Positions 1-64,000 of a stretch of 64,000 nucleotides of DNA are shown in pieces (positions within the stretch are counted from its first letter, which is position 1; each line of letters starts with the position of its first letter). The notes beneath the pieces are model-generated. The model did no database searches, had not been told where the DNA came from, and was given only the letters and a program-made list of their open reading frames with translations. A program made the translations under genes and the position numbers. This DNA is from Polynucleobacter paludilacus (lineage in GTDB: Bacteria > Pseudomonadota > Gammaproteobacteria > Burkholderiales > Burkholderiaceae): contig NZ_CP061298.1 of assembly GCF_018687595.1 (NCBI RefSeq), forward strand, positions 992,001 through 1,056,000, written 5' to 3'.

Positions 1-5
1 CTAAC

Positions 6-1481
6 TTACTTCGACTGACTACCCTTGTTTTTGGGCTGAGCTACTGGTAGACGCCCTGCTTTAACCGCTTTGCAAAAGAGCTCATAATCAGCCTGGTTTT
101 GTTTTGAATAAGCCTTAGCAAATCGATACAAAGCCTCATCCAGCTTCTTAGACTGGCCGCAATAACCTGAAATGACTGCTGAGTCTCCTGAGCGCGCATG
201 CCCTAATGCTAAAGCCCACCCAAACAGGCGAGCGTAATCCGGAAAATTCTTTAGCGACACTCCATCGGGACCAAAAACAATACCGCCCTTCATATCGCGT
301 AACTGTCGAAGATAGAAACCTTGCCTACTTCCAATCTCATACTCAAGATCGCCGTAGTTCAGAAAAATATCTGGTGCTCCCTGCAACAAGCGCTGGCCAG
401 ATACCACCCGTCGACCCATATTTTTATAAACCGATTGGCCGAGATAGGGTGTCAGCACTGAATGCTGTGCTTCTTTGTATTGCAAAAACAAAGGATCGTT
501 CGGTGAATCACCTTCAAAATAAATCACCATACAATTTGTGCCGACGCTGCCAACTCCCACCACCTTCCGCGCAAAGTCTTTTAATGAGTAACGCTCAAAT
601 AGCACTTTCTTATCGGCCAATAAGGTGCTGGAGTAATTCATTAAAGCGTTATTCACCAAATCAATCACCGGGCGCCCTTTAAATAGCGGAGAGAAGTGCT
701 GAATCAAGGGTGGCTGATTGATGATCTTGCGATCTTTACCAACCAAGGTGGTTAATTTTTGTAGCACCTGAATCTTGGTTTGCCCTTTAGTCTGCTTCAA
801 AAAAGCATCTAAGGTTTTTTGATGGGACTTACTAAAGTGTTTGCGGATATCCTCTTCCCCAATAAATTGCTGGGCAATTTGGATATAGGGCATCTGGGCA
901 TATTCAGCCATTCGCTTTTGATACTCAGAAGTAATTCTTTGTACCAGTAACTTACTGGTTTTTTCATCACCACCGAGTGTTTCACAAGCAATTACAGCAC
1001 TCGTTACCAGGCGCTTAATGTCGTACTCCCAACTGCCAGGCAGTGTTTCATCAAAATCATTAATTCCGAAAACTAACCGGTGCTCGGTAGTAGCAAATAA
1101 ACCAAAGTTGGAGACATGCATATCACCGCACAGTTGCACGGTCACATTCGTTGTTGGCTGGTTTGCCAAGTCCTGCGCCATGATGGCTGCACCACCGCGA
1201 TAAAAGGCAAATGGTGACTGCAACATGCGCTCATAGCGAATCGGAATCAACTCTTTAATACGACTTTTTGCTTGTCTTTCAAGAATGATGATAGGGTCGA
1301 GGCGATGCTGCAAAGGCGTATAAATACCTTGTTGCTCAAAGCTCACTTTTTTGCGAAGCGCCTTACCATCAGAGATGCGTTTTTTAATCGATGGTCGTGG
1401 ATTTTTGAATGACTCAATCGAATTGAGAATGGCTATCTTGGTTTGGGGGATTTGCTCACTGGCCTTCTTTGCTACTGACAT
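6..1481 (-). CDS. DUF2252 family protein
   Basis: A 491-residue protein of the DUF2252 family, whose biochemical role I do not know. Visible family motifs are SPFAFYRG at about residues 89-96, CGDMHVSNFG at 118-127, NDFDET at 141-146 and WEYDIKRL at 151-158. The GDxHxxNFG and NDFDE pair recalls the catalytic loop and metal-binding Asp of kinase-like phosphotransferases, so a phosphotransferase fold is possible but only inferred. There is no signal peptide or membrane segment, so it should be cytoplasmic. The start ATG at 1481 gives a normal full length. The gene stands 60 bp downstream of the arsenate-reductase-like gene on the same strand. The stop codon lies 5 bases from the window edge. 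Confidence 0.85.
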   Translation of the reverse strand: MSVAKKASEQIPQTKIAILNSIESFKNPRPSIKKRISDGKALRKKVSFEQQGIYTPLQHRLDPIIILERQAKSRIKELIPIRYERMLQSPFAFYRGGAAIMAQDLANQPTTNVTVQLCGDMHVSNFGLFATTEHRLVFGINDFDETLPGSWEYDIKRLVTSAVIACETLGGDEKTSKLLVQRITSEYQKRMAEYAQMPYIQIAQQFIGEEDIRKHFSKSHQKTLDAFLKQTKGQTKIQVLQKLTTLVGKDRKIINQPPLIQHFSPLFKGRPVIDLVNNALMNYSSTLLADKKVLFERYSLKDFARKVVGVGSVGTNCMVIYFEGDSPNDPLFLQYKEAQHSVLTPYLGQSVYKNMGRRVVSGQRLLQGAPDIFLNYGDLEYEIGSRQGFYLRQLRDMKGGIVFGPDGVSLKNFPDYARLFGWALALGHARSGDSAVISGYCGQSKKLDEALYRFAKAYSKQNQADYELFCKAVKAGRLPVAQPKNKGSQSK

Positions 1482-1541
1482 GCGGACTCCGATAGATGGA
1501 TTTTTCCCATCATACCGCTTATTGACAGCCCCAGAATGGTC

Positions 1542-2033
1542 TTATTGAAACTGCTGATGGATGCGATGCAAGTGATCTTTGACCTCAAGGTGATCGAGCT
1601 TATCGACTGGCAGATTGATCAGATGCTCGATACGGTTACGCAGACCCATTTCCACCTTTCTAAAGGCTTGCAGCTGAGCTTCATAGCCCTCGACTGTTGA
1701 CGGGTCAGGAAAGCCCCAGTGCGCCGTGGAAGGATGGCCGGGCCAATAGGGGCACTCTTCACCAGCAGCCTCATCACACACTGTGATGATGAAATCCATA
1801 TGAGGAGCGCCTTCTTGACCAAACTCATCCCAACTTTTGCTACGCAGTAAATTCAGGGGGTAGCCCATTTCCTTTACCAACTGCAAGGCAATTGGATTAA
1901 CTGTACCCATTGGTTTTGAACCGGCAGAATATCCGATAAATTTTCCGTGACTGAGAGTGGTCGTAAGCGCCTCACCCAAAATTGAGCGTGAGGAATTGCC
2001 GGTGCATAAAAACAGGACGTTATAAGGTTTCAT
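1542..2033 (-). CDS. ArsC-like arsenate reductase / low-molecular-weight tyrosine phosphatase family
   Basis: A 163-residue cytoplasmic protein of the low-molecular-weight phosphatase fold. The P-loop CTGNSSRS places the nucleophile at Cys10, and the DP of GFPDPSTVEG (Asp110) matches the general-acid loop. Cys86 and Cys94 in the VCDEAAGEEC segment fit the second and third cysteines of thioredoxin-coupled arsenate reductases, so arsenate reduction is the best guess. No arsB, acr3 or arsR gene lies nearby, so a link to arsenic resistance is not supported by context, and a protein-tyrosine phosphatase role remains open. It is followed by the DUF2252 gene and preceded 12 bp upstream by a 60-codon ORF, probably in one transcript. 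Confidence 0.85.
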   Translation of the reverse strand: MKPYNVLFLCTGNSSRSILGEALTTTLSHGKFIGYSAGSKPMGTVNPIALQLVKEMGYPLNLLRSKSWDEFGQEGAPHMDFIITVCDEAAGEECPYWPGHPSTAHWGFPDPSTVEGYEAQLQAFRKVEMGLRNRIEHLINLPVDKLDHLEVKDHLHRIHQQFQ

Positions 2034-2045
2034 GAGTTGTAATGA

Positions 2046-2228
2046 TTAAATGATTTCGTCAATGTTCAAAGCATAACGACTATCGACTAAAAAAGAAACG
2101 AGTCTGTCTTTTAGTAATTGGGAGCGCGTTTGCAGCATTTGTTCTTTTACATCCAGATCAGAGGCGCGCAAAAGGGCATCCTGTTTTTCTGGGTTCTGAC
2201 CCAGGATGGTGTTGCTCAAATTGCTCAT
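2046..2228 (-). CDS. Small hypothetical protein (60 aa)
   Basis: A 60-residue, mostly hydrophilic, likely helical protein without recognised domain, signal peptide or membrane segment. The start ATG at 2228 is preceded by a strong GAGGGGG Shine-Dalgarno sequence about six bases upstream, which favours real translation. It ends 12 bp before the ArsC-like gene on the same strand, so the two could be co-transcribed and coupled. Composition is ordinary for the region. I do not recognise a family and suggest no function. Confidence 0.6.
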   Translation of the reverse strand: MSNLSNTILGQNPEKQDALLRASDLDVKEQMLQTRSQLLKDRLVSFLVDSRYALNIDEII

Positions 2229-2318
2229 TACGCCCCCTCATTTTTATAGATTTGTGACATCGTACAAAGGGGATATTTCAGAATGGTGAAGCTTTGATGA
2301 CAATCTTGCTGACTACAT

Positions 2319-2912
2319 TTAATTGCAAGCCAACTGTCCTAGGGTGTCCTTCTTTTGGTAAAAATTGCTCGCCATTGCCTCAAAGCGACTGCGGATATTG
2401 TTCTTAATGAAGTATTGCGCCACAAAGGCTGGTACCAAGGTATCAATGGCAAACTCGCTCTGGTACAGCACCCTCACCCCATTATTTTCAGACCGAATTT
2501 TCCAGGTTCCCCGGTAATAATCGACATCCCCGGAAACTTGACGAAAGGTCAGTAAATTGGTGGGCGTCTCCTCGTACTCCACAATGGAGTGGAGATTAAT
2601 CGGAAATAGGAGAATTCTCTCTTTGACATCCCGCTCAACCTGAACTTTATTACCCTCTCGGCTGATGACCACCGACTTCTTGATGCCCGGAATTTTGGCA
2701 GCGCTTTCGTAATCAGTCAGCATCGTATAGGTTTGGCATTCAGTAGCGGGCATCAGGAAGCTTGCTGAAACCTGAAAGGCATCGCCTGCCCTTTTTACTG
2801 TGACTTTGAGGTCAAAATCAGGATTAGCACTCTCAGCGGAAGCCATTTGAGCGCTAGCTATCGAACTCATCACACTCAAGGACATTAACAATGAATACAG
2901 CAAGCGTTTCAT
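2319..2912 (-). CDS. Secreted SRPBCC (START/polyketide-cyclase-like) protein
   Basis: A 197-residue protein with an N-terminal signal peptide (charged MKR, hydrophobic stretch to about residue 20, likely cleavage near ASA at 24-26). The rest resembles the SRPBCC helix-grip fold: a YTMLTDYESAAKIPG segment followed by alternating strands, FRQVSGDVDYYRGTWKI, and a long C-terminal helix. Such folds bind hydrophobic ligands, but the ligand here is unknown. It should be periplasmic. No strong Shine-Dalgarno precedes ATG 2912. A strong intrinsic terminator lies only about 28-54 bases upstream on the same strand, so expression may depend on readthrough or on a promoter between terminator and gene. 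Confidence 0.75.
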   Translation of the reverse strand: MKRLLYSLLMSLSVMSSIASAQMASAESANPDFDLKVTVKRAGDAFQVSASFLMPATECQTYTMLTDYESAAKIPGIKKSVVISREGNKVQVERDVKERILLFPINLHSIVEYEETPTNLLTFRQVSGDVDYYRGTWKIRSENNGVRVLYQSEFAIDTLVPAFVAQYFIKNNIRSRFEAMASNFYQKKDTLGQLACN

Positions 2913-2939
2913 TCGGTTACTTTACGATTCATATAGATT

Positions 2940-2966
2940 AAAAAAATGCCCAGATTTCTCTGGGCA
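2940..2966 (-). terminator. Intrinsic terminator with no preceding gene on its strand
   Basis: Perfect 8-bp inverted repeat TGCCCAGA/TCTGGGCA (2947-2954 and 2959-2966) with a TTTC loop, followed on the minus strand by seven T residues (2940-2946). It ends transcripts coming from higher coordinates. The nearest gene there, at 3121, runs the other way, so the terminator must serve an unannotated minus-strand transcript or act as an attenuator in the leader of the SRPBCC gene. Confidence 0.75.
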
Positions 2967-3082
2967 AAATTGCATAGGAACAAGCATGTGCCAAGCAGCT
3001 GACTGCCCGACCATTTCAATGTAAATGGCTTGCGTGACAGCCACATGACAAGCAAGACAAATACTGCAAAAGGCCTGAGATT

Positions 3083-3097
3083 GCATTATGGTAATGC
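3083..3097. promoter_or_regulatory. Palindrome, possible operator
   Basis: GCATTA-TGG-TAATGC is a perfect 6-bp inverted repeat with a 3-bp centre, 24 bp before the metallophosphoesterase start and near the presumed start of the minus-strand transcript. It could be an operator shared by both directions. No regulator is identified, and chance occurrence is possible. Confidence 0.25.
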
Positions 3098-3120
3098 TAT
3101 ATCTTAAATAGGATCTTTGT

Positions 3121-4083
3121 ATGCCCCATCGTCTCGCCAATTTCATTGCCCTATCCCTGCTTTTTTTAGCCCTTGCCGCTCAAGGAGAATCGATTCGCTT
3201 TGTCGCCCTGGGTGATATGCCCTATTCCCTGCCGAAAGACTTTGTCCGTTATGAGCGCCTGATTAAAGCAATTAACGCCGATCAGCCTGCATTCAGTATT
3301 TTTGTGGGTGATACCAAGTCAGGTGACACACCCTGTAGCGATGAATATATGGAGAAGACCACGCGCTATTTCAACTCGTTTAATGCACCTCTCATTTATA
3401 GCATTGGTGATAACGAGTGGACCGATTGCCATCGCACTTTAGCAGGCAGCTATGATCCCATCGAGCGACTGGATCGCATTCGTAAAACACAGTTTGTGGA
3501 TCAAAATAGTTTTGGCAAGCGTCGTATTACCCTCACTCGGCAATCTGATGTCATGCCCCAGTTTGCAAAATTTGTAGAAAACTCACTGTGGGTGAAAGGG
3601 AAATTTGTATTCGTGAGCCTGCATATTCCAGGCTCGAACAATAATTACGAGAGAACTCCGGCATCCACCCAAGAGTATCTTGAACGCAATACTGCCAATT
3701 TAGCTTGGATTGAATATGCTTTTCAGCTGGCGCAAAAGAAAAATGCTGCAGGCATTGTGTTTGCATTCCAAGCCGATATGTTTTACTCACCACCAGGCGT
3801 CGTGAATAACCAAAATAGTGGCTTTGTAGATACCTTGAATCAATTCAGATCATTAGCAGAGAAAACTGCCTTACCTATTCTGTTAATCCATGGTGATAGT
3901 CATCGCCTTAGAATCGACCAGCCGCTATTAGATAGCAGCAGACGAGTTTTAGAAAATGTCTATCGCCTTGAAGTCATGGGAGCAGACGAAGTTCAAGCTG
4001 TCGAAGTGACTGTCGACGATAGTAAGTCGAGCCCCTTTAGCTTCAGGCCACTCTTAATCCCAGAAAATCTGAACCCTCAATAG
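3121..4083 (+). CDS. Secreted metallophosphoesterase-like protein
   Basis: A 320-residue protein with a signal peptide (residues 1-22, cleavage near AQG-ES), hence periplasmic or exported. Calcineurin-like metallophosphoesterase motifs appear in order: GDMPY at 31-35 (Pro in place of the usual His region), FVGDTKSG at 61-68, GDNEW at 96-100, His168 in VSLHIPGS, and HGDSHR at 257-262. The pattern suggests a dinuclear-metal hydrolase of a divergent class; substrate unknown. Start ATG 3121 has AGGA seven bases upstream. It is a single-gene plus-strand unit between minus-strand genes. A role in organic-phosphate use is conceivable because the pst/pho genes are close, but no Pho box is seen before it. 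Confidence 0.8.
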   Translation: MPHRLANFIALSLLFLALAAQGESIRFVALGDMPYSLPKDFVRYERLIKAINADQPAFSIFVGDTKSGDTPCSDEYMEKTTRYFNSFNAPLIYSIGDNEWTDCHRTLAGSYDPIERLDRIRKTQFVDQNSFGKRRITLTRQSDVMPQFAKFVENSLWVKGKFVFVSLHIPGSNNNYERTPASTQEYLERNTANLAWIEYAFQLAQKKNAAGIVFAFQADMFYSPPGVVNNQNSGFVDTLNQFRSLAEKTALPILLIHGDSHRLRIDQPLLDSSRRVLENVYRLEVMGADEVQAVEVTVDDSKSSPFSFRPLLIPENLNPQ

Positions 4084-4091
4084 CTTGTGGC

Positions 4092-4184
4092 CTAGCTACC
4101 CAGTCGATGGTGTAAAAACCGATTAGCGTAATGGATGCGGGCCTCATACCAAGCTTGCCAGTACTTCAAGATCATTTTTTTCAT
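4092..4184 (-). CDS. Very small basic protein (30 aa)
   Basis: A 30-codon ORF with ATG at 4184, a strong AGGAG Shine-Dalgarno seven bases upstream (around 4192-4197) and stop at 4092. The product begins MKKMILKYWQAW, is rich in aromatic and basic residues (W9, W12, Y13, several His and Arg) and ends in RLGS. It has the look of an amphipathic membrane- or nucleic-acid-associated microprotein, but I recognise no family with certainty. It is alone on the minus strand between two plus-strand genes, convergent with the metallophosphoesterase and 163 bp from mgtC. The ribosome binding site and compact aromatic/basic composition are the arguments for it. Confidence 0.55.
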   Translation of the reverse strand: MKKMILKYWQAWYEARIHYANRFLHHRLGS

Positions 4185-4347
4185 CACAATCTCCTGCTGG
4201 GTTGAACAGGTTCTGAGTTTGACTCCTCACCATGACATTGGCGTGGCGCTTTGATGACTTCTCCGTCTTAATGCTTAAAGCCCTCTATTAACTTAAGCTA
4301 AACTCAATCAGAGTTGTATTTAATCTACACCTTGGAAGAGGCAGAAA

Positions 4348-4830
4348 ATGGCACATTGGGATTTTTCATGGGATTTTGCCATGCGCTTAGGCTTGGCTTT
4401 AGTCGTCGGCAGTATTCTCGGACTCAACCGTTGGCTACACCACAAATCTGCCGGTATGAGAACACATGCTTTAGTGTCTATTGGTGCGGCAACAGCACTC
4501 ATGCTGAATAGTCAAATACCGAATTACGATGCCCAAGCTGTCAGCCATGTATTGCAAGGTTTAATTACTGGTTTAGGATTTCTGGGTGCGGGTGTCATCA
4601 TCCAGGAAGGTACTTCGCAAAAGATTCATGGTCTAACTACTGCGGCCAGTATTTGGTCTTGTGCCCTAATTGGCGCAGCCTTTGGCGCTGGTGAATTTGC
4701 AGTTGGCTTTCTTTCGCTTGGTGCCATATTGCTTGCCCTGCTCTTGGGCGGCCCCTGCGAACGCTTAGCGCGCAAGTTAACGGGTAGCAAACTCGGCTCT
4801 GAAATTCCACCAGAGCAAGAGGGTTCATGA
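4348..4830 (+). CDS. MgtC/SapB family inner-membrane protein
   Basis: A 160-residue hydrophobic protein with about four or five membrane segments and the MgtC signature: GSILGLNRW, then KSAGMRTHALVSIGAA (residues 33-48), then GLGFLGAGVIIQEG and GLTTAASIW. It corresponds to the membrane domain only and lacks the C-terminal ACT-like domain of Salmonella MgtC. The Glu that usually precedes Arg in the GLER motif is Asn here. Family members are linked to Mg-limited growth and to modulation of ATP synthase; the role here is inferred only at family level. GGAAGAGG lies shortly before ATG 4348. No Mg-sensing leader is obvious in the 160 bp upstream. Confidence 0.85.
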   Translation: MAHWDFSWDFAMRLGLALVVGSILGLNRWLHHKSAGMRTHALVSIGAATALMLNSQIPNYDAQAVSHVLQGLITGLGFLGAGVIIQEGTSQKIHGLTTAASIWSCALIGAAFGAGEFAVGFLSLGAILLALLLGGPCERLARKLTGSKLGSEIPPEQEGS

Positions 4831-4841
4831 TCCCAAAACCC

Positions 4842-4879
4842 CTATTTTTAGGCTTTCTAGACCAAAAATAGAGTTTTTG
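4842..4879 (+). terminator. Terminator after the mgtC-like gene
   Basis: Inverted repeat CTATTTTT (4842-4849) and AAAAATAG (4864-4871) with extra inner GG/CC pairing, followed by AGTTTTTG. The stem is AT-rich, so it is weaker than typical, but position and T-run fit a plus-strand terminator. Confidence 0.5.
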
Positions 4880-4940
4880 TCATATTAGTTTGGTAGGATT
4901 TGCACATCCTTAATCATGACAGTTTTTGCTTATCCAATTT

Positions 4941-5141
4941 ATGAGCCAATATAAGTACGAAGATGCCGTAAGACAGTTGCAAGAATCTGGGGCTATCAGC
5001 CTAGTCGATTTCAAGCAGCTCTCCTATGAGGATTTGGTTGAATTGCTGGAAGAAATCAAAGTCTGGTGTCTTTATGCCAATGGTAAACCAGAAAAGCTTG
5101 CAAAAGAATCCAAGAAAAAGAAGAAGAAGAAGAAAGACTAA
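4941..5141 (+). CDS. Small hypothetical protein with poly-lysine tail
   Basis: A 66-residue protein beginning MSQYKYEDAV, with a predicted helical acidic middle (LSYEDLVELLEEI) and a C-terminus of almost only lysine (SKKKKKKKKD). The start was set at ATG 4941; a TTG at 4926 would add five residues, and neither has a clear Shine-Dalgarno. An acidic helical body with a strongly basic tail suggests nucleic-acid or membrane-surface binding, as inference only. It ends eight bases before the convergent phoR stop codon. Confidence 0.6.
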   Translation: MSQYKYEDAVRQLQESGAISLVDFKQLSYEDLVELLEEIKVWCLYANGKPEKLAKESKKKKKKKKD

Positions 5142-5149
5142 GCCTGAGA

Positions 5150-6481
5150 TTAGGCTTGGATTGCTGAGAGCAAATCTGTCTCCGTATTGGCGACCCGGTC
5201 CCTAGGGAAGCGCAAAGTAAACGTACTGCCCTTGCCTGGCGTACTTTCAATTAATAGCTGTGCCTGATGTCGATTGGCAATGTGCTTCACAATCGCCAAG
5301 CCTAACCCAGTGCCGCCAGTATCGCGTGAGCGACTACGATCCACTCGATAGAAACGCTCGGTTAATCTGGGCAAATGCTCTGAAGCAATTCCGGGCCCGG
5401 TATCGGTTACCGAAAACTCCCCCTGCCCTTGCTCATTCAAGCCCCACCGTGCACTAATCGAACCGCCATTGGGTGTGTAGCGAATCGCATTAGAAACGAG
5501 ATTACTAAATGCAGAGAGCAGCTCGCGCTCATCACCAAAAAGGTTTTGGCTAGTTTTTTGTTCAAAGCGAAAACTATGACTACCCTGCGACAGTGCTTCC
5601 GCATCGTTTTTAATGAGTGCCATCAAGGTATTAAGCTGCACCACCTGTGTCGATGCAGGAACGGCATTCGCTTCCAGATTGGCCAAGGTTAAGAGGTCTT
5701 CTACCAAACTCTTCATCCGCTGAGCCTGTAACATCATCAAATCAAAATAATGGTCTTGCTGTGGCTTATCAAGATCAATTGATTGCACAGTCTCTAAAAA
5801 CCCCATCAATACGGTAATCGGCGTTCTCATCTCATGCGACACGTTGGCCACGAAATCACGCCGCATCGCATCTGCTTTTTGCAAATCAGTGACATCTTGT
5901 ATCAGCAATAGGTGGCGTTTCTCGCCATAAGGAAAGGCCTGAATTAATAAACTTAAATTACTATCAGGCCCCATTCTTTCGACAATGATCGATTCCTCAA
6001 ACTGCCGCTTACCCAGATACTGAATAAACTCAGGCCGCCTCAACAGAAAGTTAATGCGCTGACGAGCATCGCGGCGAAAATTCAGACCGAAGAATGACTC
6101 TGCTAAGGAATTACACCATTCAATTTGATCTTCATCATCCAGCATGACAATGCCATTAGGAGATGCCTGAAAGGCCTCAATAAAGCGATTATGTTGCTGA
6201 TCAATTGCTTGAGCGCGCGATTTTAGACCCTGAACCAGACGCTGCAGCCTGAAAAAGACATCCTCCCAAAAGCCGCTGGGAAGTGGCATATTTTCAATGT
6301 TGTCCGCAGCCAGATAATTACCGAGGCGGCTCAGATTGATATAGGAATAAATCAGGGGAATGGAGAGGACGGTGATTGCTGCTGCGATGCCAAAGTATGC
6401 CCCCCAATGTATTAAGGCAAGATAAGCGGCAACAATCGCCACGGCCAATAGGAGGCTAAATCGGGATAAGGCAGTTAACAT
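5150..6481 (-). CDS. phoR: Phosphate regulon sensor histidine kinase PhoR
   Basis: A 443-residue inner-membrane sensor kinase that phosphorylates PhoB under phosphate limitation. Two N-terminal membrane segments fill about residues 8-48, with no sizeable periplasmic domain, as in PhoR. A PAS domain follows (about 98-195), then the dimerisation/phosphoacceptor helix with VSHEMRTP (His216), and an ATPase domain with N-box SNLVSNAIRYTPNGG and G-boxes DTGPGIA and GGTGLGLAIV. It is the last gene of the pst-pho block. Between phoB and phoR lies an intrinsic terminator whose T-run ends 24 bases before the phoR ATG, so phoR may be expressed at a lower level than phoB. Confidence 0.95.
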   Translation of the reverse strand: MLTALSRFSLLLAVAIVAAYLALIHWGAYFGIAAAITVLSIPLIYSYINLSRLGNYLAADNIENMPLPSGFWEDVFFRLQRLVQGLKSRAQAIDQQHNRFIEAFQASPNGIVMLDDEDQIEWCNSLAESFFGLNFRRDARQRINFLLRRPEFIQYLGKRQFEESIIVERMGPDSNLSLLIQAFPYGEKRHLLLIQDVTDLQKADAMRRDFVANVSHEMRTPITVLMGFLETVQSIDLDKPQQDHYFDLMMLQAQRMKSLVEDLLTLANLEANAVPASTQVVQLNTLMALIKNDAEALSQGSHSFRFEQKTSQNLFGDERELLSAFSNLVSNAIRYTPNGGSISARWGLNEQGQGEFSVTDTGPGIASEHLPRLTERFYRVDRSRSRDTGGTGLGLAIVKHIANRHQAQLLIESTPGKGSTFTLRFPRDRVANTETDLLSAIQA

Positions 6482-6504
6482 GCTGCCATCTTATTGCATC
6501 CAGT

Positions 6505-6526
6505 AAAAAAGCCCTAAAAAGGGCTT
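6505..6526 (-). terminator. Terminator between phoB and phoR
   Basis: On the minus strand a hairpin AAGCCCT/AGGGCTT (6509-6526) is followed by six T residues (6505-6510, partly shared with the stem). It sits after the phoB stop (6548) and just before the phoR ATG (6481). It should end part of the phoB transcripts and attenuate phoR. Confidence 0.7.
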
Positions 6527-6547
6527 GATTGGGGTCAGAAACCGGTT

Positions 6548-7261
6548 TTAGGTTTCGGTTGGGGTCTTAGTAATCCGGTAGCCACTACCCCGTACTGTTT
6601 CAATAAAGCGGTCGCAGTCTAAAGGGGCTAAAGCGGCTCTGAGGCGCTTGATATGGACGTCTACGGTACGCTCTTCAATATAGACCTCACTACCCCAGAC
6701 CTTATCTAGCAGGTTCGCACGAGAATGCACGCGCTCTGGATTAGCCATAAAGAACTGTAGCAGTCGATATTCAGTTGGTCCAAGCGGAATAGGCTTAGAC
6801 TCCTCGTTTGGCCTCAGCGCTAAGACCCGATGTGAAATCGGATCCAGCTTCAAGGGGCCTACACTCAATGGCCCAGCATCTTGAACGGGAGACTGGCGAC
6901 GCAACAATGCCTTCACGCGAGCAACCAGCTCTTTAGGCGAAAAAGGTTTGGTCACATAGTCATCTGCACCTGAGTCAAGACCCAAGACCTTATCAGCCTC
7001 CTCACTCTTAGCAGTGAGCATCAAAATTGGTAGGGAGCGAGTCCGCTCATTTGCGCGCAATTCCTTTGCAAACTGCACGCCAGATTTGCCAGGCAACATC
7101 CAATCTAAAACAATCAGGCTAGGTAGATTCTCGCGCATGGCATTCATGGCAAGATCTGTTTGCATCGCTTTTTCTACTTCATAACCAGCATGGGACAAAT
7201 TCACCGCAATCAGCTCTGCAATAGAAGGCTCATCCTCAACAATCAATATGCGGTGAGTCAT
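6548..7261 (-). CDS. phoB: Phosphate regulon response regulator PhoB
   Basis: A 237-residue OmpR-type regulator: receiver domain with acidic pair EDE at 9-11, phosphoacceptor Asp53 in VLDWMLPG, and TKPF near 105, then a winged-helix DNA-binding domain with EERTVDVHIKRLRAAL and the terminal VRGSGYRI. Phosphorylated by PhoR, it activates Pho-box promoters such as the one before pstS. The start was taken at ATG 7261, which has GGAG six bases upstream; a TTG one codon earlier is unlikely. It lies directly after phoU, as in many betaproteobacteria, where the whole pst-phoU-phoB-phoR set is one block. Confidence 0.96.
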   Translation of the reverse strand: MTHRILIVEDEPSIAELIAVNLSHAGYEVEKAMQTDLAMNAMRENLPSLIVLDWMLPGKSGVQFAKELRANERTRSLPILMLTAKSEEADKVLGLDSGADDYVTKPFSPKELVARVKALLRRQSPVQDAGPLSVGPLKLDPISHRVLALRPNEESKPIPLGPTEYRLLQFFMANPERVHSRANLLDKVWGSEVYIEERTVDVHIKRLRAALAPLDCDRFIETVRGSGYRITKTPTET

Positions 7262-7285
7262 CAAAGGCTCCGTGTAGTCGCTTGT

Positions 7286-7993
7286 TTACTCTTTTGAGGC
7301 CGCTCGCAATAAATCCGCATGCGGGATATGGCGAACGTCATCACCCTTGACGATATAAATAACAAACTCCGCAATGTTCTTGGCATGATCGCCGATACGC
7401 TCAATCGCCTTAGCAATCGTCAGCATATCCAGCCCAGTTGTAATCGTATGGGGATCTTCCATCATATAAGTGATGAGCTTACGTACAAAGCCTCTGAACT
7501 CTTCATCAATAAGACGGTCTTCATCAACTACTTCAGCAGCTGCAATCGTATCGAGGCGAGCAAAGGCATCCAAACTACGACGCAATAGCGAGATCGCCAT
7601 CTGACCGGATAAGCGGATTTCTGAAACGTTAATATTGTGAGCTGCACCAGCCTCGATTAAACGTTTGGTACGCTTGGCTACGCGCTCAGCTTCATCGCCG
7701 GCACGCTCTAGGTTGGTAATCGCTTTGGATACTGCCATCACCAAACGCAAGTCACGAGCAATCGGCTGACGGCGGGCAATCAATTCAGTACAAGCTGAAT
7801 CAATCTGAATCTCCAGATCATTCACGAGCTTTTCATTCTCGATTACGACATTACAGGTCTCGAGATCCATTTGAGTAAAAGCACGCATTGCAGTTGCGAT
7901 TTGGGACTCAACTAAGCCACCCATTTCAAGGAGGCGACTAGACAAGGAATTTAAATCTGCGTCAAACTGTGACGATAAGTGTTTATCTGGCAT
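7286..7993 (-). CDS. phoU: Phosphate-specific transport system regulator PhoU
   Basis: A 235-residue, all-helical cytoplasmic protein with two PhoU repeats; conserved stretches include RDLRLVMAVSKAITNLERAGDEAERVA in the first repeat and TIAKAIERIGDHAKNIAE in the second, each carrying metal-binding acidic and Asp-His residues. PhoU connects the Pst transporter with PhoR and keeps the regulon off when phosphate is plentiful. The start was set at ATG 7993 because GGAG stands six bases before it; the upstream in-frame TTG and ATG lie in or before that site. It starts 12 bp after the pstB stop. Confidence 0.95.
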   Translation of the reverse strand: MPDKHLSSQFDADLNSLSSRLLEMGGLVESQIATAMRAFTQMDLETCNVVIENEKLVNDLEIQIDSACTELIARRQPIARDLRLVMAVSKAITNLERAGDEAERVAKRTKRLIEAGAAHNINVSEIRLSGQMAISLLRRSLDAFARLDTIAAAEVVDEDRLIDEEFRGFVRKLITYMMEDPHTITTGLDMLTIAKAIERIGDHAKNIAEFVIYIVKGDDVRHIPHADLLRAASKE

Positions 7994-8005
7994 GTTCATC
8001 TCCAA

Positions 8006-8863
8006 TTAACCAAAGCGACCGGTAATGTAGTCTTCTGTTTCTTTGCGCTTAGGTTTAATAAACAACTCATCTGTCTTACCAAACTCAATTAAGCTGCCAA
8101 GATACATGTAGGCAGTGTAATCCGATACACGCGCCGCTTGCTGCATATTGTGGGTCACGATAGCAATGGTGTAATCGTTTTTCAGCTCAGAAATCAATTC
8201 TTCGATCTTACCGGTAGAGATCGGATCCAAAGCGGAGGTAGGCTCATCCAACAAAATCACAGAAGGCTTGACTGCAACACCACGAGCAATACACAGACGC
8301 TGTTGCTGACCGCCAGAAAGGGATAAACCACTTTGATTGAGCTTATCTTTCGCTTCGGTCCACAAAGCCGCTTTATTCAAAGCCCACTCGACTCGCTCAT
8401 CCATTTCGGAACGATTGAGGTTCTCATAGAGACGCACACCAAAGGCAATGTTCTCATAAATGGACATTGGAAATGGGGTTGGTTTTTGGAAAACCATACC
8501 AATCCGTGAGCGCAATAGATTCAAATCCTGACCAGGATTCAAAATATTGTTGCCGTAAAAATTAATCTCACCTTCAGCGCGCTGACCTGGATAGAGGTCA
8601 TACATGCGGTTCATAGTGCGGAGCAAAGTGGATTTGCCGCAGCCAGAAGGGCCGATGAAGGCAGTCACTTTACCCTCTTCGATATTCATATTGATATCTT
8701 TTAGACCCTTGAAAGAACCGTAGTAAAAATTGAGATTCCGGATTTCTAGAGCATTAACTGCATCACTAGATTGCGAACTATTTTCTGTATTCATATTCGA
8801 TTTACTCCTCAAGCCTTCACTATCAATCTTATTTAAGTTGAACATTGTTTTCATATCACTCAT
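8006..8863 (-). CDS. pstB: Phosphate ABC transporter ATP-binding protein PstB
   Basis: The ATPase of the Pst high-affinity phosphate importer. With the long start it has 285 residues: Walker [10 protein letters not shown] at 71-79, ABC signature LSGGQQQR, Walker [14 protein letters not shown] and the switch histidine in VTHNM. The family core begins at IRNLNFYYG (residue 41). ATG 8863 overlaps the pstA stop as ATGA, which suggests coupling. An internal ATG at 8794 (262 residues, close to the usual length) has a stronger GAGGAG ten bases upstream, so the true start is undecided between the two. Confidence 0.93.
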
Positions 8864-9726
8864 CCTTGTGCTTTCTCACGGAATACCACACGGGCAAGGA
8901 TGTTCAAGCCCAACACTGCAAACGTAATGAGTAAAGAGCCGCCCCATGCGAGGTCAACCCAGTTGTCATAAGGACTCATCGCAAATTGGAAAATCACCAC
9001 TGGTAAGTTCGCCATCGGCGCATTCATATTGGTAGAGAAGAATTGATTGTTCAATGCAGTAAACAATAATGGTGCTGTTTCACCGCTGACTCGCGCAAGA
9101 GCCAACAAGATACCAGTCATGATGCCGCTCTTTGCTGCGCGTAAGGTGACGTAAAAAGCGACCTTCCATTTTGGCGTTCCCAAGGCATAAGCGGCTTCAC
9201 GCAAACTGCCGGGAACCAAACGCAACATATTCTCAGTAGTACGCACCACCACTGGAACGGCAATTAAAGCCAACGCAATCGTGCCTGCCCAGCCAGAGAA
9301 GTGCTTTACTTGCGCCACAAATAAGGCATAGACGAACAAGCCAATCACAATCGATGGTGCCGATAACATAATATCGGTCACAAAACGGGTTACCGCCGCA
9401 ATCTTACTGCGATCGCCGTATTCAGAGAGATACAAACCAGCAAGGACACCCACTGGGGTGCTAATCAAAGTACAAGATGCGATCAACATCAAGCTACCAA
9501 TGATGGCGTTTGCCAAGCCACCCCCCTCTGAGCCAGGTGCAGGCGTACTCATCGTGAACATATTGAGGTTAACTGCAGCAAAACCTTTAATAAATAGGGT
9601 TGCCAAAATCCAAATCAAGAAAATCATACCTAAAGCCATGGCGAGCATAGACAAAGTAAGGCCAATTTTGTTGGTCCGCTGACGACGAGCGAAAACGGCT
9701 TGATTAATATTTGCAATTTGACTCAT
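8860..9726 (-). CDS. pstA: Phosphate ABC transporter permease PstA
   Basis: A 288-residue inner-membrane permease with about six membrane helices. The cytoplasmic EAA loop is seen in [32 protein letters not shown] (about 178-209 region), which docks on PstB. It forms the channel with PstC. The ATG overlaps the pstC stop by four bases, and its own stop overlaps pstB in the same way, so pstC-pstA-pstB are translationally coupled. Confidence 0.95.
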
Positions 9727-10712
9727 GATTTCACTCCTTTAGCTTTTTCCATACTGAGCAACATCCACTTAGCTAAAGCCAAAACCACGAAGGTAATAAA
9801 AAAGAGCGCCAAACCTAAGGCAAATAAGGAAGAGAAATGCAATCCTGCATCTGCCTCACCAAATTGATTGGCTAAGGTTGAGGCAATAGAACTGCCTGGA
9901 GCAAATAAAGATGGGGAGATGCGGCTCGCGTTACCAATCACAAAAGTAACGGCCATCGTTTCACCCAAGGCTCTGCCCAAACCGAGCATGACACCACCAA
10001 CTACACCAGCTTGGGTATATGGCAAAACAATCCGTGTAACGACTTCCCAGCGTGTACAACCGATACCATAAGCTGACTCTTTTAAGACTGGGGGAACAAT
10101 TTCAAATACGTCGCGCATCACAGATGCAATAAAAGGCAGGATCATCATGGCCAGAATCAGGCCGGCACACAACATACCAATGCCGTTGGTCGGACCAGAA
10201 AAAAGAATACCTAAGAGCGGGATCTTGCCGAGAGTAGCTTGAAGCACGGGTTCAATATAGTCGCCAAAAATAGGAGCGAATACGAATAAGCCAAACATAC
10301 CGTAAATAATCGATGGCACTGCAGCCAACAGCTCGACAGCGGTTCCCAAGGGACGCTTCAAAAAATCTGGGCACATCTCTGTCAAAAAGACAGCGATGCC
10401 AAAACTGAGAGGTACAGCAATTGCCAAAGCAATAATCGATGAAACCAATGTTCCATAGATCGAAATTAAACCGCCAAACTGATCATTAACAATATCCCAC
10501 TCGTCGTCCAAGAAAAATCCAGGGCCGAATGTCTTTAAGGCTGGCCATGCATTGATCAAAAGAGATCCGATGATTCCGGCCAAAACAAATAACACCAACA
10601 TCGAGAAGAATTGGGTGATAGCATGAAAGAGAAAATCTTGGATACGCTGTCTACGGGCGATCTGAACTGCCTTAGCGCTTGGTAGACCTAGTGTGGAGGA
10701 TGTCGATTGCAT
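9723..10712 (-). CDS. pstC: Phosphate ABC transporter permease PstC
   Basis: A 329-residue inner-membrane permease, partner of PstA, with six membrane helices and an EAA loop around [22 protein letters not shown]. The start was placed at ATG 10712 (MQSTSSTLG). A longer reading frame exists, but its extra codons come from a terminator hairpin that ends the pstS transcript, so it cannot be the real N-terminus. No strong Shine-Dalgarno precedes this ATG. Expression is expected from the pstS promoter by readthrough of the terminator. Confidence 0.94.
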
Positions 10713-10738
10713 ATTGACTTTATTTGTATTGCGTGAAG

Positions 10739-10768
10739 ATAAAAATGGCCCCAAATTACTTTGGGGCC
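10739..10768 (-). terminator. Terminator between pstS and pstC
   Basis: Perfect inverted repeat GGCCCCAAA/TTTGGGGCC (within 10747-10768) followed on the minus strand by ATTTTTATC. It lies 20 bp after the pstS stop and 27 bp before the pstC ATG. It would let PstS, the abundant binding protein, be made in excess over the membrane subunits. Confidence 0.85.
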
Positions 10769-10787
10769 GAATTTATTCTATTAAGAA

Positions 10788-11816
10788 TTACTTAACATCA
10801 ACCTGTGACCAAACACTCTTACGAATGAAGTTGGTTGTTGCTTCAGGCATTGGAACGTAATCGAGTTCAGAAGCCATCTTGCCGCCATCTTTGAAACCGA
10901 AATCAAAGAACTTGATCACTTCAGCAGCGTTTGCTTTGTTATCAGGCTTTTTGTAGATGACAACGAAAGTAGCGCCAGTAATTGGCCATGAAGCAGCACC
11001 AGGAGCGTTGGTAATGAATGTTTCCATTCCTGGGAATTTAGACCAGTCAGTACCAGCAGAAGCAGCAGCGAATGCAGCAGCAGTAGGCAATACAAACTTC
11101 TCGTCCGCATTCTTCATCTGGGTGTAGCTCATGTTGTTTTTCTTAGCGTAAGCAAACTCAACATAACCGATTGAATTCTTGATACGACTTACGTTTGCTG
11201 CAACACCTTCGTTACCCTTACCGCTTACAGTAGAAGCAGCTGGCCATTTAACAGCAGCACCAAAACCTACGTTATCTTTCCAGCTCTTATTTACTTTAGA
11301 GAGGTAGTTAGTAAAGATTGCAGTTGTACCTGAACCATCAGCACGGGTTACAACAGTGATATCACCAGCCGGAATCTGAACGCCTGGGTTCAACAAGGCG
11401 ATACGCTTGTCATTCCAGTTAGTTAAAGTACCTTGGAAAATATCAGAGAGAACGTCGCTGGACAATTTCAACTGACCTGGCTTAATACCGTCGATGTTCA
11501 CAACAGGTACCACACCACCGATGATTGCAGGGAACTGAACCATGCCACCAGCTTGGAGCTCTTCAAAGCTCATTGGAGCGTCAGTTGCGCCAAAATCTAC
11601 TGTCTTCGCCTTAATTTGCTTGATACCACCGCCAGAACCGATCGATTGATAGTTCAAGCTGTTACCAGTTTTAGCTTTGTAAGCTTCAGCCCATTTAGAG
11701 AGTACTGGGTAGATAAAAGAAGAACCAGCACCAGTCATTTCAGTAGCCATTGCAGCAGAAGATACTGATAATGCTACGGCTCCAGCAACTAAAGCCTGTT
11801 TAAAAGAGAGTTTCAT
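10788..11816 (-). CDS. pstS: Periplasmic phosphate-binding protein PstS
   Basis: A 342-residue periplasmic phosphate receptor for PstCAB. Signal peptide 1-24 (cleavage AMA-TE), then the family N-terminus TGAGSSFIYPVLSKW. Phosphate-binding signatures visible are GAGSSF, SIGSGGGIKQI, DFGATDAPM and TRADGSGTTAIFTNYL. The start was set at ATG 11816 because the signal peptide begins there (MKLSFKQ) and AAGGA lies ten bases upstream. A Pho box and a fitting -10 hexamer lie 45-78 bases upstream, so it should be induced by PhoB. Confidence 0.97.
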   Translation of the reverse strand: MKLSFKQALVAGAVALSVSSAAMATEMTGAGSSFIYPVLSKWAEAYKAKTGNSLNYQSIGSGGGIKQIKAKTVDFGATDAPMSFEELQAGGMVQFPAIIGGVVPVVNIDGIKPGQLKLSSDVLSDIFQGTLTNWNDKRIALLNPGVQIPAGDITVVTRADGSGTTAIFTNYLSKVNKSWKDNVGFGAAVKWPAASTVSGKGNEGVAANVSRIKNSIGYVEFAYAKKNNMSYTQMKNADEKFVLPTAAAFAAASAGTDWSKFPGMETFITNAPGAASWPITGATFVVIYKKPDNKANAAEVIKFFDFGFKDGGKMASELDYVPMPEATTNFIRKSVWSQVDVK

Positions 11817-11860
11817 TTGAGGATGTCCTTGTATAGAAATCGAGAGATAACAACACATGG

Positions 11861-11894
11861 ACGATACGATTTACGTATGACTCTTTTATGACAT
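11861..11894 (-). promoter_or_regulatory. Pho box and pstS promoter
   Basis: On the minus strand ATGTCAT-AAAA-GAGTCAT (11877-11894) matches the PhoB site CTGTCAT-N4-CTGTCAT at 6 of 7 and 5 of 7 positions. Exactly ten bases later stands TATCGT (11861-11866) as -10 box, the spacing known for PhoB-dependent promoters, which lack a normal -35. A weaker third repeat (GATGACC) lies in 11-bp phase upstream. Confidence 0.8.
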
Positions 11895-11902
11895 TAGGTC
11901 AT

Positions 11903-11934
11903 CAAAAAAGGCCTAAATCTGGGTTTTTGGGCCT
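11903..11934 (-). terminator. Terminator after glmM
   Basis: AGGCC/GGCCT arms (11930-11934 and 11909-11913) with inner AAA/TTT pairing, followed on the minus strand by six T residues (11904-11909). It lies 12 bp after the glmM stop and just before the Pho box, so it insulates pstS from glmM transcription. Confidence 0.65.
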
Positions 11935-11946
11935 CAGAGTAGAGTT

Positions 11947-13290
11947 TTAGACATTGGGGACTAAATCAGCGATGCTTTTTGCGCTCTTGAGAGCGATAGC
12001 CTGATCCTGAGCCTCAACCATGACTCTTAATACAGGTTCGGTACCAGATGGACGAATCAGCACCCTACCAGTATTTCGAAGATCAGCCTCAACTTGAGCA
12101 ATTTGAGCCTTGAGCTTCTCATCGGCCCTCCAGTCGTAGCCAGGCTTCATTTTGATATTGAGCAAAACCTGAGGATAAATCGTTACTGAGTCCAAGAGTT
12201 GAACCAGGGTTTTCTTTTGCTGACTCATTGCCGCCAAAACCTGTAGGGCGGCAATAATGCCATCGCCGGTCGTGTGCTGATCGAGGCAAAGCAAATGCCC
12301 AGACCCCTCGCCGCCCAGCATCCAAGAGTTTTGCTTGAGCAACTCCAGCACATAACGATCGCCTACTGCGGCACGCTCAAATTGAATGCCCAATACTTTA
12401 ATCGCATTTTCTACGGCTAAATTGGTCATTAAAGTACCCACTACGCCACCAAGTGGTGCACCACGATCGAGTCGATCCTTTGCCAATACGTACAACAATT
12501 CATCGCCATTAAATAAGCGACCGGTTTGATCTACCATTTGCAATCGGTCTGCATCACCGTCTAAGGCAATCCCAAGATCGGCCCCTACTTCTTTAACCTT
12601 GGCTATTAAAGCGTGTGGCGCAGTTGCACCGCACTGATCATTAATATTGCGGCCATTGGGCTCTACGCCAATTGAAATCACTTCAGCACCAAGTTCTCGA
12701 AAGACATTGGGGGCAATTTGGTAAGCCGCGCCATTGGCACAATCAACCACCAACTTCATACCGCGCAAATTCAGCTCGCCCGGAAAAGTTGATTTACAAA
12801 ATTCAATATAGCGTCCGGCTGGAGCACTTAAACGAGATACCTTACCTAAATGTTCGGAACTAAGGCATCCCAAAGGTTTTTCCAGCTCAGCCTCAATGGC
12901 GAGCTCAAAGTCATCCGAAAGCTTATCGCCCTGCGCAGAGAAAAACTTCACTCCATTATCTTGGTACAAATTATGAGAAGCGGAGATCACGACTCCAGCA
13001 GATAAACGTAAGGCTTTAGTGAGATAAGCAACGCCTGGAGTAGGCATGGGACCACACAATAGAACATCGACTCCAGCAGAGACGAAGCCAGCCTCTAATG
13101 CCGACTCTAACAAGTAGCCTGAGACGCGCGTATCTTTACCGATCAATACCGTACAGCGTTCGCCGGGCTTAGCTTGGCGTGTAAGAACAATACCGGCAGC
13201 ATAGCCAAGGCGAATCATAAAATCCGGGAGGATCGGAAACCGACCGACTTCTCCGCGAATACCGTCAGTACCAAAGTATTCTTTTTTCAT
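11947..13290 (-). CDS. glmM: Phosphoglucosamine mutase GlmM
   Basis: A 447-residue cytoplasmic enzyme that converts glucosamine-6-phosphate to glucosamine-1-phosphate on the way to UDP-GlcNAc, for peptidoglycan and LPS. It shows FGTDGIRG at 6-13, the phosphoserine loop ISASHN with Ser105, the metal loop DGDADR near 245, and the phosphate-binding RPSGTEP near 423. Length is typical for GlmM and shorter than phosphomannomutases. It follows folP by eight bases and belongs to the rlmE-ftsH-folP-glmM group common in proteobacteria. Confidence 0.97.
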
Positions 13291-13298
13291 AAGATGAA

Positions 13299-14189
13299 TT
13301 ATAGGACTGCTTCCCAGAGCTTGAGAGCATCGATGGTCTCGGGTACGTCGTGCACTCGTACAATCCGGGCGCCCCGATCCGCAGCCAAGATCACAGCAGC
13401 AATACTACTGGCCAAGCGATCATCCGACTCGCGCCCAGTGAGTTTACCTAGCATCGATTTACGAGAAATTCCTGCGAGCACAGGAAATCCCAACTGGGAA
13501 AAGTGTTCGAACTGGGATAGCATCCTGAGGTTGTGTTCCAGGCTTTTACCGAAGCCGAAACCAGGATCAAGCGCGATTCGATCTGCTGATACGCCTTGGT
13601 GAATTAAAACATTTGCCCTCTCCATTAAGAAGGTGCTCACTTGCGCAATGACATCATCGTAATGTGGATCAAATTGCATAGTCTGAGGATCTCGCTGCAT
13701 ATGCATCAGAACAATGCCACATTGGGGATGATTCGCTACCACCTCAATAGCCCCCTCTTGGCGTAGCCCCCAAATATCATTAACGCAATCCACACCAGCG
13801 TTAAGCGCTGCCTGCATCGTTGCAGACTTGTAGGTGTCAATCGAGAGCGCCACTCCGCAATCGCGCAACAACTCAATCACCGGCATAACACGATCAAGCT
13901 CTTCTTGAAGTGCAATAGGTTCTGCACCAGGCCTAGTAGACTCACCACCAATATCGATGATGTCCACTCCACTCTCAATCATCTGCTCAGCATGGATCAA
14001 GGCAGCCTTAGCCGATTGGAACTGGCCACCATCAGAAAATGAATCAGGTGTCGTGTTCAGAATACCCATCACTAATGGGCGTTTGCGAGGCTCAAAAAGA
14101 AAACGCCCGCAACGCCAGGTTGCGGGCTGAACTACGGACTCAGAATTACGCAGTTGCTGGCGCACTTCCCGATGCTGGTCCGCTACCAA
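13299..14189 (-). CDS. folP: Dihydropteroate synthase FolP
   Basis: Joins p-aminobenzoate to the pterin pyrophosphate in folate synthesis; target of sulfonamides. Family motifs are [45 protein letters not shown] and GISRKS. The N-terminus is uncertain. The coordinates use a TTG at 14189 that overlaps the end of ftsH by 44 bp; a GTG at 14165 is another choice, with GGGAA directly before it. The conserved W-CGRF segment just before the core must be coded, yet it lies inside a perfect 9-bp terminator-like hairpin (14104-14126). The core assignment is firm. Confidence 0.93.
14093..14126 (-). terminator. Terminator-like hairpin inside the folP start
   Basis: GCCCGCAAC/GTTGCGGGC, nine GC-rich pairs with a five-base loop (14104-14126), followed on the minus strand by GTTTTCTTTTTGAG. 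It begins 19 bases after the ftsH stop codon and lies within the first codons of folP. It could end part of the ftsH transcripts and attenuate folP. Confidence 0.6.
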
Positions 14190-16068
14190 ATGCAGTAGAA
14201 GCTGTACTTTCCACTACTGGCGCAGTTGTCCCAGCCGAATTACCAAAGACAGTCGTTACGGGTGGTGGCTTAGGCGTGCGTGGTGGACGACCTTCCATGA
14301 TGTCGGTAATCTGATCAGCGTCTAAGGTTTCCCACTCAAGCAAAGCAGCAACCATCGCCTCAACCTTGTCGCGATTCTGTTCAAGAATCGAACGTGCCAA
14401 AGCATATTGACTATCAATCAAGGCCCTAATTTCTGCATCCACTTTTTGCTGAGTGAGTTCAGAAACTGTTTTAGAACTGGTACGACCAAAAATACTCTCA
14501 GACTCAGTGTCGACATAGACCATCGTACCCAAGCTATCACTCATACCAAAACGGGTCACCATGTCGCGGGCCATTTTAGTAGCACGCTCAAAGTCGTTTG
14601 ATGCCCCAGTACTCATCGAGTGCAAGAAGATTTCTTCTGCAGCTCGACCACCAAACAAAATGGCCAACTCTTCCAACATGCGATCTTTATACAGATTGAC
14701 GCGATCAAACTCTGGCAACTGCCAAGTGACGCCCAATGCCATACCGCGCGGCATGATGGTGACTTTGTGCACTGGATCCGCTTTAGGCAATACCTTAGCG
14801 ACCACAGCATGGCCAGACTCGTGATACGCGGTGTTACGCCGCTCTTCTTCTCGCATCACTGCAGACTTACGCTCAGGACCCATGTAGATTTTGTCCTTAG
14901 CGTCTTCAAAGTCTTTCATATCGACTGCACGCTTATTGCGACGCGCAGCAAACAAAGCGGCTTCGTTAACTAAGTTTGCTAAATCGGCACCGGAGAACCC
15001 AGGTGTACCACGCGCTAAGACGGCAGCATTGACATCTGGATCAATCGGCACTTTGCGCATATGCACTTGCAGAATTTGTTCGCGACCCCGAATGTCAGGC
15101 AAGCCAACATGGACTTGACGGTCAAAGCGGCCTGGACGAAGTAAAGCGCGATCCAGCACATCCGAACGGTTGGTAGCAGCAACGACGATCACGCCGCTAT
15201 TACTTTCAAAACCGTCCATCTCCACCAGCATTTGATTCAGGGTTTGCTCACGCTCATCGTTACCACCGCCCATACCAGCGCCACGATGACGACCTACTGC
15301 ATCGATCTCGTCAATAAAGATGATGCAAGGTGAATTTTTCTTGGCGTTCTCAAACATATCACGCACGCGTGATGCGCCAACCCCGACAAACATCTCAACA
15401 AAGTCAGAGCCTGAGATAGAAAAGAACGGTACCTTAGCTTCACCTGCAATAGCACGGGCTAACAGGGTCTTACCGGTTCCAGGAGGTCCTACTAGCAAGA
15501 CACCATGGGGAATTCGGCCACCCAGTTTCTGAAACTTCTGCGGATCTTTTAAGAAGTCGACTAACTCAAACACTTCTTCTTTAGCCTCATCGCAACCCGC
15601 GACATCAGCAAAGGTGACGGTATTACTATTTTGATCAATCAGGCGCGCTTTGGATTTTCCAAATGAAAATGCCCCACCCTTACCACCGCCTTGCATCTGA
15701 CGCATCATGAAAAACCAGAAACCAATAATGAGTAGCGTAGGTCCAAGGTAGTACAAAGCAGAAACAAACATATTGGGTTCATCGTCGGCTTTACCGGTTA
15801 CTTGAACACCGTATTTCATTAAGTCACCCACCATCCAAATATCGCCAGGAGAAATAATGGAATACTTGGCACCATCATTTGGTGTCACTTGTAATGTTCG
15901 ACCCTGCACATCAACGCGTTTAATCTTGCCCGCTTTGGAATCTTCCATAAATTGCGAGTAAGTCACTTGCGGCTGATCTTTGGGCTTATCAAATTGCTTG
16001 AACACTGTAAATAGGACGAGGCCCACAACGAGCCAGATACCCACTTTTTGGAACATATTGCTATTCAA
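14146..16068 (-). CDS. ftsH: ATP-dependent zinc metalloprotease FtsH
   Basis: A 640-residue membrane-bound AAA protease that degrades misassembled membrane proteins and regulatory proteins. Two membrane helices (about 9-25 and 103-122) flank a periplasmic domain. Walker A GPPGTGKT is at 194-201, Walker [12 protein letters not shown] near 249-259, the second region of homology around [20 protein letters not shown], and the zinc site HESGH at 416-420. The tail is Pro/Ala/Ser-rich. The start is a TTG at 16068 (MNSNMFQK) with AAAGG about seven bases upstream; an ATG four codons later lacks such a site. Confidence 0.97.
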
Positions 16069-16161
16069 AACGAGGCCTTTGCCGGATTAATCCGGGAGTA
16101 ATTGCATTGCTGATACCTAAGTATTTGATTCTACTACCAGGCTTTTTCAAGGGCTTGGAGT

Positions 16162-16180
16162 GGGTTTATTTAATAAACCC
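16162..16180. repeat. AT-rich palindrome between rlmE and ftsH
   Basis: GGGTTTATT-T-AATAAACCC, a perfect nine-base inverted repeat around one base, in the 135-bp gap between the rlmE stop and ftsH start. No T-run follows on the minus strand, so it is a poor terminator. It may be an RNA hairpin or a protein-binding site. Confidence 0.4.
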
Positions 16181-16203
16181 ATGTAAATCGGGGGGTTATT
16201 GCC

Positions 16204-16878
16204 CTATTTAGGAGTCTTTAGTGTGCGTCCAAGGAGAAAGGTTTCGGAGGAGCGATCCCGGGAAGCCTTAGGCTTACGGGAGGCTACCGTTTTGAAAACC
16301 TTTTTAAAGGTCTCCACAATCTGGCTATAGCCACTGCCATGGAAGCACTTGATTAACAAAGCCCCATCAGGCTTAAGGTGATTTACCGCAAACTCCAAAG
16401 CAATTTCAGCCAAGAAAGCCATGCGGGCTGAGTCTGCCACGCCAACACCAGATAGGTTTGGCGCCATATCAGAAAGAACCAAGTCCACTCTGCCATGATC
16501 GGCGGCGGGCAACAATGCCTCTAAGGCTTTTAGCCCCTCGTCTTCCCGAAAGTCCCCCTGTATAAAGCTCACATCAGCAATATCTTCCATTGGCAATAAA
16601 TCAATCGCAATGATGGTGCCATCGGGCTTGCCAGATTCAATAGCGGGATTGCTCTTGCCGAGCTCAGTCAGGCGATTGCGAGCGTACTGAGACCAACTAC
16701 CTGGCGCACTGCCAAGGTCAACAATGGTCATGCCAGCCTTAATGAGATGATCTTGTTCGTCAATTTCAGAGAGCTTGTAAACCGCACGTGCGCGATAACC
16801 CTCTTTTTGGGCCATCTTCACATAGGGATCAGTTAGATGATCTTGTAACCAACTTTTATTAAATTTATTTTTTGCCAC
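16204..16878 (-). CDS. rlmE: 23S rRNA 2'-O-methyltransferase RlmE (FtsJ/RrmJ)
   Basis: A 224-residue S-adenosylmethionine-dependent enzyme that methylates U2552 of 23S rRNA on the 50S subunit. It shows [12 protein letters not shown] (catalytic Lys35), the SAM motif [12 protein letters not shown], the catalytic-Asp motif [14 protein letters not shown] and [10 protein letters not shown] (second Lys), followed by the C-terminal Arg/Ser/Glu segment. The start codon is GTG at 16878. It heads the rlmE-ftsH pair, as in E. coli, and is divergent from yhbY, another ribosome-assembly gene, across 126 bp. Confidence 0.95.
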
Positions 16879-17004
16879 AGCTTGTCCACTTTCAGAGGGC
16901 TATTTTCCTTGTTTATAGATCACAAGGCAAAGAATCTGTACAAAATCGGCTCAAATAGCCTCATCTAAGCTCAATTCGGGGCTGCATGCTCTATCATCCA
17001 CACC

Positions 17005-17610
17005 ATGACTGCTCTTACTCTCACCCCAGCCCAACGTAAAGCCCTCAAGGCTGAAGCCCATAGTCTTAGTCCCGTCGTCATGATTGGCAATACTGGTTTA
17101 AGCCCTGCGGTCATTAAAGAAGCCAAATTAGCCATTGCAAGCCATGGCTTGATTAAAGTGCGCGTATTAGGCGATGATCGTGAGGCGCGTATCGCAATGT
17201 ACGAAACTTTGTGCGACCAATTAGGTGCCGCTCCAGTTCAACACATCGGCAAACTATTCGTGCTCTGGAAGCCCAAACAAGAAATCGATGAACACCTTTT
17301 GCATTTAGGTCGTTCTAGCAAGCAAACTAAAAAGACTTTGCAAGCACCTCGCAAATCAACTGCGGGTAAACGTACGAGCACTTCTGAAAGATCTGACCGT
17401 CGCTCAAGCGCCAGTAAATCTCCTTTCGCACGTGCGGCTGTTGTCAAGACAGCGAGCAAAACACCCAAGAAGCGAGTCTTACGTTCGGAAGCTGCTGAAT
17501 CCAAAATTGGCTGGTCATCACCTGGCTACCGCAAAGCAGCTGCGGCTCCAGCGCCAATCAAGAAACGTAAAGTCAGAATGAGTAGCACCAAGAAAAAACT
17601 CTTAGGCTAA
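17005..17610 (+). CDS. yhbY: YhbY/CRM-domain RNA-binding protein with basic tail
   Basis: Residues 1 to about 100 are a CRS1-YhbY (CRM) domain: LTPAQRKALKAEAHSLSPVV, MIGNTGLSP (the conserved GxxG-type loop), and KVRVLGDDREAR. E. coli YhbY is about 97 residues and associates with pre-50S particles. Here a further 100 residues follow, rich in Lys, Arg, Ser, Thr and Ala, ending KKRKVRMSSTKKKLLG. This looks like a disordered RNA-binding extension. No Shine-Dalgarno is visible before ATG 17005; a TATCAT seven bases upstream could be a -10 box of a leaderless mRNA, without clear -35. Confidence 0.88.
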   Translation: MTALTLTPAQRKALKAEAHSLSPVVMIGNTGLSPAVIKEAKLAIASHGLIKVRVLGDDREARIAMYETLCDQLGAAPVQHIGKLFVLWKPKQEIDEHLLHLGRSSKQTKKTLQAPRKSTAGKRTSTSERSDRRSSASKSPFARAAVVKTASKTPKKRVLRSEAAESKIGWSSPGYRKAAAAPAPIKKRKVRMSSTKKKLLG

Positions 17611-17623
17611 ACGCTGAATACCG

Positions 17624-18088
17624 TTATTTGGTGGCATCCCAGACGAGCTTGATACCCAAGAGGCTTTGAATCAGATAAACGATGCTGGAAGCACCATGGA
17701 GGCGACCAAACATGGTAGCCGCAGGTGATTGCATGACAGGCATCCCTTCAAGCAAGGCCTGATCTCTTAAAGCACTCATCCAAGGTAATAAGACAACACT
17801 ACCAATCAGGCTGCAAATTAGCATTGCCAATAAAAGCCAACGCATGGATTGGTACTGGAATTGCCCCTGATTCACGAAGCGGTTGGCCATGACCAAGAGC
17901 ACCAAGCAAACTACAAAACTCAAGTAGGCTTCGATTCTGAAAATATCGCCAGCAATCATGCCGGCCACCTGATGGTCAGTCAGAATGGTAAACAATGCTG
18001 GCGCAACGAGATAGCCGGCTGCCAACATGCTGCCAACCCAGAGGCCAGCGACGACAGTGAAAAACCTTGGTGCTTTAGATGCGGACAC
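17624..18088 (-). CDS. DUF4149 membrane protein
   Basis: A 154-residue inner-membrane protein with four predicted helices (about 10-30, 50-70, 83-103, 130-148), matching the DUF4149 family, whose function is unknown. The start codon is GTG 18088, 15 bp after the greA stop, so it is probably the last gene of the carA-carB-greA transcript, a placement I recall from other Burkholderiales. It is convergent with yhbY, with 13 bp between stop codons. No catalytic motif is visible. Confidence 0.75.
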   Translation of the reverse strand: MSASKAPRFFTVVAGLWVGSMLAAGYLVAPALFTILTDHQVAGMIAGDIFRIEAYLSFVVCLVLLVMANRFVNQGQFQYQSMRWLLLAMLICSLIGSVVLLPWMSALRDQALLEGMPVMQSPAATMFGRLHGASSIVYLIQSLLGIKLVWDATK

Positions 18089-18103
18089 TGATGACTGAGA
18101 GGC

Positions 18104-18580
18104 TTAGATATATCGAATCGCCAAGATTTCAACTTCCCGATTTCCACCAGGAGCTTGCACTGCAACCACATCGCCCTCTTCTTTACTAATGAGTGCACGC
18201 GCGATTGGTGAGCTGATCGAAATCAAGTTACTAGCGATATCAGCCTCATCGTCGCCCACAATTTGATAAGTAAATTGAGTGCCGTCTTCTAAATCTTCAA
18301 GATCAACTGTTGCACCAAAGACTACTCGACCGTTGACATCTAATGAAGCAGGATCAATCACTTGAGCAGCAGACAACTTGCTTTCTAATTCTTGAATGCG
18401 CCCCTCAATGAAGCCCTGCTTTTCTTTGGCTGCATCATATTCAGCATTCTCAGAGAGGTCGCCTTGTGCGCGCGCTTCAGAGATTGCATTGATGACGGAA
18501 GGACGCTCAATATGTTTGAGGCGATGTAACTCCTCTTTCAGAAGTTCTGCACCACGCTTAGTAATGGGAATTGTGCTCAT
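18104..18580 (-). CDS. greA: Transcription elongation factor GreA
   Basis: A 158-residue factor that enters the RNA polymerase secondary channel and stimulates cleavage of backtracked RNA. The N-terminal coiled coil (about 1-75) holds ARAQGDLSENAEYDAAKEKQ, with the acidic Asp-Glu tip residues. The C-terminal globular domain has the family end SSPIARALISKEEGDVV. Length equals the E. coli protein. It lies downstream of carB, separated by 60 bp with a hairpin. Confidence 0.97.
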   Translation of the reverse strand: MSTIPITKRGAELLKEELHRLKHIERPSVINAISEARAQGDLSENAEYDAAKEKQGFIEGRIQELESKLSAAQVIDPASLDVNGRVVFGATVDLEDLEDGTQFTYQIVGDDEADIASNLISISSPIARALISKEEGDVVAVQAPGGNREVEILAIRYI

Positions 18581-18606
18581 ACCGCTAACCTAAATAAGAA
18601 TCGATT

Positions 18607-18629
18607 GCCTTGCGCAAATCGCGCAAGGC
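18607..18629 (-). terminator. Hairpin between carB and greA
   Basis: GCCTTGCGC/GCGCAAGGC, nine perfect pairs with a five-base loop, placed 12 bp after the carB stop. Downstream on the minus strand the sequence is AATCGATTCTTATTT, a weak T-tract, so it is a partial terminator or a 3'-end protecting structure. Confidence 0.45.
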
Positions 18630-18640
18630 CTGATTTTAGA

Positions 18641-21600
18641 TTAATTCAGCAGTAGATGTAAATTCTGTAAAGAGTACACCTCAAGCGACTCATTTCCGCC
18701 ATGCTGAGATGCAAGCAAACCATCCATCACCGCACGCGCAGCACTAATCGTGGTGTAGTAGGTAATCCCTTGCGCCTGAGCACTGGTCCGAATCGAACGT
18801 GAATCCGCAATGGCAGCCCGGGTTTCATCCACTGTAGTAAATACCAGGGAGATTTCACCGTTCTTAATCAAATCCACAATATGTGGACGACCATCTTTTA
18901 CTTTATTCACTACTCGAACAGGCAATCCAGCCGCTTCAATTGCTGCTGCGGTGCCTTTGGTAGCAACCATTGGGAAGCCCAGTTGATGTAATAACTTAGC
19001 GACTTCAACTGCCTTCGCCTTGTCACTATCCTTGACAGTCAGAGCAACCGTGCCCGTCTTAGGCAACTTCGTTCCAGCACCCAGTTGAGATTTGAAGAGC
19101 GCCTCACCAAAGGTTTTACCGACACCCATAACCTCACCTGTGGAGCGCATCTCTGGCCCCAAGATTGGATCAATGCCAGGAAATTTATTGAATGGGAAAA
19201 CGGCTTCCTTGACAGAGAAATACGGTGGCTTCACTTCAGCCTCAATACCCTGCTGGTCGAGTGATTGCCCCACCATGCAACGGGCAGCAATCTTAGCCAG
19301 CTGCAAGCCAGTAGCTTTAGAGACAAAAGGAACGGTCCGGGAGGCGCGGGGATTAACTTCAAGCACATAAATCACATCCAGACCATTGACATTCTGAATC
19401 GCAAACTGGACGTTCATTAGACCAACTACATTCAAACCTTTTGCCATCGCAGCAGTTTGACGCTTGATCTCACTTACAGTTTCCTCAGAGAGAGAATACG
19501 GTGGCAAGGAACATGCAGAGTCACCAGAGTGAACTCCAGCCTGCTCAATATGCTCCATCACTCCGCCGATAAATACCCGCTTACCGTCGCTGATGCAATC
19601 CACATCACACTCAATCGCGTCATTCAAGAAGCGATCTAAAAGCACAGGAGAATCATTAGATACTTTGACAGCTTCACGCATATAGCGTTCGAGATCTCTG
19701 CCATCGTGCACGATTTCCATTGCACGACCACCCAAAACATAAGAAGGACGAACTACCAATGGATAGCCAATTTCTTCAGCGAGCTTGAGTGCCTCATCTT
19801 CAGCGCGTGCGGTGCGGTTAGGTGGTTGACGTAAGCCCAAATCTTGCAGAAGTTTCTGGAAACGCTCACGATCTTCAGCCGCATCAATCATGTCAGGCGA
19901 AGTACCAATAATAGGCACACCATTCTTCTCAAGATCCAATGCCAACTTCAAGGGGGTTTGACCACCATACTGGACGATGACGCCCTTAGGCTTCTCTTTA
20001 GCGACAATCTCTAAAACATCTTCAAGCGTCAATGGCTCAAAGTAGAGACGATCAGAAGTGTCATAGTCAGTAGAAACAGTTTCTGGATTACAGTTCACCA
20101 TGATGGTTTCAAAACCATCGTCACGCATGGCCAGCGCAGCATGGACGCAGCAGTAGTCAAACTCAATACCCTGACCGATGCGATTGGGTCCACCACCGAG
20201 CACCATGATCTTGTCACGATTCGTTGGATTTGACTCGCACTCACCATGCTCAGCTTCATAGGTGGAATACATATAAGCAGTATTAGTAGCGAATTCTGCT
20301 GCGCACGTATCTACCCGCTTATAAACAGGGGTGACTTTGAGACGATGACGTGCAGAGCGAATGGATGATGCATCGACGCCGAGTAATTTAGCGAGTCTGC
20401 GATCCGAGAATCCCTTCTGCTTTACAAAACGCAGTTCTGCTGCTGACAGGCTATCGATCTTGCGCTGCTTAAGCTCAGTCTCCATGGTAATGAGCTCTTC
20501 AATTTGCTCTAAGAACCAAGGATCGACTTTAGTTTCAGCGTAGATCTCATCTAAACCCATTCCCATCCGGAAGGCATCAGCCAAATACCAAATACGATCA
20601 GGGCCAGGCTCACCAATTTCTTGAATGATGTCGTCTAAATCAGTAGACACTTCATCTAAACCATCTACCCCCACCTCAAGACCACGTAGGGCTTTTTGGA
20701 AGGACTCTTGGAAGGTGCGGCCAATCGCCATCACTTCACCAACGGATTTCATCTGAGTAGTTAAACGTGAATCTGCTTGCGGGAACTTCTCAAAAGCAAA
20801 GCGAGGAATCTTGGTCACGACATAGTCGATTGACGGCTCGAAGGATGCAGGTGTTGCACCACCTGTGATGTCATTCTTGAGTTCATCTAAGGTGTATCCG
20901 ACTGCCAACTTGGCAGCAATCTTCGCGATTGGGAAACCAGTCGCTTTAGAAGCCAATGCAGATGAGCGAGATACCCGTGGGTTCATCTCAATCACAATCA
21001 TGCGCCCATCAGCTGGGTTAATCGAGAACTGCACGTTTGAACCGCCAGTATCTACGCCGATCTCGCGCAAGACCGCAATCGATGCATTACGCATGATTTG
21101 ATATTCTTTATCGGTCAAGGTTTGAGCAGGTGCGACCGTAATCGAGTCACCGGTATGAACGCCCATCGGATCTAAGTTTTCAATCGAGCAAACAATGATG
21201 CAGTTATCAGCACGATCTCGCACCACTTCCATCTCAAATTCTTTCCAACCCAAGAGCGACTCTTCAATCAGCAGTTCGTGGGTCGGTGAGAGATCTAAAC
21301 CGCGTTTGCAGATTTCTTCAAACTCTTCGCGGTTATAAGCAATACCACCGCCTGATCCACCCATGGTGAATGATGGACGGATCACTACCGGGAAACCGGC
21401 GCTACCAGTTTCTTGTTGAATGCGTTGCTGTACTTCATGAGCTTCATCTAGCGAATGGGCAATCCCAGACTTGGCAGAGCCTAGACCAATTTTGGTCATC
21501 GCCTCTTTGAACTTTTGACGATCTTCTGCCTTATCAATTGCCTCAGGTGAAGCGCCAATCAATTCACAGCCGTATTTTTCTAATACACCGTGGCGATGTA

Positions 21601-21904
21601 AATCCAGTGCACAGTTCAATGCGGTTTGACCACCCATCGTTGGGAGAATCGCATCTGGCTTCTCGGTAGCGATGATGCGCTCTACCACTTCCCAAGTAAT
21701 CGGCTCGATGTAGGTTACATCCGCCATCTCGGGGTCGGTCATGATGGTCGCAGGGTTGCTATTGACCAAAATCACTTTGTAGCCCTCATCACGCAATGCC
21801 TTACAAGCCTGCGCTCCGGAATAGTCAAACTCACAAGCTTGACCAATCACAATCGGGCCAGCACCAATAATCAGAATGCTCTTAATGTCGCTACGCTTAG
21901 GCAT
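18641..21904 (-). CDS. carB: Carbamoyl-phosphate synthase large subunit CarB
   Basis: A 1087-residue enzyme that makes carbamoyl phosphate from bicarbonate, ATP and ammonia channelled from CarA, for arginine and pyrimidine synthesis. Two homologous ATP-grasp halves are clear: the first begins [22 protein letters not shown], the second [20 protein letters not shown]. An oligomerisation domain lies between, and a C-terminal MGS-like allosteric domain from about residue 940. The ATG overlaps the carA stop as TAATG. Confidence 0.98.
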
Positions 21905-23097
21905 TATTTGCCTCCTTTGTTGCTGGCATTCATGAGCTCCACAAATCGATCAAACAAATACGCAATGTCATGTGGTCCAGGCGAGGCTTCTGGGTGGCCT
22001 TGGAAGCACAAAGCGAGTTTATCTTTCCAAGCCAGGCCCTGTAATGAACCATCAAATAATGAAATGTGTGTAACGCGCACGGTATCGGGCAAGGTATTGG
22101 GATCTACCGCAAAGCCATGATTCTGCGAAGTGATTGCAACGCGCCCACTATCTAAATCTTTAACGGGATGGTTAGCGCCATGGTGACCAAACTTCATCTT
22201 CAATGTCTTAGCGCCAGCGGCCAATCCCATAATTTGATGTCCTAAGCAAATACCAAAGGTTGGCACGCCCTTCTCAATGATTTCTTTGGCAGCCGCAATC
22301 GCATAATCGCATGGGCCGGGATCGCCAGGGCCATTAGAGAAGAACACGCCATCGGGATTCATAGCCAATACCTCTGCAGCACTGGTTTGTGCAGGAACTA
22401 CAGTGAGGTCGCAACCACGTTCAGCTAGCATGCGCAAAATATTGAATTTCACACCAAAGTCATAGGCCACTACTTTTTTGAGAGGCTTACTTTGCTCTAA
22501 GCTGCGATAGGCTGGCTTGCCATCAGGGCCATGCAATTCCCACTCGGCTTCACGCCATGGGTAGGATTTCTTAGTTGTAACTACCTTTGCTAAATCTAAA
22601 CCAGACATCCCTGGGAAGGATTGCGCCAACTGCAAGGCCTTTTTACCTAGGGCCTCAATATCGTCGCCCAACTTGCCAGCCACAATGGCACCAGATTGAG
22701 CGCCCTTATCACGCAAGATGCGGGTGAGCTTCCGAGTATCAACGCCGGAGATGCCCTGTACCTTGGATTTGGTCAGATAGTCTTCGAGACTACCTTCAGA
22801 ACGGAAGTTCGAGACCCGTCTGGATAAATCTTTAACGACTAGACCAGCAGCATGAATTTGGGTTGACTCCGCATCTTGAGCATTGACTCCGACATTACCA
22901 ATATGCGGGTAAGTCAGCGTGACAATTTGACGCGAGTAACTGGGGTCAGTAATGATTTCTTGATAGCCAGTGAGTGCAGTATTGAAGACTACCTCCCCAA
23001 CGGTTTCGCCGGGAGCGCCAATACTATGGCCTGGAAATAAAGTGCCGTCGGCTAGAGCCAACACGGCGGGAGGAAAAGAAGGAAGCAAGGGTGACAA
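21904..23097 (-). CDS. carA: Carbamoyl-phosphate synthase small subunit CarA
   Basis: A 397-residue glutamine amidotransferase that supplies ammonia to CarB. The N-terminal domain starts [17 protein letters not shown]; the class I amidotransferase domain carries the nucleophile in [13 protein letters not shown] and the His-Glu pair in GHPEASPGP. The frame offers no ATG near the family N-terminus. A TTG at 23097 has GGAG five bases upstream and fits; a second TTG at 23088 would give the remembered family start MLPSFPP but has no site. The 198 bp upstream, after prpE, must hold the promoter unless prpE is co-transcribed. Confidence 0.96.
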
Positions 23098-23295
23098 ACC
23101 ATCTCCAGTCCCTGCTCCATCCGACGCTCAACACCTCACAAAAGACTACCCCGAGGCTGTTTTTGCGGGAGGTGAGTGTCTTTAAGCGCTAGGGTAATTA
23201 TTGAGTTTCGAACCTTGCAATGATACCAGCTCGTTCACCCCAAAAGCAGAACTGCGCCCCTCCTCCCCTGGTCATTAGGCTGGCAGGCACCTTAA

Positions 23296-25182
23296 TTAGG
23301 ACTTAATAGGATTTTGCTCAATAATTTGCTTGATTTGCGCCAAGACCGTTTGGTCTTCCATGGTGCTGATATCTCCAGGATCCCGACCTTCAGCAACCGC
23401 TTGTAGTGCACGACGAACTATTTTTCCTGAACGGGTTTTAGGCAAAGCCGTCACGATATAGACCCTGGCTGGACGCGCAATGGCTCCCAACTGCTGATCT
23501 ACTGTCTTCATTAACTCCGCCTCTAGCGTCGCCACATTAGAAGCATCTTTTGGGATCGCAAAACCAATCGCAACTTGACCTTTTAGCTTGTCCTCAACAC
23601 CCACCACGGCCACTTCAGAGATATTCGGATGGCTAGAGAGCGACTCTTCAATCTCACGCGTGCCTAGCCGATGTCCAGCCACATTAATCACATCATCGGT
23701 TCGACCCAGGATAAAGAAGTAACCGTCTTTATCTTTGATGCCCCAGTCAAAGGTGGAATATATTGTCTTACCCGGAATCGTTTCCCAATACGTGCTGACA
23801 AAGCGCTTATCGTCGCCCCAAACCGTTTGCATGCAACCTGGAGGCAAAGGCCCTTCAATCGCAATCACCCCTTTTTGGTCGGGACCGAGCTCTGCAGAGC
23901 TCGCATCATCGAGCAACTTCAGGTTATAGCCAAAGGAAGGGACGCCCGGCGAGCCAAACTTATGGGGCATCACTTCAACGCCACGTTGTATAGCCAGCAT
24001 GGGCCAACCTGTTTCGGTTTGCCAGTAGTTATCCACAATCGGCTTCTGAATCGCATCATGAATCCAGCTTGCGGTTGGCTCATCCAAAGGCTCGCCTGCC
24101 AAAAACAGGGCACGCAAACTCGAGAGATCATATTTACTCAAAAATGCGGGGTCTTGCTTCTTCAGAACCCTCACTGCGGTTGGCGCAGAGAACATCACTG
24201 AAACTTTGTATTTCTCAACCAACTGCCACCAGATACCAGCATCGGGACGCAACGGTGTGCCCTCATACAAGATGGTTGCCATGCCATGAATCAGTGGCGC
24301 ATAAATAATGTAGCTATGCCCCACTACCCAACCAATGTCTGAGGTACAGAACATGGTCTCGCCGGGCTTGCCACAAAAGATGTGGTTCATGGTGGAAGCC
24401 AACGCAACGGTATAGCCGCCGGTATCGCGCTGCACACCTTTAGGTTTACCAGTAGTGCCCGAGGTATACAAAATGTATGAAGGGTGAGTCGAGTCAACCC
24501 ACTCGACCGGCACGATATCGTTCACATGGTTTTGACGCTCTGTGGCGTAATCTAAGTCGCGTCCTGGAACGGGTATGAAATTCACCAAGCCTCGATTCAC
24601 AATCAACACCTTTTCAGGTTTGGCGGTTGCTAAGGCAATCGCCTCATCTAGTAATGGCTTGTACGGCACCGCTTTACCACCACGCATTCCTGCCTCAGCA
24701 GTGATGATCATTTTGGGTTTAGCGTCATCAATTCGAGAAGCTAAGCTATGTGAGGCAAAGCCACCAAAGACCACAGAGTGAATTGCACCGATACGAACAC
24801 AAGCCAGCATTGCAAAGCAAGCTTCGGCAATCATCGGCATGTAAATTAATACACGATCGCCCTTCTTCACACCATTGGCCTTCAGAATCGCGGCGAGCCG
24901 ATTGACCTCTTCATACAACTCTTGGTAGGTATAGGTTTTTTCGATATTCGTTTCAGTAGACACTGCGACCAAAGCAGTTTGGTCGGCTCGATCTTTTAAG
25001 TGACGATCTACTGCGTTGTAGCAAAGATTGGTTAAACCGCCTTCAAACCATTTTGCAAATGGTGGGTTTGCATAATTGAGAACGGACTGAAATGGCTTTT
25101 CCCAATGAACTAATTTGGCCTGCTCTCCCCAGAAACCATCCGGATCTTGAATAGAGCGTTCATGATGCGCTTTGTAGGACAT
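23296..25182 (-). CDS. prpE: Propionyl-CoA synthetase PrpE
   Basis: A 628-residue acyl-CoA synthetase of the acetate/propionate type (AMP-forming). The N-terminal FWGEQAKLVHWEKPF and the adenylation motif YTSGTTGKPKGVQRDTGG are typical of PrpE, where acetyl-CoA synthetase usually reads differently after GVQ. The A8 hinge GRTDDVINVAGHRLGT and the C-terminal catalytic lysine region LPKTRSGKIVRR are intact. It activates propionate or acetate to its CoA thioester in the cytoplasm. No other prp genes are nearby; mmsA at 37 kb is a possible metabolic partner. Confidence 0.92.
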   Translation of the reverse strand: MSYKAHHERSIQDPDGFWGEQAKLVHWEKPFQSVLNYANPPFAKWFEGGLTNLCYNAVDRHLKDRADQTALVAVSTETNIEKTYTYQELYEEVNRLAAILKANGVKKGDRVLIYMPMIAEACFAMLACVRIGAIHSVVFGGFASHSLASRIDDAKPKMIITAEAGMRGGKAVPYKPLLDEAIALATAKPEKVLIVNRGLVNFIPVPGRDLDYATERQNHVNDIVPVEWVDSTHPSYILYTSGTTGKPKGVQRDTGGYTVALASTMNHIFCGKPGETMFCTSDIGWVVGHSYIIYAPLIHGMATILYEGTPLRPDAGIWWQLVEKYKVSVMFSAPTAVRVLKKQDPAFLSKYDLSSLRALFLAGEPLDEPTASWIHDAIQKPIVDNYWQTETGWPMLAIQRGVEVMPHKFGSPGVPSFGYNLKLLDDASSAELGPDQKGVIAIEGPLPPGCMQTVWGDDKRFVSTYWETIPGKTIYSTFDWGIKDKDGYFFILGRTDDVINVAGHRLGTREIEESLSSHPNISEVAVVGVEDKLKGQVAIGFAIPKDASNVATLEAELMKTVDQQLGAIARPARVYIVTALPKTRSGKIVRRALQAVAEGRDPGDISTMEDQTVLAQIKQIIEQNPIKS

Positions 25183-25236
25183 GTTTAACCTGACAGTAAA
25201 AAAATTCCTGACACTCAGACTAACAAGAGGGTTCTC

Positions 25237-26613
25237 TTAGTTGCTAGAGGTCTTAATGGAATCTTTTTTCGCAGATTTTGCAAGTCCTGTCGATGCGGAT
25301 TTATGCTGAGTTGCAGCCTGATTGGAGGAGGAATTACCCTTAGACGCCACTTTAGTATCCTTGGCGTTTTTAACTGCTCCCTTACCGGCTACACCTTTCT
25401 TGGTCTTTTTAGGGGGTGGCGGTGGCTTCTCCAAGCTCAGGCTGGCAGTCTCTGCAAGAGCAACCGAAATATCACCTGGGCGACGGCTTGTCTTAGGAAT
25501 GATGACGGTAGACCCCGCCTTAATTCTCATCCCCTTGGGAATGCCATTGATCTCCCGCAAGGTAGCCAAATCCACGCCCAAACTTTGCGCAGTAGCCTCA
25601 GCGCTTTGGGTTTGCGCCACCTTCACAGCCGTCCATGTGGACAGGGGCTTGTTGTATTTTTTGAGGTTCTCTTGATAAACCTCTGCATGTCCGAAAGGCA
25701 AGAGTATTTGCTGATTGGCTGCACTGAGAATCACGGGCTTATTAAAAGAAGGATTGAGCGTCTTAAATTCATCGACAGACATTTCAGCCAACTTGGCAGC
25801 AAGCGCAACATCAATATCGTTATTGACATCGACCGCAATAAAGTAAGGATGATTCTCCAAGGCAGGCAACGTTACCCCAAATGCACTTGGGTCTAAAACC
25901 AGAGCGCGATAAGCCATCAACTTAGGCACATAGGCTCTGGTCTCTAGAGGCATCGTTAAGCTCCAATAGTCTGTTGGCAAGCCAGCAGCCAGATTTCTTT
26001 TTTGGGCCTTGAGAATATTGCCCGACCCCCAGTTGTAGGCTGCCAATGCCAGCTCCCAACTGCCAAATTGAGTATGCAGACGATTTAAGTAATCAAGCGC
26101 TGCATCGGTTGATTGCAAAACATCGCGTCGTTCGTCACGGAAGACATTCTGAGTTAACTGAAAATCTTTTCCAGTCTTAGGCATAAATTGCCAAATGCCC
26201 ATGGCCTTAGCGCCTGACTTGGCTTGCGGATTAAAAGCACTCTCTACAAATGGCAGTAAGGCCAGTTCAGTCGGCATATTGCGCGCATTGACTTCCTGAA
26301 CGATATAAAACAAATAAGGTGAGGACCGCTTCATCGAGCGTTGCACGTAATCTGGCCGACTAGCTAACCAAACCGTTTGATCAACAATCAGTGGTGAATC
26401 CACTGGCTCCATTTGAAAACCATCTCGAATGCGAAGCCAAAGATTGTCTGAAGGTGCACCTAAGTCACTGACGTTTTGCTTATTTAAATTGACGCGGGTT
26501 GCTCGGGATAGCTTGGTGCCTCCTTTGGTGGGAGTATCGGAGGACCAATCACCCGTAGCGCAACCTGTCAGCACAGCAACCATCAAGATTGCCACATAGG
26601 GCCAACGGATCAA
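25237..26613 (-). CDS. LysM-containing lytic transglycosylase lipoprotein (MltD-like)
   Basis: A 458-residue protein that cleaves peptidoglycan glycan strands. A lipoprotein signal ends in LTGC (Cys near 17), so it is probably anchored to the outer membrane. The SLT domain has ALLPFVESAFNP (catalytic Glu), AMGIWQFMP and LALAAYNWGSGNI. LysM-like segments follow (LGVDLATLREINGIPKGM), then a low-complexity Pro/Lys/Ser tail. The start was placed at TTG 26613, which overlaps the gloB stop as TTGA and has AAGGA six bases upstream. Confidence 0.88.
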   Translation of the reverse strand: MIRWPYVAILMVAVLTGCATGDWSSDTPTKGGTKLSRATRVNLNKQNVSDLGAPSDNLWLRIRDGFQMEPVDSPLIVDQTVWLASRPDYVQRSMKRSSPYLFYIVQEVNARNMPTELALLPFVESAFNPQAKSGAKAMGIWQFMPKTGKDFQLTQNVFRDERRDVLQSTDAALDYLNRLHTQFGSWELALAAYNWGSGNILKAQKRNLAAGLPTDYWSLTMPLETRAYVPKLMAYRALVLDPSAFGVTLPALENHPYFIAVDVNNDIDVALAAKLAEMSVDEFKTLNPSFNKPVILSAANQQILLPFGHAEVYQENLKKYNKPLSTWTAVKVAQTQSAEATAQSLGVDLATLREINGIPKGMRIKAGSTVIIPKTSRRPGDISVALAETASLSLEKPPPPPKKTKKGVAGKGAVKNAKDTKVASKGNSSSNQAATQHKSASTGLAKSAKKDSIKTSSN

Positions 26614-27422
26614 AACCGATCCTTCCAAGCTCGAATCACCGCTAATACATGGGCCGGACTCGGTAAGTTTGTCTCACCAGAAATCGCCATCGCTGAAGCA
26701 ACTACCTCAGCCTGGTTACAGCGCATGAAGGGATTGACTTGTAATTCATGGCCAATGGTTGTTGGCAAGGTAGGCAAGCCTTTCGCTCGCAAGGCTTTTG
26801 CCCTCTCAGCCCAATCGATCAAGTTGGTATTGTTTGGCTCTACAGCCAAAGCAAAACGGATGTTCGATAAGGTGTACTCATGGGTACAAAACACGAGCGT
26901 GTTTTTTGGCAAGGCCGCAAACTTGGCAAGTGACTCACTCATCTGGGTAGGAGTGCCCTCAAACAATCTCCCGCAACCCGATGCAAACAAGGTATCGCCA
27001 CAAAACAGCATGGGCTCAAGCACATTGGCCTGCATGTTCGCAAAGTAGGCAATGTGGCTCAAGGTATGTCCTGGCACTTCAAAGACCTTGAGACTTAAGC
27101 GTGGATGGGCAATCTCTACCTTATCCCCTTCTAAAAGTCCTTCGGTTCTACCTGAGATATCAATGCTCGCTGGACCATAAACCGGAATTGGATGCGGCTT
27201 CATGGCGTCAATTAATTGCAATACACCGCCAGTATGATCAGCATGATGATGGGTAATGAGGATGCCTGTTAAATGCAATTGCTTTTCAGTCAGGTAATCT
27301 AAAACGGGTGCTGCATCACCTGGATCAACCACCAATGCTGAGTGACCATCATGGATACACCAAATATAGTTATCCTCGAATGCAGGGATGGGCCAAACCT
27401 GTAATAAAGTATTCTTGTCCAT
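26610..27422 (-). CDS. gloB: Hydroxyacylglutathione hydrolase (glyoxalase II) GloB
   Basis: A 270-residue cytoplasmic metallo-beta-lactamase-fold enzyme that hydrolyses S-lactoylglutathione, the second step of methylglyoxal detoxification. The binuclear metal motif ITHHHADHTGG covers residues 56-66; the bridging Asp lies in LFCGDTLFASGCGR and a further His in CTHEYTLSN. The start was set at ATG 27422 (MDKNTLLQVW), matching the family N-terminus; a longer frame upstream would overlap the divergent methyltransferase gene. Only six bases separate the two start codons. Confidence 0.93.
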   Translation of the reverse strand: MDKNTLLQVWPIPAFEDNYIWCIHDGHSALVVDPGDAAPVLDYLTEKQLHLTGILITHHHADHTGGVLQLIDAMKPHPIPVYGPASIDISGRTEGLLEGDKVEIAHPRLSLKVFEVPGHTLSHIAYFANMQANVLEPMLFCGDTLFASGCGRLFEGTPTQMSESLAKFAALPKNTLVFCTHEYTLSNIRFALAVEPNNTNLIDWAERAKALRAKGLPTLPTTIGHELQVNPFMRCNQAEVVASAMAISGETNLPSPAHVLAVIRAWKDRF

Positions 27423-27428
27423 AGACTC

Positions 27429-28226
27429 ATGATACCAACCCCGACCCCCCCTTCCCAAGCCCCCGCACCACCATGGAGTTCATGGGAAAAATGGCTTGAA
27501 TCACCCCCGGGAAAGTATGTCCTAAACTGGGAGCAGCGCTGCTTTGATCAAATCGTGGCCGACGTTTTTGGTTTTCATGCTGTCCAAATTGGGTTACCGC
27601 AGATCAACTCCCTAGCAGAAAATCGCATGCCATTGCATGCCTTATTGATTGGTCGTCATGACACTCAAGAAAACTTACCTTCGGCGCAATGGCACATCAT
27701 TGAAGGTGAAAATCATGAGCTCCCTTTTGCCAGCGAGAGCATTGATTTATTAATTCTTCCGCATGTGCTCGAATTCGCTGCAGACCCTCATCAAGTTCTG
27801 CGTGAAGTAGAACGCGTGCTTCGCCCTGAGGGTCGACTGATTATTTCTGGATTCAATCCGGCCAGCATTTGGGGAGTGAGGCAGTATCTCAGTCGCCTAA
27901 TTGGCAATCCTTACCTGCCTCGAGACGGGCAGTTCATTGGGCTGATGCGGATTAAAGACTGGCTGCAATTACTCAATTTCTCTTTAGACCGCGGTCACTT
28001 TGGCTGCTATAAATGGCCGCTCCAGAGCAAGAGCGGTATGGCACGCATGGATTTCTTGGAGTTGATGGGTAACCGTTGGTGGCCTATTTTTGGGGCCGTA
28101 TTCTTAATCTCGGCGATCAAAAGACAAGCTGGCATGCGTTTGATTGGTCGAATCCCCAGCAAAATTCTGCCGGCAATCCAGCAATTGAGTCCGGCTGCAG
28201 AGCGAAATCAGCTAAAGTCCAAATAA
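27429..28226 (+). CDS. YafS-like class I methyltransferase
   Basis: A 265-residue protein resembling the Methyltransf_11 family and E. coli YafS, which sits in the same place between gloB and rnhA. Visible are [19 protein letters not shown] (post-motif II) and [14 protein letters not shown] (motif III). Motif I, normally a Gly-rich SAM loop, is poorly preserved in [11 protein letters not shown], so activity is uncertain. The N-terminal [20 protein letters not shown] is a conserved-looking lead. ATG 27429 is the only reasonable start, and its ribosome binding region would overlap the start of gloB. Confidence 0.75.
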
Positions 28227-28242
28227 ACCTCATCAGCCAACC

Positions 28243-28698
28243 ATGTCAGATACTAAACACGCTCACCACATTGTCATTTATACCGACGGAGCATGCAAAG
28301 GCAATCCTGGCCCCGGAGGCTGGGGAGCAGTGCTGCGCTCGGGCGGTCATGAAAAACACTTACATGGCGGTGCAGAGCACACTACCAATAATCGCATGGA
28401 AATTAGCGCTGTCATTCATGCGCTCAAAGCCCTGAGGCAGGCTAGCTCAGTAGAGCTCTGGACGGACTCCCAATACGTCCAAAAAGGGGTAACCGAATGG
28501 CTAGAGGGATGGAAAAAGCGAGGCTGGAAAACCGCTAGTAAAGAGCCCGTTAAGAACGCTGACCTGTGGCAAGAGTTGGACGAATTACTACCCAAACACC
28601 AAATCTCATGGCATTGGGTCCGGGGACACAACGGCGACCCCGGCAATGAACTGGCTGATCAGCTCGCGAATCGTGGGGTCGAAGAGTACCTGCCCTAG
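28243..28698 (+). CDS. rnhA: Ribonuclease HI
   Basis: A 151-residue enzyme that degrades RNA in RNA-DNA hybrids. The catalytic set is complete: Asp15 in IYTDGAC, Glu53 in RMEISAV, Asp75 in LWTDSQYV and Asp139 in NELADQLA, with His129 in VRGHNGD. Length matches the E. coli protein. It starts 16 bp after the methyltransferase gene. In many proteobacteria dnaQ is the next gene; here the RND efflux pair stands in between. Confidence 0.97.
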
Positions 28699-28783
28699 CT
28701 AGCCCCTAGCTTAGAAGCCTTTTTTAAGGGGTTTATGAGAGAATGGTCGGATTCTGAGAACTACTAAAACTGCCTTCGAGACC

Positions 28784-30088
28784 GTGTCCAAAATTCAACT
28801 ATTCGTTAGCAAACTTCCCCCCAAGCTTCAGCCCATTGCCCAGAAATGCGTTGAGCAGTTGCAAAGACTTCAATCTCAGGTCGAGGAAAAACTGCGCCCC
28901 TACTGGGAAAAGTATTCGCCCCAAATAAAGCAACTGGATTACGCTCAAATCAAGGCCTTTGTTCTCAAGTACAAATGGCGCATCATTGGGGTTCTATTTG
29001 TGCTTTACGCTGGCTCGAAGATCGTCAATTATTTCTTCCCCGCTGCTGACAAAGTCGGCGGACCAGTCACTGTCACGACGGTCCTAGTGGAGCCCAAAGA
29101 CGTGCCCCTAGTCATTGAAGCCACCGGCACGATTGTTTCAAACAATATCGTTGATATTCGCCCCATGATCACCAATACGGTTGCGAAAATTTTGGTCAAA
29201 GATGGTCAAGAGGTGAAAGCAGGTGACTTGCTGTTTCAATTGGATGATCGCAATGACAAAGCCAATTACGACAAGCTCAAAGCACTGGCAGATGACGCTC
29301 AAAGCCAGTATTTACGAGCCAAGGAACTGGTTGCCAAAAACTTTATTTCTAAAGCAGGTTTAGAAACCTCGAACGCTAACGCCAAGTCCGCCCTTGCCGC
29401 TGCTAAAGCCGCTGAAGTCCAGCTGTCTTTTGATTACATCCGCTCACCGATTGATGGTCGTGCTGGTATTGTGAACGTCTTCCCTGGCTCCTTGGTACAA
29501 GCAGGTAATGTGGTTTCCACCGCCACGAATTCAACTGCTACTTCTAGCGTTGGCTCCATGGTCACCATTACCCAACTGAACCCCATCAATGTGCAGTTCA
29601 TCATCCCAGAAAAAGATATCCCCACGGTCTTAGAAAATCAGCTTGATGGAGACGCGCTCACTGTAAAAGTCACAGTAGGCGATGCTAGCAAGCGCATTTA
29701 TGAGGGCAAGGTATTGGTGGTAGATAACCAAGTGGATCCATCAATTGGTGCCGTGCGGGTCAAGGCTCAGATCCCCAACGATGCAATGACCTTGCTCCCA
29801 GGCCAGTTTGCCCGCGTATTTTTAGAAGCCAGCACCCTCAAAGGGGCTCTGCAAGTTCCTTCTCAGGCCATCATTCTGAGTCCCAATGGCAAAACGGTTT
29901 ACATCGTAGATCAAAACGATAAAGCGGTTGCTAAGCCTGTCAAGGTTCTCTATGAATATCAAGGTCAAGCAGTGGTGGATGGTATTGCTGCGGGGGATCG
30001 GGTTGTCGTTGAAGGCAAACAAAATCTGCGTCCTGGTAGCAAGATTAGAGAATCTAAGCTTGCTATCCAACCAGTCAATCCTAGCTAA
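28784..30088 (+). CDS. RND efflux periplasmic adaptor (membrane fusion protein)
   Basis: A 434-residue HlyD/AcrA-type adaptor that links an RND pump to an outer-membrane channel. The usual adaptor features follow residue 100: VEATGTI, the lipoyl half-motifs VAKILVKDGQEVKAGDLLFQLDD and FDYIRSPIDGRAGIV, and the beta-barrel VKAQIPNDAMTLLPGQFARV. Unusually it has about 65 hydrophilic residues before the membrane anchor (WRIIGVLFVLYAGSKIV, about 66-82) instead of a short lead or lipoprotein signal. The start is GTG 28784 with weak GAG upstream. Confidence 0.88.
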   Translation: MSKIQLFVSKLPPKLQPIAQKCVEQLQRLQSQVEEKLRPYWEKYSPQIKQLDYAQIKAFVLKYKWRIIGVLFVLYAGSKIVNYFFPAADKVGGPVTVTTVLVEPKDVPLVIEATGTIVSNNIVDIRPMITNTVAKILVKDGQEVKAGDLLFQLDDRNDKANYDKLKALADDAQSQYLRAKELVAKNFISKAGLETSNANAKSALAAAKAAEVQLSFDYIRSPIDGRAGIVNVFPGSLVQAGNVVSTATNSTATSSVGSMVTITQLNPINVQFIIPEKDIPTVLENQLDGDALTVKVTVGDASKRIYEGKVLVVDNQVDPSIGAVRVKAQIPNDAMTLLPGQFARVFLEASTLKGALQVPSQAIILSPNGKTVYIVDQNDKAVAKPVKVLYEYQGQAVVDGIAAGDRVVVEGKQNLRPGSKIRESKLAIQPVNPS

Positions 30089-30099
30089 ATAGAGGTCAC

Positions 30100-33000
30100 A
30101 TGACGTTATCCGAATTATGTATTCGGCGTCCCGTAATGACGGTACTGCTCTCAGTATCGACCGTCATCGCCGGTGCTGTTGCCTATCTCCATATTCCTGT
30201 TGCTGCGCTTCCTAGCTTTAACTCTCCCGTTATCTCGGTTAGCGCATCTCTACCAGGCGCATCACCAGAGAATATGGCAGCCTCGGTTGCCCTGCCCTTA
30301 GAAAAAGAGTTCTCAACGATTGATGGCATTACGGTGATTAGCTCAAGCAACTTTCTGGGCACAACCAGCATCACTCTCGAATTTAATAACGATCGAGATA
30401 TCGACAAAGCCGCAGTAGACGTTCAAGCTGCGCTCTTGAGAGCTCAAAAGCGTCTGCCGATTGAGATGACATCTCCACCGTCTTATCGAAAAATTAATCC
30501 TGCTGACACACCCGTTCTGGTGGTGCGGATGAGCTCACCCTCCATGAATCTCTCTGACCTCAACGACTACGCAGAGAATTTACTATCACCCAATCTTTCT
30601 ACTATCAGCGGTGTTGCACAGGTCATTGTGTATGGCGCCAAACGTTATGCCGTTCGCATCCGCGTCCATCCAGATGCATTAGCGAACCGCAACCTGACGA
30701 TGGATGACGTGGCTACTGCTGTGAATAAAGCCAATACCAATAGTCCGGTTGGCGTTCTAGACGGCCCTCGTCAGTCCATCACCATTTACGCCAACCCACA
30801 ACTGGTCAAGCCTGAAGAATTTGGCAACCTCATCATTAGCCAAAAAAATGGCTTGCCAATTTATCTGCGTGATATCGCAGAAGTCAGCCAGAGTTATGAG
30901 GACGTCAAGACCTGGGCAACCTCTGGCGGCGAACGCTCGATCGCGATTGCTGTATTACGTCAGCCAAATGCCAATACGGTCGATGTTGTCAATTCGATTA
31001 AAGCCCTGCTTCCTCAATTGCAAAAGCAGATGCCCAGCTCAATCAAATTAAGTCTTTTAAACGACCGCTCAATATCCATCTTGGAATCAATTCATGATGT
31101 GAACTTCACATTGGGTCTGACAGTCCTGCTAGTAGTGCTGGTGATTTTCCTGTTTCTAAAACATATCTCGGCGACCATCATCCCAACGGTTAGCATGCCG
31201 ATCTCTTTGATAGGCGCCTTCTTCCTGCTCTACTTTATGGGTTATAGCCTGGATAACATTTCACTACTAGGTATTACGCTAGCAGTAGGCTTGGTGGTCG
31301 ATGATGCGATCGTAGTACTTGAAAACATCATGCGCTATGTCGAAGAAGGCATGGATCCACTCAAGGCATCCCTCAAGGGCAGTAAAGAGGTGGGGTTCAC
31401 CATCATCTCGATCTCGATTTCATTGGTTGCTATTTTTATCCCCCTCTTCTTCATGGCGGGTCCAATTGGTTTGCTCTTTAGGGAGTTTGCTGTAATCGTA
31501 ACCCTGTCGATTTTGGTATCGGCCGTTGCTTCCCTGACGATCGTCCCCCTGATGTGTAGCCGCTTCCTGCCAAAACCGGGTGAGCACCCTAAAGAGTTTG
31601 AAATTAATAAAAAGTTTGATCGTATTTTTGATTGGATGCTCAAAACCTATATCCACTATCTCGACATGGCTCTTCGCAATCGCAAGAAGGTCCTGTGGGG
31701 GGCTATCTCTACTTTTGTGATCACGATTGTTTTATTCATCTATACACCTAAAGGCTTCTTCCCCGAGGAAGATATTGGGCAAATCTTTGCCACTACCGAG
31801 GCCTCAGAGGATATCTCCTTTACCGCAATGCTGGCACTCCAGGATCAGGCCGCTGCAATTGTGAATTCCGATCCCAATGTAGATAGCTCCATCTCTGTGA
31901 TTGGTGGTGGCGCTAGCTCTGGCACAAATACAGGCCGTATTTTTATTATTCTTAAACCAAAGGGTGATCGACAAAAAATGGCACAGGTCTTAGAGGGCTT
32001 GCGTGCCAAATTCAAAGAGCTGCCTGGCCTTCAGGTCTATATGCGCCCAACTCAAAACCTTCAGCTGGGAGGTAAAAGTAGTAAGAGCCGCTATCAATTT
32101 ACCTTGCAAAGCGTTGGCTTTGAAGGTGTCAATGACTGGGCTGAGAAGCTCATGCAAAAGATGAAAGCTGACCCCTTATTTCGTGATGTGACCAGCGACT
32201 CTCAACTGAAGGGCTTGGATATTCAGATTGAGATCAATCGAGAAAAGGCTGCTAATGCTGGTGTGACGATTGCTGATATTCGGACTGCGCTCTACTCTTC
32301 ATTTGGCGAGCGTCAAGTTTCGACTATCTATACACCTGTCAATACCTACTACGCCATCTTGGAAACAGCCGCTGAAGACCGTCAATACGAAACCGATTTG
32401 AATAAAGTCTATGTTCGTGGTCGCGCTACCGACAAATTGGTGCCACTATCGAGCGTTGCTAGCTTTGTGCGCAAAGTTGGACCCACTGCGGTTAACCATC
32501 AAGGCCAGATCCCTGCGGTCACACTCTCCTTTAACCTGGCGCCAGATGTTTTCTTGGGCGATGCCACTAAAAAGATTGAGTCTTACTGCCGCGAAATTGG
32601 TTTACCCCCTTCTATCATCACCAGTTACGGCGGCGATGCTGCAGTATTTAAGAGCAACCAATCGGGTCAAATTATTTTGATTCTGGCTGCCTTGGGTGTG
32701 ATTTACATCATCCTCGGTGTTCTATACGAGAGCTACATTCACCCCTTAACCATTTTGGCAGGATTACCCTCGGCAGCGATTGGTGCCATCCTAGCGCTGC
32801 GTCTCTTTGGCTTTGAGCTCACCGTGATCGCATCGATTGGCATCTTGCTCTTGATTGGTATTGTGAAGAAGAATGCGATTTTGATGATCGACTTTGCTCT
32901 GCAGGCGCAACGAGGTCAAGGTATGACTCCAGAAAAAGCGATTCGTGAAGCCTGTATCTTGCGCTTCCGCCCTATCATGATGACAACCTTTGCTGCCTTG

Positions 33001-33198
33001 ATGGGCGCCCTACCGATCGCTCTGGGTCTGGGTGCAGGCGCTGAACTTAGACAACCGCTAGGTATTACGGTTGCAGGCGGCTTGATCTTCTCTCAATTTG
33101 TGACCTTGATTATTACGCCCGTGATTTATCTCTACCTAGATAAATACGCAGGCAACGGGCCCATGGAAATTCCGGAATCTGTTTTAGAGGGAACCTAA
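30100..33198 (+). CDS. RND multidrug efflux permease (AcrB/MdtB-like)
   Basis: A 1032-residue inner-membrane proton-driven pump with the typical 12-helix, two-large-loop layout. The N-terminus LCIRRPVMTVLLSVSTVIAG, the TM4 proton-relay pair Asp401-Asp402 in GLVVDDAIVVLENI, and the second-half segment GIVKKNAILMIDFA are standard for the HAE1 family. Its substrate cannot be told from sequence; it resembles MdtB/MdtC and MexB-like pumps. AGAGG precedes the ATG, which lies 11 bp after the adaptor stop. No outer-membrane factor gene follows, so a TolC-like channel must be coded elsewhere. Confidence 0.94.
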   Translation: MTLSELCIRRPVMTVLLSVSTVIAGAVAYLHIPVAALPSFNSPVISVSASLPGASPENMAASVALPLEKEFSTIDGITVISSSNFLGTTSITLEFNNDRDIDKAAVDVQAALLRAQKRLPIEMTSPPSYRKINPADTPVLVVRMSSPSMNLSDLNDYAENLLSPNLSTISGVAQVIVYGAKRYAVRIRVHPDALANRNLTMDDVATAVNKANTNSPVGVLDGPRQSITIYANPQLVKPEEFGNLIISQKNGLPIYLRDIAEVSQSYEDVKTWATSGGERSIAIAVLRQPNANTVDVVNSIKALLPQLQKQMPSSIKLSLLNDRSISILESIHDVNFTLGLTVLLVVLVIFLFLKHISATIIPTVSMPISLIGAFFLLYFMGYSLDNISLLGITLAVGLVVDDAIVVLENIMRYVEEGMDPLKASLKGSKEVGFTIISISISLVAIFIPLFFMAGPIGLLFREFAVIVTLSILVSAVASLTIVPLMCSRFLPKPGEHPKEFEINKKFDRIFDWMLKTYIHYLDMALRNRKKVLWGAISTFVITIVLFIYTPKGFFPEEDIGQIFATTEASEDISFTAMLALQDQAAAIVNSDPNVDSSISVIGGGASSGTNTGRIFIILKPKGDRQKMAQVLEGLRAKFKELPGLQVYMRPTQNLQLGGKSSKSRYQFTLQSVGFEGVNDWAEKLMQKMKADPLFRDVTSDSQLKGLDIQIEINREKAANAGVTIADIRTALYSSFGERQVSTIYTPVNTYYAILETAAEDRQYETDLNKVYVRGRATDKLVPLSSVASFVRKVGPTAVNHQGQIPAVTLSFNLAPDVFLGDATKKIESYCREIGLPPSIITSYGGDAAVFKSNQSGQIILILAALGVIYIILGVLYESYIHPLTILAGLPSAAIGAILALRLFGFELTVIASIGILLLIGIVKKNAILMIDFALQAQRGQGMTPEKAIREACILRFRPIMMTTFAALMGALPIALGLGAGAELRQPLGITVAGGLIFSQFVTLIITPVIYLYLDKYAGNGPMEIPESVLEGT

Positions 33199-33199
33199 T

Positions 33200-33895
33200 A
33201 TGCGTCAAGTTATTCTCGATACTGAAACAACGGGATTAAACCCTGCCACCGGTGATCGCATTATTGAAATCGGCTGCGTTGAAATGATTGGTCGACGTTT
33301 AACGGATCGGACCTTTCATTACTACATTAATCCAGAGCGGGATATCGATGCAGGCGCTTTTGCAGTCCATGGTCTTTCAAGAGAGTTTCTCTCTGACAAG
33401 CCAGTCTTTGGCAATATCGTTGATCAATTGATTGAGTTTGTTGATGGCGCTGAGATCGTGATTCATAACGCTGCCTTCGACTTGGGTTTCTTGGATAATG
33501 AATTCGCCCTACTCAAAAGACCAGCATTTAGATCTTTAGCCGCCAAGATCACTGACACCCTGCTCGATGCGCGGCAGATGTTTCCGGGTAAACGAAATTC
33601 TCTAGATGCCCTTTGTGAGCGTTTTTCTATCAGCAATGAGCACCGCACTCTACACGGTGCTTTATTGGATGCGCAATTACTTGCCGAGGTCTATTTAGCG
33701 ATGACTCGGGGTCAAGAGGACCTCACCATTGATCTGATTGACTACACAGTCAATCACGATGATGCTGGCCTACCCAAGGCCTTACCTACCAATCTCAAAC
33801 TCATGGCTGCCAGTGCAGATGAATGCAAACAGCATGAGCAAATTTTGGCAGACATCGCCAAGGCTAGCAAAAAAGACCCCGTCTGGAGTGCTTAA
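33200..33895 (+). CDS. dnaQ: DNA polymerase III epsilon subunit (proofreading exonuclease)
   Basis: A 231-residue 3'-5' exonuclease subunit of the replicative polymerase. Exo I is LDTETTGLNP (Asp7, Glu9), Exo II HNAAFDLGFLDNE, and Exo III-epsilon HRTLHGALLDAQLLAEVY. The C-terminal tail that binds the alpha subunit is short. It begins one base after the RND permease stop, so its expression may depend on the efflux transcript. Its stop codon overlaps that of the convergent tartrate dehydrogenase gene by four bases (TTAA). Confidence 0.95.
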   Translation: MRQVILDTETTGLNPATGDRIIEIGCVEMIGRRLTDRTFHYYINPERDIDAGAFAVHGLSREFLSDKPVFGNIVDQLIEFVDGAEIVIHNAAFDLGFLDNEFALLKRPAFRSLAAKITDTLLDARQMFPGKRNSLDALCERFSISNEHRTLHGALLDAQLLAEVYLAMTRGQEDLTIDLIDYTVNHDDAGLPKALPTNLKLMAASADECKQHEQILADIAKASKKDPVWSA

Positions 33896-34983
33896 ATCGC
33901 TGCGGCGATTGCCTTACCAAGATCATCGGTCTTCGCAGTGCCACCCAAGTCTGGAGTCAAAGGTGAGTTCTTGGGTCCACCCGCAAGCACCTTCTCAATC
34001 GCAGTAAAGATTGCTTTGCCAGCCTCAGGATATCCGAGATGATCCAACATCATGGAGCCACTCCAAATTTGCCCAATCGGGTTAGCAATCATCTTGCCGT
34101 AGATATCGGGTGCTGAACCATGCACAGGCTCAAACAAAGATGGGAATTTCCCTTCGGGATTAATACTGCCCGATGGCGCAACGGCAATCGTGCCGGTACA
34201 AGCTGGGCCTAAATCAGACAAGATGTCGCCGAAGAGATTGCTAGCAACGACAACGTCAAAACGGTCAGGGTTCATAACAAACTGTGCCGTCAAAATATCG
34301 ATGTGGTACTTGTCGGTTTTAACATCAGCAAATTGTTTTGCCATGGCTTCAACCCGTTCATCCCAATACGGCATGGTGATGGCAATGCCATTGGATTTGG
34401 TAGCTGAAGTTAAATGCTTTTTTGGACGACTCTGCGCCAGATCATATGCGTACTTCAAAATACGATCTACACCATAACGGGTAAATACAGATTCTTGCAC
34501 TACAAATTCACGATCGGTATCGGGGAACATCTTGCCGCCGACGCTCGAATACTCACCTTCCGTGTTTTCACGTACGACGAAGAAATCAATATCGCCAGGC
34601 TTACGATTCGCCAAGGGGCAAGGTACACCAGGTAAAAGACGCACAGGACGTAAGTTAACGTATTGGTCAAAGCCCCTACGAAACTGGATCAAACTTCCCC
34701 ACAGCGATACGTGGTCAGGAATGATATTGGGCATTCCGACTGCACCAAAGAAAATGGCATCGTATTGCATTAAGGTTTCAAACCAATTGTCAGGCATCAT
34801 CTTGCCGTGCTTTTGGTAATAGTCACAGCTAGCAAAATCAAAATGGTCGAATTGCATGCCAATGCCGAATTTCTGGTTAGCCACCTCTAAGGCACGAACG
34901 CCTTCTGGCATCACTTCTTTACCAATACCGTCACCGGCAATCACAGCGATTTTAGGGTTCTTGAAGATCTTTTTTGCGTTCAT
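33892..34983 (-). CDS. Tartrate dehydrogenase / D-malate dehydrogenase
   Basis: A 363-residue NAD-dependent beta-decarboxylating dehydrogenase of the isopropylmalate/isocitrate family. Motifs include IAVIAGDGIGKEVMPEG at the N-terminus, VNLRPVRLLPGVPCPL, VVRENTEGEYSSVGG and VHGSAPDIYGK near the C-terminus. The combination LWGSLIQFRRGFDQYVNLRP fits the tartrate dehydrogenase/D-malate group rather than LeuB. Substrate choice between tartrate, D-malate and related acids cannot be settled by reading. It appears monocistronic, 51 bp after the SprT-like gene. Confidence 0.88.
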   Translation of the reverse strand: MNAKKIFKNPKIAVIAGDGIGKEVMPEGVRALEVANQKFGIGMQFDHFDFASCDYYQKHGKMMPDNWFETLMQYDAIFFGAVGMPNIIPDHVSLWGSLIQFRRGFDQYVNLRPVRLLPGVPCPLANRKPGDIDFFVVRENTEGEYSSVGGKMFPDTDREFVVQESVFTRYGVDRILKYAYDLAQSRPKKHLTSATKSNGIAITMPYWDERVEAMAKQFADVKTDKYHIDILTAQFVMNPDRFDVVVASNLFGDILSDLGPACTGTIAVAPSGSINPEGKFPSLFEPVHGSAPDIYGKMIANPIGQIWSGSMMLDHLGYPEAGKAIFTAIEKVLAGGPKNSPLTPDLGGTAKTDDLGKAIAAAI

Positions 34984-35034
34984 CAGTTTTGTCTATTAGT
35001 TAGTTATGTTGATTTATTTTACTAGCGAAAAAGT

Positions 35035-35709
35035 TTAGCTAATCGCCCGGCGAATATCATCACTGCTGGTCTTGCTACCCCGCTCTACGCTCTCAGTATC
35101 GTGCTCGCTTGTATTTTCAATGGTTTCTGGCACAGCCTCTTGCATCCGAATATTATCCCTTGGACAGATCGGCGCACCATAGCTAGCCCAGCGCTTGAGT
35201 AAAGTGACTTCATAGCCACACTGGCTGCACTTTGCCTTACTGCGACTGGCGTTGCTTGGACGAGGGGGCGGAAACACAATCGCCTGATGAGGATAAGGGC
35301 CTAATTCTTGGCTAATCATGGAGAGCTTGACCATCAATTCCTCAGTCGCATGCGCCATTCGAGCAGGACCCTCTAGCCCTACAGTTTGAGCAATACCTTT
35401 GAAGTCCTCTCCATGACCACTAAAACAGTCATCGACTGCGTGGCATAACTCATGTACCAAGGTATCCAACAATTGCACTGGATCATCTAATTTAGGTGAG
35501 ATGAAAATCTCATTGACGCCACCACCCGATCGCTCGCGAGGCCAGCACTGGCCCAGGGTTGTGCGAGGACTACTCGATGCCGGAAAACCACAAGAGACTC
35601 TCACAGGTGGAATTGCATAACCCGCTTTAGAGAATACCGGCTCTAAATGTCTTACTGCATCTTGGAGCCAGGATTCGCGAACCGCATGCTGCTTTACTTC
35701 TGATGTCAT
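35035..35709 (-). CDS. SprT-like zinc metallopeptidase domain protein
   Basis: A 224-residue cytoplasmic protein with the zinc motif HELCH (86-90) and a further His99, as in SprT/Spartan-type domains. Unlike most, it has a C-terminal zinc ribbon (CSQCGYE, and ICPRD about 20 residues later) and an acidic Ser/Thr/Glu tail. Family members are sometimes named after a transcription-elongation link, but a DNA-protein crosslink protease role is equally possible; neither can be shown here. Start ATG 35709 was preferred, two bases after the upstream gene's stop, with AGGG ten bases upstream. Confidence 0.78.
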   Translation of the reverse strand: MTSEVKQHAVRESWLQDAVRHLEPVFSKAGYAIPPVRVSCGFPASSSPRTTLGQCWPRERSGGGVNEIFISPKLDDPVQLLDTLVHELCHAVDDCFSGHGEDFKGIAQTVGLEGPARMAHATEELMVKLSMISQELGPYPHQAIVFPPPRPSNASRSKAKCSQCGYEVTLLKRWASYGAPICPRDNIRMQEAVPETIENTSEHDTESVERGSKTSSDDIRRAIS

Positions 35710-35711
35710 GT

Positions 35712-36833
35712 TTAGCGCTGCCCTACTTTGACGCCACCAAAGATAGCTTGGGCTTCGCGTGGCAGGCAACGCCAATAGCGCTCGTTAGCAACTACGGTGT
35801 CACCGAGCGCTGCAGCAGCCTCCCAACCCCAACGTGGCTTGTAGAGAAATGCTCTAGCCAAAGCAATGAGATCTGCATCACCATCCTGGAGAATTTCTTC
35901 TGCTTGATGTGGGTCGGTAATTAAACCAACTGCCATCGTTGGCAGACCAGATTTCTCTTTAACAATCTTTGAAAACGGTATTTGATACTTGGGTCCAATC
36001 GCAATCTTTTGCAATGGCGAAATTCCTCCGGAAGAGATGTGAACGTAGTCGCAACCAATCGCTTTGAGTTGCACCGCAAATTCTGCAGTCTCTTCTGGTG
36101 TCCAACCACCCTCGACCCAATCATGCGCAGAGATCCGAATGCCTAATACACCTGAGTAGGCAGCTCTGACTGCTTTGAATAGCTCCAAAGGAAAACGAAT
36201 GCGATTCTCAAACGAGCCGCCGTATTCATCTGTACGTTGATTGGAGATAGGCGATAAAAATTGATGCAGTAAATAACCATGTGCACCATGTAGTTCCACG
36301 CCTTCAACCCCAATGCGTACTGCTCGATTAGCGGCAGTTACAAATGATGCAATCATCTTGTTGAGCTCGTCCTTAGAAAGCTCATGGGGCAAACGCTCGC
36401 CCTCAAGCTGAGGAATGGCTGATGGTGCTTCGGTTTCCCAGCCGCCCTGATTTACTGCTAAGAGTTGACCGCCATCCCATGGTGTTGCACTAGAGGCCTT
36501 GCGACCAGCGTGCGCTAGCTGGATAAATACTGGAGTAGCAGGAGCCAACTTACGGGCGCGACTCAGTTTGTCTTTTAAAGCTGCTTCCGTACGGTCATCC
36601 CATAAACCTAAACAGGCTGGTGTAATGCGCCCCTCAGGAGTGACTCCAGTAGCCTCAATAATGAATAGACCTGCGCCGCTATTTAAGAGGTTGCCCCAAT
36701 GCATTAAATGCCAGTCTGTTGCCTCACCATTCACTGCAGAGTACTGGCACATGGGTGCAACGACGATGCGATTGGCGAGGCTTACAGGGCCTTTTGGTGA
36801 GGGTAAGGAATAACTAGAAAAAAGCAGGCTCAT
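35712..36833 (-). CDS. Old-yellow-enzyme type NADH:flavin oxidoreductase
   Basis: A 373-residue FMN-dependent ene-reductase of the YqjM/xenobiotic-reductase class. It has ANRIVVAPMCQYSA near the N-terminus (Cys characteristic of the YqjM class), QLAHAGRKA, the substrate pair in ELHGAHGYLLHQFLSP, and NQRTDEYGGSFENR. It reduces activated C=C bonds with NAD(P)H in the cytoplasm; the physiological substrate is unknown. The ATG has AGG five bases upstream. It is followed at two bases by the SprT-like gene and is divergent from mmsA. Confidence 0.9.
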   Translation of the reverse strand: MSLLFSSYSLPSPKGPVSLANRIVVAPMCQYSAVNGEATDWHLMHWGNLLNSGAGLFIIEATGVTPEGRITPACLGLWDDRTEAALKDKLSRARKLAPATPVFIQLAHAGRKASSATPWDGGQLLAVNQGGWETEAPSAIPQLEGERLPHELSKDELNKMIASFVTAANRAVRIGVEGVELHGAHGYLLHQFLSPISNQRTDEYGGSFENRIRFPLELFKAVRAAYSGVLGIRISAHDWVEGGWTPEETAEFAVQLKAIGCDYVHISSGGISPLQKIAIGPKYQIPFSKIVKEKSGLPTMAVGLITDPHQAEEILQDGDADLIALARAFLYKPRWGWEAAAALGDTVVANERYWRCLPREAQAIFGGVKVGQR

Positions 36834-36922
36834 AGGGACCTTTTAGGGCAAAAATGCGGTTATCAGACTAAAAACAGCGAAAGCGATAGAATACCTAAAA
36901 CAAGAATAGGAGACCCTCTTTC

Positions 36923-36991
36923 GTGGCCCTCACGATCCTGGAAACCTTCTTTTTGCCGACAAACCTGAGGATCACAAAATACACATTATGA
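36923..36991 (+). CDS. Possible 22-codon upstream ORF coupled to mmsA
   Basis: GTG at 36923 has a strong AGGAGA (36908-36913) nine bases upstream. The frame runs 22 codons and its TGA overlaps the mmsA start as ATGA. The product, beginning [10 protein letters not shown], has no recognised features. The mmsA ATG has no Shine-Dalgarno at normal distance, so translation could be coupled through this ORF. A TAGAAT at 36887-36892 may be the -10 box. Chance cannot be excluded. Confidence 0.35.
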
Positions 36992-38511
36992 AGAATGCAC
37001 CCCAAGCCTTTGAATCTAAAGAAGATGTTGGACACTTCCTTGGTGGCACAGTAGTTACCCCTCAAGATAGTCGCTTTGCCGACGTCTACAACCCCTCTAC
37101 CGGCTCAGTAGCCCGTCGGGTTGCCTTGGCCAGCCGCAAGGACGTAGATCAGGCTGTAGCCGTTGCAGAAACCGCATTTCAGACCTGGAGCCAGACCTCG
37201 CCATTGCGCCGGGCTCGCATCATGTTTAAGTATCTCGAGCTCCTCAATGCTCACCGTGATGAGTTAGCCGCCATGATTACTGCCGAGCATGGGAAAGTGT
37301 TTACCGATGCCCAAGGTGAAGTAACCCGCGGTATTGAAATCGTAGAATTTGCTACAGGCATTCCTGAGCTGCTCAAGGGTGATTACACCGAACAAGTTTC
37401 GACTGGGATTGATAACTGGGTGATGCGCCAACCTTTGGGTGTTGTAGCCGGCATTACGCCTTTTAACTTCCCCGTCATGGTTCCCATGTGGATGTTCCCA
37501 GTCGCAATCGCCTGTGGCAACACCTTTATCCTCAAGCCCAGCCCAACTGACCCTTCCCCTGCCTTATTAATGGCTAAGCTCCTCAAAGAAGCGGGTTTGC
37601 CTGATGGGGTATTTAATGTGGTGCAAGGCGACAAAGAAGCCGTTGATGCTTTGATTGAGAACCCAGACGTTAAGGCAGTCAGCTTCGTCGGTTCAACCCC
37701 GATTGCTAATTACATTTACGAGCGCTGTGCACATTTTGGCAAACGCTCACAAGCATTGGGTGGCGCCAAGAATCACATGGTGATCATGCCAGATGCCGAC
37801 ATGGATAAAGCAATTGACGCTCTCATTGGCGCGGCCTATGGCTCTGCTGGTGAACGCTGCATGGCGATCTCAGTAGCAGTCTTAGTTGGTACTGCTGCTG
37901 ACAAGATCATGCCTAAACTGATTGAGCGTACCAAGACCCTGAAGGTTAAGAATGGCATGGAGCTTGACGCTGAAATGGGTCCAATCGTTACTAAAGTAGC
38001 GCTCGATAGAATTACTGGTTACATCGAGAGTGGCGTTGCCTCTGGCGCTAAATTATTGGTGGATGGTCGCGGTCTCAAAGTCCCAGGCCATGAGAATGGC
38101 TTCTTCATCGGCGGCACTTTATTTGATAACGTGACGCCCGATATGAAGATTTATCTCGAGGAGATCTTTGGGCCAGTTCTCTCATGCTTGCGCGTAGCGA
38201 ACTTTACCGACGCCTTGAACCTAGTCAACTCCTGCGAATACGGCAACGGCGTAGCCTGCTTCACCAGTGACGGCAACATCGCTCGTGAGTTTGCACGCCG
38301 CGTTCAAGTCGGCATGGTAGGCATCAACGTACCTATTCCTGTGCCGATGGCATGGCATGGCTTTGGTGGTTGGAAAAAATCCCTCTTTGGGGATATGCAT
38401 GCCTACGGTAAAGAAGGTGTTCGCTTCTATACAAAGCAAAAGAGCGTGATGCAGCGCTGGCCTGAAAGTATCGACAAAGGTGCAGAGTTTGTGATGCCGA
38501 CTTCCAAATAA
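36988..38511 (+). CDS. mmsA: CoA-acylating methylmalonate-semialdehyde dehydrogenase
   Basis: A 507-residue aldehyde dehydrogenase that turns methylmalonate (or malonate) semialdehyde into propionyl-CoA or acetyl-CoA, in valine, inositol or beta-alanine breakdown. The MmsA type is recognised from [32 protein letters not shown] and the catalytic Cys291 in [11 protein letters not shown], where other aldehyde dehydrogenases usually read GQRC or GQIC. The C-terminal [20 protein letters not shown] is also typical. No mmsB follows; the gene ends in a strong terminator and is monocistronic. Confidence 0.94.
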
Positions 38512-38535
38512 GTCGGTGAATACGGCAGTAATCAG

Positions 38536-38564
38536 AATAGCGATCTTCGGATCGCTATTTTTTT
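38536..38564 (+). terminator. Terminator after mmsA
   Basis: AATAGCGATC-TTCG-GATCGCTATT (38536-38559), a perfect ten-pair stem with a stable UUCG-type loop, followed by a run of T ending at 38564. It lies 25 bp after the mmsA stop. Confidence 0.92.
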
Positions 38565-38588
38565 ATCCTCAATGAAGCAGCATGCAAT

Positions 38589-39092
38589 CTATTGCAAGGT
38601 ATCTTTGAATGCGGGTAACAACGGCATCGCCATTACCTCTATACCCTCATCTCGCAAAGCTTCAGCTTCATCTAGGGTGGTTTGACCACGAATGCTTCGC
38701 TCGGGAGACTCTTTGTAGTGAATTCTTCTAGCCTCTTCTGCAAATGCAGAACCCACATCCTCAGAGCGCCCCATCAGCTCACGCATGCCTTTCAGAAAAG
38801 CAGCTTGTACTTGGGCCTCCAACTGAGAGTGATCGCTGCCAGCTAAAGCAACGACATCGCCGCTAGGGCTAACTTGCTGCACTTGAGGCTGAGCTGTGTT
38901 GGCTAGCTCCATGCTCTGGCTTGAGCTTGATTTCGCAATATGTGGAGCAGATGGCATCCGAGTAATCTCGGTACTATCGCATAGAGGACACGCCAAGATA
39001 CCATTTGCTTGTTGGGAGAGGCAATCTTCCTCAGACGCAAACCAACCCTCAAAGCGATGATCTAAGGGGCAGGATAAATTGTAGACTTTCAT
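38589..39092 (-). CDS. DUF1178 family protein
   Basis: A 167-residue cytoplasmic protein of the DUF1178 family, unknown function. It begins MKVYNLSCPLDHRFEGWF and has a zinc-ribbon-like set of cysteines (Cys8, Cys24 and the CPLC pair at 35-38). The C-terminal part has the family-like EEARRIHYKESPERSIRG. It follows the NUDIX gene by 68 bp and may be at the end of the nuo transcript, an order I recall from other betaproteobacteria. Confidence 0.85.
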   Translation of the reverse strand: MKVYNLSCPLDHRFEGWFASEEDCLSQQANGILACPLCDSTEITRMPSAPHIAKSSSSQSMELANTAQPQVQQVSPSGDVVALAGSDHSQLEAQVQAAFLKGMRELMGRSEDVGSAFAEEARRIHYKESPERSIRGQTTLDEAEALRDEGIEVMAMPLLPAFKDTLQ

Positions 39093-39160
39093 AAAACCTA
39101 AATGGGGGCAAATATGCCAAATTCAATAGCCCCTATTTTATCGGGTTTATGCAGGGCTAG

Positions 39161-39763
39161 CTAAGAACCCAGGGCGCTGGGTTTAACGAGATTGCGGCGA
39201 TAGCGATCTAACCAATAAATCGCAATAGTGGTTTTGACGTCGGTAATGACACCCTGCTCTACCCAGGCCAAGATTTCATCCAAAGGCGCGGCGAAGACAT
39301 CCAGAAACTCTTCTTCATCTAAGCGACTCTTACCAGCTTGCAGGCCTTCGGCTAGATAGATATCGATAAACTCAGTGGAATATGAAATCACCGGATGAAT
39401 CCGGCGGATATAGCTCCACTTACTGGCAGAGTAACCTGTTTCTTCTTCAAGCTCTCTTTGTGCACAAACTAGAGGATCTTCATTGGGATCCAATTTACCT
39501 GCAGGAATTTCCATGCAGACTTTGGCTATGGGATAGCGATACTGGCGCTCCAGCAGTATGCGGCCATCATCGAGTATTGCCAAAATAGCAACCGCACCAG
39601 GATGCGTCAAATACTCGCGGACCGCCTCTTGGCCATCGGGCAAGCTAACCCGATCGCGCTTCATATTTAAGAAAATGCCGCCGTAGATATCTTCGCCCGA
39701 GATTCTCTCCTCACGAAGATGCTGATCACCTGGAGGTAAGTCGTGTAGGGATTTTTCGGTCAT
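39161..39763 (-). CDS. NUDIX hydrolase, ADP-ribose pyrophosphatase-like
   Basis: A 200-residue enzyme with a full Nudix box from GKLDPNEDPL through AQRELEEETGY, and preceding strands VAILAILDDGRILLERQYRYP typical of ADP-ribose pyrophosphatases. It probably hydrolyses ADP-ribose or related nucleoside diphosphates. ATG 39763 has AAGG seven bases upstream. It lies 18 bp after nuoN on the same strand, so it is likely in the nuo transcript, where it might deal with NADH-derived products; that link is inference. Confidence 0.88.
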   Translation of the reverse strand: MTEKSLHDLPPGDQHLREERISGEDIYGGIFLNMKRDRVSLPDGQEAVREYLTHPGAVAILAILDDGRILLERQYRYPIAKVCMEIPAGKLDPNEDPLVCAQRELEEETGYSASKWSYIRRIHPVISYSTEFIDIYLAEGLQAGKSRLDEEEFLDVFAAPLDEILAWVEQGVITDVKTTIAIYWLDRYRRNLVKPSALGS

Positions 39764-39781
39764 GGCCGGACCTTAAAGAGC

Positions 39782-41281
39782 TTAAGAGCCCAGCAAGGTG
39801 CGACGCATTGCGTCGAGGCAAGTCGCCATCAGGCCACCAGGGAAAATTCCCAAGACCAGCACCAGAATGCAATTGAGGCTCAAAAGACCTTTAGCAAAGG
39901 TGGATCCCGATATGGTGGTTTCATGCAAAGGCTCATCAAAATACATCACCTTCACAACACGCAAGTAGTAGAAAGCACCGATCAAGGAAGCAATCACCGC
40001 GATGATCGCGATAAAGGTATGTTGAGCATCTACTAAGGCCTCGAGGACGGATAGCTTTGCGGCAAAACCGACTGTTGGTGGAATACCGGCCAAGGAGAAC
40101 ATCATGACCAAACCAATAAAGGCAAACCAAGGGTGCTTCTTGTTGAGACCCTTTAAACCATCTAAAGTTTCGCAGTCATAGCCCTTGCGTGACAGTAGCA
40201 TTAATAAACCGAAGCTACCCAGCGTGGTTAAGACATAGGTAATAACGTAGTATGTCGATGCACTAAATGCGTGATCATCAAACACCGAAAGCATACCGAG
40301 CATCACAAAGCCCATTTGCGCAATAGCTGAGTAGGCCAACATCCGCTTCACATTGGTTTGGGCAATCGCCGTAACGTTACCAACCACCAGCGACAGAATA
40401 GATAAGAGTACTAGCATAGGCTGCCAGTCACCCAAAAGTGGCAACAAGGTATTCACTAGCAAGCGGAATAACAATCCAAAAGCAGCAATCTTCGGAGCAG
40501 CGGCAATCATTAAGGTCACCGCAGTTGGCGCACCTTGATACACATCCGGCACCCACATGTGGAATGGCACTACACCCAACTTAAAGGCTAAGCCAGCAAC
40601 AATAAATACCAAGCCAAATGCCATCACCAAATGATTTACACGGGGATCAGCCACTGTTCTGAAGATCTCAATGAGATCGAGTGAGCCAGTTACTCCATAG
40701 AGCATCGACATGCCGTAGAGCAAGAATCCGGAGGCCAAGGCCCCCAAGATGAAATACTTAATGGCAGCTTCAACACTCTTCTCACTGTTATGACGCATCG
40801 CTACCAAGGCATAGGTAGGGAGAGCCATCAACTCGAGACCCAAGTAGAGGGTCAGCAGATTCGAACCGGAAACCAAAACCAATTGACCCAACAAAGCCAA
40901 TAAGCTCAAAACAATAAAGTCAGGCCGGAATAGACCGCGATCCATCAGGTACTGCTTAGAGTAGATCAAGCTTACAAGTACTGCCCCGCAAGAACAGGCT
41001 TTCAAGAGATTGGAGAATGGATCAGACTGAAACAAGCCATTCATCGCCACCAGTGAGACATCACCGATGCGGCCAGCAAAGGCGATGACTAAGTAAGCCA
41101 GCAAAATAATCGTGAAGAAATAAACAAATCCCACCCCGCGTGGGGTGTGGAAGATATCTTGTTCTACTCCAGCCTGGGCGGGCTGACGCTCTCGAACATA
41201 AACACTGGCAACTAGAAGCGCACAGGTCACTACGAGTAGTACGAGTTCAGGCAGGATGGCGAAAAGGTCAAAGGCTTGCAT
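39782..41281 (-). CDS. nuoN: NADH-quinone oxidoreductase subunit N
   Basis: A 499-residue antiporter-like membrane subunit of complex I with about 14 helices. It contains the proton-channel region [32 protein letters not shown], with the conserved Glu in helix 5 and Lys in helix 7, and [15 protein letters not shown]. It is the last nuo gene and is followed by the NUDIX gene. Confidence 0.97.
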
Positions 41282-41291
41282 GTGCTTTTAC

Positions 41292-42758
41292 TCAGATTTT
41301 GCTAACAGCAACATGCTGCAGCAGATTAATCACAGCGGGATGAATGATGTCGGTAAAGGGCTTGGGATAGACACCCATACCCAGTACACAGATTGTCAAT
41401 ACAGCCATCATGAAATACTCGCGGGCATTGAGATCTTTAAGGTCCTCAACGTGCTTGTTGTGGATTGCACCGAAGAACACACGCTTAACCATCCAAAGAG
41501 AATATGCCGCACCCAGAATCAAAGCGGTGGCTGCCAAAATACCAATCAAGAAGTCGTAATCGACCGCCGCCAGAATTACCATGAACTCCCCCACGAAACC
41601 GGAAGTCGCTGGCAAGCCGCAATTGGCCATCGCCATCAATACAGCAAAAGCAGTAAAGGCTGGCATCTTGTGAACTACGCCACCGTAATCCGCAATTTGA
41701 CGGGTATGCATGCGGTCGTACAGTACACCAATGGAGAGGAACATCGCGCCGGATACGAAACCGTGCGAGATCATTTGAACAATACCGCCCTCTACGCCCA
41801 AGGGGCTGAAGAGGAAGAAGCCCAGAGTAACAAAGCCCATGTGGGCCACTGATGAATAGGCCACCAGTTTTTTCATATCCTTTTGAACCAGGGCTACGGT
41901 ACCAACATAGATCACCGCCACTAAAGACAGGAAGATCACAAAGGGGCCGAGATACTGACTGGCATCTGGGGCAATGGGTAATGAGAAACGTAAGAAACCA
42001 TAAGCACCCAGCTTTAACATGATCGCCGCCAAGACCACTGAACCACCAGTAGGCGCCTCAACGTGTACATCAGGCAGCCAGGTATGCAGTGGCCACATTG
42101 GTACTTTCACAGCAAAAGCCATGAAGAAGGCAAAGAAAATCAGAACTTGCTCAACAATATCCAATGGTGCTTTTTGCCAAGTCAAAATATCAAAGGTATT
42201 GGTTGCGTTATACAGGTACAGCATCGCGATCAAGGTCAATAAAGAACCGAGCAAGGTGTACAAGAAGAACTTGAACGCTGCGTAGATTCGGTTTTGACCA
42301 CCCCACACACCAATGATGATGTACATCGGAATCAGGGTCGCTTCAAAGAAAACATAGAAGAGCAAAGCATCAAGCGCAGCAAAAACCCCGATCATTAATC
42401 CAGAGAGGATCAGGAATGACGCCATGTACTGCGAGACCTTCTTATCAATCACTTCCCAAGCAGCAATCACAACAAAGATATTGATGAAAGCGGTCAGAAC
42501 AATGAACCAAACGGAAATGCCATCAACTCCTAAGTGGTAGTTAATGTCATAACGGGGAATCCAAGAAACATTCTCGACAAACTGCATGCCTGCATTGGCA
42601 ATATCAAATTGCAAAATTAGCGGCAGAGTTGCAATGAAACCAATGATGGATCCGATCAGGGCAAGCCAACGCACACCCGCGCTGGGATGCTCAGACCCAT
42701 AGAACAAAATAATGAGTCCAAAGAAAATCGGAATCCAGATGGCAAATGAAAGAATCAT
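41292..42758 (-). CDS. nuoM: NADH-quinone oxidoreductase subunit M
   Basis: A 488-residue antiporter-like proton-pumping subunit of complex I. Typical pieces are the YHLGVDGISVWFIVLTAF loop, FFEATLIPMYIIIGVWGG (helix-5 Glu), the PLHTWLPDVHVEAPTGGSV stretch and KKLVAYSSVAHMGF. Located between nuoL (24 bp upstream) and nuoN (10 bp downstream). Confidence 0.97.
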   Translation of the reverse strand: MILSFAIWIPIFFGLIILFYGSEHPSAGVRWLALIGSIIGFIATLPLILQFDIANAGMQFVENVSWIPRYDINYHLGVDGISVWFIVLTAFINIFVVIAAWEVIDKKVSQYMASFLILSGLMIGVFAALDALLFYVFFEATLIPMYIIIGVWGGQNRIYAAFKFFLYTLLGSLLTLIAMLYLYNATNTFDILTWQKAPLDIVEQVLIFFAFFMAFAVKVPMWPLHTWLPDVHVEAPTGGSVVLAAIMLKLGAYGFLRFSLPIAPDASQYLGPFVIFLSLVAVIYVGTVALVQKDMKKLVAYSSVAHMGFVTLGFFLFSPLGVEGGIVQMISHGFVSGAMFLSIGVLYDRMHTRQIADYGGVVHKMPAFTAFAVLMAMANCGLPATSGFVGEFMVILAAVDYDFLIGILAATALILGAAYSLWMVKRVFFGAIHNKHVEDLKDLNAREYFMMAVLTICVLGMGVYPKPFTDIIHPAVINLLQHVAVSKI

Positions 42759-42782
42759 GATGGCTACTTAAGTAACAAAGGC

Positions 42783-44837
42783 CTAGCGAACAAAAGGCAG
42801 GTAAGCGTACAAAACCCAAGCGAGCAATACCGCTAAGCCTGCAATCATTGCAAAAGCGTAGTGATAGAGATAACCGGATTGCAAATGGCGAATCACACCG
42901 GCAAAGCGCCCAACAGCATGCGCACTGCCATTAACCAAGAAACCGTCGATGATCTTTTGATCACCGCGATGCCACAAGATACCGCCAATCCACAACAAAC
43001 CTTTAGCAAAGAAGGCTTGGTTAAAAGCATCGAGGTAGTACTTATTGTCGAGCAGTAACTTGATGGGTGCCAAGGCCTGAGCGAATTTTTCAGGAAGTTT
43101 GGTTGCCCATAAATATCCAATCGCAGCAGAAAGCACTCCCAACGCAACCAATAAGAGCACCGGGGACGTAAAGGCATGCAAGGCCATGGCGATTGGGCCA
43201 TGAAACTCTTCAGCCAATTCCATCATCGCTGGGTGCTTGCTGATATCGACAAAAATAGAGTCGCCGAAGAAAGTTCCGAACAGCATTGGCTCAATGGTAT
43301 AGAAGCCAATAATGACTGAAGGTATCGCCAACAGAATCAATGGCAGCGTCACAACCAGAGGGGACTCATGGGGTTTTTCACCAGGGGCAAGACCATGGTG
43401 AGCGTGATCATCACCCTCTTCTGCATGATGGTGATCCTGTACATGTGAATCGTGATAGCCCCAACGCGCCTTGCCGTGGAAGACATAGAAGTAGAGACGG
43501 AAAGAATATAAGGCAGTAACAAACACACTCGCCATTACTGCAAAGTAGGCAAAGCCAGAACCGGGAATGTGGCTCGCCGCTACCGCTTCAATGATGGAAT
43601 CTTTTGAATAGAAGCCAGAAAAGAATGGAGTACCAATCAATGCCAGATTACCCAAGAGCATCATTAAGCAAGTGATTGGCATGTACTTCCAAAGGCCGCC
43701 CATCTTGCGCATATCTTGCTCATGGTGCATACCCAAAATCACGCTACCAGCGGCAAGGAATAACAATGCCTTAAAGAAGGCGTGGGTCATCAAATGAAAA
43801 ATGGCTACTGGATAAGCAGAAACACCCAATGCTACGGTCATGTAGCCCAGCTGCGACAACGTGGAATACGCCACCACCCGCTTGATATCGTTCTGGACAA
43901 TACCCAGAAAGCCCATGAATAGTGCTGTAATCGAACCAATAACCAAGATGAAGCTCAAAGCTGTATCAGACAGCTCAAAGAGTGGCGACATCCGCGCCAC
44001 CATAAAGATGCCCGCAGTAACCATCGTTGCGGCATGAATCAATGCAGAAATTGGAGTTGGACCTTCCATGGAGTCTGGCAGCCAAACATGCAATGGAAAC
44101 TGGGCTGATTTACCCATCGCACCAATAAACAAGCAAATACAAGCAACCGTCACTAAGTTCCAGCCAGTACCAGGCAAGGTTTGTGCTGCTAAAGCACTGT
44201 TTTGAGCAAAGATCACGTCGTACTGCATCGATCCTGTACTGGCCAATAACAAACCGATGCCAAGAATGAAGCCAAAGTCGCCAACGCGGTTAACCAAAAA
44301 GGCCTTCATATTGGCAAACACTGCTGATTGACGCTCAAAATAGAAACCGATCAAGAGGTAGGACACTACGCCCACTGCTTCCCAACCAAAGAAGAGTTGC
44401 AAGAGGTTATTACTCATGACCAGCATCAGCATGGCAAAGGTGAATAAGGAGATGTAAGAGAAGAAACGGTTATAGCCCTCTTCTCCAGCCATATAGCCAA
44501 TGGTGTAGATGTGAACCATCAAAGATACAAATGTCACGACACACATCATGGTGGCAGTTAATGGATCGATTAAGAAACCAATATCGAGATTGAGCTCACC
44601 CAATTGCATCCAGTGATAAACGGTGCCATTGAAGTAGAAACCATCCATCACCTGCACTAAGACAAAGCAAGATAAAACAAAGGCAATCATCACACCCAAG
44701 ATGGTGGCAAACTGACAGGCCCCGTGACCAATCCGATCACCGCCCAATTTAGTACCGAAGAATCCAGCGATGACAGAACCAATCAGTGGAGCTAATGGCA
44801 CGGCACAGAGAACGGGAAGAGTTAAGGTGAATTGCAT
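42783..44837 (-). CDS. nuoL: NADH-quinone oxidoreductase subunit L
   Basis: A 684-residue membrane subunit, the distal proton channel of complex I, with the long lateral helix at the C-terminus. Motifs: FFGWEAVGVVSYLLIGFYFER, FPLHVWLPDSMEGPTPISALIHAATMV and the KRVVAYSTLSQLGYM segment. A loop of about 30 residues (around 460-490) is very rich in His, Asp and Glu (VQDHHHAEEGDDHAHH), which the E. coli protein does not have as I remember it. It begins two bases before nuoK's stop region and follows nuoK directly. Confidence 0.97.
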   Translation of the reverse strand: MQFTLTLPVLCAVPLAPLIGSVIAGFFGTKLGGDRIGHGACQFATILGVMIAFVLSCFVLVQVMDGFYFNGTVYHWMQLGELNLDIGFLIDPLTATMMCVVTFVSLMVHIYTIGYMAGEEGYNRFFSYISLFTFAMLMLVMSNNLLQLFFGWEAVGVVSYLLIGFYFERQSAVFANMKAFLVNRVGDFGFILGIGLLLASTGSMQYDVIFAQNSALAAQTLPGTGWNLVTVACICLFIGAMGKSAQFPLHVWLPDSMEGPTPISALIHAATMVTAGIFMVARMSPLFELSDTALSFILVIGSITALFMGFLGIVQNDIKRVVAYSTLSQLGYMTVALGVSAYPVAIFHLMTHAFFKALLFLAAGSVILGMHHEQDMRKMGGLWKYMPITCLMMLLGNLALIGTPFFSGFYSKDSIIEAVAASHIPGSGFAYFAVMASVFVTALYSFRLYFYVFHGKARWGYHDSHVQDHHHAEEGDDHAHHGLAPGEKPHESPLVVTLPLILLAIPSVIIGFYTIEPMLFGTFFGDSIFVDISKHPAMMELAEEFHGPIAMALHAFTSPVLLLVALGVLSAAIGYLWATKLPEKFAQALAPIKLLLDNKYYLDAFNQAFFAKGLLWIGGILWHRGDQKIIDGFLVNGSAHAVGRFAGVIRHLQSGYLYHYAFAMIAGLAVLLAWVLYAYLPFVR

Positions 44838-44839
44838 GG

Positions 44840-45148
44840 CTAGCCTTTTAGGTGGTCAAGGTCTTCGGCATTAATCGTATCTACCTTACGGAAGAGTACA
44901 ACCAAGATTGCCAAACCAATCGCTGCTTCAGCAGCGGCCACGGTCAGAATGAAAAATACAAATACTTGACCTGCCATATCACCCAAGTAATGGGAGAAGG
45001 CAACAAAGTTCAAATTGACTGAGAGCAGCATGAGTTCGATCGCCATCAATAGCACAATCACGTTCTTGCGATTGAGGAAAATACCAATCACGCTCGTCGC
45101 AAACAAAATTGCGCTCAGCACAAGATAGTGAGCCAGGGTTACAGTCAT
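44840..45148 (-). CDS. nuoK: NADH-quinone oxidoreductase subunit K
   Basis: A 102-residue membrane subunit (MrpC-like) with three helices. The conserved glutamates in the membrane are visible in [19 protein letters not shown] and [13 protein letters not shown]. The ATG overlaps the nuoJ stop by four bases, indicating coupled translation. Confidence 0.97.
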
Positions 45149-45792
45149 TTCTTTTCTCCCCGGGCATCTTGCTTCGCAGCCATATCGGTATCCATTTTGA
45201 CGATCCGCATCCGGTCTGAAGCTTTGACATTAATTTGCTCAGCTACGTTCTGGGCTTTCGCATCCTTACGATTACGCAAGGTCAATGCAACGGCAGCAAT
45301 GATAGCAACCAATAAAATAACGCCAGCGACTTCAAAGGCATAGACATAATCAACGAAGATCAACATACCCAGAGCCTTAGTATTGCTCATGGTAGATTCT
45401 TCCAGCATAGGCTGCACGGGAGAGCTAGTACCAATGAAGCTCCGAATCAAGACAATCGATAGCTCCAGCACAATCACTGCACCCATTAAGAATGCGACTG
45501 GCAAATACTTCTTAAAGTCACGACGAAGGTGCTCTAGATCGAGATCGAGCATCATCACTACGAACAGGAACAGCACCATTACCGCGCCTACATAAACCAA
45601 GATTAAAGCCAAACTGAGGAACTCCGCTTTGAGCAGCATCCACAAGCCTGAAGCGCAGAAAAAAGCCAGAACCAAAAACAAAGCAGCATGCACAGGGTTG
45701 CGGGCTGTAATGACTCGCAAAGCAGAGATAACTAATAGGCCCGCAAAGGCGTAAAAGAAGATCGAAAAGATGGTGGAGGGATCGAATGTCAT
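45145..45792 (-). CDS. nuoJ: NADH-quinone oxidoreductase subunit J
   Basis: A 215-residue membrane subunit with five helices. The family stretch [27 protein letters not shown] holds the pi-bulge helix region involved in coupling. The C-terminal 40 residues are hydrophilic and charged ([15 protein letters not shown] and on), a soluble tail. It overlaps nuoK by four bases. Confidence 0.96.
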
Positions 45793-45812
45793 AGTCTTAT
45801 AGCTCGATTCGA

Positions 45813-46304
45813 TTAACGATAAGGTGCATCAACTGCACGGTTAGCTGCAATGTCTTTTTCATACTTATCACCGACTGCGAGCAACATGTCTTTTGTGAAA
45901 TACAGGTCGCCCCGCTTGTCACCAAAGTATTCAAAAATATTGGTCTCGACAATCGCATCTACTGGACAAGCTTCTTCACAAAAGCCACAGAAGATACATT
46001 TAGTTAGGTCAATGTCATAGCGGCTGGTTCGACGCGTACCGTCATCACGCTCAGCAGTTTCAATCGTAATGGCATAGGCAGGACAAACTGCTTCACATAA
46101 TTTACAACCAATGCAACGCTCTTCCCCATTCTCATAGCGACGCAGCGCATGCAAGCCGCGGAAGCGTGGAGACTGAGGTGTTTTCTCTTCTGGATACTGA
46201 ATCGTAATCTTGGGCTTAAACAGATAGCGACCAGTAATCGACATACCAGTCAAAATGTCTTTGAGCATCAAGCTATTGAGAAATTGGTTGATTTTCTTAA
46301 TCAT
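45813..46304 (-). CDS. nuoI: NADH-quinone oxidoreductase subunit I
   Basis: A 163-residue peripheral subunit carrying two 4Fe-4S clusters (N6a, N6b). Both ferredoxin motifs are complete: [12 protein letters not shown] and [12 protein letters not shown]. It passes electrons from NuoG towards NuoB. It lies ten bases after nuoH. Confidence 0.98.
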
Positions 46305-46313
46305 CGTCTTTAC

Positions 46314-47387
46314 CTATTTCCAAATATTCCATGGGGATACAACCCAAGCACCAATTACCATGACCCAGAATACAGAGATGGGAATAAAAATCTTCCAACC
46401 CAAACGCATGATCTGGTCATAACGGTAGCGAGGCAAAGTGGCACGCAACCAAATGACACAAGACAAAAGGAAGAAGGTCTTACCAAACAACCAGAAGAAG
46501 CCTGGTATGTCGCGCAAGATTGGTAAATCCACAATCGGCAACCAGCCACCTAAGAACATTGTCGATGCCAAGGCAGCGATCAATATCATATTGGCGTATT
46601 CAGCCAAGAAGAACATCGCAAAGGCCATGCCCGAGTACTCAACCATATGTCCTGCAACAATTTCTGACTCCCCTTCAACCACGTCAAATGGATGACGATT
46701 AGTCTCAGCCACGCCGGAAATAAAGTAGATCACAAACATTGGTAATAAAGGTAACCAGTTCCAGGAGAGGAAGTTCAGGCCTTTACTTGCGAAAAAACCA
46801 TGCATCTGGGATTCCACAATCGCACTCAGATTTAAAGAACCTGAAGTTAATAAGACTGTTACCAAGGCAAAACCCATCGCAATCTCATAGGAGATCATCT
46901 GAGCCGATGCACGCATCGCGCCAAGGAATGGATATTTTGAATTGGATGACCAGCCAGCCAATATGACGCCGTAGACACCGATGGAAGAGATCGCCATCAC
47001 ATAGAGCAAGCCAGCGTTGACGTCGGTCAAAACCATTTTTGCCTGGAAAGGAATCACAGCCCAAGCAGCAAAAGCCGGCATGATTACCATTACAGGAGCA
47101 ATGATGTAGAGCACCTTACTTGCTTGCGCAGGAGAAATAATCTCTTTCATCAAGAGCTTGAGCGCATCAGCAATCGGTTGCAACAAACCTAGGGGTCCGA
47201 CACGGTTGGGTCCAAGACGAATATGCATCCAACCAATCAGCTTTCTTTCCCATAAGGTTAGATAAGCAACCGCACCAAACATTGGCAGAACAATAATCAC
47301 AATCCGTACTAAAGCCCAAACTAATGGCCAGAGCGATCCCAATAGGGCTTCGCCTTGAGTGTTAATCAGATTTAAGAAATCAGTCAT
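46314..47387 (-). CDS. nuoH: NADH-quinone oxidoreductase subunit H
   Basis: A 357-residue membrane subunit with eight or nine helices that forms part of the quinone-binding chamber. Signatures are [31 protein letters not shown] (broken here as WERK, then RLGPNRVGP) and the Glu-rich loop [26 protein letters not shown]. It starts three bases after the nuoG stop. Confidence 0.98.
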
Positions 47388-47390
47388 CTC

Positions 47391-49709
47391 TTAGGCCTTG
47401 CTCAAAGTAATTGGGCCAAACATGGCGCCTAACCTAGCGCTAGCTTCTGTACCAGCAGAGATGCGCACTGCCCCTGCTGCTAAATTTGCTTCTAGCGTAA
47501 CAGGCAATTGTGTCGACAAATTGCCTTGAGTGATTAAAACAATATCACCCTCTTTAAGGCCGAGCTCATTCATTGCAGCCTGGTTCAGGCCAATTTGATT
47601 ACCCCGCTTTGCATCAGCAGTTCTTTGCAAGGCTGGGGCACGACGAACTATGGGATCCACCGAATAAATATTGACATCAGAGACGCGCTCAAAGCCGTTT
47701 GTGGGAGCAGCATTGCTATTTGATACAGCAGGTGTTCCAGTGAACTGATTGTTGAGTTTGCCAACAAAGCTCTCACCCAAAGCATCGCCCAACACTTCTT
47801 CAGGCATATTGAATAAAAAGCCATCCAAGCCAAGTAAGCTACCGAGCACGCGGAGCACCTTCCAGCCTGGGCGGGAATCACCCAAAGGTTTAACTGCTGG
47901 CTGAATGGTTTGCGCACTACCTTCTGCATTGATGAATGTGGCGACTGTTTCGGTGAAGGTGCTAATAGGCAGAATCACATCCGCAGCCTCTAACAAATCA
48001 GGGCTAGTGAATGATGTCAATGCAATCACCGTATTGGCTTTAGCTAAAGCAGCCTTCGCTTGTTCGGGATTAGGTAAATCACGAGTAGGCTCAAGGTTCA
48101 TCAGAATGACTGCACGGCGCTCACCAGACAATACGGAGTTCACACCAACGCCATTGGCATTAACCAAGCTTGCAGCAACGGCATTACCACCTACAGGTAA
48201 GAAGCCAAAAGTAGCCCCAGTTTGCTCAGCAATAAATTGCGCCAACACATGCAAATCACTTGCATGAGGATGAGTAATAGCAGCAGATCCCAGGAATACT
48301 GCGCCGGCCTGACCAGATAAGAGGCTATCCGCTATCGCTTGAGCCGCAGGAGAAATACTGCCAGACACTCCGGCTGGAGCTGAGGTGGATTTTGCTTTTG
48401 CAACCGCAGAGGCAACTTCACCAAGACCATTCACCCAAGCACTAGGCTTAGCAATCACGCTCCGTGGTGCATCAATCAGCCAATCGTCGCCGCCTGCATC
48501 GATGCGATGCAAGGCAAGGCCACGTTTAGCAGCAGCACGCAAACGCACTGCCATCAATGGCAAGTCTTTACGTAAATAACTGCCAATCACGAGCGCGCGA
48601 TCTAACTGATCAAGCTTGGCGATCGGCATACCGAGCCATGGTGCTTTAGCAGCGCCGTCAATATTGGATTGCAATAAACGGGATTCAATTTGATCTGAAC
48701 CGAGTCCACGCACAATCTTTTGCAGGAGATGCAATTCTTCCGTACTGCTGATTGGGTGCGCCAATGCAGCAATCGATTGTGGGCCATTTTCAGCTGCAAT
48801 CGTTTTGAGCGAGCGAGAAACGTAATCTAAGGCAGACTCCCAATCCGTCTCCAACCACTGACCGCCCTGCTTCACCATCGGCGATGTGACACGCTCTGCA
48901 CTGTTAATACCTTCGTAGGAGAAACGATCGCGGTCGCTAATCCAGCATTCATTGATTGCTTCGTTCTCTAAAGCAACGACCCGCATGACTTTGTTTGCTT
49001 TAGTTTGAATTGTTGTGTTGCTACCCAAACTATCATGTGGGCTCACAGAACGTTTGCGAGCCAATTCCCAAGTACGAGCAGCGTAGCGGAATGGCTTGCT
49101 GGTTAAAGCGCCGACTGGGCAAATATCAATCATATTGCCGGACAACTCTGAATCGACTGTCTGACCAACAAAGGTGGTGATTTCAGAATGCTCGCCACGG
49201 TTAATCATGCCCAACTCCATCACGCCGGCAATCTCTTGACCAAAGCGAACGCACCGGGTGCAATGAATGCAGCGGGACATTTCTTCCATTGAAATCAATG
49301 GACCGACATTCTTGTGAAACACCACGCGTTTTTCTTCTTCGTAACGCGAGTTTGACTTACCGTAGCCTACTGCCAAGTCTTGCAACTGGCACTCACCACC
49401 TTGATCGCAAATTGGGCAATCCAGAGGGTGATTAATCAGCAAGAACTCCATGACAGAGCGCTGCGCCTCTACTGCTTTAGCAGAGTGGGTAAAGACCTTC
49501 ATGCCCTGAGTAACCGGTGTGGCACAGGCGGGTAATGGCTTTGGGGCCTTTTCTACTTCAACCAGGCACATGCGGCAGTTAGCAGCAATCGAGAGCTTCT
49601 TGTGATAACAGAAATGTGGAACGTAAGTGCCTAATTTGTTCGCGGCGTGCATCACCATCGAACCCTGAGGAACTTCAACCGTCTTGCCGTCTAATTCGAT
49701 TTCTACCAT
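47391..49709 (-). CDS. nuoG: NADH-quinone oxidoreductase subunit G
   Basis: A 772-residue peripheral subunit with the N-terminal 2Fe-2S ferredoxin domain (FCYHKKLSIAANCRMCLVEV), then the His-Cys cluster segment HPLDCPICDQGGECQLQD, a CIHCTRCVRF 4Fe-4S site and a molybdopterin-oxidoreductase-like body without cofactor. It links NuoE/F to NuoI. The start was set at ATG 49709 (MVEIELDGK), the family N-terminus; a frame extending nine codons upstream begins with TTG and is unlikely. It overlaps no neighbour. Confidence 0.96.
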   Translation of the reverse strand: MVEIELDGKTVEVPQGSMVMHAANKLGTYVPHFCYHKKLSIAANCRMCLVEVEKAPKPLPACATPVTQGMKVFTHSAKAVEAQRSVMEFLLINHPLDCPICDQGGECQLQDLAVGYGKSNSRYEEEKRVVFHKNVGPLISMEEMSRCIHCTRCVRFGQEIAGVMELGMINRGEHSEITTFVGQTVDSELSGNMIDICPVGALTSKPFRYAARTWELARKRSVSPHDSLGSNTTIQTKANKVMRVVALENEAINECWISDRDRFSYEGINSAERVTSPMVKQGGQWLETDWESALDYVSRSLKTIAAENGPQSIAALAHPISSTEELHLLQKIVRGLGSDQIESRLLQSNIDGAAKAPWLGMPIAKLDQLDRALVIGSYLRKDLPLMAVRLRAAAKRGLALHRIDAGGDDWLIDAPRSVIAKPSAWVNGLGEVASAVAKAKSTSAPAGVSGSISPAAQAIADSLLSGQAGAVFLGSAAITHPHASDLHVLAQFIAEQTGATFGFLPVGGNAVAASLVNANGVGVNSVLSGERRAVILMNLEPTRDLPNPEQAKAALAKANTVIALTSFTSPDLLEAADVILPISTFTETVATFINAEGSAQTIQPAVKPLGDSRPGWKVLRVLGSLLGLDGFLFNMPEEVLGDALGESFVGKLNNQFTGTPAVSNSNAAPTNGFERVSDVNIYSVDPIVRRAPALQRTADAKRGNQIGLNQAAMNELGLKEGDIVLITQGNLSTQLPVTLEANLAAGAVRISAGTEASARLGAMFGPITLSKA

Positions 49710-49742
49710 GCTCACTTTAAGAAGTCCCGTACTCAATATCTT

Positions 49743-51041
49743 TTATAAAGGCCGCGCAGATTCTAAGCAGTGCTTATGTTCTACGTGATATGCAAATTCA
49801 TCCATGTAATGCTTCAACATGCCTCTCACGGGCATCGCTGCAGCATCACCTAACGCACAAATCGTCCGGCCCTGAATATTGGCCGCGACATCATTAAGCA
49901 AATCTAAATCTTCTGGACGACCCTCACCGTGTTCAATTCGATTCACGATGCGCCATAACCATCCGGTACCTTCACGACATGGGGTGCACTGACCGCAAGA
50001 CTCTTCGTGATAAAAATAAGAAAGGCGTAGTAAAGCGCGCACCATGCAGCGGGTATCATTCATCACAATCACAGCGCCTGAACCTAACATTGAGCCGGCT
50101 TTTGCAATGCTGTCGTAATCCATTGTGAGATCCATCATCTGCGCACCAGGAATCACCGGCGCAGAGGATCCACCAGGAATGACCGCCTTAATCGCTCTAC
50201 CATCGCGCATCCCCCCAGCCAACTTCAAGAGCTCAGCAAAGGGGGTGCCCATGGGGACTTCATAATTTCCGGGATAGGTAACGTCACCTGACACAGAGTA
50301 AATTTTTGTACCACCATTATTGGGCTTGCCGATATCCAAATACGCTTGACCACCGATTGCCATAATGAATGGCACAGCTGCAAAAGTTTCAGTGTTGTTA
50401 ATGGTGGTGGGTTTGCCATATAAACCATAGCTTGCCGGGAAAGGTGGTTTATAACGAGGCTGACCTTTTTTACCTTCGAGCGACTCGAGCAAAGCAGTCT
50501 CTTCACCACAAATGTAAGCACCCCAGCCTGGCGCAGCATGCAGTTGGAAGTTAAAGTCACTGCCCATGATCTTGTCGCCAAGATAGCCAGCGGCACGGGC
50601 TTGCTCAAGCGCCTCTTCAAAGCGAGTGTAGTCTTGCCAAATTTCCCCGTGGATATAGTTGTAACCCACCGAGATCCCCATGGTGTAAGCCCCTATGATC
50701 ATGCCTTCAATCAAAGCATGGGGGTTATAACGCATGATGTCGCGGTCTTTAAATGTTCCTGGCTCACCCTCATCAGAGTTGCAAACCAAATACTTCTGAC
50801 CTGGAAACTGGCGGGGCATAAAGCTCCACTTCAACCCTGTTGGGAAGCCTGCGCCACCTCGACCACGCAGGGAGGAAAGCTTTAGCTCAGCGATGATGGA
50901 GTCCGGCGTGACTTTATCTGCCAAGATACGACGTAACTGCTGATAGCCGCCACGGCTCTCGTAATCCTTCAGACCCCAATTATTACCATTGAGACCCGCC
51001 AAAATCAGGGGCTTAATGTGACGATCGTGCAAACTGGTCAT
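49743..51041 (-). CDS. nuoF: NADH-quinone oxidoreductase subunit F
   Basis: A 432-residue NADH- and FMN-binding subunit where electrons enter complex I. Glycine-rich nucleotide loops [13 protein letters not shown] and [17 protein letters not shown], and the 4Fe-4S site [12 protein letters not shown] (with a later Cys), are intact. ATG 51041 overlaps the nuoE stop as ATGA. Confidence 0.98.
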
Positions 51042-51541
51042 GCTGACTTCCCTTCTGCACGTAGCTCGGCTAAGAGAGCATCAATCTTTTCGTTGCTCAT
51101 AAAACTACACATCCGCTTGTTATTCACGAGCATGACTGGGGAATCGCCGCAAGCGCCCATGCACTCGCCCTCTTTGAGCGTAAAAGTCCCACAAGGTGTG
51201 GTCTCGTTATAACCAATACCTAATGTTTCTTTTAAGTGAGTTGCTGCAGTTTCACCGTGAGTGAGTTGGCATGGTAAGTTCGTGCAAATCACCAACTTGT
51301 ATTTGCCGACTGGCTTGGTGTCATACATATTGTAGAAAGTGGCAACCTCTTCTACTGCAATACGGGGCATGCTCAAAATAGACGCAATCGTTTCAATCAC
51401 ATCAGAAGAAACCCAACCGATTTCAGTTTGTGCTGCAATCAGAGCAGCCATGACGGCAGATTGCTTTTGCTCTGGAGGATATTTGGCGACATTACGCTCA
51501 ATGTCGGCCATTGTTTGAGGGGATAGTTGAAGAATAGTCAT
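51038..51541 (-). CDS. nuoE: NADH-quinone oxidoreductase subunit E
   Basis: A 167-residue thioredoxin-fold subunit with a 2Fe-2S cluster. Two cysteine pairs are present: CTNLPC ([14 protein letters not shown]) and CMGACGDSP. It partners NuoF, with which it overlaps by four bases. Confidence 0.97.
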
Positions 51542-51561
51542 AAGTCAGTGGCGCGCTGTTA

Positions 51562-52815
51562 TCAGCGGTCAATCTCTCCGAACACAATATCTTGGGTACC
51601 AATAATGGTGACGGCATCAGCAAGCATATGACCGCGAGACATCTCATCCATGGCTGCCAAATGCACAAAACCAGGCGCACGAATCTTCATACGGTAAGGC
51701 TTGTTAGCACCATCGGAAATCAAGTAAATACCAAACTCCCCTTTAGGATGCTCAACTGCTGAGTAAGCCTCGCCATCTGGCACGTGAATACCTTCGGTAA
51801 AGAGTTTGAAGTGGTGAATCAATTCTTCCATATTGGTCTTCATATCCACACGCTTGGGTGGAGAGACTTTATGGTTATCACTCATCACAGGACCGGGATT
51901 GGCTTTTAACCAAGCGATACATTGTTTGATGATGCGATTGGACTGGTACATCTCTTCCATACGCACTAAATAACGATCATAAGAATCGCCATTCACGCCC
52001 ACTGGAATATCAAAGTCAAGGCGGTCATAGACTTCGTAAGGTTGCTTCTTACGCAAATCCCACTCGATGCCAGAACCACGTAGCATTGGACCAGTAAAGC
52101 CAAGCTGTAATGCCCGCTCTGGAGTAACGACACCAATGCCGACCAAACGCTGTTTCCAGATTCGGTTATCGGTCAAGAGATTGCAATACTCGTCGACATT
52201 CGCATCAAAGCCATTCGAGAACTCTTCAATAAAATCCAATAAAGAACCACTGCGATCTTCGTTTAATCGCTTAATTGCAGAAGCACTACGCACTTTAGAA
52301 GCAGAGTACTTAGCCATCTGCTCAGGCAGATCACGATAGACTCCACCTGGACGATAGTAAGCTGCATGCATACGGGCGCCAGAAACAGCTTCATACATAT
52401 CAAAGATCGCTTCACGATCACGGAATGCATACAAGAAGACAGCCATCGCACCGACGTCAAGACCATGACATCCAATCCACAACAAGTGATTGAGCAAACG
52501 GGTTAACTCATCAAACATCACTCGAATGTATTGCGCGCGCACTGGCACTTCAACACCTAAGAGCTTTTCAATAGCCATCACATAGGCATGCTCATTGACC
52601 ATCATCGATACATAGTCCAAACGATCCATATAGGGAACGTTCTGAATCCAGGTCCGAGTCTCAGCGAGTTTTTCAGTGGCACGATGCAATAAACCAATAT
52701 GGGGATCGGCGCGCTGGATGACTTCACCATCCAACTCGAGCACTAAACGTAATACGCCGTGTGCCGCTGGATGCTGAGGGCCAAAATTGAGGGTGTAGTT
52801 CTTAATTTGTGCCAT
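51562..52815 (-). CDS. nuoD: NADH-quinone oxidoreductase subunit D
   Basis: A 417-residue peripheral subunit related to the large subunit of NiFe hydrogenases, lining the quinone site with NuoB. Signatures: [16 protein letters not shown] (quinone-contact His), [12 protein letters not shown], and the C-terminal DIVFGEIDR. NuoC and NuoD are separate genes here, unlike the fused form in E. coli. It starts three bases after nuoC. Confidence 0.98.
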
Positions 52816-52818
52816 GAC

Positions 52819-53418
52819 TTAAACCGGACCTCCGTACTGCTCTTCCCGCACAATGCGTGGAGTAATCTCACGCGCTTCAATAGTCACAGGCTGATAGACC
52901 ACACGCTTGAGCTCAGGGTCATAGCGCATCTCCACATTACCGGTGATTGGGAAATCTTTGCGGAATGGGTGGCCAATGAAGCCATAGTCAGTCAGAATGC
53001 GACGCAGATCTTCATGACCGTCAAACAAGATGCCATACAGATCAAATGCTTCACGTTCAAACCAATTTGCGCTAGCCCATACAGGTGTAAGTGAAGCAAG
53101 CACTGGATACGAATCATCTGCCGCAAATACCCGTACTCGTAGGCGCCAGTTATGCGCGATCGATAAGAGGTGTGTAACAACCGCAAAGCGCTGGCCTGAC
53201 CAAGCGCCATCACGGAAGTCTTGATAGTCCACTCCACACAAGTCAATCAGCTGCTCAAATCCTAAAGCAGGATCATCACGCAACATAAGCGCAGCTTCTA
53301 AATAGCTATCCGCTTTAATAATTACGGTCACCTCACCTAAAGCAATCTCAATGGATTGGGCACGCCCGCCAAGAACGCGTTCAAGATTGGCTGTAAGTTG
53401 ATTTAAGCGATCTGACAT
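52819..53418 (-). CDS. nuoC: NADH-quinone oxidoreductase subunit C
   Basis: A 199-residue peripheral subunit (30-kDa type). The signature ERE(A)[23 protein letters not shown] is present as [12 protein letters not shown] followed by HPFRKDFP. The start was set at ATG 53418 (MSDRLNQL); the longer frame overlaps nuoB and lacks a fitting site. It begins one base after the nuoB stop codon. Confidence 0.96.
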
Positions 53419-53419
53419 C

Positions 53420-53902
53420 TTAAGCTTTCCGTGCAATCGTGCTGGTGCGAGCAATCTTCGATTGCAGCTGAATGATGCCGTAGATCAATGCTTCTGCGGT
53501 TGGCGGGCAACCGGGAACATAAATATCGACTGGCACAATGCGATCGCAACCGCGCACTACTGAATAGGAGTTGTGATAGTAGCCACCACCATTAGCGCAG
53601 GAGCCCATCGAGATTACCCAACGAGGCTCGGGCATTTGGTCATAGACCTTACGTAGAGCGGGAGCCATCTTATTGCAAAGCGTTCCAGCAACGATCATCA
53701 AGTCTGATTGACGTGGTGAAGGACGGAACACGACTCCGAAGCGATCTAAGTCATAACGGGAAGCGCCTGCGTGCATCATCTCTACAGCGCAACAGGCCAG
53801 TCCAAAAGTCATTGGCCAAAGAGAGCCATTACGAGTCCAGTTGATTAACTGGTCTGCAGTGGTAGTAACAAATCCTTCTTTGAGAACGCCTTCTAGTGCC
53901 AT
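53420..53902 (-). CDS. nuoB: NADH-quinone oxidoreductase subunit B
   Basis: A 160-residue peripheral subunit holding the last 4Fe-4S cluster (N2) before quinone. Ligand motifs are [25 protein letters not shown] and [14 protein letters not shown] 53902 ([10 protein letters not shown]) was chosen because it matches the usual length and clears nuoA; a longer frame would run back into nuoA. It lies five bases after nuoA. Confidence 0.98.
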
Positions 53903-53907
53903 ATTGA

Positions 53908-54267
53908 TTACTCCCAGTCGAGAGCGCCCTTCTTCCAGATATAAACAAATCCCACAATGAATTCCAATAAGAAGGTCACCATGGAGGCATAACCAAACCA
54001 CCCAATATCCCGGAGAGCAACGCCCCAAGGGAACAAAAAGGCAGTTTCTAAGTCAAATAAGATAAATAGGATTGCGATGAGGTAGTAGCGCACATCGAAC
54101 TTCATGCGTGCATCTTCAAAGGCTTCGAAACCGCACTCATAAGGAGATAGTTTTTCAGCGTCTGGCTTTGAAGGAGCCAAAATTTTTCCGAGGAACATGG
54201 GGACTAAACCCACCCCAATGCCTACGAGGATGAACAGCAGAACAGGAAAGTAATTAGCGAGATTCAA
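53908..54267 (-). CDS. nuoA: NADH-quinone oxidoreductase subunit A
   Basis: A 119-residue membrane subunit with three helices and the conserved loop [20 protein letters not shown], followed by [13 protein letters not shown]. First gene of the nuoA-N operon. The frame starts with TTG at 54267 (MNLANYFPV), with AGGA five bases upstream; no ATG matches the family N-terminus. The 98 bp between it and tRNA-Leu shows no clear promoter. Confidence 0.95.
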
Positions 54268-54365
54268 AGTAATCCTGAGTTGTTTCTGAGTCGATTAGCC
54301 AGTAAAACCTATAAGAGTTACAAATTATCAATTATTCCTAAAACAAAAACATTTTTACTACTTTT

Positions 54366-54450
54366 TGGTGCCGACGGCGAGACTCGAACTCGCACAGCCT
54401 AAGCCACTACCCCCTCAAGATAGCGTGTCTACCAATTTCACCACGTCGGC
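54366..54450 (-). tRNA. tRNA-Leu (anticodon GAG)
   Basis: Read on the minus strand it begins GCCGACGTGGTGAAATTGG, with acceptor stem GCCGACG pairing CGTCGGC, a D-loop with GGTAGACAC, anticodon loop TCTTGAGGG giving anticodon GAG, a long variable arm (class II, typical for Leu), T-loop GTTCGAGTC and encoded CCA. 85 nt. It reads CTC and CTT codons. It sits between secG and nuoA on the same strand, so it may be cut from a longer transcript. Confidence 0.97.
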
Positions 54451-54540
54451 ATCTTGCAAAACTTGTCAATTCTACTGCATTGCACTCATTATCTGCAGAG
54501 CACAAAGCACTCAAATGGGCTCAAAAAGACCCTTTTGGGA

Positions 54541-54888
54541 TTACTTTGGTACTGCAGGTTTGCTAGGATCTTGCGCTGGCGCTACCGGAGTCGCTGGAGC
54601 TACCTGAGCAGGCGCGACGGTGCCGGATAAAACGCTTTGGGGCGCCGCCTTGTGACTACCAATCCAGGTAATGCCCAGAGTGCAAATAAAGAAGACTGCG
54701 GCAAATACAGCAGTTGTGTGGGATAGGAAGTTAGCAGAGCCGCTGGCGCCAAATAGGCTGCCAGAAGCACCTGATCCAAACGCAGCACCCATATCGGCGC
54801 CCTTACCCTGCTGGAGTAACACCAACAAGATGACACCCAAAGCAGAAATTACCTGCAGTACCACCAATAAAGTCTTTAGCCATTCCAT
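54541..54888 (-). CDS. secG: Preprotein translocase subunit SecG
   Basis: A 115-residue inner-membrane subunit of the SecYEG channel. Two helices (about 4-22 and 52-72) flank the conserved cytoplasmic loop LLQQGKGADMGAAFGSGAS and LFGASGSANFLS. The C-terminal 30 residues are Ala/Pro-rich. ATG 54888 has GGAG seven bases upstream. It lies 21 bp after tpiA. Confidence 0.96.
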   Translation of the reverse strand: MEWLKTLLVVLQVISALGVILLVLLQQGKGADMGAAFGSGASGSLFGASGSANFLSHTTAVFAAVFFICTLGITWIGSHKAAPQSVLSGTVAPAQVAPATPVAPAQDPSKPAVPK

Positions 54889-54909
54889 GACTTATCTCCA
54901 AATAAAAAT

Positions 54910-55668
54910 TTATGCCTGACAAATAGCCAGAAATTGCTGGGGATCCAATGAAGCACCCCCAATTAAGCCGCCATCAATATCCGGCATAGCAAAAAGTTCA
55001 ACCGCATTATCCGGCTTGACACTGCCACCATACAAAATCCCGACATGGGACGCAACGTCTTCATCAAACTCAGCCAGCTGAAATCGAATCGCACGATGCA
55101 TGTCTTGGGCAATCTGAGCACTTGCCACTTTGCCAGTGCCAATCGCCCAAACAGGCTCGTAAGCAATCAAGCAATCCGCTAACCGGTCTTGCAAAACCGA
55201 TACCAGCTTGGCCACTTGGGTGCGGACGACCTCAACCTCCCTACCTGAGTTGCGTTCATCGGCAGTTTCACCGACACAAATAACAGGAGTCATACCGTGA
55301 TCTAAGGCTTGAAGTGCCTTCTCTGCAATCACGGCATCACTTTCACCGTGAATCTGACGACGCTCAGAATGGCCTACGATCACATAAGCACAGCCAAATT
55401 CTTTGAGCATGGCCGCACCAACTTCACCAGTAAATGCACCAGCCTCATGACGCGATACATCTTGTGCACCCAGACTCAGAAAGGCTCCAGAGCAATCTTG
55501 GATCAAATCAGCACATTGAACTAAATAAGGAAACGGTGGGCAAACGGCATACTTGCGACCAGCAGGCATCCCCTTTTCCATGCCACGGCAAACCAATTGC
55601 ACCCAATCTTGATTGCTCTTCAGGCTGCCGTTTAATTTCCAATTAGCAATAACAATGAGTGGACGCAT
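54910..55668 (-). CDS. tpiA: Triosephosphate isomerase
   Basis: A 252-residue glycolytic enzyme that interconverts dihydroxyacetone phosphate and glyceraldehyde-3-phosphate. Active-site parts are NWKLNG (Lys12 region), YVIVGHSERR (His), AYEPVWAIGTG (catalytic Glu and loop 6), and YGGSVKPDNA. Located four bases after the quinone oxidoreductase gene and before secG, as in other Burkholderiales. Confidence 0.98.
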   Translation of the reverse strand: MRPLIVIANWKLNGSLKSNQDWVQLVCRGMEKGMPAGRKYAVCPPFPYLVQCADLIQDCSGAFLSLGAQDVSRHEAGAFTGEVGAAMLKEFGCAYVIVGHSERRQIHGESDAVIAEKALQALDHGMTPVICVGETADERNSGREVEVVRTQVAKLVSVLQDRLADCLIAYEPVWAIGTGKVASAQIAQDMHRAIRFQLAEFDEDVASHVGILYGGSVKPDNAVELFAMPDIDGGLIGGASLDPQQFLAICQA

Positions 55669-55672
55669 ATTT

Positions 55673-56674
55673 CTAATTAACCGTTAAAACAATCTTACCG
55701 ACATGCTCCGAAGACTCCATCAAGCGATGGGCATCAGCCGCCTCTTCCAATGAAAAGGTTTTATAGATCACTGGCTTGAGTTTGCCTGCATTTAACAACG
55801 GCCAAATGCGCTCATATAATTGATGGGTAATTTGCTTTTTAAATGACACTGGGCGTGGACGCAATGTAGAGCCTGTAATGGTGAGACGGCGACGCAAAAT
55901 CTGTCCCGTGTTCACTTCTGCTTTAGAGCCGCCCATAATGGCAATAATCACAATCCGACCATCATCAGCCAAACATTCCAGCTCACGCTGAACGTAAGTG
56001 CCGGTCACCATATCGAGGATAACGTTAACGCCTTTGCCATCCGTCACTTTTTTAATCTCTTCAACAAAATCTTGGGTTTTGTAATTGATTGCTAAGTCAG
56101 CGCCCAACTGTAAGCATGCAGCGCACTTCTCATCTGAGCCCGCAGTTACAAACACTTTATGACCGAGTGCCTTCGCAATCAAAATGGCAGTCACACCAAT
56201 ACCACTAGAGCCACCCTGCACTAGCAAAGTTTCACCTTCAGAAAGTTCACCGCGCATGAAAACATTGCTCCATACGGTATAAAACGTTTCAGGCAAAGCG
56301 GCTGCCTCTAGATCAGTAAATCCTTTGGGATAAGGCAAGCACTGCGCAATTGGGGCAGTACACAAATCTGCATAACCACCGCCTTGCACCAAGGCGCAAA
56401 CCTTATCGCCGACTTTCAATCCAAGTGTGTTATCGGTATGCGCTAAGTCACCGCCAATAATTTCACCCGCAACTTCAAGCCCAGGAATATCTGATGCACC
56501 AGCAGGTACTGGGTAATGCCCCTTGCGTTGCAAAACATCAGGACGATTGATGCCAGCAGCAAGAACCCGAATTAAGACCTCACCTGAACCTGCAGCAGGT
56601 GCTGCAGGATCTGGGCGAGTGGCAGACACCAGCATTTCTGGTGCGCCAAACTCTTTGATTTCCATTACGCGCAT
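55673..56674 (-). CDS. NAD(P)H-quinone oxidoreductase (zinc-less MDR family)
   Basis: A 333-residue medium-chain dehydrogenase/reductase of the Qor/PIG3 class. It starts MRVMEIKEFGAPEML, has the GINRPDVLQRKGHYP segment typical of PIG3-type enzymes, and the nucleotide-binding VQGGSSGIGVTAILIAKALG. No structural-zinc cysteines are seen. It reduces quinones with NADPH, probably in the cytoplasm. ATG 56674 was chosen; it has GGGG upstream and begins 22 bp after the pnp stop. Confidence 0.9.
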   Translation of the reverse strand: MRVMEIKEFGAPEMLVSATRPDPAAPAAGSGEVLIRVLAAGINRPDVLQRKGHYPVPAGASDIPGLEVAGEIIGGDLAHTDNTLGLKVGDKVCALVQGGGYADLCTAPIAQCLPYPKGFTDLEAAALPETFYTVWSNVFMRGELSEGETLLVQGGSSGIGVTAILIAKALGHKVFVTAGSDEKCAACLQLGADLAINYKTQDFVEEIKKVTDGKGVNVILDMVTGTYVQRELECLADDGRIVIIAIMGGSKAEVNTGQILRRRLTITGSTLRPRPVSFKKQITHQLYERIWPLLNAGKLKPVIYKTFSLEEAADAHRLMESSEHVGKIVLTVN

Positions 56675-56696
56675 GACAAACCCCGGATGAAAAAAC

Positions 56697-58868
56697 TTAT
56701 TTAGATTCTTCCGAGATTGGAGCAGCTTCTGCACCTTCAGCAGCAGTGCTACCAGCTAAGGGCTCAATCGTTCCGCCCTCATCTGCCATAGCCGCTTTGA
56801 GTGATAGGCGTAAACGACCACGCTCATCAGCAGCCAACAGTTTCACGCGAACAACTTGGCCTTCTTGTAAATAGTCTTTCACTTCTTTCACACGCTCTGT
56901 AGAAATCTCAGAGATGTGGAGCAAGCCATCTTTACCAGGAAGAATATTGACCAAAGCACCGAACTCAAGCAACTTCACAACTGGGCCTTCGTAGATCTTG
57001 CCAACTTCAGCTTCAGCAGTAATGCCTTCGATACGGGCTTTTGCTTCAGCCATGCCTTCAGCACTGGTAGAGGCAATGGTTACTGTTCCATCATCTTTAA
57101 TGTCGATGCTGCAACCAGTCTCTTTGGTCAATGCCTGAATGGTTGCGCCACCCTTACCGATGACTTCGCGGATCTTATCTGGATGAATCTTGAAGCTGAC
57201 CATCCGTGGTGCATGCGCTGACAATTCAGTACGAACTGAACCCATCGCTTCTTGCATCTTGCTCAAAATATGTAAACGGCCTTCTTGAGCTTGCGCCAAA
57301 GCAACTTGCATGATCTCTTTGGTAATGCCTTGTACTTTGATATCCATCTGCAAAGCAGTAATACCGTTAGCGGTACCCGCTACTTTGAAGTCCATATCGC
57401 CTAAGTGATCTTCATCACCGAGAATGTCGGTCAAGACTGCAAAACGATTGCCGTCAAGGATCAAGCCCATTGCTACGCCAGCAACGTGCGCCTTCACTGG
57501 AACGCCAGCGTCCATCATGGCCAAGCAACCGCCACAAACAGAAGCCATGGAGGAAGAACCATTGGACTCAGTAATTTCTGAAACCACACGAATACTGTAT
57601 GCAAAGTCTTCTGGACTTGGCAATACTGGAATCAATGCGCGCTTCGCTAAACGGCCGTGACCGATTTCGCGACGCTTTGGACTACCAACGCGACCGGTTT
57701 CACCAGTGGCAAATGGAGGCATGTTGTAGTGGAACATGAAGCGATCACGGTACTCACCTTCGAGTGCATCGATGATCTGCTCGTCACGTGCTGTGCCCAA
57801 GGTAGCCACGACGAGGGCCTGGGTTTCACCACGGGTAAACAATGCTGAACCGTGAGTGCGTGGCAATACGCCATTCCGAATTTCGATTGGGCGAACAGTG
57901 CGAGTATCACGACCATCGATCCGTGGCTCACCATTCAAAATCTGACTACGCACAATTTTGGCTTCGATTTCGAACATGATGTTACCAACCGCAACTTCGT
58001 CCACTTCACCATCTTGCGCTAACTTCGCCAATACTGCTTTGGTAGTGGCTTTAAGCTTCTCAGAACGAGCGCTCTTTTGACGAATCTGATATGCCTCGCG
58101 CAATGGACCTTCAGCCAAGGCAGTGATCTTTGCGATCAAGGGCTCATCTTTAGGTGCAGGCTGCCAATCCCACTCAGGCTTGCCAGCTTCGCGAACTAAA
58201 TCATTAATTGCATTGATCGCAGTTTGCATTTGCTCATGGCCAAACACTACTGCGCCCAACATGATCTCTTCAGATAATTGATTGGCTTCTGATTCCACCA
58301 TCAATACTGCAGCTTGAGTACCAGCAACGATCAAATCGAGTTCGCTCGTAGTTTGCTCAGTACGAGTTGGGTTCAATAAATATTGACCATTGGTGTAACC
58401 CACGCGAGCTGCGCCAACTGGACCGCTGAAAGGAATGCCAGATACCGCCAAGGCTGCAGAAGCAGCGATTAAAGCAGGAATATCCGATGGCACTTCAGGA
58501 TTAATCGAAAGTACGTGAATCACAACTTGTACTTCGTTGTAGAAGCCTTCTGGGAATAATGGACGAATCGGACGATCGATCAAGCGAGAGATCAACGTCT
58601 CACCTTCTGAAGGACGGCCTTCGCGACGGAAGAAACCACCAGGGATCTTGCCTGCTGCGTAAGTCTTCTCTAAGTAATCTACCGTGAGTGGGAAAAAGTC
58701 TTGGCCTGGCTTAGCGGTCTTAGAAGCAACCACAGTACCCATCACCACCGTGTCATCTACGTTAACGATAACGGCACCACCAGCTTGGCGAGCAATCTCA
58801 CCAGTTTCCATCGTGACTTGATGGTTGCCCCATTGAAAACTCTTTACTGCTTTTTTAAACATCGTCAT
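56697..58868 (-). CDS. pnp: Polyribonucleotide nucleotidyltransferase (PNPase)
   Basis: A 723-residue phosphorolytic 3'-5' exoribonuclease of the RNA degradosome. Two RNase PH domains (about 10-240 and 300-550), a KH domain with [15 protein letters not shown], and an S1 domain beginning [20 protein letters not shown]. The C-terminus is Glu/Ala-rich. The start was set at ATG 58868 (MTMFKKAV) since GGAG stands nine bases before it. The preceding 269 bp hold several inverted repeats, as expected for an mRNA under its own control. Confidence 0.97.
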
Positions 58869-58930
58869 TCTGATCTTCTCCAAATTGTTCACGTCATACT
58901 CACATGAGCATGACGCTTGTCGCGGGATAA

Positions 58931-59034
58931 AGCAGTGTCACGACAACACTGGAGCGTTTGCAGATTACAAGGGATGCCATTCCAGGGAGACTCTAAATAA
59001 GGTACTCAGAAACCCATTGGAATGACACGATCCC
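58931..59034 (-). promoter_or_regulatory. Structured pnp leader RNA
   Basis: Two hairpins lie between rpsO and pnp. One is CAGTGT/ACACTG (58931-58949). A larger one pairs GGGAT-CATTCCA (58971-58984) with TGGAATG-ATCCC (59018-59034), interrupted by short bulges. In E. coli the pnp leader is a double-stranded RNase III target used in autoregulation; a similar role here is inference. Confidence 0.5.
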
Positions 59035-59059
59035 CTACACAAATAATCTTGAAGCGCTC

Positions 59060-59120
59060 AAAAACATGCCATCTGCTTAAGACCGAATCTAGAAAGAAAC
59101 AATCCCAAGGAAGATGGCAT
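59060..59120 (-). terminator. Hairpin with T-run after rpsO
   Basis: ATGCCATCT (59065-59073) and AGATGGCAT (59112-59120) form nine pairs around a 38-base loop; on the minus strand the 3' arm is followed by GTTTTTGAG. It lies 18 bp after the rpsO stop. It may be a terminator or an RNase III site separating rpsO from pnp mRNA. Confidence 0.5.
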
Positions 59121-59137
59121 AGCAATACTAATAAGAA

Positions 59138-59407
59138 TTACTTACGGAGACCTAATTTCTCAATCAATGCGCGATAGCGTCCCAAGTCTTTGCCTTTGAG
59201 GTAATCCAAAAGGCGACGGCGACGTGAAACCATCTTCAACAAGCCACGACGGCTGTGATGGTCTTTAGCGTTAGCCTTGAAATGGGGGGTTAATTCATTG
59301 ATGCGGGCTGTCAGCAAAGAAACTTGCACTTCAGGACTACCCGTATCGTTTGCGCTGCGCGCATTGTCTTTGACGATTTCCGCCGTCTTGATATCAGCAA
59401 CTGCCAT
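59138..59407 (-). CDS. rpsO: 30S ribosomal protein S15
   Basis: An 89-residue ribosomal protein that binds 16S rRNA early in assembly. The family signature [15 protein letters not shown] and the [20 protein letters not shown] block are intact. ATG 59407 gives the standard length, with AAGGAG seven bases upstream; an ATG two codons earlier sits on that site. rpsO-pnp is the usual order. Confidence 0.98.
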
Positions 59408-59500
59408 TTTCATACTCCTTACTTGCGATCACCTGAGCTTTCACCCATCTGGTGTCGTGCGATTAAAAAACAAAAAAGCTTTAAAAATCAAAGCCATCGA

Positions 59501-59506
59501 ATTGTA
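59501..59506 (-). promoter_or_regulatory. Possible rpsO -10 box
   Basis: TACAAT on the minus strand, 94 bp before rpsO, matches the sigma-70 -10 consensus at five of six bases. No good -35 hexamer is seen at 16-18 bp, so this is tentative. Confidence 0.35.
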
Positions 59507-59616
59507 GCAGAGCCTAGAGCCCTAAAACTAGCGCCATGATGAAAAGAAAGATTGGTATTCTGATGTCATTACACCCAATAAATAATAAATATTTCAATTT
59601 AATCAAGGACTTATAA

Positions 59617-60222
59617 ATGATCCCTCTGCGCACACTCCTTCAGAAACTGATTTTTGCAGGGTTTTTGGGCCTTTTATTGAGTAACACCCCTGCTTTTGCC
59701 CAGTTTTCCTCTATTTTGGGCAGCGATAAGACCGTAGCCCAGCAAAGAGATGAGATTCTGAAGAAGAACCAAGAGATCCTGAATCGACTCTACAAAACTG
59801 AGCCTAGCGCCAAGAGCGCCATTGAGAGTGCGGTTGCCTATGCGACTTTTAGTAATTTTGGCATGAAGATCCTCATTGCTGGCGGTGGCTCTGGTAGCGG
59901 GGTTGTTATCAGCAAAAACGGGGTCAAGCCCATTTATATGAAGATGGCTGAAGTCCAAGCGGGGGTTGGCCTAGGAGTGAAATCTTTCCAAAACATCTTT
60001 GTGTTTCAAACTCAAGCGGCTTTAAATAGCTTCATTAATTCAGGTTGGACTTTTGGGGGACAAACCACGGTAGCCGCTAAGTACGATCAAGATGGTGCCG
60101 CCTATGCTGGTGCAGTAGTAGCTGCTCCAGGCTTGCTGATGTATCAATTGACGGATTCAGGCCTTGCCGCTGAAATCACCGGCAAGGGCACCAAGTATTA
60201 CAAAGACTCTGACCTGAATTAA
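59617..60222 (+). CDS. Secreted SYLF/YSC84-domain lipid-binding protein
   Basis: A 201-residue protein with an N-terminal signal peptide (hydrophobic stretch to about 22, cleavage near AFA-QF). The SYLF (Ysc84) domain follows: [44 protein letters not shown] and [17 protein letters not shown] domains bind phosphoinositides in eukaryotes; bacterial ligands are unknown. AAGGA lies seven bases before ATG 59617. Its stop overlaps the convergent leuA stop (TTAA). Confidence 0.87.
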
Positions 60223-61766
60223 GGCGTCATCTGGGCATTGAGTTTGGCCTGACTTGGATCATGCAATTTATTCAAAGCGGATAAGTAGGCTTTGGCTGAA
60301 GCCGCAATGATGTCAGGGTCAGTGCCCACGCCATTGACGATGCGTCCGCCCTTGGACAAGCGCACTGTGACCTCGCCCTGTGACTGCGTTCCGGAAGTAA
60401 TGGCATTGACGGAGTAGAGCAACTGCTCTGCCCCACTCTGCGCTTTTGCCTCTATGGCATTCAGACTTGCATCAACCGGTCCATTGCCTTCCGCTTCAGA
60501 GCTCACCTCTTGATCTCCCATCCGGAAAGTAACGGTTGATTTGGGGCGAGCACCTGTTTCAGAATGCTGACTCAATGAAATGAATTGATAGTGCTCTGAT
60601 TTTTCTGCTGCTGCCGAGTCAGACATGATGGCAATAATGTCTTCATCAAAAATATCAACCTTCTGGTCAGCCAAAGCTTTGAAGCGCACAAAGGCTTCAT
60701 TCATTGCTTCTTCGGACTCAACCGTAATACCCAAATCTTGCAAGCGTTGCTTAAAGGCATTGCGCCCAGACAACTTGCCCAAAACAATCTTGTTTGCAGA
60801 CCAACCTACATCTTCTGCACGCATGATTTCATAGGTCTCGCGGGCTTTTAAGATGCCATCCTGATGAATGCCAGAGGCATGAGCAAAGGCGTTCGCACCC
60901 ACTACGGCTTTATTAGGCTGCACCACAAAGCCAGTGATTTGTGAAACCAATTTAGAGGCAGGCACAATTTGCGTCGCATCGATGCCGCAAGTCAAATCAA
61001 AGTAATCCTTGCGGGTACGCAATGACATCACGACTTCTTCTAAAGCGGTATTACCAGCGCGCTCTCCCAAACCGTTAATAGTGCACTCGACCTGACGCGC
61101 CCCACCGATCTTCACACCAGCCAAAGAGTTGGCAACAGCCATCCCTAAATCATTATGGCAATGCACAGACCAAATCGCTTTGTCAGAGTTCGGCACTTTA
61201 GTACGCAAAGTATGAATGAAATTGCCATACAACTCAGGGATTGCGTAGCCTACGGTATCGGGAATATTAATGGTGCTGGCACCCTCATTGATGACGGCTT
61301 CTACTACCCTCGCCAAGAAATCAATCTCCGAGCGATACCCATCCTCAGCAGAAAACTCCACATCGCTTGCTAAGTTTCTGGCAAAACGAATCGAGCGTTT
61401 GGCTTGCTCTAATACCTCTTCAGGTGATAAACGCAACTTGACTGCCATATGCAGAGGACTAGTAGCAATAAAGGCGTGAATTCGTTTGGCCTTGGCTTGC
61501 TTTAAAGCATCTGATGCACGGGTGATATCTTTTTCATTAGCGCGAGCGAGTGAGCACACTACAGAATCTTTCACAGCAGCGGCTACTGCGGCAATCGCGG
61601 CAAAGTCACCTTCTGAGCTGGCAGCAAAACCGGCTTCGATGACATCGACCTTGAGTCGTTCTAATTGACGAGCGATCCGCACCTTTTCATCTTTGGTCAT
61701 GGAGGCGCCAGGCGATTGCTCGCCATCACGCAAGGTGGTGTCAAAAATGATTACTTTGTCATTCAT
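60219..61766 (-). CDS. leuA: 2-isopropylmalate synthase
   Basis: A 515-residue enzyme that condenses acetyl-CoA with 2-ketoisovalerate, the first leucine-specific step. It has [18 protein letters not shown], the catalytic [15 protein letters not shown] and [14 protein letters not shown], and the C-terminal LeuA allosteric domain (leucine feedback) from about 390. The start was set at ATG 61766 with GGAG seven bases upstream. The region before it contains a Leu-rich leader peptide and a strong terminator, so it is probably controlled by leucine-dependent attenuation. Confidence 0.97.
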
Positions 61767-61802
61767 CGCTACTCTCCGGTTCAAAACTACGCTCTTAAAA
61801 AT

Positions 61803-61828
61803 AAAAAACCCCAGCAAATTGCTGGGGC
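61803..61828 (-). terminator. Attenuator terminator of leuA
   Basis: CCCCAGCAA/TTGCTGGGG (61809-61827), a near-perfect palindrome, followed on the minus strand by six T residues (61803-61808). It lies 37 bp before the leuA ATG and 41 bp after the leader-peptide stop. The ascending arm (CTGGGGC on the plus strand, 61822-61828) can pair with CTTGGGGC in the leader (plus 61882-61889), an antiterminator. Confidence 0.9.
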
Positions 61829-61868
61829 TGGTATGTCATGGTTAATGAATGATTAGTGTCTCATCAAC

Positions 61869-61943
61869 TCAGGCCTTACCCGCCCCAAGCTTTAGGCTTA
61901 GTGCTAGAAGGAGACCGGTTAAAAGTGAGAAATTCATCAACAT
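61869..61943 (-). CDS. Leucine-rich leader peptide of leuA
   Basis: A 24-residue ORF with nine leucines: it starts MLMNFSLLTGLLLALS and ends KLGAGKA. Leucine codons used are CTA (three times), CTT (three), TTG, TTA and CTC, so slow reading at low charged tRNA-Leu is plausible. It is followed by an antiterminator-capable segment and the terminator before leuA. No Shine-Dalgarno precedes the ATG; TATAGT ends six bases before it, so the mRNA may be leaderless. Confidence 0.75.
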   Translation of the reverse strand: MLMNFSLLTGLLLALSLKLGAGKA

Positions 61944-61949
61944 GGAATT

Positions 61950-61979
61950 ACTATAACCCAAAATTTGGGGATTAGCCAA
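61950..61979 (-). promoter_or_regulatory. leuA leader promoter
   Basis: On the minus strand TTGGCT (61974-61979) and TATAGT (61950-61955) with an 18-bp spacer. The -10 matches five of six consensus bases; the -35 is weaker and overlaps the pssA stop codon. Transcription would begin at or near the leader ATG. Confidence 0.5.
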
Positions 61980-62835
61980 ATCGTTTGGGATTCATCATTT
62001 CCCAAGCCCAGATCACATAACCTGAGACGGAGTAAATGACGAAGAAGCCAAATAGAGTCAGCGGTGGGTTTGTGGAGATCAAAACAAATCCCAAAATCAT
62101 CAAAACCATTACACCAAAGGGCACTCGATAGCGCACGTCCAAGGCCTTCCCGCTATAAAACTTGGCATTAGAAACCATGGTTAAGCCGGCATAAACCGTA
62201 ATCAAAAAAGTAACCCAGGGAATAGCGTAATCCTGGACTGGGATCTTATTGTCATCAGCTAACCAAATGAAACCGGCTAAGAGCGATCCAGCAGCTGGGC
62301 TTGGCAAACCCTGAAAGAAACGCTTATCTACTACATGAGTGTTGACGTTAAACCGAGCCAGACGCAAGGCGGCACCAGCACAGTATGTAAAGGCAGCCAA
62401 CCAACCCCACTTACCCAAGTCTTTTAAGACCCATTCATACGCCACTAAAGCAGGTGCCACACCAAACGAGACCATGTCCGCCAAAGAATCGTATTGCTCG
62501 CCAAAGGCACTTTGGGTATTGGTCATACGAGCGATTCGACCATCCATCCCATCTAATACTAAGGAAGCAAAAATCGCAATTGCCGCAATACCAAATTCAT
62601 GATTCATCGCATTCACAATCGCAAAGAAACCACTGAATAAGGCTGCAGTAGTAAATGCGTTGGGCAATAAATAGATCCCCTTATTGCGTGGACGCTGATG
62701 CACTGGATGTATTTCTTCGACTTCATAATCCAGTGGATCACCAAGCTCTGCTGCTAAGCGGTCTTCGGGATGCCTAAAATGGGAACGCGATGTGCGACTG
62801 CGCTCGATTCGGCCACGACGTCTAAAGGTAGGCAT
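61972..62835 (-). CDS. pssA: CDP-diacylglycerol-serine O-phosphatidyltransferase
   Basis: A 287-residue inner-membrane enzyme that makes phosphatidylserine, precursor of phosphatidylethanolamine. The CDP-alcohol phosphotransferase motif runs from DGMDGRIAR through GEQYDSLADMVSFG, with both Asp pairs. It has an N-terminal basic, hydrophilic lead of about 50 residues and six to eight membrane helices. ATG 62835 is preferred over a TTG two codons earlier. It follows psd by ten bases, so the two PE-synthesis steps are co-expressed. Confidence 0.94.
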   Translation of the reverse strand: MPTFRRRGRIERSRTSRSHFRHPEDRLAAELGDPLDYEVEEIHPVHQRPRNKGIYLLPNAFTTAALFSGFFAIVNAMNHEFGIAAIAIFASLVLDGMDGRIARMTNTQSAFGEQYDSLADMVSFGVAPALVAYEWVLKDLGKWGWLAAFTYCAGAALRLARFNVNTHVVDKRFFQGLPSPAAGSLLAGFIWLADDNKIPVQDYAIPWVTFLITVYAGLTMVSNAKFYSGKALDVRYRVPFGVMVLMILGFVLISTNPPLTLFGFFVIYSVSGYVIWAWEMMNPKRFG

Positions 62836-62845
62836 TCTCAAGTCT

Positions 62846-63493
62846 TTAATCTAAGCCCGGTAAGCGAGCCAAGGCGGTATTGGTAGCAAAAACCCGATCA
62901 CCTACGCTCACCATCGGTACCGCTGTTAAAGGCAGATACACATCGACCCGCGAGCCAAAGCGAATAAAGCCGTAGCGCTCACCCGCCTTCAGGCGATCAC
63001 CCACGTGAACATAACAAAGTATGCGACGTGCAATTAATCCAGCCACTTGAACCAAAGTCACCGTCTGCCCATTGGCATCAATCACCATGGCATTGCGTTC
63101 ATTCTCTAAGGAAGCCTTATCAAGATCCGCATTCACAAACTTACCAGGGAAATATTGAATCTCCTTCACAAGACCGTGAACGGCGCTGCGATTGGAGTGC
63201 ACATTAAACACATTCATGAAGACGCTAATCTTCAAGGCCTCGCGTTTAGCGTAAGGATCTTGAGTGACTTCAACCACCACGATACGACCATCGGCAGGAG
63301 AAAGCACAAGATCGCGCCCAAGGGGAGCGATCCGTTGTGGATCACGAAAGAACTGTAGAACAAAGAAAAACAAAATCCAGAGGGGCCAAGACCAAGTAAA
63401 GCCACCTAGAGAGTGGACTAATAATGTCACGACTCCCAAGACTGCCAAATAGGGCCAACCTTCTTTAGCGATCAGGGGGTGTGGATACATCAT
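62846..63493 (-). CDS. psd: Phosphatidylserine decarboxylase proenzyme
   Basis: A 215-residue enzyme of the short, PSD-A type that turns phosphatidylserine into phosphatidylethanolamine. Its N-terminus holds one or two membrane helices. It has [12 protein letters not shown], the [13 protein letters not shown] segment and the self-cleaving [11 protein letters not shown], where Ser becomes the pyruvoyl cofactor; family members with GST are more common but GS is what matters. Lies 31 bp after ilvC and directly before pssA. Confidence 0.93.
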
Positions 63494-63524
63494 CTTTTAA
63501 TAGTCTCTTTAGTGATCTGGTGAC

Positions 63525-64000
<476 letters not shown>

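Follow-up and report, generated by a model that had tools for sequence, protein, structure and literature searches.

A predicted PhoB-activated small RNA in the pst-pho neighbourhood of Polynucleobacter

The minus-strand terminator described here, located within a window of 64,000 nucleotides of Polynucleobacter DNA (the whole stretch that was analyzed), with good confidence forms the 3' terminus of a separate, PhoB-activated small RNA about 72 nt long (3011-2940, minus strand). Computed support for this RNA is given by the layout of its promoter, by conservation and covariation, by synteny at the pst-pho locus, by the lack of coding and by the lack of a conserved antiterminator. The RNA is very probably switched on by PhoB and probably acts in trans; its control by PhoB in the cell, its trans action, its exact ends and its targets are what we infer from these comparisons.

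The terminator lies in a gap of 208 nt between a plus-strand gene that begins at 3121 and the start of a minus-strand SRPBCC gene at 2912. It consists of an 8-pair stem with five G-C pairs and a loop of 4, TGCCCAGAGAAATCTGGGCA (2966-2947), followed by T7 (2946-2940). An earlier note on this DNA had described this hairpin with seven T residues at 2940-2966, the lack of a minus-strand gene before it and the start of the SRPBCC gene 28 bases past the last T, and all three observations were correct: the next upstream gene is divergent and the SRPBCC ORF begins at 2912. A scan of positions 1-7000 revealed 10 terminator-like sites compared with 7.3 (sd 3.1) in shuffled sequences, and the site at 2966-2940 is one of two with 8 pairs. 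Since this count is not above the shuffles, a single terminator-like site proves little; it is lifted above chance because it is conserved. The perfect 6+3+6 palindrome GCATTATGGTAATGC (3083-3097) reported in the same note is also present, but not near the presumed start of the RNA, as it is located upstream of the Pho-box promoter and the start lies near 3011. One of its arm bases is changed in the relative G111, and it perhaps belongs to the promoter region of the divergent plus-strand gene. A sigma-70 scan of 1-7000 yielded 4 sites versus 10.5 expected and none within the gap (2913-3120).

The window contains phoB (6548-7264, minus strand; TIGR02154 above cut-off), phoR (5150-6481, minus strand; TIGR02966 above cut-off) and pstS (10788-11858, NCBIfam), and NCBIfam additionally names PhoU, PstB, PstA and PstC, so that the pstSCAB-phoU-phoB-phoR set is present. 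Downstream of the terminator the minus strand carries the SRPBCC gene (2319-2912; Polyketide_cyc, PF03364), with an N-terminus that appears signal-like by eye, the 60-aa ORF s60 (2046-2228) and a gene of the low-molecular-weight phosphotyrosine phosphatase family (LMWPc, 1542-2033; Pfam). The divergent gene (3121-4083, plus strand) reads like a secreted metallophosphatase and gave no match in Pfam, NCBIfam or PDB. The SRPBCC protein was matched in 107 of 186 genus genomes, with no match on the plasmids searched; of the 30 phosphatase loci inspected, three have its gene beside that of the phosphatase, namely those of G000, the genome of the window, and of two close members of the genus, G016 and G111. 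The ORF s71 (4926-5141, plus strand) encodes 71 aa with a lysine-rich tail, has no Pfam match and adjoins phoR in many homologue loci. The window also contains a carA motif (RF04192) at 23089-23259 (minus strand), which scores 155 bits (gathering score 100); this motif is mostly known from Polynucleobacter (PMC8632094).

The promoter proposed for the RNA consists of a Pho box, TTGTCAT-GTGG-CTGTCAC (3051-3034, minus strand), with two CTGTCAT-type repeats in an 11-bp period, and of the -10 element TACATT (3023-3018, minus strand), which matches TATAAT at 4/6 positions and follows the box after 10 bp. This order, a Pho box and then a -10 element, corresponds to the consensus layout. Direct-repeat Pho boxes with strict spacing are described in PMC10294691. 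The box is the only site without mismatch to TGTCAYN5TGTCAY in the 1.67-Mb genome, and with up to one mismatch the whole genome contains 21 sites, compared with 6 in the reversed control. Within the window, two boxes were found at this threshold, with 1.0 expected and with at least two in 24 of 100 shuffles, so that their number alone does not exceed chance. One of them precedes the predicted small RNA; the second, TGTCATAAAAGAGTCAT (11877-11893, minus strand), precedes pstS and is located 10 bp before TATCGT, hence at the same spacing. Together with the PhoB and PhoR encoded by the genome, the 11-bp repeat period and the spacing of about 10 bp are features expected of a member of the Pho regulon.

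In the genus, the combined pattern of box and -10 element was matched 83 times, in 75 of the 186 genomes, versus 5 times for the reversed control. Sorting of 30 of these loci, for which N-termini were read by eye and Pfam was run on 8, assigned 8 to pstS-type genes, 11 to ArsR-type regulators, 2 to Ppx, 1 to LMWPc and 5 to others, with the remaining 3 in front of short RNAs that end in a terminator, two of which are the RNA described here. The layout TTGTCAT-N4-CTGTCAC-N10-TACATT was also noticed by eye in intergenic regions of more distant relatives. The ArsR-type genes with a Pho box (11 of 30 loci, L130-L159, e.g. L130:1167-1493) are nearly leaderless, as 6-7 nt separate the -10 element from the start codon. 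About 5 kb outside the window, three tandem Pho-type repeats (G000:C1:986738-986765; L121/L122) stand before a gene that was read by eye as metallophosphoesterase-like and that is perhaps another member of the Pho regulon.

Transcription from the -10 element would start near 3011, about 7 nt downstream of it, and the predicted 5' end is derived from the position of this element. The resulting RNA would begin with a stable hairpin of 9 pairs, GUCGGGCAG-UCAG-CUGCUUGGC (2990-3011), continue with a linker of 23 nt, ACAUGCUUGUUCCUAUGCAAUUU (2967-2989), and end with the terminator. The linker is mostly unpaired in the folds and is a candidate for target pairing. Compared with shuffled sequences, the hairpin-linker-terminator fold reached z values of -3.1, -3.4 and -3.8 in the three species. 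Among G000, G016 and G111, 6 of the 72 RNA columns vary, none of them in the linker, and the pairing of the 5' hairpin is kept: three stem pairs are changed in G016/G111, and all of them stay paired by one-sided changes. Double (compensatory) changes were not found in the alignment of these three sequences (A5). The earlier note had proposed an unannotated RNA of up to about 170 nt; computation supports the small RNA, on the evidence of a covarying structure, a PhoB-type promoter, the terminator and synteny in part of the genus, but reduces its length to about 72 nt.

The block around the RNA is conserved in the close relatives, with an identity of 94% in G016 and 91% in G111 in the DNA search, and the terminator hairpin, the loss of which had been named as an argument against the RNA, is kept in both. 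Between 2940 and 3100, G000 and G111 differ at 13 of 161 nt, whereas the 4-fold degenerate positions in eight ORFs close by, which are 50.6% identical to G111, would predict about 80 differences; for G016 there are 7 differences versus about 46 expected. The DNA identity to G111 is 76% for the neighbouring SRPBCC gene and 72% for mgtC. Because coding DNA is itself conserved, the block is unexceptional among windows of its size, and 24% of all 161-nt windows in the 64 kb equal or exceed its identity to G111. The point is thus not a record in conservation; it is the constraint on non-coding DNA, which indicates strong purifying selection.

Such constraint could also come from a small cysteine-containing protein of 48-74 aa encoded across 2909-3146, and open frames do exist in the window. 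The cysteine-containing ORF mentioned in the earlier note is real as a frame of 74 aa (2922-3146, minus strand), which is open in G000 and shows three synonymous and two non-synonymous changes in G016. It is not a gene, however: the frame is interrupted by a stop in G016, shows 9 non-synonymous changes and 1 synonymous change in G111 and has no Pfam match, and stop codons break the 48-aa frame in both G016 and G111. Moreover, the ORFs cross the terminator and the long one crosses the promoter too. We therefore regard the chance that a protein is encoded here as negligible. The region instead combines its own predicted promoter, an intrinsic terminator and a conserved structure with the lack of a conserved coding frame, as expected for a small RNA.

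The homologues of the small RNA were collected by means of the neighbouring LMWPc gene, the protein of which was matched in 166 of 186 genus genomes. A loose scan of the 30 LMWPc loci with the best scores detected, in 17 of them, a Pho-type box together with a -10 element and a terminator whose start is offset by 81-88 nt from that of the box; it gave 18 further box-like matches elsewhere in the same 30 loci. The spacing between box and -10 element is 10 bp in 17 of the 17 (gaps of 9-11 were allowed); the boxes outside the clade of the window are less perfect, with scores of 9.5-11 out of 12 in 14 of the 17. Four of the other 13 loci contain a terminator but no such box, and for three of the 13 (G150, G051 and G049) the RNA was later found by the covariance model R2 described below, which raises the number to 20 of 30 loci.

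These relatives also bear on a reading in which the block is a two-way promoter or operator for the divergent phosphatase-like gene and the SRPBCC gene and yields no stable RNA. The conservation indeed reaches beyond the upstream edge of the Pho box, as far as about 3105, and takes in the palindrome. The Pho box, however, points away from the phosphatase-like gene, and the hairpin between promoter and terminator covaries, which argues for selection on a transcript and makes a pure promoter function very unlikely. Pairs were counted in alignment A4, which comprises 15 homologues outside the clade of the window (14 of the 17 and G055), in addition to A5. In A4 double changes occur in each of the 6 pairs of the 5' hairpin, with pairing in 100% of its cells, so that the check for covariance in aligned relatives suggested by the earlier note turned out positive. 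For both hairpins together, 97.4% of the cells pair compared with a shuffled mean of 91.8% (0 of 500 shuffles were as high), double changes occur in 8 of 13 pairs versus 2.5 in shuffles, and slid controls reached 26-60% paired; as the 15 sequences are related, the shuffle figures are not probabilities. RNAalifold recovered both hairpins unaided from the homologues. The 5' hairpin of the clade of the window is longer (9 pairs) than the equivalent 6-pair hairpin of the 15 relatives.

The covariance model R2 was built from the 15 A4 sequences without G000, G016 and G111, and its E-values are rough. In each of these three genomes it found the RNA as the sole match, with E-values of 1.2e-5 (G000), 1.6e-5 (G016) and 3.6e-5 (G111). 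A search of the 186 genus genomes revealed 37 genomes at E <=0.1, 28 below 1e-3 and 26 below 1e-4, and 11 of the 26 strict matches come from genomes absent from the model. With strict filters, 149 of 186 genomes gave no match even at E 0.1; in most genomes of the genus the RNA is either absent or too diverged to find. All 26 strict matches, and also G173, are syntenic on at least one of two sides, with phoR-s71-mgtC or the phosphatase upstream and s60-LMWPc-DUF2252 downstream. Based on the R2 matches and on synteny, the RNA belongs to a family that is kept patchily in the genus, with 26 of 186 genomes by strict count (about one in seven). Among 299 genomes of the family from 25 genera, R2 matched 10 that belong to this genus and gave a single weak match outside it (G429, E 0.006).

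G173 (E 7e-4) is syntenic and lacks the 5' hairpin, and is a probable short form of the RNA. G124 (E 5e-4) was not counted as a member, since it shows synteny on neither side, and the weak matches in G092, G020, G064, G018, G045, G012, G141, G056 and G143 (E 0.002-0.06) were not counted either. A Pho box followed by an RNA of about 50 nt with UCUCCUUC and a terminator, again without the 5' hairpin, was observed at L138:1500-1595 (G066) and L233 (G092). It adjoins an SRPBCC paralogue, and in G066 also a relative of the s71 gene; at G064:C46:10530-10630 this form was seen solely as pattern plus R2 match. The RNA of about 50 nt in G066, G092 and G064 may be a reduced version of the predicted RNA. 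A first model (R1), made from a 171-nt block of the three nearest species in which RNAalifold proposed a long imperfect stem, was dropped: the fold spans the promoter, shows no double changes and has five pairs broken in one sequence. R1 matched the three species with E-values of at most 4e-34; in four other genomes its matches were weak (E 0.03-0.44). A DNA search (E <=0.1) gave matches in 29 of 186 genomes, beyond the three close species only as stretches of 17-44 bases; the best of these short matches, in G103, was rejected as a terminator behind an ORF.

The most serious alternative is an attenuated 5' leader, in which the Pho-box promoter drives SRPBCC-s60-LMWPc (elsewhere s60-LMWPc), the terminator is regulated or leaky and the short RNA is a by-product. 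In the window the SRPBCC gene begins 28 nt past the T-run, one member of the genus carries an LMWPc gene with a Pho box (L158), and in 22 of 26 homologues an ORF of 57-62 aa, which corresponds to s60, is next downstream and starts 54-85 nt past the matched element; of the remaining homologues, G055 seems to contain the same ORF with an earlier called start, and the three species of the window have SRPBCC. Because the small ORF follows so closely in most homologues, synteny does not dismiss a leader, and read-through into this ORF is conceivable. The 5' arm of the terminator has a 7-nt upstream complement in G016 (P 0.03) and 5-nt complements in G000 (P 0.26) and G111 (P 0.34). Summed over the 26 members, however, the longest upstream complements amount to 92 compared with 89.6 in shuffles, and no conserved antiterminator was found across them, with G016 alone standing out. 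The switch in the SRPBCC leader that the earlier note had considered is thus not supported, as no conserved antiterminator was found and the RNA is retained in species that have no SRPBCC gene here. The RNA is also left intact where SRPBCC stands between it and s60.

The sequence before s60 argues in the same direction. An element drawn by eye, TGAAATAT-N8-TA.GATG, is located in front of s60 both where the RNA is present and where it is absent (L175-L204). Using a 16-base query derived from it, with up to two mismatches, it was detected in 17 of 20 RNA loci and in 5 of 10 loci without the RNA. In the window the core of the element persists downstream of SRPBCC (2229-2318); compared with the full query, this place shows 4 mismatches, no fewer than the best shuffles. 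These matches suggest that s60 has its own promoter, and the element may be a promoter or operator of the s60-LMWPc unit. An attenuated leader is accordingly unlikely for SRPBCC and unlikely for the small ORF that follows most homologues, and as an account of the whole locus we give it little weight, clearly below that of the independent small RNA.

For the independent small RNA the following chain is probable, all elements of which are present, with the chain itself being what we infer from them. When phosphate is scarce, PhoR would phosphorylate PhoB, which would bind the Pho box at 3051-3034 and recruit RNA polymerase to the -10 element at 3023-3018, and the transcript would stop at the terminator at 2966-2940. 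Most likely the linker would then base-pair with target mRNAs and lower their translation in phosphate starvation. A pyrimidine-rich stretch of the UUCCU type, which is present in many of the linkers, would perhaps pair at ribosome-binding sites. The strict pyrimidine-rich UCC pattern is found in 20 of 26 members (21 are listed, with the match in G177 lying past the terminator), and the linker sequence differs between the clade of the window and the other homologues.

A search for AGGAACA-N(1-11)-ATG yielded 28, 29 and 26 matches in G000, G016 and G111, respectively, compared with 11, 20 and 15 in the reversed control. Inspection of the loci of 30 matches and of 20 stretches from these three genomes revealed no convincing target. 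Among the gene starts that have a fitting site are those of a lysine-rich protein, in all three genomes, and, by our own reading, of a flagellar rod-type protein; pairing energies single out no target among these starts. A broader reading takes the PhoB-driven mini-RNA as a phosphate-sparing brake that, once phosphate is exhausted, damps translation at a set of ribosome-binding sites by a short, pyrimidine-rich, anti-Shine-Dalgarno-like linker, with a fast-evolving body and a fixed promoter, place and terminator. The body of such a brake would have been rewritten between clades, with even the 5' hairpin lost, and the RNA would have been kept at the pst-pho locus. We consider this idea speculative and rather improbable.

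No Rfam 15 family reached its gathering threshold over the element, nor was any matched in the 20 loci, out of 30 from the R2 search, that were run against Rfam. The Betaproteobacteria toxic small RNA (RF02278; 22.4 bits versus a gathering score of 50) and NmsRb (RF02877; 24.1 bits versus 52) have a similar terminator. The alignments to both, below threshold, include the UCCU stretch, and these matches most likely reflect the resemblance of the terminators.

EsrL, an E. coli small RNA reported to be phosphate-induced (Jia et al. 2023, as cited in PMC10294691), resembles the predicted RNA by a PhoB site reported in its promoter region; according to PMC10294691, ChIP-seq of E. coli PhoB detected no binding upstream of esrL. 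EsrL belongs to another lineage and is likened here by description, not by sequence. The same is true for the cyanobacterial PsiR1 of Synechocystis 6803, a phosphate-stress-induced transcript of the phosphate regulon that is missing in a close relative (PMC5386190), a patchiness shared by the predicted RNA. In Sinorhizobium meliloti the abundance of small RNAs shifts under phosphate stress and some are bound by Hfq, but in the available part of PMC8829014 none combines a Pho box, a 5' hairpin and proximity to phoBR.

A survey of structured RNAs that includes Polynucleobacter necessarius reports other motifs of the genus, e.g. carA and icd-II, and the predicted RNA is not among the motifs in the available part of that paper (PMC8632094). 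Nor is it described in the accessible parts of a small-RNA study of Burkholderia thailandensis (PMC4035088) and of a study in P. aeruginosa on small RNAs acting on phoB (PMC12506140), and in the open-access literature, as far as its texts were available, no description of it was found. We therefore take the predicted RNA as a new family, of a kind that is already known, namely small RNAs that are linked to PhoB or respond to phosphate.

Bacteria of the genus Polynucleobacter are common in freshwater plankton and often face phosphate scarcity. A PhoB-controlled small RNA appears to be built into their pst-pho neighbourhood, and few RNAs under such control were found in the available part of the open-access literature. 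With a unit of 34 nt from box to -10 element and an RNA of 72 nt the system is small and readily testable. Differences in the linker between clades would reveal the way in which a small RNA's target specificity evolves under fixed regulation. Taken together, the predicted RNA is clear, testable and tied to a major nutrient response.
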